Under the pieces are notes generated by a model. The model worked only from the letters and a program-made list of their open reading frames with translations. It was not told where the DNA came from and did not search any database. DNA of 32,565 nt. Origin: Microcystis aeruginosa Ma_MB_S_20031200_S102. Its GTDB lineage: Bacteria > Cyanobacteriota > Cyanobacteriia > Cyanobacteriales > Microcystaceae. The position numbers and the translations under genes are program-made. Positions within the stretch are counted from its first letter, which is position 1. Each line of letters opens with the position of its first letter. The stretch spans positions 1-32,565 of the forward strand of contig SFBI01000069.1 in the NCBI GenBank assembly GCA_007095845.1, in the 5' to 3' direction. Shown here one piece after another: positions 1 through 32,565 of the stretch.

Positions 1-504
1 CTTAAACTAATAAAACGGAGAGCCTATGGCTTTAGAAACTTTCGGAATTTTTGGGTTAGAAGTATGTTATCTTGGCATCTTGTCTGTTGATTTAGCATAA
101 AGGGTAACGAAGAGCCTGATAAATTAACCCCTATTGCGAACCTCAAAGTTTAGTACAAAAGAATTATGTCGTCAGCTATAGGGCGCTCACCAAAAAGAAA
201 AATTGACCCGATTTATTATCAAGATAAAAATTTATCGTCGTCTATTTCGTATTTCTCCCTTAAGTGCTTCTCATCCATAGCATTTGATGCTATCATACCT
301 TTGCCCTCCTGAACGGTTACGCTTTAGGAGTTAGTATATGCTAGGATCACTGTAAACTCAGTCTAAATAAGAGTAAGTAAATAAACATGAGGCTCTTCTG
401 GTACTGATAGAATATCCGCAAAATAGTCCTAAAAGTTTTGCCCAGTAAGCATTTCACGATTTCATAAGCAAAAATTACCACACAAAGTCGAGAGGAGCCA
501 ACAT
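1..504. other. Intergenic region with no recognisable gene
   Basis: No open reading frame with coding character is visible on either strand, and I see no tRNA-like structure. The stretch is AT-rich. Its only clear functional element is the Shine-Dalgarno AGGAG at 493-497, eight bases before the ATG at 505. Short inverted words (GAAGAGCC at 109-116, GGCTCTTC at 391-398) are too short and too far apart to be called an element. Confidence 0.5.
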
Positions 505-2115
505 ATGAGTTTAAAACCTCAATCTCTAAGAACAAAAAAATATCTTAGCATAAATGTATTACTAATCATCCTCATTCTTTCACTAAGTATTTTTTTTAGG
601 TTTTTTGAATTATCCCAAAAACCCTATACAACAGACGATGTAAGAACGCTGCTTAGTTCTTCAGGATATACCTACCAAGAGCTTATCTCTCAATCTTTTA
701 ATGGACAAATTCTTACTGTTAAAGACCTAAATAAGTATCAAGACTTTGCCAGTGAGAAAACTAACAAAGATACTATTTACGCCCTAACTAAACAAGATGT
801 TAGTCCGCCTCTTTACTTTGTCCTATTTCGCTACTGGATGAAATTTTGGGGTAATTCAGTTCTAGTGACTCGCAGTTTCTCTGTGTTGATAGGTTTATTA
901 CTATTATCTGTAGTTTACTGGTTATCTTTAGAATTATTTTCATCAAGTATAGTAGGTTGGATGACAGTTTGCTTAATTGCTGTTTCTCCTTTCCATATGA
1001 TTAATTCTCAGGACATTCGTCCTTATAGTCTGTTTTCGTTGGCAATTATATTATCTAGTTTGGCACTACTACGCAGCCTGAGAACTAACAATAATTTTAA
1101 CTGGTTAGGTTATGGATTAACTCTTGCATTAGGTATTTATTCACACGTTAATTTTATCTTTGTCTATTTTGCACAAACAGTTTATGTAATTGTTACTCAA
1201 AAATTTAAGTTTAATAAATTAATACTAAACCATATACTGGCTTCTACCATTTTATTTGTTTCCTTTCTTCCGTGGGCTTTAGTTATTACTAGAGATTGGA
1301 GCAACATCAAATCTAGGATAGCTTGGTTGAATAACTTTCAAATTAGTGTCCTTGAAAGAATATTAACAATTATTTTTAATACATCCACAGTTTTAGTGGA
1401 TTTTAACAACCAGTTCAATTTTAAAAACCCCTTACCGTATCTAATATTTATTATCATTATATATTCCTTTTGGTTTATGTATCGCAAGGCTCCATTTCAT
1501 ACTTTCTTATTTATAGCTCTATTAGTTATCATACCTGGTCTATCCCAGATTATTCCCGACTTTTTGCAAGGTGGTAGAAGAACTATATACTCTCGCTATC
1601 TTACTCCAAGTTATATAGGGGTTAGTCTGTCTGTTGCTTATTTACTTGCTTCCAAAGCTTTTCATGGTGTTGAAAAGCCTCTCAAAAGAAGGTTATGGCA
1701 ATTGATCAGCATAGCCATAATTTCTCTAGGAATATTTTCCTCTCTGGCTATTGCTAAATCTCCTACGGGAAGAACTCAAGGAATTGTACCTATTATGAAC
1801 TTACAGATTGCTGAAGTAATTAACAAATCACCTAATGTCTTAGTAATTACTGATGATATGTACCATCGAGTTCTGGCTTTAACTCACTTACTAAATTCAG
1901 ATGTTTATCTACAGGTTGTCTATGGGGAAAATCAAAAGGAACTAGAAGAAAAACTATCTAAATTAGAGCAAATAGGTAGTAAATTTGACAATATATTTCT
2001 ATACATCCCCTCTGATCAATTAATTCAGCAAATCGAGACTAATGGTTACAATACTCAGCTTATAGTCAGTGATAAGGATAAAAAGCGATATTGGCTTTAT
2101 AAAATAACTAAGTAG
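505..2115 (+). CDS. GT39-type (ArnT/PMT-like) membrane glycosyltransferase
   Basis: This 536-residue polytopic membrane protein resembles GT-C fold glycosyltransferases of the family 39/ArnT type. These move a sugar from a polyprenyl-phosphate donor to an acceptor on the outer face of the plasma membrane. After a first membrane helix (about residues 15-33) comes an acidic pair in YTTDD (D44, D45), in the place of the catalytic acidic motif in the first outer loop. Further motifs are SPPLYFVLFRYW and RPYSLF, followed by repeated hydrophobic helices to about residue 420. A soluble tail of about 110 residues follows. The ATG at 505 has a good AGGAG eight bases upstream. The gene is visibly more AT-rich than argH and its neighbours and has no HIP1 octamer, which hints at later acquisition. 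The acceptor is unknown; cell-surface polysaccharide or protein glycosylation are both possible. Confidence 0.8.
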   Translation: MSLKPQSLRTKKYLSINVLLIILILSLSIFFRFFELSQKPYTTDDVRTLLSSSGYTYQELISQSFNGQILTVKDLNKYQDFASEKTNKDTIYALTKQDVSPPLYFVLFRYWMKFWGNSVLVTRSFSVLIGLLLLSVVYWLSLELFSSSIVGWMTVCLIAVSPFHMINSQDIRPYSLFSLAIILSSLALLRSLRTNNNFNWLGYGLTLALGIYSHVNFIFVYFAQTVYVIVTQKFKFNKLILNHILASTILFVSFLPWALVITRDWSNIKSRIAWLNNFQISVLERILTIIFNTSTVLVDFNNQFNFKNPLPYLIFIIIIYSFWFMYRKAPFHTFLFIALLVIIPGLSQIIPDFLQGGRRTIYSRYLTPSYIGVSLSVAYLLASKAFHGVEKPLKRRLWQLISIAIISLGIFSSLAIAKSPTGRTQGIVPIMNLQIAEVINKSPNVLVITDDMYHRVLALTHLLNSDVYLQVVYGENQKELEEKLSKLEQIGSKFDNIFLYIPSDQLIQQIETNGYNTQLIVSDKDKKRYWLYKITK

Positions 2116-2327
2116 GGTCTGGATTTGCCCAATACATGAATGCTAAAAAATTAACAAAACCTTGATTGACAAGCCGCCACTGGGTACATTTTCCCACTAA
2201 AAATGGCTGTACCGTTGACTGTATCTAGAGTAGAGCGATTCCGTAGAGTTGGCTGTATAGTGATTGCTAACCTTATTATCACAGATAATGTCATTAATCT
2301 CTAGAGTCAGCGATTCCTTCTGTAGCC

Positions 2328-2657
2328 ATGTTTTTGATGGTTTTCTCCCCTGAAACAAGCTATAATGGTGGAAACGTCAAATTTGAAAAATTCTGGGCGT
2401 TGCTGAATCAAGATATGAATGCCAACTGTGCAGGTTCCCGTGCAAAATTTAGCTTGGGTCTAGGTTTTAAAAATCCCAGACAAGAAGATTCCTATCTCAA
2501 ATCAGCCACCCCAGGATTTCATGGGTAGTTCCTCGATGTGGGTGATTTGAACTTCTATCAAGAGTTGGCTGAATATCGGTGTAAGTCTTGCAATAAAAGA
2601 GTTTTGGGCTTTTTTGCCCAAAAAGTGACAGAAACAAAGGTTGGGAAATCAAAATAA
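2328..2657 (+). pseudogene. Small ORF broken by an amber stop, with one CxxC motif
   Basis: One reading frame runs 110 codons from ATG 2328 to TAA 2655-2657, interrupted only by a TAG at 2526-2528. The second half ends with YRCKSCNKRVLGFF, a single CxxC knuckle resembling half of a zinc ribbon such as those of Mu Com-like proteins. No second CxxC follows. A TATAAT sequence lies inside the frame at about 2361. I do not recognise the family. It could be a decayed small gene or chance, and the low confidence reflects this. Confidence 0.3.
2602..2623. terminator. Hairpin, possible weak terminator
   Basis: A perfect 8-bp stem (TTTTGGGC at 2602-2609 and GCCCAAAA at 2616-2623) closes a loop of six T. 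No U-tract follows on the plus strand. On the minus strand it is followed by CTCTTTTATT, so it may act weakly in that direction. It lies inside the end of the broken ORF. Confidence 0.35.
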
Positions 2658-2799
2658 GCTAAGAGGTTTATCCTTTTACAATCTATGTCAAAATGTGATC
2701 ACTAAACTGTTCCCCAGTTTTGGCCTTCACCAAAACCAGAGACTTCCTACTGTTATAGCTAAAAATCGAGTTTAGTATCAAGGAAAACTAGAATTGTCT

Positions 2800-3135
2800 A
2801 TGAACACATTCACTCCCCATCAAATTGTTAGTTTGTTCTGCAAAAATCGAACTTTATACGGAGAAGTAATTCAGGTGATCGAAAGTCGTTCGGCTCTTTG
2901 GGTGCGTCCTCTTTGGTTAATTGTAGCCGATAATTTTGAGACAATTGATGTGCGGGAATGTTCCGATTTAATCCTGCCGATCGAGTTATTTAAACCCGCA
3001 TTAGATACGGAAGTTTTGCCCCTATTTTCTCAAGTAATTAAAGATAATTATATCGCCAATATTTCCTATCCTCTCCAAGAATTTGTGCAGAAAGTTTGTC
3101 AAAATTATCCCGAATATTTTCGGAAAAATCTATGA
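2800..3135 (+). CDS. Conserved hypothetical protein, about 111 aa
   Basis: A soluble protein of 111 residues with no signal peptide or membrane helix and no motif I can name. The first half (from HQIVSLFCKNRTLYGEV) reads like a small beta-rich domain, and the C-terminus is helical (LQEFVQKVCQNYPEYF). I place the start at ATG 2800; a TTG at 2794 in the same frame would add two residues and sits closer to the AAGGA at 2780-2784, so either is possible. The stop overlaps the ATG of the aldolase-like gene (ATGA), so the two are probably co-transcribed and translationally coupled. Function unknown. Confidence 0.7.
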   Translation: MNTFTPHQIVSLFCKNRTLYGEVIQVIESRSALWVRPLWLIVADNFETIDVRECSDLILPIELFKPALDTEVLPLFSQVIKDNYIANISYPLQEFVQKVCQNYPEYFRKNL

Positions 3136-3743
3136 TTGATGAAGGCTACGTTAAATACAATTGTACTTGGATTCCTGACCGTCCCTTAATAAGCTCAGAG
3201 ATTGTGGAATTAAATTATTGGCGCAATCGCCTCTATCAACTGGGATTAATCGGTCAATACGATAACGGAATCGGTTTTGGGAATGTGAGTCAACGAGGAA
3301 AAATAAACAAAGAAATCATTATTTCTGGCACTAACACCGGGGGAATCCCAGTATTAAATGAATCCCATTACACCACAGTTATAGACTACGATTGGAAAGA
3401 AAATCGGGTCACTTGTCGGGGAACAATCGCCGCTTCTTCAGAAACTCTCACCCATGCAGCGATTTATGAAGCGAATCCCCAGATTAATGGGGTGATTCAT
3501 ATTCACCATCGCCCCCTGTGGCAAAATTTGATGTATCGAGTGCCGACCACCCAAGAAAATATCGCCTATGGAACCCCAGAAATGGCCACAGAAATTATCC
3601 GTTTATGTCAAGAAGATCGTCTAGAGCAGCAACAAATTTTAGTGATGAGTGGTCATGAAGAAGGGATTATCGCCTTTGGGCAAGATTTAGAAAAAGCGGG
3701 TAACTTATTATTATCCTATTACCAGCAATCTCAATCATCTTGA
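3132..3743 (+). CDS. Class II aldolase/adducin family protein
   Basis: A 203-residue protein of the zinc-dependent class II aldolase/adducin family, which includes fuculose-phosphate aldolase, ribulose-phosphate 4-epimerase and MtnB dehydratase. Visible signatures are an NVSQR segment (phosphate-binding loop region), GTNTGG, SSETLTH carrying the likely catalytic Glu, HIHH with two metal-binding histidines, and the later His in GHEEGIIAFG that fits the third zinc ligand. The ATG at 3132 overlaps the stop of the preceding gene by four bases, the typical arrangement of coupled genes; a longer form starting at 3096 would overlap the upstream gene by 40 bases and is less likely. The physiological substrate cannot be deduced from sequence. 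Confidence 0.85.
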   Translation: MIDEGYVKYNCTWIPDRPLISSEIVELNYWRNRLYQLGLIGQYDNGIGFGNVSQRGKINKEIIISGTNTGGIPVLNESHYTTVIDYDWKENRVTCRGTIAASSETLTHAAIYEANPQINGVIHIHHRPLWQNLMYRVPTTQENIAYGTPEMATEIIRLCQEDRLEQQQILVMSGHEEGIIAFGQDLEKAGNLLLSYYQQSQSS

Positions 3744-3835
3744 AAGTGACCTCCTTTCCAACCCACCGCCAAGAGTACAAAAGTCGTTTTCATGTTAACT
3801 TGTTCTGTAGATTTTCGTCTTTGAGGAATGCCATC

Positions 3836-4036
3836 GTGATCGACATCTTCCATCATCTATCTGTCTCGATCGATTTTTCGCCTCTTACCAATGTCTTGAT
3901 GACTATTTCCGAGCAAGACGTGGACATCATCGGCAATGTCCAGAAATTTTTCTCAAATTTCGTCAAAACCGGGCAAGCATGGGCCCTATTAATCGGTTTG
4001 ATTATCGGTTATATGTTTCGAGGTTTTACTTCTTAA
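3836..4036 (+). CDS. Small single-pass membrane protein
   Basis: A 66-residue ORF ending in one hydrophobic helix (WALLIGLIIGYMF) and the short tail RGFTS. I chose the GTG at 3836 because a GAGGA lies at 3823-3827 with eight or nine bases of spacing. A shorter version would begin at ATG 3899 (45 residues), which has no clear ribosome site. The frame stays open upstream to 3740, but that part does not look coding. It follows the aldolase-like gene on the same strand by 92 bases. No function is recognised; C-tail-like membrane anchoring is the only visible property. Confidence 0.5.
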   Translation: MIDIFHHLSVSIDFSPLTNVLMTISEQDVDIIGNVQKFFSNFVKTGQAWALLIGLIIGYMFRGFTS

Positions 4037-4209
4037 TTAGCTTTTCGCCTATCAGCCTTCAGCCAGAGCGAGCAATTCTTGCTATTCTTATGTTTGTAGG
4101 GTTGGAGATTTTTCTAACCTAAAGCGGTAATGCTATCAGCGCCGGATTATTCCCCAAAATTGTTCAGCATATTTTAGTTAACTTTATCCACAATCATCTA
4201 ACGAAAACA

Positions 4210-5598
4210 GTGACAGCAAAGAAAACTTGGAGCGATCGCTTTGAAGGTAGCCTCCATCCTACGATCGTAGCATTTAACGCCAGTATTGGCTTTGATATCG
4301 AATTAATCGAGTATGATCTCACCGGATCGATCGCTCACGCTAAAATGCTCGCTTATACGGGTATTATTACCCCCGAAGAGGCAGATAGTCTCGTCTCTGG
4401 ATTGGAACAAATTCGTCAAGAATACCGCACCGGCAACTTTAACCCCGGCATCGATCAAGAAGACGTGCATTTTGCCGTAGAACGTCGTTTAACCGAGATT
4501 GTGGGAGATGTGGGCAAAAAACTGCACACGGCCCGTTCACGGAATGATCAGGTGGGAACGGATATACGTCTGTATCTTAGACAACAAATTGATGATATTA
4601 GGCAAGAAATTCGCAATTTTCAGCAAGCTTTAGTCAATCACGCTGAAAACCATCTGGAAACCCTGATCCCCGGTTATACCCACCTACAGCGCGCTCAACC
4701 GATTAGTTTAGCCCATCATCTCCTCGCTTATTTTCAAATGGCCGAACGGGATCACCAAAGATTAGGAGAAATTCGCGCCAGGACTAATATTTCGCCCCTA
4801 GGATGTGGCGCTTTAGCAGGGACGACTTTTCCGATTGATCGTCATTACAGTGCCAATTTACTCGATTTTGAGCAGGTGTATAACAATAGTCTCGATGGAG
4901 TTAGCGATCGAGATTTTGCCATTGAATTTATGACGGCCGCTAGTCTGATTATGGTCCACCTGAGCCGTTTGAGCGAAGAAATGATTCTCTGGTCTTCCCA
5001 AGAATTTAGTTTTATCACTCTCACCGATAGTTGTGCCACGGGATCTAGCATTATGCCCCAGAAAAAAAATCCCGATGTTCCCGAATTGGTGCGCGGCAAA
5101 ACAGGGCGGGTTTTTGGGCATTTACAGGCGTTATTGACCTTAATGAAGGGTTTACCCCTAGCCTATAACAAAGACTTGCAGGAGGACAAGGAAGCGTTAT
5201 TTGATGGCGTTAAAACCGTGCGGATTTGTTTGCAAGCGATGACGGTACTTTTAGCCACCGGGATTCAATTTAAAACCGACCGATTAGCTAACGCGGTGGC
5301 GGAAGATTTTTCTAATGCGACGGATGTGGCGGATTATTTAGCCAGTAAGGGGATTCCCTTCCGAGAAGCTTATAATTTAGTCGGGAAAGTGGTTAAAAGC
5401 AGTTTGGCAGCCGGTAAGTTATTGAAAGATTTAACCCTGACGGAATGGCAAGAATTACATCCAGCTTTTGAGGCCGATATCTATGACGCGATCGCTCCTC
5501 GTCAGGTAGTAGCGGCCCGTAATAGCTATGGTGGCACAGGTTTTGAACAAGTGCGATCGGCTTTAATTCAAGCTAAAGCCATTCTCGATCATGATTGA
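4210..5598 (+). CDS. argH: Argininosuccinate lyase
   Basis: ArgH (462 residues) splits argininosuccinate into arginine and fumarate, the last step of arginine synthesis, and works as a cytosolic homotetramer. The protein is full length and begins with the family's typical [12 protein letters not shown]. It carries [12 protein letters not shown], the THLQRAQP histidine loop and the fumarase/aspartase superfamily signature [12 protein letters not shown], which holds the mobile catalytic serine. The start is a GTG at 4210; no ATG in frame would preserve the conserved N-terminus. A HIP1 octamer lies at 4232, within the first codons, and another near 5488. It stands alone: no other arg gene is in the window. 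Confidence 0.97.
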
Positions 5599-5640
5599 TA
5601 TTGTTGGCGGTTTTGGGGTTTTGGGGTATTAGTTAAAATT

Positions 5641-5730
5641 TCCCTATCTCCCCATCCCCCCATCCCCCCATCCCCCCATCCCCCCATCTCCCCATCTCCC
5701 TATCTCCCTATCCCCCCATCTCCCTATCTC
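5641..5730. repeat. C-rich 8-bp tandem repeat
   Basis: The space between argH and the Nudix gene is almost entirely C, A and T on the plus strand. It contains several tandem copies of an 8-base unit (CCCCCCAT), degrading into CTCCCCAT and CTCCCTAT variants. It resembles the short tandem repeated repetitive sequences known from cyanobacteria. The complementary strand is G-rich enough for quadruplex formation. It ends ten bases before the Nudix ATG and so occupies the expected ribosome-binding region. Confidence 0.85.
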
Positions 5731-5739
5731 CTAATTCCT

Positions 5740-6195
5740 ATGGGTCGTGTTTGGCATTTTATTAAAAGTGTGATGGGGATTATCTTTCGTCATCCTGTAA
5801 CTGGGGTGACAATAATTCCGCTGCTTGCTGATGGTACAATTGTTTTAATCCGACGCAGAGACACCGGCAAATGGGCCCTACCGGGGGGAATGATCGATTG
5901 GGGGGAAGATATTTTTAATACTGCTCAAAGGGAATTAAAAGAGGAAACAGGATTAAATTTAGTCAGTTTAGGGCGTTTAGTCGGGGTTTATTCCTCTTTT
6001 GAACGTGATCCGCGCATTCACTCCATTTCAGTTTTAATTGAAGTGACGGCTGCGGGGAATTTTCAGATCAAAGACACATTAGAAGTTAGCGAGGTGAGAG
6101 CTTTTAGCGTCGAAACTTTACCTCTAGGCAATCTCAGCCACGATAACGATCGCCAACTAGAAGATTATCTCAGGGGTGCCACTGTAGTGGCTTGA
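5740..6195 (+). CDS. Nudix hydrolase
   Basis: A 151-residue Nudix enzyme, expected to hydrolyse a nucleoside diphosphate linked to another group. The Nudix box is complete: G50, five residues, E56, seven residues, then RELKEETGL (64-72), providing the metal-binding glutamates. Residues 1-20 (GRVWHFIKSVMGIIFRHPV) are hydrophobic and basic and could touch the membrane. The start ATG at 5740 sits directly after the C-rich repeat with no Shine-Dalgarno sequence. The substrate cannot be told from the sequence. Confidence 0.92.
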   Translation: MGRVWHFIKSVMGIIFRHPVTGVTIIPLLADGTIVLIRRRDTGKWALPGGMIDWGEDIFNTAQRELKEETGLNLVSLGRLVGVYSSFERDPRIHSISVLIEVTAAGNFQIKDTLEVSEVRAFSVETLPLGNLSHDNDRQLEDYLRGATVVA

Positions 6196-6210
6196 TTTTG
6201 TCCTAGTATC

Positions 6211-6380
6211 GGCTCTCCCGGGTTTGGTGGGTAAAATGTATTCTAGGATACAGTCCTGCTGGCGAGGGAGTGGAACGAACCACAAAGACACAAAGGACAC
6301 AAAGATTGATCGATCATATTGTAAGTTAAACTGGTCGCAACGCGCTCGCTACGCGAGATCACGCAGAACCTAGAAGAGCC
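6211..6380. mobile_element. MITE-like dispersed repeat, copy A
   Basis: This 170-base segment closely matches 22974-23115. Both copies begin GGCTCT and end AGAAGAGCC, so short terminal inverted repeats bound the unit. Neither copy codes for anything, and no clear target duplication is seen. Compared with copy B, this one carries about 24 extra bases (roughly 6333-6358) containing the palindrome CTCGC-TAC-GCGAG. Both copies lie immediately downstream of a plus-strand gene (here the Nudix hydrolase). Confidence 0.75.
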
Positions 6381-6568
6381 AAATAACTGGAAGGTTGATA
6401 CTTGGCTATGGATTTGGTAGCATGGCGGCGGAAAAAATGTGCTTATTATGGGCAAACCACAAATCTTTATCGGAATTCCCCTAGTTCCTCACCAGACTAA
6501 ACCTCTAACCCCCAGAATCTGCTAAGTTACCTAGTAAATCAGTAGCGACTACACTGGTAGAAACCAAA
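6381..6568. other. Upstream region of the TIR-FGE gene
   Basis: Non-coding remainder between the dispersed repeat and the TIR-FGE gene. No promoter or Shine-Dalgarno sequence stands out in front of the GTG at 6569. Confidence 0.4.
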
Positions 6569-7936
6569 GTGAAGAAGAAGTCAGAGATCCAAATTTTCCT
6601 AGCTCACGCTAGTGAGGATAAACCAGCAGTTTTGGCACTGTATAACCGCCTCAAGCAAGCGGGATATAAACCTTGGTTGGATGAAAAAGACCTGATTCCG
6701 GGTCAAATTTGGCGAGATGAAATTCCGAAAGCGATTAAAGCTAGTCAAATTTTTCTGGCCTGTCTGTCAGCGAAATCGGCTAAACAGGGATACATCCAAC
6801 GGGAGTTGAGGATTGCACTTGATACCTTGGGACAGATGCTACCGGGGACAATTTTTTTTATTCCTATGAGGTTAGAAGAATGCGAAATTCCTGATCTGCG
6901 AAGTGCAGAAGTTGGCTTGAATCTGCGAGATATTCACCGGCTTGATTATTGGGAAGAAGACGGATTTGAGCAACTAGAAAGAGCAATTACCCATCAGTTC
7001 AAGCTTGAACCGGAAGAGCTAAAACAACCAGTAATCGTTCCAGAAGAGCTAAAACAACCGGTAATCGTTCCAAAAGAGCCAAAACAACTGTTATCAGTAT
7101 TTAACTTTGAGATCGTGGGAGTAAATGCGAAGGGTGAGCAAATCAAAAAAGAGTTGAAACAGTCCCAATATTTCAGCGAAGATTTGGGCAACGACATCAC
7201 CTTAGAAATGGTTGCCATACCGGGGGGAACATTCACGATGGGTTCACCGGCAAATGAGAAATATAGTTATGATCGTGAACGCCCTCAACATCAAGTCACC
7301 GTCCCCCCTTTTTTTATGGGTAAATATCCCATCACCCAGGCCCAGTGGAGAGCGATCGCTGCAACCGCTAAAATAGACATCGACCTAGAGACAAACCTTT
7401 CTAAATTCAAAGGGGATAAGCTACCCGTAGAAAGAGTCAACTGGTATCAAGCAACAGAATTCTGTAAACGACTATCAAGGGAAACAAAACAGGAATACCG
7501 ACTACCGAGTGAGGCGGAATGGGAATACGCCTGTCGTGCTGGAACCACCACCCCGTTTTACTTTGGGGAAACCATTACGGGGGAATTGGCCAACTACGAT
7601 GCCAGTAATACCTACGCCGATGAACCGAACGGAGAATATCGACAAAAAACAACTCCCGTGGGACAATTTCCCCCAAACGCCTTCGGCCTCTACAATATGC
7701 ACGGCAATGTCTGGGAGTGGTGCGCCGATACTTGGCACGATAACTATGACGGTGCGCCGACCGATGGCAGTGCTTGGATAGAAAATGGTAATGATAATCG
7801 TTCTCCTCTGCGGGGCGGTTCTTGGTCCTGCGATCCGGATCTCTGCCGTTCCGCTTGCCGCTACTTCGACGCCCGCCGCGACTACTCCTACCACTACGGT
7901 TTTCGGGTGGTGTGCGGTGCTGGGAGGACTTTTTAA
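6569..7936 (+). CDS. TIR domain - FGE/C-type-lectin fusion, candidate DGR target protein
   Basis: A 455-residue cytosolic fusion. Residues 7-140 form a TIR domain: FLAHASED strand, BB-loop-like LIPGQIW, and SAKQGYIQRE with E79 where NAD-cleaving TIR enzymes have the catalytic glutamate. A linker (149-176) contains a 10-residue repeat (EELKQPVIVP, two copies plus a partial third). Residues about 210-450 are a formylglycine-generating-enzyme/sulfatase-modifying-factor domain (IPGGTFTMGSP, NVWEWCADTW, LRGGSW, GFRVV). This fold is used by many cyanobacterial DGR target proteins as a diversified ligand-binding lectin. The C-terminal 40 residues have the composition of a variable region. The start is a GTG with no strong ribosome site; no ATG occurs nearby. 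Inference: a sensor whose binding face is diversified and whose TIR domain acts as effector, possibly in defence. A plain, non-diversified FGE-like protein is the alternative. Confidence 0.85.
   Translation: MKKKSEIQIFLAHASEDKPAVLALYNRLKQAGYKPWLDEKDLIPGQIWRDEIPKAIKASQIFLACLSAKSAKQGYIQRELRIALDTLGQMLPGTIFFIPMRLEECEIPDLRSAEVGLNLRDIHRLDYWEEDGFEQLERAITHQFKLEPEELKQPVIVPEELKQPVIVPKEPKQLLSVFNFEIVGVNAKGEQIKKELKQSQYFSEDLGNDITLEMVAIPGGTFTMGSPANEKYSYDRERPQHQVTVPPFFMGKYPITQAQWRAIAATAKIDIDLETNLSKFKGDKLPVERVNWYQATEFCKRLSRETKQEYRLPSEAEWEYACRAGTTTPFYFGETITGELANYDASNTYADEPNGEYRQKTTPVGQFPPNAFGLYNMHGNVWEWCADTWHDNYDGAPTDGSAWIENGNDNRSPLRGGSWSCDPDLCRSACRYFDARRDYSYHYGFRVVCGAGRTF
7013..7099 (+). repeat. 30-bp in-frame tandem repeat in the TIR-FGE linker
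   Basis: Two almost identical 30-base units (7013-7042 and 7043-7072) and a diverged third (from 7073) encode EELKQPVIVP twice, then KEPKQLLSV. They form the hinge between the TIR and FGE domains. Near identity at DNA level points to recent slippage, so linker length probably varies between strains. Confidence 0.85.
7808..7912 (+). other. Candidate DGR variable region (VR)
   Basis: The segment encoding LRGGSW (from 7808) to GFRVV (to 7912) has a fixed framework typical of DGR target proteins: LRGGSW, P, CRSA, R and GFRVV. Between these, the positions that are usually Asn in related templates are here S420, C421, D422, D424, L425, C430, Y432, F433, D434, R437, D438, Y439, S440, Y441, H442 and Y443. 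Every one of these codons ends in C or T, as expected if AAC/AAT codons had been randomised at A positions. Only nine of 105 bases are A. No template repeat or reverse transcriptase is visible in the window, so any retroelement would act from elsewhere. Confidence 0.6.
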
Positions 7937-7997
7937 CCCTTTTCCTCTTTTTTCCCTTTTTACCCTCATTCCCTATTTTTTCTCTTTTCTTTTCTTT

Positions 7998-8024
7998 CCC
8001 GCCCTTAGGCGGGTCGATTTTTTT
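7998..8024 (+). terminator. Hairpin plus T-tract after the TIR-FGE gene
   Basis: CCCGCC (7998-8003) pairs with GGCGGG (8008-8013) around the four-base loop CTTA, followed after four bases by seven T (8018-8024). This fits an intrinsic terminator for the TIR-FGE gene. DGR variable regions are often followed by a GC-rich hairpin with a four-base loop that assists homing, so a second role is conceivable but unproven. Confidence 0.65.
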
Positions 8025-8111
8025 GAGAAAATGGCGTTAATGTTAAATTTTATACTAAATCCAGTTATTAAAAACTGATTATTTATTCCCCCTTTTGTCG
8101 TTTGCATGAGT

Positions 8112-8144
8112 AGAAAACGGGTTTCTCGGAGAAACCCGTTTTCT
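8112..8144. repeat. Perfect 15-bp palindromic hairpin
   Basis: AGAAAACGGGTTTCT (8112-8126) and its exact reverse complement (8130-8144) flank the loop CGG. There is no T-tract beyond the stem on either side. It could act as a bidirectional terminator between the converging TIR-FGE and J-domain genes, or be one member of a dispersed palindrome family. Confidence 0.75.
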
Positions 8145-8203
8145 GTGGGTTACTCAACGGATTTAAAAATTAGGTAAAACCCTACACTCAGCCCCCAGGA
8201 AAA

Positions 8204-8446
8204 ACTTTTTCAGCATACCCTAAATAGGGTCTGCTGAAAAAGTACGGGCGAAGCATTCGGATAGAAAATCTACGGTTTCACCGATAGGTTATTGCCCGAA
8301 TGCTTCGCCCCTACAGGACACGAGCCGATGAAGACGCAAGGTTTTGAACGACGATTCTCTCAAAATCTTGCACCTGTGAGAGCAAAACAGAACCCTAAAA
8401 CCCTTACCTCGTCTATATTTCACATTTATTCAGCATACCCTAAATA
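8204..8446. repeat. Nested inverted-repeat block bounded by an 18-bp direct repeat
   Basis: Three hairpins lie in a row. Arms 8204-8222/8225-8243 are 19 bp with one mismatch and a two-base loop. Arms 8246-8260/8296-8310 (GGGCGAAGCATTCGG and its complement) are perfect. Arms 8336-8347/8360-8371 are 12 bp with one mismatch. The word TTCAGCATACCCTAAATA occurs at 8209-8226 and exactly again at 8429-8446, as if it flanked an inserted segment. No protein is encoded. It has the look of a small non-autonomous mobile element or a nest of them. Confidence 0.65.
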
Positions 8447-8460
8447 CTGGCTTTCTCTCT

Positions 8461-9543
8461 TTAACGGCTGATTCCGCGAAGTTGCTCCAGAAGTTGATCA
8501 AGAATGTCTTCCATCTCTTCCGGGCTTCTGCCCATCCTGACCGGTCCGCGCAGAAACTCTTTAACCGTTATCTTTTTATCGCGGAAGTCCAGGACAAAAT
8601 TATAGATTTTTTCGGTGGATTGAACTTGTAATTTCATCTCCTCTAGCATTTGCTCAATCGGGTCGATGCCATCCTTCTCACAAGCGCGACTGGCCCTCAC
8701 CATCTCGCCTTCCGGGGTATTTCGCACCGAGCGCAGTTCTCTTTTCAGGTTCTCGTATTGCTTTTTGAGTAGTTCGTTATTGGTTTCAACCCTCTCGCAC
8801 TGTCGTTGGAGGTCGCTTTCCGATGAGCCTTCAACCTCAAAAGTGTCCCCCATTTGATACTGTCGTTCGATTTCGAGCAGTTTGGCAATATCTCCCTCTT
8901 TATAGGCGCGGTTGACTTCCTTCATAATCTCGTTGTGACGCATCCGAGTTTCGGGGTCTGTAACCTTATCGGGGTGAAAAATCTCGGCCATTCTCAGGAA
9001 AGTGCGGCGTATTTGTCTAGATTCAGGAGATTTAGGCGAGCTTTCAGGTGATAGCTCTGTTCCATCATCGTGACGGTTATAGGAGTCTCCCCCAGAGAAG
9101 AAATCCTGCGCGGATTGCTCCGATGCTTCTTCTGGTTCTTCCTCTCCGAAAAGTTCGTCAAGTTCTTCATCTCCATCGTCAAATTTTGGGCTAATCACCC
9201 CCGTTAACTGAAGTGTCTCGTAAATTCCGAGAATGCTTTTTTTTGTCTGCTGCCCCAATTTTCTAGCAGTGAGGATTTCGTCAAAAAGGGCGTGTATTTC
9301 GCGGTCGAGGTCGCTAAGTTTTTCATAGAGAGGTTGCCCTCTCTGGAAAATCTCCGTCGCCAGGGAACGCATCTGGTCGAGGAATTTCTTCAGTTCGTTG
9401 CGTTTTCTGCCAATCTGCTTGAGGAGCCACTGATGCTCCTCCTCTAAAGCTTGCAGACGAAAATGTAGGGAAGACAGAGCCAAGGAAGGAGAGGTAGGCG
9501 AATCAGAGGAGTTCGGTGATTTCGGCTTTTTAGATCTGGTCAT
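8461..9543 (-). CDS. J-domain-like coiled-coil protein
   Basis: A soluble protein of 360 residues counted from ATG 9543. The first third is charged and coiled-coil-like (LQALEEEHQWLLKQIGRKRN onward), followed by an acidic low-complexity stretch (FDDGDEELDELFGEEEPEE). Next comes a J-domain-like segment with the diagnostic HPDK (IRRTFLRMAEIFHPDK, then RHNEIMKEVNRAYKEGD), which normally stimulates an Hsp70 ATPase. A second coiled coil leads to a C-terminal acidic helix. The frame is open up to a GTG at 9609, but those 22 residues do not look coding, so I prefer the ATG. It converges with the TIR-FGE gene. It is probably a DnaK co-chaperone or adaptor; its client is unknown. Confidence 0.75.
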   Translation of the reverse strand: MTRSKKPKSPNSSDSPTSPSLALSSLHFRLQALEEEHQWLLKQIGRKRNELKKFLDQMRSLATEIFQRGQPLYEKLSDLDREIHALFDEILTARKLGQQTKKSILGIYETLQLTGVISPKFDDGDEELDELFGEEEPEEASEQSAQDFFSGGDSYNRHDDGTELSPESSPKSPESRQIRRTFLRMAEIFHPDKVTDPETRMRHNEIMKEVNRAYKEGDIAKLLEIERQYQMGDTFEVEGSSESDLQRQCERVETNNELLKKQYENLKRELRSVRNTPEGEMVRASRACEKDGIDPIEQMLEEMKLQVQSTEKIYNFVLDFRDKKITVKEFLRGPVRMGRSPEEMEDILDQLLEQLRGISR

Positions 9544-9628
9544 TACTTTGGGGTGAAAGCATATTGTCCATTCTACCAAGCCGGAAGGAGCCGCATTCCT
9601 AAAACTCACCCTTGGCTCATTTTATTGT

Positions 9629-9905
9629 TTCTCCCCACTCCCCCAACCTCTCCACCTCCCCACTCCCCCACTTCCCCACCTCCCCATCTCCCCACTTCAT
9701 AATTCATAATTCATAATTCCCCACTCCCCCAACCTCCCCACTCCCCCACCTCCCCACTCCCCCACTTCATAATTCATAATTCATAATTCATAATTCCCCA
9801 CTCCCCCACCTCCCCACTTCCTCAACCTCCCCACCTCCTCACTTCCCCCATCTCCCCACTTCCCCAACCTCCCCACTTCATAATTCATAATTCATAATTC
9901 CCCAT
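9629..9905. repeat. Compound C-rich and TTCATAA tandem repeat array
   Basis: Nearly 280 bases consist of C-rich words (CCCCACTCC, CCCCAACCT, CCCCACCTC) interrupted three times by blocks of a 7-base unit (TTCATAA), at 9696-9719, 9766-9796 and 9877-9900. The whole C-rich plus heptamer module is thus repeated about every 70-110 bases. It resembles the heptameric short tandem repeats described in cyanobacteria. Nothing is encoded. It separates the J-domain gene from the cmp operon; both are transcribed away from it. Confidence 0.9.
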
Positions 9906-10193
9906 CACCCCTGCTCCAGCGCCCTACGGAAACCTTTTAAAGTGGCTAGAAGCTACATATATCAATGGTCTTAATTAATCCTTATCAATCGAATTAAATT
10001 TTTGTACATAAAATTCTCGCTCAGATTAATTATTTTTTCCAGATTCCGCTAGACTTATTTAGTAAGTTCAATCGAGATTCAATATTCCATAGCTAAATTT
10101 CTATAGCACAGGCTAGAAGGAAAGTTTAGCGAGGGATTCCTTTACCCATAATTCAGCACACATATTTGCTTTAGCAAGCAGGTAGGAGATTCT
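9906..10193 (+). promoter_or_regulatory. cmp operon upstream region with candidate LysR-type operator
   Basis: The cmp promoter must lie here. ACTTA-TTTAG-TAAGT at 10053-10067 is a perfect interrupted palindrome with a TTA...TAA core, the general form bound by the LysR-type activator CmpR. Its spacer is five bases, whereas TTA-N7/8-TAA is described for CmpR, so this is only a candidate. No perfect NtcA site (GTA-N8-TAC) is present. No cmpR gene lies beside the operon. Confidence 0.35.
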
Positions 10194-11552
10194 ATGTCAA
10201 AATTTTCGAGACGGAAATTTTTAACCACGGCGGCAGTTTCAGCAGCAGGGGCTGTTGTACTCAAAGGTTGTGTGGGTAATCCCCCCGACAGTACGGGTGG
10301 AACCAGCACCACCGCACCCGCTTCCCCGGTTGCTTCTCCCGTTGCGGTGGCTCCCGGAGAGGCCCCCGAAACCACCAAAATTAAATTAGGTTATATTCCT
10401 ATTGTTGAGGCCGCACCTTTAATTATTGCCAAGGAAAAAGGCTTTTTTGCTAAACACGGGATGCCCGATGTGGAAGTCTCCAAACAAGCTAACTGGGGTG
10501 CTGCTAGAGATAACGTCGAAATTGGGGCAGATGCGGGCGGAATTGACGGAGGACAGTGGCAAATGCCCATGCCTTACCTGATTTCTGAGGGACTAATCAC
10601 CAAAAATAACGTTAAAGTCCCCATGTATGTGTTAGCGCAGTTAAACACCCAGGGTAACGGAATTGCGATCGCAGGTAAACACGAGGGCAAAAATATCGGT
10701 TTAGACCTGAAACCCGCCAAAGATTACATCCTCGGCATGAAAACGACGGGAACTCCCTTCAAAGCTGCCTATACTTTCCCGAAAGCTAATCAAGACTTCT
10801 GGATTCGTTACTGGTTAGCCGCCGGTGGGATTAACCCCGATACGGATATTAACCTAATTGCCGTACCCGCAGCCCAAACCGTGGCCAACATGAAAACGGG
10901 AACTATGGATGCGTTTAGTACCGGCGATCCTTGGCCGGCGAGAATTGTGGCTGATCAGATCGGTTTTATGTCAGCTTTAACCGCAGAAATCTGGCCCTAT
11001 CACCCAGAAGAATACCTCGCTATCCGCGCCGATTGGGTGGATAAAAACCCGAAAGCTACTAAGGCACTATTAAAAGGAGTTATGGAAGCGCAGCAATGGC
11101 TCGATCAAGAGGCAAATCGGGCAGAAGCGGCGGCAATTCTCGCTAAACCGGCTTATTTCAACCTCAAAGAAGAAATTATCGCCGGTCCCCTCAAAGGAAT
11201 GCAGAAAATGGGTGACGGTAAACCGGAAATCACCGACAAAAATAAAGGGGTTTTCTACTGGAAAGATCCCGCCGGTAGCGTTTCCTATCCCTATAAGAGT
11301 CATGATCTCTGGTTTTTAACCGAAAGTGTTCGTTGGGGTTTCTTGCCGAAAGAAACTTTAACCACTGCCTCAACATTAATCGACAAAGTTAACCGCGAGG
11401 ATCTTTGGAAAGCGGCAGCCACAGAATTAGGAGTTCCTGCGGCCGATATTCCCACCAGTACCTCCCGTGGTGTCGAAAAATTCTTTGATGGCAAAACTTT
11501 TGACCCCGCTAATCCCCAAGCTTATCTCGATAGTTTGGCGATTAAAAAATAG
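10194..11552 (+). CDS. cmpA: Bicarbonate-binding lipoprotein of the BCT1 transporter
   Basis: CmpA (452 residues) captures bicarbonate at the outer face of the plasma membrane for the BCT1 ABC transporter, induced under low CO2 in other cyanobacteria. The N-terminus has a twin-arginine-like SRRKF and lipobox LKGC with the lipidated cysteine at C26, followed by a Pro/Ser/Thr-rich tether. The close paralogue NrtA (nitrate) is distinguished by ligand residues. Here the NQDFW motif has Q200 where NrtA has His, and HPEEY has E273 where NrtA has Lys. [12 protein letters not shown] and FSTGDPWP are also CmpA-like. It is first in cmpABCD, 112 bases before cmpB. NrtA is the alternative call and I consider it unlikely. 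Confidence 0.87.
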
Positions 11553-11664
11553 CGAGCTTTTTCCGATAGGCTAGGGGCATAAAATATCTAGTCTATCAAT
11601 CTCAAAAATGTTTTCTTCTCTTTCCAATCAAGTAACTTTATTTTCAACAAAGGAAAACGGCAAA

Positions 11665-12495
11665 ATGGCAACTAGCGTCAGCAGAACAAGTAAAGGTGGT
11701 TTCAACTTCAGTAAATTTTGGAAAAAGCATTCTGGGGATATTCTTCCTCCGATTGTAGGTATTTTATTTTTCCTGATTTTATGGCAGTTAATGTCTATGG
11801 TGGGATTGATTAAATTACCGCCGCCATCGGACATTATTACTAATGAGCGTACCCGCACCTATTTAATGTATCCTTTCTTTGACCGTGGAGGTATTGATAA
11901 GGGACTATTCTGGCAAACTCTCGAAAGTCTAAAACGGGTATTAATCGGTTATTCTTTTGCCGCAGTGGTGGGTATTGGAGTTGGAATTATGGTTGGGGTT
12001 AATCCCTTCTTAAATAAGGCACTCGATCCCCTTTTTCAATTCCTGAGAACAGTTCCTCCTCTTGCTTGGGTTCCCCTATCTTTGGCCGCTTTACAACAAA
12101 ACCAACCTGCTGCTTTATTCGTTATTTTTATCACCGCAGTTTGGCCAATTTTGATTAATACTACCGTTGGTGTCCAACAAATTCCCCAAGACTATATCAA
12201 CGTTAAACAAGTCTTGCAATTGTCCAACCAAAAATTCTTTTTCAAGATATTAATTCCCTCGGCACTTCCCTACATCTTCACTGGTTTGAGAATTGCGATC
12301 GGTTTAGCTTGGTTAGCGATTATTGCGGCGGAAATTGTTATGTCGGGTATTGTCGGTATCGGTTTCTTTATCTGGGATGCCTACCAAAATAACTACATCA
12401 GCGATATTATTCTCGCGCTATTTTATATCGGTGGTGTGGGTTTATTACTCGATCGCTTTATGGCTTGGTTACAGAATCAAATCGTTCGTCAATAG
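11665..12495 (+). CDS. cmpB: BCT1 bicarbonate transporter permease
   Basis: A 276-residue inner-membrane permease of the NrtB/CmpB/SsuC group that forms the translocation channel, probably as a dimer. About six hydrophobic helices are visible, with the cytoplasmic loop that docks the ATPases around LRTVPPLAWVPLSLAA and the segment INVKQVLQLSNQKFFFKILI. I chose ATG 11665 because AGGA lies at 11651-11654 with ten bases of spacing, and the MATSVS start resembles relatives; an upstream in-frame ATG at 11608 lacks a ribosome site. It is called cmpB from its place after cmpA; sequence alone does not separate it well from nrtB. Confidence 0.87.
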   Translation: MATSVSRTSKGGFNFSKFWKKHSGDILPPIVGILFFLILWQLMSMVGLIKLPPPSDIITNERTRTYLMYPFFDRGGIDKGLFWQTLESLKRVLIGYSFAAVVGIGVGIMVGVNPFLNKALDPLFQFLRTVPPLAWVPLSLAALQQNQPAALFVIFITAVWPILINTTVGVQQIPQDYINVKQVLQLSNQKFFFKILIPSALPYIFTGLRIAIGLAWLAIIAAEIVMSGIVGIGFFIWDAYQNNYISDIILALFYIGGVGLLLDRFMAWLQNQIVRQ

Positions 12496-12565
12496 GTAAT
12501 TTATGGGGAAATTCTCCCCATCTTCAACCAACTGAAACTTGAGCTAACTTAAGGAGAAAAAAACT

Positions 12566-14584
12566 ATGAGTTTGTTTGTTGCTGTCGATAACATTGATAA
12601 AATCTTCCCCCTCAGTGGTGGCGGTGAATATGTGGCCTTAAAAGGGATAGATTTACAGATAAAAAAAGGGGAATTTATCTCCCTTATCGGTCACTCTGGT
12701 TGCGGAAAATCTACCCTCTTAAACATGATTGCTGGTTTAGATTTGCCCACAGAAGGGGTGGTGACTTTGCAAGGTCAAAGCATCAAAAAACCGGGACCCG
12801 ATCGCATGGTGGTCTTCCAGAACTATTCCCTTTTACCCTGGTTAACCGTCAAAGAAAATATTACCCTCGCCGTCGATCAAGTTCTCGATCAACTATCAGA
12901 AGATGAAAGAAAAGCTGAAGTCGAAAAATATATCGATCTGGTCAATCTTCGTCATGCAGTGGATAAACGTCCCAACGAATTATCGGGGGGGATGAAACAA
13001 CGGGTAGCGATCGCTCGCGCCCTAGCCATTCGTCCGAAAGTCCTGCTTTTAGACGAACCATTTGGGGCGTTAGATGCCCTGACTAGAGGTAATTTACAGG
13101 AACAGTTAATGCAACTATGCGAAGAATACGAAATGACCTCGGTAATGGTGACGCACGATGTGGATGAAGCGGTGCTATTATCCGATCGCATCGTCATGCT
13201 TACCAACGGTCCTGGCTCAAAAATTGGCGGTATTTTGGAAGTAGATATTCCCCGTCCCCGCAAACGCATGGAAGTGGTGGAACACCCCAGTTACTACAGT
13301 CTCCGGAGTGAAATTATCTATTTCCTCAACCAACAAAAACGGATCAAAAAACTACGCGCTCGCAAAGTCGAAGTTATTGCCCGTCACGGTTTAGAAAAAG
13401 TCAATCTAGAGATCGGTTTTGTTCCCCTCACTGCTTGTGCGCCCCTAGCAGTGGCCAAAGAAAAGGGATTCTTCACTAAACATGGTCTAGATGAGGTGAA
13501 TTTAGTCCGGGAAACCAGTTGGCGAGGGGTTGTGGATGGGATCGCAGGGGGATTCCTCGACGGGGCGCAAATGCCTTCAGGAATGCCCACCTGGTTAACC
13601 GTCGGTGGTTATCAAGATCAACCTTTGCCGATTGTCAGCGCCTTGACTATGACTCGTAACGGTAACGGTGTCACCCTCGCTAAACGCTTCTATGACGAGG
13701 GAGTGATTGACGGTAACGCTTTAAGACAGATGCTATTGGAATCGAAGGAGCAGCGCCATATTTTTGGCATTGTTCACCCTTCCTCGATGCACAATTTGCT
13801 CCTGCGTTACTGGTTAGCGGCAGCGGGAATTGACCCCGATAAAGACGTTCACCTCGAAACTATTCCCCCGGCCCAAATGGTAGCCGACCTGAAAACCGGT
13901 AGTATTGACGGTTACTGTGTCGGTGAACCCTGGAATCTACGGGCTGCCATGGAGGGTATCGGTTACACCGTCGCTACCGACTTAGAAATTTGGCAAGGCC
14001 ACCCAGGTAAGGCCCTGGGAGTCCGGGAAGATTGGGCCAATAAATACCCTAATACCCATGTCGCTTTAGTCAAAGCACTGCTGGAAGGTTGTCGCTACTG
14101 TGCTGAGGAAGGGAATCAGGAAGAAATTCGTCAAATCCTCGCCAGTCGTCAGTATCTTAGTACCAATATTGATTATATCCAACTGGGTGATCCCAACTCC
14201 TACGCGTGCAGTATTGATCGACCGATGAAAGAATATGCACACCATCTGTTCTATGGAGATGGGGTAAATCGTCCCAGTCGTACCGAACACCTCTGGATGA
14301 TGACCCAAATGGCACGCTGGGGACACATTCCTTTCCCCCGTAACTGGGTAGAAATTCTCGAACGCGTCTGTCGGGTGGGTGTCTTCAGTACCGCAGCCCG
14401 GGAATTGGGTCTAGGGGATATTAAATATCGTCGCACACCGATCCTGTTATTCGATGGTATCGAGTTTGATGCCGAGGATCCGATCGGTTATCTCAATAGT
14501 TTAGAGATCAAACAAAACATCACCATGGCCGAAGTGGCTATTGATGCTCGTCCTAGCGCCAGCGAATCTCGCAAAATTGCCTAA
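12566..14584 (+). CDS. cmpC: BCT1 ATPase fused to a solute-binding-like domain
   Basis: CmpC (672 residues) pairs an ABC ATPase with a binding-protein-like domain on the cytoplasmic side, a design found only in NrtC/CmpC. Residues 1-260 have Walker A GHSGCGKST, Q-loop VVFQNYSLLPW, signature LSGGMKQR, Walker B VLLLDEP and the switch histidine in VMVTHD. Residues about 280-650 are homologous to CmpA/NrtA (LAVAKEKGFFTKHGL, GIDPDKD, VGEPWN). In NrtC this domain mediates inhibition of transport, so a regulatory role is likely. Oddly, the ligand positions are H409 (SMHNLLLRYW) and K482 (HPGKALG), the nitrate-type pair, unlike CmpA of the same operon. An AAGGAG lies about ten bases before ATG 12566. 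Confidence 0.88.
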   Translation: MSLFVAVDNIDKIFPLSGGGEYVALKGIDLQIKKGEFISLIGHSGCGKSTLLNMIAGLDLPTEGVVTLQGQSIKKPGPDRMVVFQNYSLLPWLTVKENITLAVDQVLDQLSEDERKAEVEKYIDLVNLRHAVDKRPNELSGGMKQRVAIARALAIRPKVLLLDEPFGALDALTRGNLQEQLMQLCEEYEMTSVMVTHDVDEAVLLSDRIVMLTNGPGSKIGGILEVDIPRPRKRMEVVEHPSYYSLRSEIIYFLNQQKRIKKLRARKVEVIARHGLEKVNLEIGFVPLTACAPLAVAKEKGFFTKHGLDEVNLVRETSWRGVVDGIAGGFLDGAQMPSGMPTWLTVGGYQDQPLPIVSALTMTRNGNGVTLAKRFYDEGVIDGNALRQMLLESKEQRHIFGIVHPSSMHNLLLRYWLAAAGIDPDKDVHLETIPPAQMVADLKTGSIDGYCVGEPWNLRAAMEGIGYTVATDLEIWQGHPGKALGVREDWANKYPNTHVALVKALLEGCRYCAEEGNQEEIRQILASRQYLSTNIDYIQLGDPNSYACSIDRPMKEYAHHLFYGDGVNRPSRTEHLWMMTQMARWGHIPFPRNWVEILERVCRVGVFSTAARELGLGDIKYRRTPILLFDGIEFDAEDPIGYLNSLEIKQNITMAEVAIDARPSASESRKIA

Positions 14585-14663
14585 AAATCGACTAAGGGGA
14601 TAATTATTAGCCAATTATTCCCAGTCATTGCCCCTATTAACTAATTTCCCCCAAAGACTAATT

Positions 14664-15503
14664 ATGTACACCACCACCGACACAGTTAACCGAGCAACCC
14701 AGACCCCTAGTAAAGAAGCTTTTGTCACCATTGAAGGAGTTTCTAAGGTTTATCCCACTCCCAGAGGCCCCTACACCGTCCTCAAGGATGTTAATCTCAG
14801 CATCAATGAAGGTGAATTTATCTGTGTGATCGGTCACTCTGGTTGCGGTAAATCGACCCTATTAAATATGGTGTCGGGTTTTTCTTCTCCCACCGATGGC
14901 ATCGTTAAAGTTAACGGTAAGAAAATTACTAAACCCGGGCCCGATCGCATGGTAGTGTTTCAAAACTATGCTTTATTGCCTTGGTTAAGCGTTTTTGAAA
15001 ATGTCTATCTTGCGGTAGATGCGGTGTCTCCCAATGCTCCGGAAGCGCAAAAACGCTCGATCGTGCGGGAACATTTAGCTATGGTGGGTTTAACCGAAGC
15101 TATGGATAAAACCCCTCCCCAAATCTCCGGGGGGATGAAACAACGGGTTTCGATCGCTCGCGCTCTTTCTATCCGTCCGGAAGTGTTGATTCTTGATGAA
15201 CCTTTCGGTGCCTTGGATGCGATTACCAAAGAGGAATTACAGGAAGAATTGCTGAAAATCTGGCAAGATAAACGCTGTACGGTGTTGATGATTACCCACG
15301 ATATCGATGAGGCTCTTTTCCTCGCTGATAAGCTGGTAATGATGACCAATGGACCGGAAGCGAAAATCGGCGAAGTGATGAATATTCATTTCCCCCGTCC
15401 CCGCGATCGCGAGAGAATTATGGAGGATCCGGAATATTATCGTCTGCGTAACTATGCCCTCGACTTCCTCTATAATCGTTTCGCTCACGATGATGTCAGC
15501 TAG
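14664..15503 (+). CDS. cmpD: BCT1 ATPase subunit
   Basis: CmpD (279 residues) is the second, single-domain ATPase that pairs with CmpC to drive bicarbonate uptake. It shows Walker A GHSGCGKST, Q-loop VVFQNYALLPW, signature ISGGMKQR, Walker B VLILDEP and MITHD. The ATG at 14664 gives the usual length; the frame is open up to a TTG at 14628, which would add twelve unlikely residues. It follows cmpC by 79 bases and closes the operon, with a terminator-like hairpin after it. Confidence 0.9.
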   Translation: MYTTTDTVNRATQTPSKEAFVTIEGVSKVYPTPRGPYTVLKDVNLSINEGEFICVIGHSGCGKSTLLNMVSGFSSPTDGIVKVNGKKITKPGPDRMVVFQNYALLPWLSVFENVYLAVDAVSPNAPEAQKRSIVREHLAMVGLTEAMDKTPPQISGGMKQRVSIARALSIRPEVLILDEPFGALDAITKEELQEELLKIWQDKRCTVLMITHDIDEALFLADKLVMMTNGPEAKIGEVMNIHFPRPRDRERIMEDPEYYRLRNYALDFLYNRFAHDDVS

Positions 15504-15527
15504 ATGCGAGCATTTGTATTAGTTTGG

Positions 15528-15573
15528 GGTGCGGTTGACTTAATAGCGATCGCACCTAGATTTTTTTTCTAGG
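15528..15573 (+). terminator. Probable intrinsic terminator of cmpABCD
   Basis: GGTGCG (15528-15533) pairs with CGCACC (15551-15556), followed by TAGA and a run of eight T (15561-15568). The T-run is also the loop of a second small hairpin (CCTAGA 15555-15560, TCTAGG 15568-15573). It lies 25 bases after the cmpD stop. A HIP1 octamer overlaps the descending arm. Confidence 0.6.
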
Positions 15574-15635
15574 GAAGCCTTCTTCAAGTAAAATTATCTC
15601 TAAGTAGGTAGAGTTTAAAAATTTTCAGATGCCCC

Positions 15636-15835
15636 CCTTATCAAGGGGGGATCAAGGGGGGATCAGCACCCCTTATCAAGGGGGGATCAAGGGGGGATCA
15701 GCACCCCTTATCAAGGGGGGATCAAGGGGGGATCAGCACCCCTTATCAACGGGGGATCAAGGGGGGATCAGCACCCCTTATCAAAGGGGGGATTCAGGGG
15801 GGATCAGCACCCCCCTTATCAAAGGGGGGATCAGC
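15636..15835. repeat. Array of 35-bp tandem repeats
   Basis: Five full units (15636-15670, 15671-15705, 15706-15740, 15741-15775, 15776-15811) and a partial sixth (to 15835). The first three are identical; the fourth has one base change, and the fifth has several changes and is 36 bases long. Each unit contains CCTTATCAAGG, an imperfect palindrome, and two runs of up to six G. There are no spacers, so it is not CRISPR. It lies between the cmp terminator and the PsiE-like gene and may influence expression of the latter through structured RNA or G-quadruplexes. Confidence 0.92.
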
Positions 15836-15906
15836 TTACTTGTCAACTAAATAGAACAATTAGCAATCAAATACAATAATAATTTTTACTTTTTACTTAA
15901 TCAATC

Positions 15907-16380
15907 ATGCTCAAACAGATACGGAAACTAATTATCAATTTTGGTCAACAATGGCGCGATGAAAATTTCATGAAGTCGATTCATGTCGTTGAAAACTTAG
16001 TTTCTAAGGTTTTATCCGTAGCCTTAATTATTGTTATTATTGTTTCTCTTTATGATCTAGTAGTTATCCTAATCCGAGATTTATTTACTACGGAACCCAT
16101 CGGTTTTTTTGGCAAAACTTTAATTGAAATTTTCGGATTATTTCTCAATATTTTAATTGCCTTAGAGTTATTAGAAAACATCACTGCTTACCTAAGAAAA
16201 CACATCGTACAGGTTGAATTAGTTGTCGTTACGGCTTTAATTGCCATCTCTCGAAAAATTATTATTTTCGATCCCAACAAATACAGTAAAGATGATTTAA
16301 TTGCCCTCACCGTGGGAACCTTAGCTTTAGCGGCAAGTTATTGGTTAATCAGAAAAGTTAATCGCGATAATCGTTCTTGA
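15907..16380 (+). CDS. PsiE-family membrane protein
   Basis: A 157-residue protein resembling the phosphate-starvation-inducible PsiE family, of unknown biochemical function. Four hydrophobic segments are visible (about 35-58, 75-95, 103-118 and 130-148), with conserved-looking LLENITAYLRKH and ALIAISRKIIIFD between them. The start is ATG 15907, just after the 35-bp repeat array and an AT-rich leader. No pho genes are nearby, so regulation by phosphate is not shown here. Confidence 0.75.
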   Translation: MLKQIRKLIINFGQQWRDENFMKSIHVVENLVSKVLSVALIIVIIVSLYDLVVILIRDLFTTEPIGFFGKTLIEIFGLFLNILIALELLENITAYLRKHIVQVELVVVTALIAISRKIIIFDPNKYSKDDLIALTVGTLALAASYWLIRKVNRDNRS

Positions 16381-16389
16381 ATTAAGGGA

Positions 16390-16418
16390 AAGGGATAGAT
16401 TTAGAAAATCTATCCCTT
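16390..16418. terminator. Bidirectional terminator hairpin
   Basis: A perfect 13-bp stem (AAGGGATAGATTT at 16390-16402 and its complement at 16406-16418) with loop AGA sits between the convergent PsiE-like and SH3b genes. The flanks are AT-rich but lack a long T-run. Confidence 0.7.
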
Positions 16419-16426
16419 CTAAATAT

Positions 16427-16939
16427 TTACTGGACTCTAGAAATATTACCCGCTTTAATCCAACCTTCGCGACCATCGGACAGACGCACCCGATGCCATT
16501 GGCCATCGCTGCTGGTTCCCACCACACTGACTTTAGTATTATAATCCAGACCGCCGAGACGAGTCGATTCAGTGGTAGGTTGAGAGCGCAGACTTAAACC
16601 GCTTTGCCATGTCACCCGCGCTTGATAACCCTCGGATGTGGTTTCTTTTTTTCTTACTTCGGGACTAGGTTTCGGGGCGACTTTTGGTGCTGGTGCAGCC
16701 GTGGGAGACTCTTTCACCTCAGCTTGGGGTTGTTCTTGGACGGGAGTAGTGGGGATGGGTTTAGCAGCTTTTTCCTCCTTAGTTTCCTCTTTTTTCTCCT
16801 CGGTAAAGACGGGTTTAGGAGGATTAGAATTCATACCAGAGAGAAGCATATAGGCGACAGCAGTAGCCCCACCGACCAAAATCGCCACTCCTAGGACAAA
16901 ACCGACCATAAATTGTAATAAACCAGATAAACGCTTCAT
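16427..16939 (-). CDS. Membrane-anchored SH3b domain protein
   Basis: A 170-residue protein. Residues 8-35 form one membrane helix (FMVGFVLGVAILVGGATAVAYM is the core). Residues 37-105 form a Pro/Lys/Glu/Ala-rich low-complexity stalk. A C-terminal bacterial SH3 domain follows, with the hallmark segments GLSLRSQPTTESTRLGGL, VSVVGTSSDGQWHRVRL and GREGWIKAGNI. Such domains often bind peptidoglycan, so a periplasmic, cell-wall-associated position is inferred. It starts 12 bases after the ycf46 stop on the same strand and is very probably co-transcribed with it, the only clue to function. Confidence 0.85.
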   Translation of the reverse strand: MKRLSGLLQFMVGFVLGVAILVGGATAVAYMLLSGMNSNPPKPVFTEEKKEETKEEKAAKPIPTTPVQEQPQAEVKESPTAAPAPKVAPKPSPEVRKKETTSEGYQARVTWQSGLSLRSQPTTESTRLGGLDYNTKVSVVGTSSDGQWHRVRLSDGREGWIKAGNISRVQ

Positions 16940-16951
16940 ATTGTTGCTAAA

Positions 16952-18457
16952 TTAACTGTTAGGATTAACATTAAAACGATCATCGCGAGAGGCTAAACGA
17001 GCTTTACCGGACTTGGCCCAATCCTGTAGAAACTGGATCTGTTCTTGAGCAGTGCGGGCCAGGGGTATAATCTGACTAGCGGCCTCAAGCACATCATCGG
17101 TGTTAAAGTCGCGATTTTGACTAAACCCGATGTGCATCGCTTCCACGATGGTTTGTTCGATTTCTGCCCCCGAAAAATCGGGAGTTTCGTAGGCTAGTCG
17201 CTTTATATCATAACTTTTTAGATTATGGGGCCGGACTTTCCCCAGATGAACGCCAAAAATCTCCTCGCGGGACTTTTGACTAGGTAGTCCGACAAAAAAT
17301 ATCTCATCGAAGCGTCCTTTTCGCAACATTTCCGGGGGCAAAGATTGGATGTTATTAGCTGTAGCGACGACAAAAACCGGCGATTGTTTCTCCGCTAACC
17401 AAGTGATAAAAGTCCCGAAAACCCGTCCGGTGGTTCCCCCGTCACCTTTCCCATCCACTCCGGCGAAAGCTTTATCGATTTCGTCTATCCACAGCACACA
17501 GGGAGCTAAAGCTTCAGCGAGATTAATCATCTGACGGGTGCGTGATTCCGATTCTCCCACCAATCCGCCAAATAAACGCCCCACGTCTAGACGTAGTAGC
17601 GGTAAGTGCCAATGATGGGAAATAGCTTTCGCTGTCAGGGATTTACCCGTCCCCTGAATTCCCACCAATAGTAAACCCCGGGGATTGGGTAAACCGTAGG
17701 CGCGGGCGCGTTCACTAAAAGCACCACCGCGACGAATCAGCCAGTCTTTGAGATTATCTAGTCCCCCGATGTCAGAAATCTGCTCTGTGGCGGGATAAAA
17801 GTCTAATATCTGGGTTTGACGAATCGATTGGCGTTTTTCTGCCAAAATTAATTCCACGTCCTCTGGCTCAATTTGGCCGTGACTGGCTAAACATTTGGCT
17901 AAAACCCGACGAATTCTCTCTAGGGATAATCCTTGAGCAGAAAGCACTAATTCATCCAGGAGTGGTTCTTTTACCAGTTGTCTGGTGGCAGCGATTAATC
18001 GCTGGATTTCCTGTTTAATTTCTTCGCCACTGGGGAGGGGAAAATCGACGACGGTGATGACTTCGGTGAGATCCGAGGGGATAGACAGTTCAGGAGCGAC
18101 GATAATTAGGTTTTTAGGCTGAGATTTCAGGGAACGAGCAAGATTTCGCAATTTTCTGGCGATGGAAATATCTTCTAGAAAGCGCTGGAAATCGCGTAAA
18201 ATGATGATGGCGGCGATGTTAGACGGCAGCTTTTCGACGAATTCAAGAGCTTGGAGGGGATTGCGCCGAGCAAAGTTCTCATTATTGGGATTATCTTGAT
18301 AACCATCCACAAAATCCCAGACATAGACAGCGCGGTTATGGCTCTGTTTGGCCATATCGGCGATCGCTTTTTCGAGACGTTCTTCTTCTAGGGTGGTAAC
18401 ATAAATGAGAGGATAACGGGCCCGCAGCAGTAATTGAAATTCTTCACCAAAGCTCAT
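16952..18457 (-). CDS. ycf46: Ycf46-type AAA+ ATPase
   Basis: A 501-residue AAA+ protein of the Ycf46 family conserved in cyanobacteria and algal plastids. An N-terminal domain (about 1-220) begins [20 protein letters not shown]. The AAA module has Walker A GIQGTGKS (266-273), Walker B VLWIDEID (321-328), sensor ATANN and arginines in [13 protein letters not shown]-terminal helical lid follows ([19 protein letters not shown]). The Synechocystis member (Slr0374) has been reported to be involved in CO2 utilisation, which would fit the nearby cmp operon, though the two are about 3 kb apart and on opposite strands. It is followed at 12 bases by the SH3b gene. Confidence 0.88.
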
Positions 18458-18602
18458 AGCTATTCGTCTATAGTTTTTGCTATTTATATCGTCATCAGAA
18501 AATATATCAGTTAGCCGTCAGTCAGATCAGGATGGTAGGGATAATGGGTAATGAAGACGACGACAGCAAAAAACTTGAACAATAAAAACTAGAACAGTTA
18601 GA

Positions 18603-18620
18603 GATGGGGGTCAACCCATC
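18603..18620 (-). terminator. Weak hairpin downstream of queF
   Basis: GATGGG (18603-18608) pairs with CCCATC (18615-18620). It lies 20 bases past the queF stop on the minus strand, followed in that direction by CTCTAACTGTTCTAGTTTTT. Confidence 0.4.
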
Positions 18621-18639
18621 CCCAAACTAAACAATTATG

Positions 18640-19035
18640 CTATTCCTTTTTATACATCACCTCCACCACGGTATGTACGTTACCTCTGGGATGAAAATCC
18701 CCTTTAACTTTCATCTGCAAGGGTTCGCAAGCCGCTACCAAATCATCTAAAATTTGGTTAATTGCTTCTTCGTGGGAAATATAACGATCGCGATAACTAT
18801 TAATATAAAGTTTAATCGCCTTTAATTCCATCACCTTTTGATCGGGAACGTAGCTAAGATAAATAGTGGCAAAATCGGGATAACCGGAAAAGGGACATTT
18901 ACAGGTATATTCCGGCAGAGTGATCTGAATATCATAATTTCTGCCAGGGCGTGGATTAGGGAAAGTAATTAATGTTCCTTCGGCAATTTCTCTTTCCCCG
19001 TACTTAACTTCAATTTTTTCAGAAGACTGAACCAT
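18640..19035 (-). CDS. queF: NADPH-dependent 7-cyano-7-deazaguanine reductase (QueF)
   Basis: QueF (131 residues, single-domain type) reduces the nitrile preQ0 to the amine preQ1 in the synthesis of queuosine, a modified base of the tRNA anticodon. The catalytic cysteine lies in CKCPFSGYPDFA (C47, with D54 as general acid), and the QueF-specific NADPH motif appears as ELKAIKLY. The C-terminal GDFHPRGNVHTVVEV is typical. The length matches short-form enzymes. It diverges from the M20 gene across 219 bases. No other queuosine gene and no preQ1 riboswitch were recognised upstream. Confidence 0.95.
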   Translation of the reverse strand: MVQSSEKIEVKYGEREIAEGTLITFPNPRPGRNYDIQITLPEYTCKCPFSGYPDFATIYLSYVPDQKVMELKAIKLYINSYRDRYISHEEAINQILDDLVAACEPLQMKVKGDFHPRGNVHTVVEVMYKKE

Positions 19036-19254
19036 GTTTTTTCCTAACTAGACACTGCTTTCTATCATAGCTGGAATATTCTCTCGATAGGAGTTACCGA
19101 ATTAAGATATGAATAGTAACTCCCGTATCCTCTTAACAAATTAGCTTAGTCCCAGAATGCCGAGAAGACAGTTCAAGCAGAAAATCAGCCAAGCCCAATT
19201 TTTAGGTAAAAAATGATCTATGATTAACCCTAAAGATACTGTAAAACTGCTTTC

Positions 19255-20436
19255 ATGCTCTCCGAGATTAAAAACATAGCCGAGAGTCTCGCACCCCGAT
19301 TAGTGGAGATTCGCCGCCACATTCACGCGAATCCAGAGTTAAGTGGGCAAGAATATCAAACTGCTGCCTATATTGCCGGGGTTTTGTCTTCCTGTGGTCT
19401 ATCGGTGCAAGAAGCGGTGGGAAAAACGGGAGTTAAGGGAGAATTGCCCGGAAAAGGCAGTGATCGAAGGATTTTAGCCATCCGGGCCGATATGGATGCC
19501 CTACCGATCCAAGAAAAGACCGATTTAGACTTTGCTTCCCGTAAACCGGGGATTATGCACGCCTGCGGTCACGATGTTCATGCTACCGTCGGTTTAGGGG
19601 TGGCGATGGTGCTTTCCCGTCTCTCGGAACCTGTGGGGGGAAAAATACGCTTTCTCTTTCAACCAGCAGAGGAAATCGCCCAGGGGGCCAGTTGGATGAT
19701 CCGGGAAGGGGTGATGCGGGATGTCAGCGCCGTTTTTGGACTGCACGTTTTCCCCTCGATTCCGGCCCGATCGATCGGGGTTCGTTACGGGTCCTTAACC
19801 GCGGCTGCCGATGATCTAGAGATTTTTATTCAAGGGGAATCCGGCCACGGGGCCCGGCCCCACGAGGCCATCGATGCTATCTGGATCGCTTCCCAAGTAA
19901 TCACCACTTTACAACAGGCAATTAGTCGGACTCAAAACCCCTTGCGTCCCATTGTCCTCACCATCGGCCAGATTAGCGGTGGTCGCGCCCCCAACGTCAT
20001 CGCCGATCAGGTACGCATGGCCGGAACAGTGCGATCGCTACATCCAGAAACCCACGCTCATCTCCCGGAATGGATCGAGGGTTTGGTCACGAATGTCTGT
20101 GGCACATATAACGCAAAATGTCAAGTAAATTATCGTCGGGGTGTGCCATCGGTGCAAAATGACCAATTTTTAACCCGTTTGGTGGAAGAAGCTGGTTTAG
20201 AAGCTTGGGGACGGGATCGGGTTTTAATTCTCTCGGAACCCTCCATGGGGGCCGAGGATTTTTCCCTTTATTTGCAACAGGCCCCCGGTACAATGTTCCG
20301 TCTGGGAGTGGGTTCTACTAATCTCCTCAATCCTCCCCTTCACCATCCAGAATTTTTAGTGGATGAGTCGGCAATTCTGACGGGAGTGATTACTTTAGCC
20401 TACGCAGCCTATAAATATTGGCAAAGGGACGATTAA
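19255..20436 (+). CDS. M20-family N-acyl-amino-acid amidohydrolase
   Basis: A 393-residue M20D (HipO/AmhX-like) metallohydrolase expected to remove the acyl group from N-acylated amino acids or cleave related amides. The metal site is visible: HACGHDVHAT (Cys and His ligands), FQPAEEIAQGA (catalytic Glu pair), GLHVFPSIP, and the late histidine in PPLHHPEF. The dimerisation insert lies around residues 180-290 (GHGARPHEAIDAIW). The start is ATG 19255. The MEKHLA gene follows 22 bases later on the same strand, so co-transcription is likely. Exact substrate is unknown. Confidence 0.92.
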   Translation: MLSEIKNIAESLAPRLVEIRRHIHANPELSGQEYQTAAYIAGVLSSCGLSVQEAVGKTGVKGELPGKGSDRRILAIRADMDALPIQEKTDLDFASRKPGIMHACGHDVHATVGLGVAMVLSRLSEPVGGKIRFLFQPAEEIAQGASWMIREGVMRDVSAVFGLHVFPSIPARSIGVRYGSLTAAADDLEIFIQGESGHGARPHEAIDAIWIASQVITTLQQAISRTQNPLRPIVLTIGQISGGRAPNVIADQVRMAGTVRSLHPETHAHLPEWIEGLVTNVCGTYNAKCQVNYRRGVPSVQNDQFLTRLVEEAGLEAWGRDRVLILSEPSMGAEDFSLYLQQAPGTMFRLGVGSTNLLNPPLHHPEFLVDESAILTGVITLAYAAYKYWQRDD

Positions 20437-20458
20437 ACCGGTTTTTCAAGATAATTTT

Positions 20459-20923
20459 ATGGAAATTTGGCAAGATTTAGCTATTATAGCCTGGACAGAA
20501 TTGCTGCTGGATAGTTATGAACAATTAATCGGGCGATCGCTTTTACCCCGGATCGGTACTGGCAAAGAACAGAGTAAAATGCTCTTTTATGCCCCTTTTG
20601 TGCTGGTTTCCCACGGTACACAAACTAATCCGATCTTTAATTATGGCAATCGCAGCGCCCTCGATCTCTGGGGTTTAACTTGGCCAGAATTATTAGCAAC
20701 TCCTTCGCGAGCGACGGTAGAGGGAGAGGAACCCGCCCAAGAACGCCAAAAAATGCTGGATTTAGTCAAAAAACAAGGCTATATTAATGATTATCACGGG
20801 GTAAGGATCACAAAAAACGGTCAACTTTTTCGCATTGAAAAGGCGATCGTTTGGAATATCATCCATCGTGATGGCATTTACTGCGGACAGGCTGCCACTT
20901 TTGCTGATTGGATTTTTCTCTGA
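20459..20923 (+). CDS. MEKHLA-domain protein
   Basis: A 154-residue stand-alone MEKHLA domain, a PAS-like fold also found at the C-terminus of plant class III HD-Zip factors and seen singly in cyanobacteria. Visible features are FLHG-like VLVSHGTQTNPIFNYGN, ALDLWGLTWPELLATPSR, and a C-terminal QAATFADWIFL. A sensor or ligand-binding role is inferred from the PAS resemblance. It lies 22 bases after the amidohydrolase gene and 52 bases before the VOC gene, both on the same strand, so the three may form one unit. Confidence 0.85.
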   Translation: MEIWQDLAIIAWTELLLDSYEQLIGRSLLPRIGTGKEQSKMLFYAPFVLVSHGTQTNPIFNYGNRSALDLWGLTWPELLATPSRATVEGEEPAQERQKMLDLVKKQGYINDYHGVRITKNGQLFRIEKAIVWNIIHRDGIYCGQAATFADWIFL

Positions 20924-20975
20924 TTTAAACTCCCCAATCCCCCATCTCCCCACTTCCCACTCCTATCTTCTGAAA

Positions 20976-21410
20976 ATGCACCACGCTTCTATTCGTACCG
21001 CTAATATCCATCGGGCGATCGCTTTTTATCAGATTCTCGGTTTTACCCTAGAGGAAAGATTCACCACAGGTTATACTTTGGCCTGTTGGCTAACGGGGTT
21101 AAACGGACGCATCGAATTAATCCAAATTCCCCAACCGAAACCGGCAGCCGATGCTTTTAGTGATCAGCATTATGTCGGTTATTATCACTTGTCTTTTGAC
21201 CTAACAGAAAATGTCAGCAATTTACCAGAATGGTTAGAAAAATTAACAAATAACTTTCAGCAAGCCCATCAAGAGGATGCCGATTTGTATCAACCTTTAA
21301 ATATTCTTTTGCCACCGCAACAACAGATGATCGGCAATCATCTGTATGAAGTCACTTTTATTGCCGATACAGATGGTTTACCCCTAGAATTTATCCGTCG
21401 TCTAACCTAA
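20976..21410 (+). CDS. VOC (glyoxalase/bleomycin-resistance) family protein
   Basis: A 144-residue protein of the vicinal-oxygen-chelate fold with two beta-alpha-beta-beta-beta modules: HHASIRTANIHRAIAFYQIL (first) and GYYHLSFDL leading to LPLEFIRRL (second). The residues His3, Glu in RIELIQIP, His in YYHLSF and Glu in PLEFIRR are placed like the metal ligands of glyoxalase I-type enzymes, so a metal-dependent lyase or dioxygenase activity is possible. I start at ATG 20976; the frame extends to 20835 inside the previous gene. Its end overlaps by four bases the end of the convergent gene. Confidence 0.85.
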   Translation: MHHASIRTANIHRAIAFYQILGFTLEERFTTGYTLACWLTGLNGRIELIQIPQPKPAADAFSDQHYVGYYHLSFDLTENVSNLPEWLEKLTNNFQQAHQEDADLYQPLNILLPPQQQMIGNHLYEVTFIADTDGLPLEFIRRLT

Positions 21411-22075
21411 AAAGATTGTCCGACTTCTAAGACTTTTGTTTGGCCGTTGCGAGATAAAATAACCTGTTGATTGCCAACTTCCACTAAAGTCCAACCGTTG
21501 ATAAATTCCCCCGGAGAAATACGCGTAGTTATCCCCTGATTATCAAATAAAGCTGAAGATTGATCGCCTAAATCCATCACCCCCACCAGAGTATTTTTAA
21601 CCTGATTATTGGTAGGAATAACCAGTACCAACGGCGGATTTACTTGGGGGACAGCTGGCAATGCTGGTGACGAAGTTTCGGCCTTTGATGGTCTGACTGG
21701 GACAATTTTGGCCGTAGTTTCAGGAGTTTGAGGATAAACGGGAACGTAAATTCTTTCTATGATCTGAGGAGCGTTATTAACTGGTAAATTAGCGGGTGGT
21801 GCTGGTGGAACTGTTACTACTGGGGAAGGTATATTTTGGGGAGAAGAATTAGGAGTGGGGGATGAAGTTTGACCTTGGCGATCGATAATAGTCAGAGATG
21901 ATTGCAGATAGGCGATAAATTTTTGATCTTCTGGGGAAATGGTGCCATTTTGAGAAACAAGGACATTTTTTTGACTGATTAGCCATGCCACCACCCAACC
22001 TAGATAGACGCAAGCAATGACAAAAATAACTTTATCTAGGGGCATTCTGGGATTTTCTTTACGGCCCGCCGCCAT
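21407..22075 (-). CDS. Membrane-anchored proline-rich protein with PilP/GspC-like tail
   Basis: A 222-residue protein: a short basic N-terminus, one membrane helix (about 15-33, VIFVIACVYLGWVVAWLI), a long Pro/Ser/Thr-rich stalk (70-160), and a C-terminal globular domain of about 65 residues (LVGVMDLGDQSSALF, then ISPGEFINGWTLVEV, QQVILSRNGQTKVLEVG). The tail resembles the small beta domain of PilP/GspC-type inner-membrane proteins of pilus and secretion systems, a fold-level resemblance only. It is convergent with the VOC gene (4-base overlap) and divergent from the DUF3120 gene. Confidence 0.65.
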   Translation of the reverse strand: MAAGRKENPRMPLDKVIFVIACVYLGWVVAWLISQKNVLVSQNGTISPEDQKFIAYLQSSLTIIDRQGQTSSPTPNSSPQNIPSPVVTVPPAPPANLPVNNAPQIIERIYVPVYPQTPETTAKIVPVRPSKAETSSPALPAVPQVNPPLVLVIPTNNQVKNTLVGVMDLGDQSSALFDNQGITTRISPGEFINGWTLVEVGNQQVILSRNGQTKVLEVGQSF

Positions 22076-22188
22076 ATTTTTGCTACTCCTCGATCGCTGC
22101 TGTCGTTTCGATTCTAACAGGATAGCGCTCGGTTATTCCCCTTTGATTTTCCTCGATCGCCAAAAACAATTTTTTAATTTATCAAAAT

Positions 22189-22201
22189 CCCCCTAGGGGG
22201 G
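22189..22201. promoter_or_regulatory. GC-rich palindrome in divergent promoter region
   Basis: CCCCCTAGGGGG is a perfect 12-base palindrome set in AT-rich DNA between two divergent genes (21407-22075 minus, 22266 plus). It could be an operator or a short hairpin. Nothing identifies the binder. Confidence 0.3.
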
Positions 22202-22265
22202 ATACAATGAAAAAAGAATGATGTATCTTAATATAAGTAAAGTTTTGTAACAATTCTGAAATCTT

Positions 22266-22967
22266 TTGCTCAACTCTAGCCTAATCCCCAGCAATCCCGA
22301 TCGCCTGAAACCCCTAGTCCCTAACTGGGAAAAATGTCAGTCCGTCTTGTGGACAGCAGCATTTTTGGTATCAGTCCCCGTATTCCTACAAGCACCCCTA
22401 GTGCGTTACTATCCCGAAATTAGCCTCAGTTTGACCATTTTCTGGGTGGGGTTAGGAATTTGGCTGCTCAAACAAGCAAAAATCAATCTTTGGGGGGATT
22501 TACTTTTGGGCTTTAGTTGGAGTTGGTTAGCAGGTTCTTTATACTGGGGTTGGTGGCGTTGGGAACCGTTGCTCCATATTCCCATGGAAGCGATCGGGCT
22601 GCCCTTTGTTCTCTGGGGATTATACAAAGGTCGCGGCAAAGTGGGCAATCTTTTCTATCTCGGTTCTTTGTTAGGAACCGCCATCACCGATGTATATTTT
22701 TATCTAACGGGACTAATTCCCTACTGGCGACAATTAATGACCGTGGAACTAGACCCCAACCTAGTATCGCCAGTATTTCATGACGCTTTAGCCCAAATTC
22801 AGACCCCCTGGGGCATCAGTTGGGCGATCGTGTTGCTCAACTTGCTCTTAGCAATTGGTATCTATCCTTTGCAAAAACGGGTATGCCACTGGTGGGCATT
22901 TAGCGGAGCCGTATTGAGTACAATTTTAGTCGATGGTTTATTTTGGATTACCGCTTCTCTAGCCTAA
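22266..22967 (+). CDS. DUF3120 membrane protein
   Basis: A 233-residue polytopic membrane protein that I recognise as the cyanobacterial DUF3120 family; function unknown. About six hydrophobic helices are visible, with characteristic tryptophan-rich segments (WSWLAGSLYWGWWRWEPLLH) and TDVYFYLTGLIPYWRQLM. An in-frame TGA at 22257-22259 excludes an upstream start, and no ATG or GTG occurs at a sensible place, so translation most likely begins at TTG 22266. This is unusual and worth noting for expression level. Confidence 0.8.
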   Translation: MLNSSLIPSNPDRLKPLVPNWEKCQSVLWTAAFLVSVPVFLQAPLVRYYPEISLSLTIFWVGLGIWLLKQAKINLWGDLLLGFSWSWLAGSLYWGWWRWEPLLHIPMEAIGLPFVLWGLYKGRGKVGNLFYLGSLLGTAITDVYFYLTGLIPYWRQLMTVELDPNLVSPVFHDALAQIQTPWGISWAIVLLNLLLAIGIYPLQKRVCHWWAFSGAVLSTILVDGLFWITASLA

Positions 22968-22973
22968 GGGTTT

Positions 22974-23115
22974 GGCTCTCTTGGATTTGGTGGGTAAAAT
23001 GTATTCTAAGATACAGTCCTGCCGGCGAGGGAGTGGAAGGAACCATAGAGATACAGAGGACATAAAGATCGATCATTATGTAAGTTAAACTTATCACACA
23101 GAGCCTAGAAGAGCC
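22974..23115. mobile_element. MITE-like dispersed repeat, copy B
   Basis: The second copy of the element at 6211-6380: 142 bases, bounded by GGCTCT and AGAAGAGCC. The word GGTGGGTAAAATGTATTCTA is shared exactly with copy A, and most of the rest matches with scattered substitutions. It lacks the palindromic insert of copy A. It begins seven bases after the stop of the DUF3120 gene, so it may be read as its 3' untranslated region. Confidence 0.75.
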
Positions 23116-23374
23116 GTCGAACTACTAAGCTCACGCCGAGATCCGAACCGCCGAACAGAGTCAGTCCTGATGGAAAACTTTTCACCACCAGAGATGAAAG
23201 AGGTTTCTTTCCCTACACCCCATACCCTCTTTCAAGTCAGTAGTCAGGAGAATTTCGGTTTTTAATAATCGGATTTAGTATAAAATCACAGACCTGCCAG
23301 AATTACACCTTGCTGTCTCTGGGGAAAAAATGCCACAATTAGAAATAATTAGCATTTGATATAGCAATTAATCT
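23116..23374. other. Upstream region of the P450 gene
   Basis: Non-coding remainder between the repeat and the P450. The last hundred bases are AT-rich and may contain the P450 promoter, but no convincing -35/-10 pair or ribosome site could be placed. Confidence 0.35.
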
Positions 23375-24760
23375 ATGAAAATCCTGCCCAAGGTTAAAGC
23401 CCCTACGTTCCTGCAAATGGCACAATGGATTATTAATCCCGTAGCTTTTATGGAAAATGCCGCCCGCAATCATGGCGATATTTTTAGCACAAAAGTGGGT
23501 TTAACTGTAGATAATTTTATCTTTGTCAGTAGTCCTGCAGCCCTACACCAGGTTTTAACTAATGACCGTAAAAAATTTTCGGCACCGGGGGAAGCAAATC
23601 GGATTATTGCCCCGATTATCGGTGATTATTCCGTCGTCATGTTAGACGGAGACATCCACAAAAAACGCCGTCAGCTTTTATTGCCACCTTTTCACGGGGA
23701 GAGAATGCGTTTTTACGGCGATTTAATCTGCGATATTACCCTAAGAGTAATGGCAGAATTGCCCGAAAATCAACCTTTTAAAGCCCGTTCAGTGACCACA
23801 GCGATTGCTTTACAAGTAATTATGGAGGCAGTTTTTGGAATTAGTCAAGGGGAACGTTATCAAACCTTGAAAAAAAATCTGGCTGAAATGCTCGATATTT
23901 TTAACTCTCCGGTGATGGCTTCTTTGTTATTTTTCCCAATTTTGCAGGCTAATTTGGGTGCTTGGAGTCCCTGGGGAAAATACCAGCGTTCCCAAGCAAA
24001 AATTGATGATATTATCTATACAGAAATTGCCGAAAGAAAAGCTAATCCTAACCCCAACCGTACCGATATTTTATCACTGCTGATGTCGGCTCGCGATGAA
24101 GAGGGCAACCCGATGAGTGATAAGGAGTTGCGCGATGAATTAATGACCTTATTATTCGCAGGTCATGAAACCACGGCCACCGCTATGTCTTGGGCGCTCT
24201 ACTGGACCCATCGCTATCCAGAAATTAAAGCAAAAACTCTCCAAGAAATGGCCACTTTAGGAAATAATCCTAACCCCATTGACATAACTCGATTACCCTA
24301 TCTTTCTGCGGTTTGTTCGGAAACTTTACGGATTCATCCCGTGGGAATGTTAACTTTTCCCCGAGCAGTGGAAGAACCAGTAGAACTGGATGGTTATGCT
24401 TTAGAAAAAGGGACAATGATTATGGGTTGTATTTATCTGGCCCACCACCGCGAGCAAACTTTCCCTGATTCTCATACTTTTAAACCAGAACGCTTTTTAG
24501 AAAAACAATTCACCCCCTACGAATATATGCCTTTTGGTGGTGGAGCGCGTCGTTGTATCGGAGAAGTTTTAGCTATCTACGAGATGAAAATCGCTGTCGC
24601 CACAATTTTGGCCAATTATCAGCTAACTCTAGTTAATAATACTCCCGAAAAACCCAGTCGCCGCGGTCTCACTCTTGCTCCCTCCCGAGGAGTTCCCATG
24701 GTCTTAAAAGGACGACGGGAACCTCTGGTGACTGCCCCGATGCTCGCCGAAATTTCTTAA
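23375..24760 (+). CDS. Cytochrome P450 (CYP110-like)
   Basis: A 461-residue soluble-type P450 mono-oxygenase. Diagnostic elements are the I-helix FAGHETTATAMSW, the K-helix ExxR in SETLRIHPVG, PERF in the meander, and the haem-binding FGGGARRCIGE with the thiolate C394. The stretch RRQLLLPPFHGERM is typical of the C-helix. It most resembles the cyanobacterial CYP110 group, which acts on fatty acids or terpenes in other strains; that subfamily assignment is from memory of motifs. No terpene cyclase or redox partner gene lies beside it. It ends in a strong intrinsic terminator. Confidence 0.93.
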   Translation: MKILPKVKAPTFLQMAQWIINPVAFMENAARNHGDIFSTKVGLTVDNFIFVSSPAALHQVLTNDRKKFSAPGEANRIIAPIIGDYSVVMLDGDIHKKRRQLLLPPFHGERMRFYGDLICDITLRVMAELPENQPFKARSVTTAIALQVIMEAVFGISQGERYQTLKKNLAEMLDIFNSPVMASLLFFPILQANLGAWSPWGKYQRSQAKIDDIIYTEIAERKANPNPNRTDILSLLMSARDEEGNPMSDKELRDELMTLLFAGHETTATAMSWALYWTHRYPEIKAKTLQEMATLGNNPNPIDITRLPYLSAVCSETLRIHPVGMLTFPRAVEEPVELDGYALEKGTMIMGCIYLAHHREQTFPDSHTFKPERFLEKQFTPYEYMPFGGGARRCIGEVLAIYEMKIAVATILANYQLTLVNNTPEKPSRRGLTLAPSRGVPMVLKGRREPLVTAPMLAEIS

Positions 24761-24785
24761 AAAAACTGACAAAATATTGTACAAT

Positions 24786-24824
24786 CAGAGTTATGGTATC
24801 TCATATCATAACTCTGTTTTTTTT
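24786..24824 (+). terminator. Strong intrinsic terminator after the P450 gene
   Basis: CAGAGTTATGGTAT (24786-24799) pairs with ATATCATAACTCTG (24803-24816) with one mismatch and loop CTC, followed by eight T (24817-24824). The ATG at 24793 lies inside the ascending arm, which argues against its use as the start of the next gene. Confidence 0.9.
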
Positions 24825-24846
24825 GTCAATAAAATTGGTGATAATT

Positions 24847-25830
24847 ATGGTCTTGATTCGTTTAGCTAAATCTTGGCAAATTTCCGAAAATGAAGTTACT
24901 TCCGAAAGTGTTTATTTTAATCGTCGTCGCTTTTTACAGGGGTTAATCGGGGCAGGAATTGCGGGGAGTTCCCTATTATTAACTGCTTGTGGTAAATCCT
25001 CCTCCTCGGAAGCTTTAGAAAAAAGTTTACAATTGCCTAAAATTGAAGGGTTCAGCAAAAATTCGCAGTTTTTAACGGTAAATCGCCCCATAGTTGCCGA
25101 AACTGTAGCTGGGAGATATAACAATTTTTATGAGTTCGGAGGGGGAAAAAATATCTGGTTAAAAGCGCAGAAATTACCGACGAATCCCTGGACGGTAGAA
25201 GTGGGAGGATTGGTAAAAAATCCCCAAACCTACGATATAGATACTATTAAAAAAATCTTTCCTCTCGAAGAAAGAATCTATCGTTTTCGTTGTGTGGAAG
25301 CTTGGTCAATGGTTTTACCCTGGCTAGGTTTTCCCATGAGTGCTTTAATTGCAGCAGTGGAACCAAAACCCGAAGCTAAATTCGTCCGTTTCACTTCATT
25401 TTATAATCCCGAAATTACCCAGGGGCCAGGATTACATTTAGGAGCCTTACCCTGGCCCTATACAGAAGGTTTAAGAATTGAAGAAATGGCCAATGAATTA
25501 GCTTTTTTTGCCGTGGGAATTTTCGGGCATGATTTACCCAAACAACACGGCGCACCCTTGCGAATGGTTATTCCTTGGAAATACGGTTTTAAAGGTGCAA
25601 AATCAATAGTAAAAATTGAATTTACCGCCAAACAACCCGCCACTTACTGGAACACAATTGACGCTCATGAATACGATTTTGAGGCTAATGTAAACCCCAG
25701 TAAACCCCATCCCCGTTGGTCGCAAGCAACGGAGAAATTTATCGGCAGTAGCAGTGATTTATCTTGGGAAATCATCGAAACTCTGCCCTATAATGGCTAC
25801 GGTGAATATGTGAATAATTTATATAGTTAA
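24847..25830 (+). CDS. msrP: MsrP/YedY-type molybdoprotein, methionine-sulfoxide reductase catalytic subunit
   Basis: A 327-residue protein of the sulfite oxidase-fold MsrP family, which repairs oxidised methionines in periplasmic proteins using a molybdopterin cofactor. The N-terminal segment SENEVTSESVYFNRRRFLQG matches the family start and includes a twin-arginine export motif. A hydrophobic stretch ends in LTAC, a possible lipobox (C48). The molybdenum-ligating cysteine is C149 in RFRCVEAWSM. I place the start at ATG 24847: the earlier ATG at 24793 is inside a terminator hairpin, and its extra residues do not fit the family. The haem membrane partner MsrQ is not adjacent, so the electron donor is unclear. 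Confidence 0.88.
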   Translation: MVLIRLAKSWQISENEVTSESVYFNRRRFLQGLIGAGIAGSSLLLTACGKSSSSEALEKSLQLPKIEGFSKNSQFLTVNRPIVAETVAGRYNNFYEFGGGKNIWLKAQKLPTNPWTVEVGGLVKNPQTYDIDTIKKIFPLEERIYRFRCVEAWSMVLPWLGFPMSALIAAVEPKPEAKFVRFTSFYNPEITQGPGLHLGALPWPYTEGLRIEEMANELAFFAVGIFGHDLPKQHGAPLRMVIPWKYGFKGAKSIVKIEFTAKQPATYWNTIDAHEYDFEANVNPSKPHPRWSQATEKFIGSSSDLSWEIIETLPYNGYGEYVNNLYS

Positions 25831-25873
25831 GTTCTATAATTGTCCCTGTTTTATTAAGTTAAAGGAAGTATTT

Positions 25874-26307
25874 ATGGACAATAGAAATCTGTACGAACAA
25901 GACTTCATCTCTGGATTAGAACTACTATTAATTAACTGCAAGCCAGACAGTTTGAACGAGTAGATTTAGATAATTTACCAGAGGAGTTAGCAAGTATGGG
26001 AAGGAGCGAAAAACGCACAATTAAAAGTCTCTTAACCCAATTATCACAACATTTACTTAAACTCAAATATTGGGGAGCAGAAAGAGAGAGAAAAGACGGT
26101 CACTGGAAGGGAGAGATTAGAACTTTTCGTCTCGATATATTAGATGAACTTAAAGATAGTCCTAGTCTCAAATTCTATCCTTTGGAAATTTTCGATGAAT
26201 GCTATCTTTCATATCAAAAAAATGCAAGCGATCGCTATCAATTACTCCTCGATACTTTCCCCGCTATTCCCATTGGTTCCCTTGAACAAACGCCAATTCA
26301 AAAATGA
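25874..26307 (+). pseudogene. DUF29 family gene, frameshifted
   Basis: The first frame begins at ATG 25874 after AAGGAAG and reads NLYEQDFISGLE, the usual DUF29 start. It then loses frame near 25922 and hits a stop at 25961. The second frame continues the family sequence as LQARQFERVDLDNLPEELAS, then MGRSEKRTIKSLL and a complete C-terminus to TAA 26305-26307. It carries a TAA at 25933-25935 just before that. One missing base plus one nonsense change (CAA to TAA) would explain both. DUF29 proteins are abundant in Microcystis and of unknown function. An N-terminally truncated product from ATG 25996 remains possible. Confidence 0.75.
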
Positions 26308-26402
26308 AACGCATCAACCTCAAGAGTTGACAAAGAAAGGCTCATCAGGTACTGTCTGATCATTAACAAAAACAAATTAGACCCAAAAACGAAGCTCCCC
26401 AA

Positions 26403-26952
26403 TATCCTAACATAGAACAAAGAAACTTGCTCTACCAACTGAGTCAAGAGGGAAATTTATCTCAACAGCAAATGGCCTTCTAGCTCGGATGTCATCAAAG
26501 CACGATATCACGAGAATTAAGAAGGAATCAAAGTTCTCTGGGCTGCTATCTACCTGACACAGCACAAGCTGAAAGCGAGACGCGCACCAAAAATGTCAAA
26601 CAACCCTTTAAAAATGTCAGCGAGTCGGTCTTAAAGTTCGTGAAAAAAGAATTGAAAGATTATCATAGTCCCGAACAAATAACAGGTCGTCTGAAAAGAG
26701 CCAGTCAAGAATCGCTCAGTCATGAAACCATCTATTAGAACTAGCGAGACTGTGGAAAGTATCAAGAATACCTACGTCAAGGACGGGAAAAAGAAAGAGT
26801 CGAAATAGAGCAAAAAGTAAGTGTGGAGCGATTCCGGGGTTTCTAGATATCAGCGAGAGACCAGTAATTGCTGACCAGAAAACCGAAATCGGTCCTTGGA
26901 AAGTGACACAATGATTGGAGTCAATCATCTTAGAAAATCCAAGGTTTTAGCG
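26403..26952 (+). pseudogene. Decayed IS30-family transposase
   Basis: Reading from 26403 gives NIEQRNLLYQLSQEGNLSQQ, then an HTH ending CHQSTISRELRRN, later HSPEQITGRLKRAS, SHETIY and GKYQEYLRQGREKERVE. A shifted frame supplies IPGFLDISERPVIADQKTEI and GPWK, corresponding to the start of the IS30 catalytic domain. At least four in-frame stops and one frameshift break it, and the DDE core and C-terminus are missing. It is a long-dead 5' fragment, lying between the broken DUF29 gene and the CobT-like gene, and probably marks past insertion and deletion here. No terminal inverted repeat could be placed. Confidence 0.8.
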
Positions 26953-26975
26953 ATAGGTGATACCCAAATAGATAG

Positions 26976-28055
26976 TCAACAGTTTAGTTGAAACTCGATT
27001 AAATTTTCGATTGCTTTGAGCAAATCTTGATCAGTCCAATTCTGGTACAAATAAGCCGCGATCGCACATCCCCCCGCACCGACTCCTTCCTTGACGAAAC
27101 CTTGTTCATAAGCTTGCAAAACCGGGTATTTAGAGGCGGAAAAGTTTAATTGTGTGGCTAATAAGGGTATTTTTCCGATCATGCTGGCTAATCCCACCGT
27201 ATCCCCCGTTTTATCTTCCGCTACCCAACGAGTTGTGCCGACGATGATATTTTCCCAGTTAACCGGATAGGCATATTTAGTCACTAGAGCTTGAATTAAA
27301 GCAGAAACGGCTAACATTTGGGTTCCTCCGGCGAGAAGTACCCCACCCTGCCCACTAGCGGCAATCGCCATACCAGCGACGAAAATCTGCTGAGGATCGC
27401 CTAGGGCGGCGATTACCTCAAAAGGATCAAAAAATTCTTTTCCGGCTAATCCCTGCTCAACTATTGCCTGTTTCTGAGCATGATTGCAATGGGGATGGCT
27501 ACTGTTAACTTTGCCGTTGGCTCGATAACCCAATCCAGTTAGGATGGCGAGGGCGGTGGTGGTGCCACCCACCACACATTCGCCGATAATTAGATAACTA
27601 GACTCCCGGGCTAATTTTTCTCCCCAGGTTAGTCCTTGGGCGAACAGATGTTTTACTATAGGGAGATCTAGGGCGCGGCCGGTGGAGAGACAACGGGCCG
27701 GTTGTCCCCCCAGTTCGATATAATCGACGGCTGGGGGCAAGGGTAAACCGGCGTTAAAAATCCGGACGGGAATGGCTAATTTTTCCACTACGGCGCGGGT
27801 AATATAGGCAGGGGAGGCTCCCACTGTTAGGGGTGGTAAGGGATAACGGGGATGGGGTGAAACTCCTTTAACGATAAATTCGGCATCAGCGATCGCAGTG
27901 TATTTTCTATCTTCCGGGGTGGCGCCAGCGGTGGAGATTCCGGGGATTAATCCCGTCTCGGTAAAACCTAAAACTAGGGCAAATATCGGAGAAGATTTTT
28001 GATGGCGCTCTAACCAATTTTGCCCCCGTTCAATTTCCGTGTAAATTTTAATCAT
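26976..28055 (-). CDS. CobT-like NaMN phosphoribosyltransferase family (UPF0284)
   Basis: A 359-residue protein resembling the UPF0284/TIGR00303 group, distant relatives of CobT, which attaches ribose phosphate from nicotinate mononucleotide to the lower-ligand base of cobalamin. Glycine-rich segments typical of the family are visible: ECVVGGTTTALAIL, GMAIAASGQGGVLLAGGTQM and GVGAGGCAIAAY. It has no membrane segment. The ATG at 28055 is preceded by AGAGGA. It is not in an operon with other cobalamin genes; downstream lies only the IS30 relic. Substrate assignment is inference; cyanobacteria generally make pseudocobalamin with adenine as lower base. Confidence 0.8.
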   Translation of the reverse strand: MIKIYTEIERGQNWLERHQKSSPIFALVLGFTETGLIPGISTAGATPEDRKYTAIADAEFIVKGVSPHPRYPLPPLTVGASPAYITRAVVEKLAIPVRIFNAGLPLPPAVDYIELGGQPARCLSTGRALDLPIVKHLFAQGLTWGEKLARESSYLIIGECVVGGTTTALAILTGLGYRANGKVNSSHPHCNHAQKQAIVEQGLAGKEFFDPFEVIAALGDPQQIFVAGMAIAASGQGGVLLAGGTQMLAVSALIQALVTKYAYPVNWENIIVGTTRWVAEDKTGDTVGLASMIGKIPLLATQLNFSASKYPVLQAYEQGFVKEGVGAGGCAIAAYLYQNWTDQDLLKAIENLIEFQLNC

Positions 28056-28082
28056 CTGTTGATTTTGTCCTCTTACTTATCA

Positions 28083-28493
28083 CTATTTCCCTCTCTCCAT
28101 GAGATGATCTTTGATTTCAACATATTTAGAAAATAAGTTATCAATACTAGCCAGTTTTGCCCCGTATGCTAAGGCTGTAGCCATAATAATACGGTCAAAA
28201 GGATCTTTGTGAATGGCAGATAAATTAACGGCTCTAATGGCAATTTCGGGGGTAATTGAAAATATATCTATTTTAGCTACTGTTAAAGCTTGTTGAATCC
28301 ACTCTTGAAGGGGATAACTTAATTCTAATCTTCCCCGTTGGTTAGCAAGGGCTATTTCATAGCAAGAAATGGGGGAAACTCCGAGAGATTCTGCTAACTC
28401 AAATTTTTCTAGCCAATGATCGGGAAATCTGTCAAAATTGCCATTTATTAACCACAACCAAATATGAGTATCAAGCACAATTACTTCAGACAT
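28083..28493 (-). CDS. PIN-domain toxin (VapC-like)
   Basis: A 136-residue PIN-domain protein of the VapC type, a metal-dependent ribonuclease toxin. The acidic site is complete in outline: D8 in IVLDTHIW, Glu in SCYEIALA, Asp residues in HKDPFDRIIMATA and the last in LASIDNLF. I start at ATG 28493; a TTG two codons earlier is less likely. It overlaps the end of the upstream antitoxin gene by 13 bases, the usual coupled arrangement. Confidence 0.88.
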   Translation of the reverse strand: MSEVIVLDTHIWLWLINGNFDRFPDHWLEKFELAESLGVSPISCYEIALANQRGRLELSYPLQEWIQQALTVAKIDIFSITPEIAIRAVNLSAIHKDPFDRIIMATALAYGAKLASIDNLFSKYVEIKDHLMERGK

Positions 28494-28714
28494 TCCCAAT
28501 CTTCTTCATCTACAATAGGACTGACCATATCACCTAGTATTTTAGCTTTACCCACCATATTCTCCACTGGAAAACGCCGTTTAGATAAGGATGGTTTTTC
28601 TTCTAATAAGTTGTTTTTGCTGGCGGTGAAATTTTTAATTAATTGATAAAGTTCATCTAGTTGTTCTTCTGGTAGATTATCAATTGCTGTTTGAATAAGT
28701 TCTTTAACAGTCAT
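28481..28714 (-). CDS. Antitoxin partner of the PIN toxin
   Basis: A 77-residue protein starting MTVKELIQTAIDNLPEEQL, resembling DUF2281-type antitoxins: a helical N-terminal half and a flexible acidic C-terminus (VDEEDWECLK) that would wrap the toxin. It precedes and overlaps the PIN gene. The start ATG 28714 is chosen because the open frame upstream (to 28771) lacks coding character. Such pairs usually repress their own promoter; no operator was identified. Confidence 0.8.
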   Translation of the reverse strand: MTVKELIQTAIDNLPEEQLDELYQLIKNFTASKNNLLEEKPSLSKRRFPVENMVGKAKILGDMVSPIVDEEDWECLK

Positions 28715-28912
28715 AGTTTTACTCTCTATTTTCTGAACTTGAGTTATATTATAACACAACGGTTCATTCAATAAAGGGACTCATCTTGATATTTTAACTA
28801 AAATACAGCAGACTAAAAAGACTCATTTAAACCGTTTATTCTTAGATTAGCGGAATCTCCCCCAATGCAAGAGTGCCTCGTCTCAAAAAGTAATTTAAAC
28901 ACTTAACAGCTT

Positions 28913-29791
28913 ATGTCTTCCCTGTCTTCTGCAATTATCGATACTTGGCGACGTTTTTACCGAGATCCCCTGGCAGTAATAGGAGCGATCGCATTAATTA
29001 TAATTATTTTTGCTGTCCTATTCGGTCCGATTTTCTATCGAGTCCCCATCGATACCATTGATTTTAGTCAAACCACTGCTCCCCCTAGTTTAAAACATCT
29101 TTTCGGGACTAATGATCTGGGCCAGGATCAATTAGCGAGGATTTTGGTGGGGGGTCGAATTTCCCTCGCGGTGGGGATTGCTGCTATGATGGTGGCGATG
29201 ATTTTGGGAACGGCAATCGGGGCTATTTCCGGGTTTTACGGGGGGGCGATCGATGGCTTATTGATGCGATTAACGGATTTATTTCTATCTTTGCCCCAAT
29301 TACCCCTACTTTTACTGATTGTCTATTTATTTCGCGATAGTATCAAAAAAATCGCCGGACCGGAAACGGGTATTTTTATCCTCGTGGTTTTGGTGATCGG
29401 GGGTTTAAATTGGATGTCGGTGGCGCGATTGGTGCGGGGAAATTTCTTAAAATTACGGGAGATGGAATTTATCTCGGCTGCAAAAGCTTTGGGGGCCACT
29501 CCTTTGCGTTTAATCTGGGTGCATTTATTACCTAATGTTTTGGGAATGATAATCGTGGCGGCCACTTTAGCGGTGGGTAATGCGATTATTACCGAGTCAA
29601 CCCTGAGTTTTTTGGGTTTGGGTTTCCCCCCCGATGTGCCGACTTGGGGACAAATGTTATTTAAAGCTAAAGATTACTTGACAACTGCCCCCCATTTGGT
29701 CATTTTTCCCGCTCTGGCTATCGTGATCACGGTGTTAAGTATTAATTTTATCGGTGATGGTTTACGCGATGTCTTTGATCCTAATGTTTGA
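28913..29791 (+). CDS. DppC/OppC-type ABC transporter permease
   Basis: A 292-residue inner-membrane permease of the dipeptide/oligopeptide/nickel group. An N-terminal OppC-type segment (WRRFYRDPLAVIGAIALI) leads into the conserved FGTNDLGQDQLARILVGGR, followed by about five helices and the ATPase-docking loop ISAAKALGATPLRLIWVHLL. The late GLGFPPDVPTWGQML is characteristic. The substrate-binding protein, the DppB-like permease and the ATPases are not adjacent, so the transporter is assembled from scattered genes, a common state in cyanobacteria. Peptide versus metal specificity cannot be told. Confidence 0.9.
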   Translation: MSSLSSAIIDTWRRFYRDPLAVIGAIALIIIIFAVLFGPIFYRVPIDTIDFSQTTAPPSLKHLFGTNDLGQDQLARILVGGRISLAVGIAAMMVAMILGTAIGAISGFYGGAIDGLLMRLTDLFLSLPQLPLLLLIVYLFRDSIKKIAGPETGIFILVVLVIGGLNWMSVARLVRGNFLKLREMEFISAAKALGATPLRLIWVHLLPNVLGMIIVAATLAVGNAIITESTLSFLGLGFPPDVPTWGQMLFKAKDYLTTAPHLVIFPALAIVITVLSINFIGDGLRDVFDPNV

Positions 29792-29872
29792 GGAACTGTG
29801 GAACTGGATAATTGCCGAAAAGTACCCAGAACCTCTATGATAATTAGTAGCGATGGTGAGGAAATAAATACT

Positions 29873-30199
29873 GTGAGTAGCGTAACTGTCATTAGCGATC
29901 AGAAGTTTGACCAAGAGGTTTTTGGGGTCGAAAAACCCGTTTTAGTCTATTTTTGGGCGAGTTGGTGCGGTCCGTGTCGTTTGGTATCCCCCTCGATCGA
30001 TTGGGTGGCCAAAACCTACGACGAACGGCTAAAAGTAGTTAAACTAGAAATAGACCCTAACCCCGACTCGGTGGCTAAATATAAGGTGGAAGGTGTTCCC
30101 GCTTTACGCATCTTTAAAGATAAAAAACTTATTGCCAGTCATGAAGGGGCGATCGGCAAACAACAATTACAATCTTTTATCGATACCTATATCAGCTAA
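29873..30199 (+). CDS. Thioredoxin
   Basis: A thioredoxin of 108 residues, full length for the family, with the redox motif WASWCGPC and the cis-proline in VEGVPALRIF. It reduces disulfides in target enzymes. I place the start at GTG 29873, preceded by GAGG at 29858-29861, giving the standard length (SSVTVISDQKFDQEVF). An in-frame ATG at 29837 and a GTG at 29798 would add 12 or 25 residues not typical of the family. It lies between the permease and aminotransferase genes on the same strand; the aminotransferase start is 16 bases downstream, so these two are likely co-transcribed. Confidence 0.92.
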   Translation: MSSVTVISDQKFDQEVFGVEKPVLVYFWASWCGPCRLVSPSIDWVAKTYDERLKVVKLEIDPNPDSVAKYKVEGVPALRIFKDKKLIASHEGAIGKQQLQSFIDTYIS

Positions 30200-30215
30200 T
30201 TAGGTATCCGTGGTT

Positions 30216-31394
30216 ATGAGTAACTTAACCCTAGCAAACCGCTTACAGGCACTACAATCCAACGTTTTTGCCGATATGGATCGGGCAAAAGCTGCCAGTA
30301 GAGAAGCGGGTAATACCATTATCGATCTTTCGCTCGGTTCCTCCGATCTTGGGGCTGCTCCCCACGTTGTCGATGCTATTGAGCGATCGCTCCACGATCC
30401 TCAGACGCACGGCTATTTACTCCATAATGGGACCAGAGACTTCCGCATAACTGCTGCTAACTGGTATAGTGATCGCTTTGGTGTACCCATCGATCCAGAA
30501 ACGGAGGTTTTACCCCTGATTGGTTCTCAGGAAGGCACGGCCCATCTACCTTTGGCCCTTCTCAATCCCGGAGATTTTGCCCTGCTCCTCGATCCGGGTT
30601 ATCCCTCCCATTTGGGCGGTGTTGCCCTTGCGGGCGGTCAAATCTACGGAATGCCAATTTTGTCAAAAAATGACTTTCTGCCAGTTTTAGAGGACATTCC
30701 TGACCTAGTGCTGGCACAATCGAAGCTGATGGTCTTGAGTTATCCCCATAATCCGACTACAGCGATCGCACCTTTGGCATTTTTCCAAAAAGCGGTTGAT
30801 TTTTGCCGTCAGCATAATTTAGTCTTAATCCACGATTTTCCCTATCTAGACATCTTTTTTGAGGGAACATCGCCCCCACCGTCAATTTTACAGGCCGATC
30901 GAGCTAAAACTAATTCGATCGAGTTTTTTACCTTTTCCAAGTCCTATAATATGGGCGGTTTTCGCATCGGTTTCGCCATTGGCAACCCGCAGTTAATTAT
31001 GGCTTTGCGACAGATTAAAGCTATGGTTGATTTTAATCAGTATTTGGGCATCCTTAATGGTGCGATCGCCGCTTTAACTGGTAATCAAGATTCGGTCAAA
31101 GAAACCGTCGCTATCTTCCAAAAACGCCGGGATGTGTTTATTAATGCCCTAAATCGCATCGGTTGGCCGGTTGCCACTCCGGCCGCTACTATGTACGTTT
31201 GGGCGAAAATTCCCCCCAGTTGGCCGGGTAATTCCGTCGATTTTTGTCGGCAATTGGTGTCCCAAACTGGTGTCGCTGTTTCCCCCGGGTCCGGTTTTGG
31301 TAAGGGTGGTGAGGGTTATGTGCGTTTTGCCTTAGTTCACGATCCCGATATTCTAGAGGCTGCCGTGGAGAAAATTGGGGCTTTTTTGGGATAA
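30216..31394 (+). CDS. Class I/II PLP-dependent aminotransferase
   Basis: A 392-residue fold-type I aminotransferase. The PLP-binding lysine is in TFSKSYNMGGFRIGF, preceded by the aspartate in LIHDFPYLDIFF and the asparagine in SYPHNPTT; GYLLHNGTRDFR and the C-terminal arginine in GYVRFALVHD fit substrate carboxylate binding. It resembles the LL-diaminopimelate/succinyl-diaminopimelate aminotransferase branch, but the amino donor and acceptor are not certain. ATG 30216 is preferred over GTG 30210. It follows the thioredoxin by 16 bases. Just after its stop is a PEP-CTERM gene fragment. Confidence 0.88.
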   Translation: MSNLTLANRLQALQSNVFADMDRAKAASREAGNTIIDLSLGSSDLGAAPHVVDAIERSLHDPQTHGYLLHNGTRDFRITAANWYSDRFGVPIDPETEVLPLIGSQEGTAHLPLALLNPGDFALLLDPGYPSHLGGVALAGGQIYGMPILSKNDFLPVLEDIPDLVLAQSKLMVLSYPHNPTTAIAPLAFFQKAVDFCRQHNLVLIHDFPYLDIFFEGTSPPPSILQADRAKTNSIEFFTFSKSYNMGGFRIGFAIGNPQLIMALRQIKAMVDFNQYLGILNGAIAALTGNQDSVKETVAIFQKRRDVFINALNRIGWPVATPAATMYVWAKIPPSWPGNSVDFCRQLVSQTGVAVSPGSGFGKGGEGYVRFALVHDPDILEAAVEKIGAFLG

Positions 31395-31395
31395 A

Positions 31396-31563
31396 ACCGA
31401 TATTCTAAGCAGTGGTTATGCTGCAATCGATAACTTTCGCCTTGTTGCTGCTGATATTCCGGGTGATATTGGTAATGTGTCCACTCCCGAACCTTCTGGT
31501 GTTATCGGATTAGACATACTAGGTGGTGGTTTAGTGGTGCGTTGCGTCGCTAAACGTCGTTAA
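31396..31563 (+). pseudogene. C-terminal fragment of a PEP-CTERM protein
   Basis: The frame ending at TAA 31561-31563 reads YAAIDNFRLVAADIP, then STPEPSGVIGLDILGGGLVV and RCVAKRR. This is a PEP-CTERM sorting tail: the PEP motif, one hydrophobic helix and a basic end, preceded by the IDNF-type end of a beta-sandwich domain. Everything upstream is missing. The fragment begins right after the aminotransferase stop, with no start codon of its own outside that gene. It is a remnant of an exported, sorted protein. An Asp inside the helix (LDIL) also suggests loss of selection. Confidence 0.7.
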
Positions 31564-31629
31564 CCGGTGTGGGGTGGGGAGATGAGTTAAAATTTTCCTA
31601 ATTCCCTACCCTTTGCGGTTATTAAAGCT

Positions 31630-31863
31630 TTAATTGTGCTGCTGTCTTTGTAATTGATTGATCAAGTCGGGGGATAAATCGGTAAATTGGGCGATTTCTG
31701 AGATAGAAAAGCCAGCAGATAGCATTTTTAGGGCAATTTGTCGAGCTTTTTCTTCCTTACCTTTTTGTAGTCCCTTTTCCTTGCCTTCCTCTAAAATATC
31801 TTGATAGATGACGGATTCTCTCATAATGTCACTCCGAAGGATTTTTTTAATCGTCTCTCGATT
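31630..31863 (-). pseudogene. Tandem duplicate of the Rpn gene 3' end
   Basis: This segment repeats the last part of the neighbouring Rpn gene. The open frame (64 residues from ATG 31824) reads MRESVIYQDILEEG, a shortened charged repeat, then ARQIALKMLSAGFSI and SEIAQFTDLSPDLI, nearly identical to the C-terminus of the full gene. The homology continues upstream of the ATG (NRETIKKIL) to the duplication junction near 31863. The N-terminal nuclease part is absent. It could still be translated as a small protein, but is more simply a duplication remnant. Confidence 0.75.
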
Positions 31864-32089
31864 GTAATTCCTCGATCAAGTCGGGGGATAAATCGGTAAA
31901 TTGGGCGATTTCTGGGATAGAAAAACCAGCAGATAGCATTTTTAGGGCAATTTGTCGAGCTTTTTCTTCTTTACCCTCCTCTTTGCCTTCCTCTTTGCCT
32001 TCCTCTCTGCCTTCCTCTAAAATATCTTGATAGATGACGGATTCTCTCATAATGTCACTCCGAAGAATTTTTTTAATCGTCTCTCGATT
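31650..32089. repeat. Direct tandem duplication of about 214 and 226 bp
   Basis: Unit 1 (31650-31863) and unit 2 (31864 to about 32089) align along their length with few substitutions. The length difference of 12 bases lies in the Glu/Gly/Lys-coding microsatellite, which has one unit more in copy 2. The units abut without spacer. Confidence 0.85.
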
Positions 32090-32565
32090 TAATACTAACC
32101 CGGCGAGAATACTGGTAGCGGCAGCGAGATTGCTTTGCACCTGTTTTTGGGAGATAGTTTCTAAAGAACGGGACACCTGACTTAACACCTGTTCAGGGTC
32201 ATCGGTATTGCTGAGGACGGCAAAGGGTAATAAACCGGGATGATGAAAAAATTGTGGTGTCTTTTCTTCCCAAAGACGGATGACTTGGAAGGAATGAAAG
32301 GTTTCCCCCAGACGGAAGGTATTTTCTTGTACTAGGGGAGAATCACTGCGTCGCAGATAAATTACCACTTGACGCATTTGTTTTTGGGGATGACGACGAT
32401 AGACGCGAATGCGATAATCGAGCATTCGGAAAGGAATCTTAGAGTTGGGGTCGGTTTGAAATTCGGTATGGAGAATTAATTGCTCTGACTGCAAAAAAAT
32501 CAGAGAATCGGCCCGAATGGGGTCTAATTGTAATTCCGTCGGGTCGAGGACGGTTAAGGAGAGGG
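31847..32565 (-). CDS. Rpn-family (PD-(D/E)XK) nuclease/putative transposase, 5' end outside window
   Basis: The gene runs off the right edge; 238 codons plus the stop are visible, and the frame is open to the last base. The visible N-terminal part reads DPIRADSLIFL, then LILHTEFQTD, which carries the acidic and E-x-Q elements of a PD-(D/E)XK nuclease core, as in Rpn recombination-promoting nucleases. A long helical middle follows, then a repeated Glu/Gly/Lys stretch (EEGREEGKEEGK) and a C-terminal helix-turn-helix-like AGFSIPEIAQFTDLSPDLI. These genes are numerous in Microcystis. The last residues (QSRDD) come from the start of the duplicated copy read in another frame, so the original C-terminus has been replaced. 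Confidence 0.85.
   Translation of the reverse strand, partial: LSLTVLDPTELQLDPIRADSLIFLQSEQLILHTEFQTDPNSKIPFRMLDYRIRVYRRHPQKQMRQVVIYLRRSDSPLVQENTFRLGETFHSFQVIRLWEEKTPQFFHHPGLLPFAVLSNTDDPEQVLSQVSRSLETISQKQVQSNLAAATSILAGLVLNRETIKKILRSDIMRESVIYQDILEEGREEGKEEGKEEGKEEKARQIALKMLSAGFSIPEIAQFTDLSPDLIEELQSRDD

Follow-up and report, generated by a model that had tools for sequence, protein, structure and literature searches.

Known Targets of DGRs and the Window Locus

The available text of Vallota-Eastman et al. 2020 (PMC7517822) describes dispersed remote targets of cyanobacterial DGRs, with N-terminal signaling domains that include TIR-like ones, and one paralog of PCC 7120 with remnant TR-VR (template repeat–variable region) homology and no reverse transcriptase (RT) nearby; it also puts forward the idea of a loss of diversification parts. 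Dore et al. 2024 (PMC10907252), in the portions available, link hypervariable C-type-lectin/FGE domains to TIR, CHAT, MoxR, and VMAP components, and present DGR-diversified putative antigen sensors of conflict systems, with action in trans and disrupted loci. Plasmid-borne, remote, and TIR-bearing DGR parts have therefore already been published, as far as the available texts go (PMC7517822, PMC10907252, PMC8867640). In the accessible parts of three papers, the DGR survey of PMC8144416 could not see remote targets, PMC7517822 mentions Microcystis for orthocaspases, and group II intron RTs are the only RTs given for Microcystis NIES-843 in PMC8934634. The kind of target analyzed here is thus already known, and its unusual part is the "orphaned repertoire" aspect.

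The window, i.e., the whole stretch of 32,565 nucleotides that was analyzed, is a complete contig (G000:C186) of Microcystis aeruginosa Ma_MB_S_20031200_S102. G000 designates the window's own genome, a draft assembly of 4.57 Mb in 219 contigs (completeness 99.68); other G-codes are further Microcystis genomes in a set of 12, and C-numbers are contigs. The gene under study and its domains are the following.

6569 to 7936, forward strand: TIR-FGE gene, very probably a remote DGR target (GTG start, 455 aa)
6593 to 6976, forward strand: TIR domain, residues 9–136 (Pfam TIR_2, 91.3 bits)
7205 to 7912, forward strand: FGE-sulfatase (C-type-lectin-like) domain, residues 213–448 (Pfam FGE-sulfatase)

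Like the proteins in the available text of PMC7517822, the window gene has a C-terminal C-type-lectin/FGE-like domain, with a VR near its 3′ end. The remote targets described there are tied to a DGR of the same genome; the lineage matched by the window VR is, by contrast, no longer whole in the window's genome. Also in contrast with that account, Microcystis VRs of three lineages sit together. The resemblance to the systems in the available parts of PMC10907252 extends to another contig, C9, where a DGR adjoins genes for CHAT-TIR, VMAP-C, a MoxR-like AAA ATPase, and a SAV_2336/GUN4/FGE protein. The window gene differs from those systems in being a stand-alone two-domain TIR-FGE. The cyanobacterial clade of that work is almost wholly multicellular (63 of 64 species), whereas Microcystis is a colony former of single cells. 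In the VMAP ternary conflict systems (PMC7159879, in the part available), cyanobacterial FGS (FGE) domains have DGR-made variability, as here; unlike in those systems, neither a MoxR nor a vWA partner is encoded near the window gene.

Our reading is that 7808–7912 is a remote DGR VR written by a lineage that we call beta, whose DGR has decayed in this genome, so that the VR is probably now fixed. We consider this reading very likely.

The Variable Region and Its Adenine-Specific Relation to Templates

As expected of a DGR target, the VR lies close to the 3′ end of its gene, whose product has a C-type-lectin/FGE fold. Its layout, with codons numbered along the protein, is as follows.

7808 to 7914, forward strand: VR, with matches to the C9 and G003 TRs (TR alignments)
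7808 to 7825, forward strand: 5′ constant part (LRGGSW), identical to the own TR
7826 to 7834, forward strand: variable codons 420–422 (S C D)
7837, forward strand: third base of Pro423 (CCG); A in the G003 TR (CCA), and hence a template-A position in that lineage too
7838 to 7843, forward strand: variable codons 424–425 (D L)
7856 to 7858, forward strand: variable codon 430 (C)
7862 to 7873, forward strand: variable codons 432–435 (Y F D A)
7880 to 7897, forward strand: variable codons 438–443 (D Y S Y H Y); the G000, G003, and G009 TRs have one more codon here
7898 to 7925, forward strand: 3′ constant part and flank, common to the lineage-beta TR of G003 and not to the own TR; a DGR initiation (IMH) site would lie here

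The 105 bases of 7808–7912 comprise 9 A, 37 C, 31 G, and 28 T, and the sixteen codons interspersed among the fixed words (LRGGSW, P, CRSA, R, RR, GFRVV) end in C or T throughout, for which the chance is about 8e-5 at the rate of 0.55 of the remaining FGE domain. The nine adenines and sixteen such codons on which the earlier note had based its proposal were recovered as exact counts. Its statement that no retroelement lies within 32 kb also holds, the window having neither an RVT_1 match nor a second TR/VR-like copy. Folding and an inverted-repeat search next to the VR gave no convincing hairpin (DNA folding z of −0.87).

Over the first 75 nt, the best-fitting template is the TR of G003, from which the VR differs at 16 of 22 adenines and at a single one of the 53 other positions (Fisher test, 1.3e-10). 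The own TR, on C9, gives 16/22 and 2/53, respectively; the TR of G009 gives 14/20 and 7/55. Over the whole length, the VR departs from the own TR at 20 of 29 template adenines and, elsewhere, at 5 of 78 bases, with one 3-base gap. The tail of the VR is one codon short, and no template in the 12 genomes fits it exactly. Differences between template and VR lie essentially at template adenines, which is the hallmark of a DGR VR.

Comparison with other VRs gives the same picture. When columns are called conserved at 85% or more agreement among 30 other distinct VRs of equal length, the window VR, left out of the calculation, has the consensus base at all 64 conserved columns; conversely, all 22 adenine columns of the G003 TR (first 75 nt) vary among these 30.

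An Intact DGR on Another Contig

The whole own assembly has one RVT_1 match, on C9. The gene order there is CHAT-TIR, VMAP-C, MoxR-like AAA ATPase, SAV_2336/GUN4/FGE gene, Avd, RT, TR, and a second FGE gene. The TR is the A-rich near-copy beside a DGR-type RT for which the earlier note had suggested a genome search, and it is accompanied by an Avd gene (NF033474, E = 1.4e-40, 137.8 bits for a cut-off of 80).

C9:10513–10622: A-rich TR, near-copy of 7808–7914, just downstream of the RT

The motif [IVL]GxxxSQ marks DGR RTs; it is present as IGNLTSQ, together with YVDD, in the RTs of C9, of the G009 plasmid, and of G003. The best PDB sequence match of the C9 RT is 8ub7, which we take to be a DGR RT. 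With RT, Avd, and TR elsewhere in the genome and the adenine-specific relation to the TR, the claim that 7808–7912 is the VR of a remote DGR target is well supported.

In both FGE genes flanking the C9 DGR, everything between GGTTCTTGG and the 3′ flank is deleted, so that both local VRs are gone. Their counterparts on p1FD4, a plasmid of M. aeruginosa FD4, have intact VRs. About 15 kb of C9 matches p1FD4, in rearranged order, and the remainder carries genes of chromosomal type (ftsY-, nagZ-, and rbfA-like, judged by eye from the sequence). Contig C2 of G009 is identical to p1FD4 over the 13 kb compared.

Besides its RT, p1FD4 (NZ_CP046974.1, locus L251; 8834–11319 and 25692–30293) has two avd genes and several FGE genes, which suggests one complete DGR together with a portion of a second. 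A 22-bp inverted repeat flanks both deleted VRs of C9 (locus L030, 7970–8090 and 11610–11720) and also occurs beside the TR; it is absent from the p1FD4 copy and was seen on C9 alone among the loci compared. It might have favored the deletions, or the assembly might be at fault.

Three Lineages and a Probably Orphaned Variable Region

Full-length DGR-type RTs are present in 4 of the 12 Microcystis genomes and fall into three lineages. Alpha comprises the RTs of C9 and of the G009 plasmid (98.6% identical to each other), beta the RT of G003 (74–75% identical to the alpha RTs), and gamma the chromosomal RT of G002 (66% identical to the others). Each TR has its own distinct 3′ flank. Of 109 VR-like segments with a clear flank, 91 have a core (the first 48 nt) and a 3′ flank that indicate one and the same lineage (alpha 11/15, beta 68/76, gamma 12/18), with 10 further segments unclear; because they disagree in the other 18, including G000:C136, flank type is an imperfect guide to lineage.

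The window VR has a beta flank at 17 of 17 bases, and its first 48 nt show no non-A mismatch to the G003 TR and two to the own TR. Judged by these sequence matches, it belongs to lineage beta, and the intact alpha DGR of C9 is not its cognate. In the draft assembly of its own genome no intact beta RT with its TR was found, and the one intact DGR there does not have a matching 3′ (IMH-like) flank, the alpha TR flank being unlike that of the window. What the genome does have, on contig C15, is a C-terminal fragment of a beta RT, interrupted by stops outside one frame; its identity is 79% with the G003 RT and 60% with the C9 RT. No beta TR was found in the own genome, and the TR search of C15 matches only the VR of that contig. 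Partial beta RTs are found elsewhere as well, in G006, on the G009 chromosome, and on the 147-kb plasmid of NIES-2481, where the stretch is unannotated.

The cognate beta DGR is decayed and the alpha TR has a different 3′ end; hence, the window VR is probably fixed at present, and its rewriting probably inactive. The earlier note had described a diversifiable binding face; this probably applied only formerly, since the lineage that matches the VR no longer has a whole RT in this genome. In the sequence of events that we propose, mutagenic reverse transcription of a beta template, of the type still whole in G003, would have written the VR, random bases at template adenines giving random residues at about sixteen surface-type codons of the FGE/C-type-lectin-like fold. 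The beta DGR would then have decayed in this genome, leaving the RT fragment on C15 and no TR.

One alternative has the intact alpha DGR of C9 rewriting the VR in trans at present; this DGR has RT, Avd, and TR, and its TR has most non-A bases in common with the window VR. Action in trans on remote targets has been reported in other bacteria (PMC10907252, in the part available). However, window VR and own TR have 3′ flanks of different types, the C9 DGR has lost both adjacent VRs to deletion, and among the own-genome VRs of equal length none is an A-only product of the own TR, even when up to one other change is allowed; the one clean A-only product of this TR is in G005. Such rewriting is therefore unlikely. 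As a simple writer of the window VR, the C9 DGR was rejected, since flank and core fit the G003 TR better.

An intact beta DGR might also exist and be missing from the draft, given 219 contigs and several VRs at contig ends (C84, C210). The completeness of 99.68, the single RVT_1 match in the assembly, and the presence of a decayed beta RT piece argue against this, and we regard it as quite improbable. Decay of the beta DGR in this genome is the reading that we keep.

Variable Regions across Microcystis

The search of the 12 genomes with the own TR gave 123 matches, to which one own-genome segment (C56) was added by hand; of the 124 read, the core could be cut from 123, and removal of the four TRs left 119 VR-like segments, 6 to 15 per genome. 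With the TRs left out and each segment compared with the best of the four, 1838 of 3534 adenines and 435 of 7993 other bases are changed, the choice of the best TR lowering the latter figure. When GTDB contigs were screened for the TR pattern, a single record came up, a contig of Microcystis aeruginosa Ma_SC_T_19800800_S464; the same screen of viral contigs gave no match.

Some of the 119 segments do not appear to be DGR-made. One of these, G001:C1:2166193, is identical at the 26 residues compared to the own-genome paralog C160c, an FGE domain with the same framework words and no DGR variation. Such domains speak for regarding the window VR as part of an ordinary FGE domain with biased codons and no DGR. 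This is hardly credible in view of the TR, RT, and Avd and of differences confined to adenines, and the reading was discarded on the adenine-specific TR-VR differences together with the following strain comparison.

There are 107 cross-genome pairs with at least 93% upstream identity; these pairs share genes and are not independent. Fifty-five of them were excluded because their VRs are unequal in length; 35 have 0–2 VR differences, and 17 have 19 or more. Two of the last were dropped for length or template type, and in the remaining 15, with upstream DNA 94.7–98.0% identical, template-A columns differ at 313 of 480 positions and other columns at 54 of 1023. The window VR is in none of the 107 pairs; the evidence for its diversification comes from paralogs and homologs with 78–88% alike DNA.

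Differences between VRs could also stem from exchange within the large set of FGE genes, by recombination or gene conversion, and not from reverse transcription in this lineage. Some alleles recur across species (the 35 pairs with 0–2 differences), and the disagreement of flank and core in 18 of 109 segments suggests mosaics. Conversion, however, shuffles existing variants, and leaves unexplained both the variation at template adenines and the A-only products of TRs; as the source of the window VR we find it very improbable, and we retain writing by a beta DGR.

Eight VRs of TR length have no change outside template A and 13–20 changes at template A. Three are in genomes with an intact RT of the same lineage (one in G002 and two on the G009 plasmid), and five are not (G000:C19, G001, G005, G010, and G011). 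Allowing at most one non-A change gives 15 VRs, 4 with a matching intact RT and 11 without, absence of an RT being weaker evidence in drafts than in the single-contig G001 and the two-contig G011. From these sequence comparisons it appears that VRs outlive their writers.

Pairs with 0–2 differences make up 21 of 47 when both genomes lack an RT, 1 of 7 when both have one, and 13 of 53 when mixed. We had considered whether a frozen VR points solely to loss of the RT, and dropped this idea because same-allele pairs occur with and without an RT. One TIR-FGE allele, with identical VR and 600 upstream bases, is found in G003:C31, G006:C116, G007:C51, G008:C233, and G010:C83, and near-identical VRs are found in G001, G002, and G011. 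In these eight genomes the allele is also identical or nearly so upstream, which indicates recent common ancestry or transfer.

We put forward tentatively, as a view that may well prove wrong, that Microcystis keeps a standing chromosomal set of about 6–15 FGE-type sensors per genome, which would be rewritten in trans by visiting DGR lineages, some of them plasmid-borne, that then leave; there would be bursts of scrambling and otherwise fixed alleles, inherited or traded. In this respect the set would resemble an immune repertoire with a traveling element as its mutator. If our reading is right, a bloom-former of wide distribution has a large array of sensors made by DGRs, with the writers in a minority of the genomes examined. 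The clean VRs without a matching intact RT (5/8) set the generation of diversity apart from its inheritance, and DGRs as occasional visitors become a testable notion.

Fold and Predicted Function

Nine TIR-FGE homologs were compared with the window protein, one being an own paralog and eight coming from other genomes. At the variable codons the amino acid is different in 13/15, 15/15, and, seven times, 14/16 cases, against 24–45 of 208 codons in the FGE body, 1–3 of 20 in the VR framework, and 5–38 of 136 in the TIR domain. The changes are thus concentrated at template-A codons and not spread evenly over the domain, the latter being the outcome that had been named as counting against a DGR. 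Across an alignment of 83 FGE domains, each of the ten residues with the highest variability belongs to a template-A codon of the VR, and mean entropy is 3.05 for variable codons, 0.32 for the VR framework, and 1.13 for the body.

By sequence and by model, the FGE domain matches the folds of PvdO (5hha), FGE, and TvpA (2y3c). The last, a DGR variable protein of Treponema denticola, has the same fold by sequence (E = 8.8e-21) and matches the FGE model in Foldseek (E = 4.0e-13, TM of 0.64 on the target, 22% identity); the matched chain, unlike the window protein, has no TIR domain. The full-length structure model was poor (mean pLDDT of 47.6) and was left unused. The FGE-only model was fair (mean pLDDT of 75.0) and fell below 50 over most of the VR, so that the exposure of VR residues rests on the known fold.

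Cys421 and Cys426 (window 7829–7831 and 7844–7846) align with C336 and C341, the two catalytic cysteines of human FGE. The codon of Cys421 is among the variable ones, and 2 of 112 VRs have cysteine there; the pair itself is found in 2 of 112 VRs, the window VR among them. The window protein has its FGE-type cysteine pair by chance of its VR.

In the TIR domain, Glu79 aligns with the Glu of the WxxxEL motif in solved bacterial TIR proteins, presumably the catalytic glutamate of the TIR active-site motif, and the domain may signal as an NADase. By analogy with proposals for related conflict systems (PMC10907252 and PMC7159879, in the parts available), the FGE face would bind a ligand and the fused TIR domain would answer, the protein acting as a cytosolic conflict sensor in which a ligand-binding face is coupled to a TIR effector. 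TIR-FGE proteins would be tractable cases for studying the ligands of a DGR-made face and a possible switching of the TIR domain.

Genomic Setting

The window gene occupies a slot between a nudix gene and a DnaJ-like gene (window 6196–8460; loci L232–L238 and L215), whose occupant varies among genomes. The window has TIR-FGE there and G010 an FGE gene with a VR, whereas G001, G003, G004, G005, G006, and G011 have a type I R-M specificity subunit (PF01420). Of these six, G004 and G011 retain a 3′ VR remnant, and in G009 a TIR-FGE remnant without VR adjoins the DnaJ-like gene. At about 8220–8447 the window has a repeat of about 225 bp, with many copies among the matches listed in the Microcystis genomes searched.
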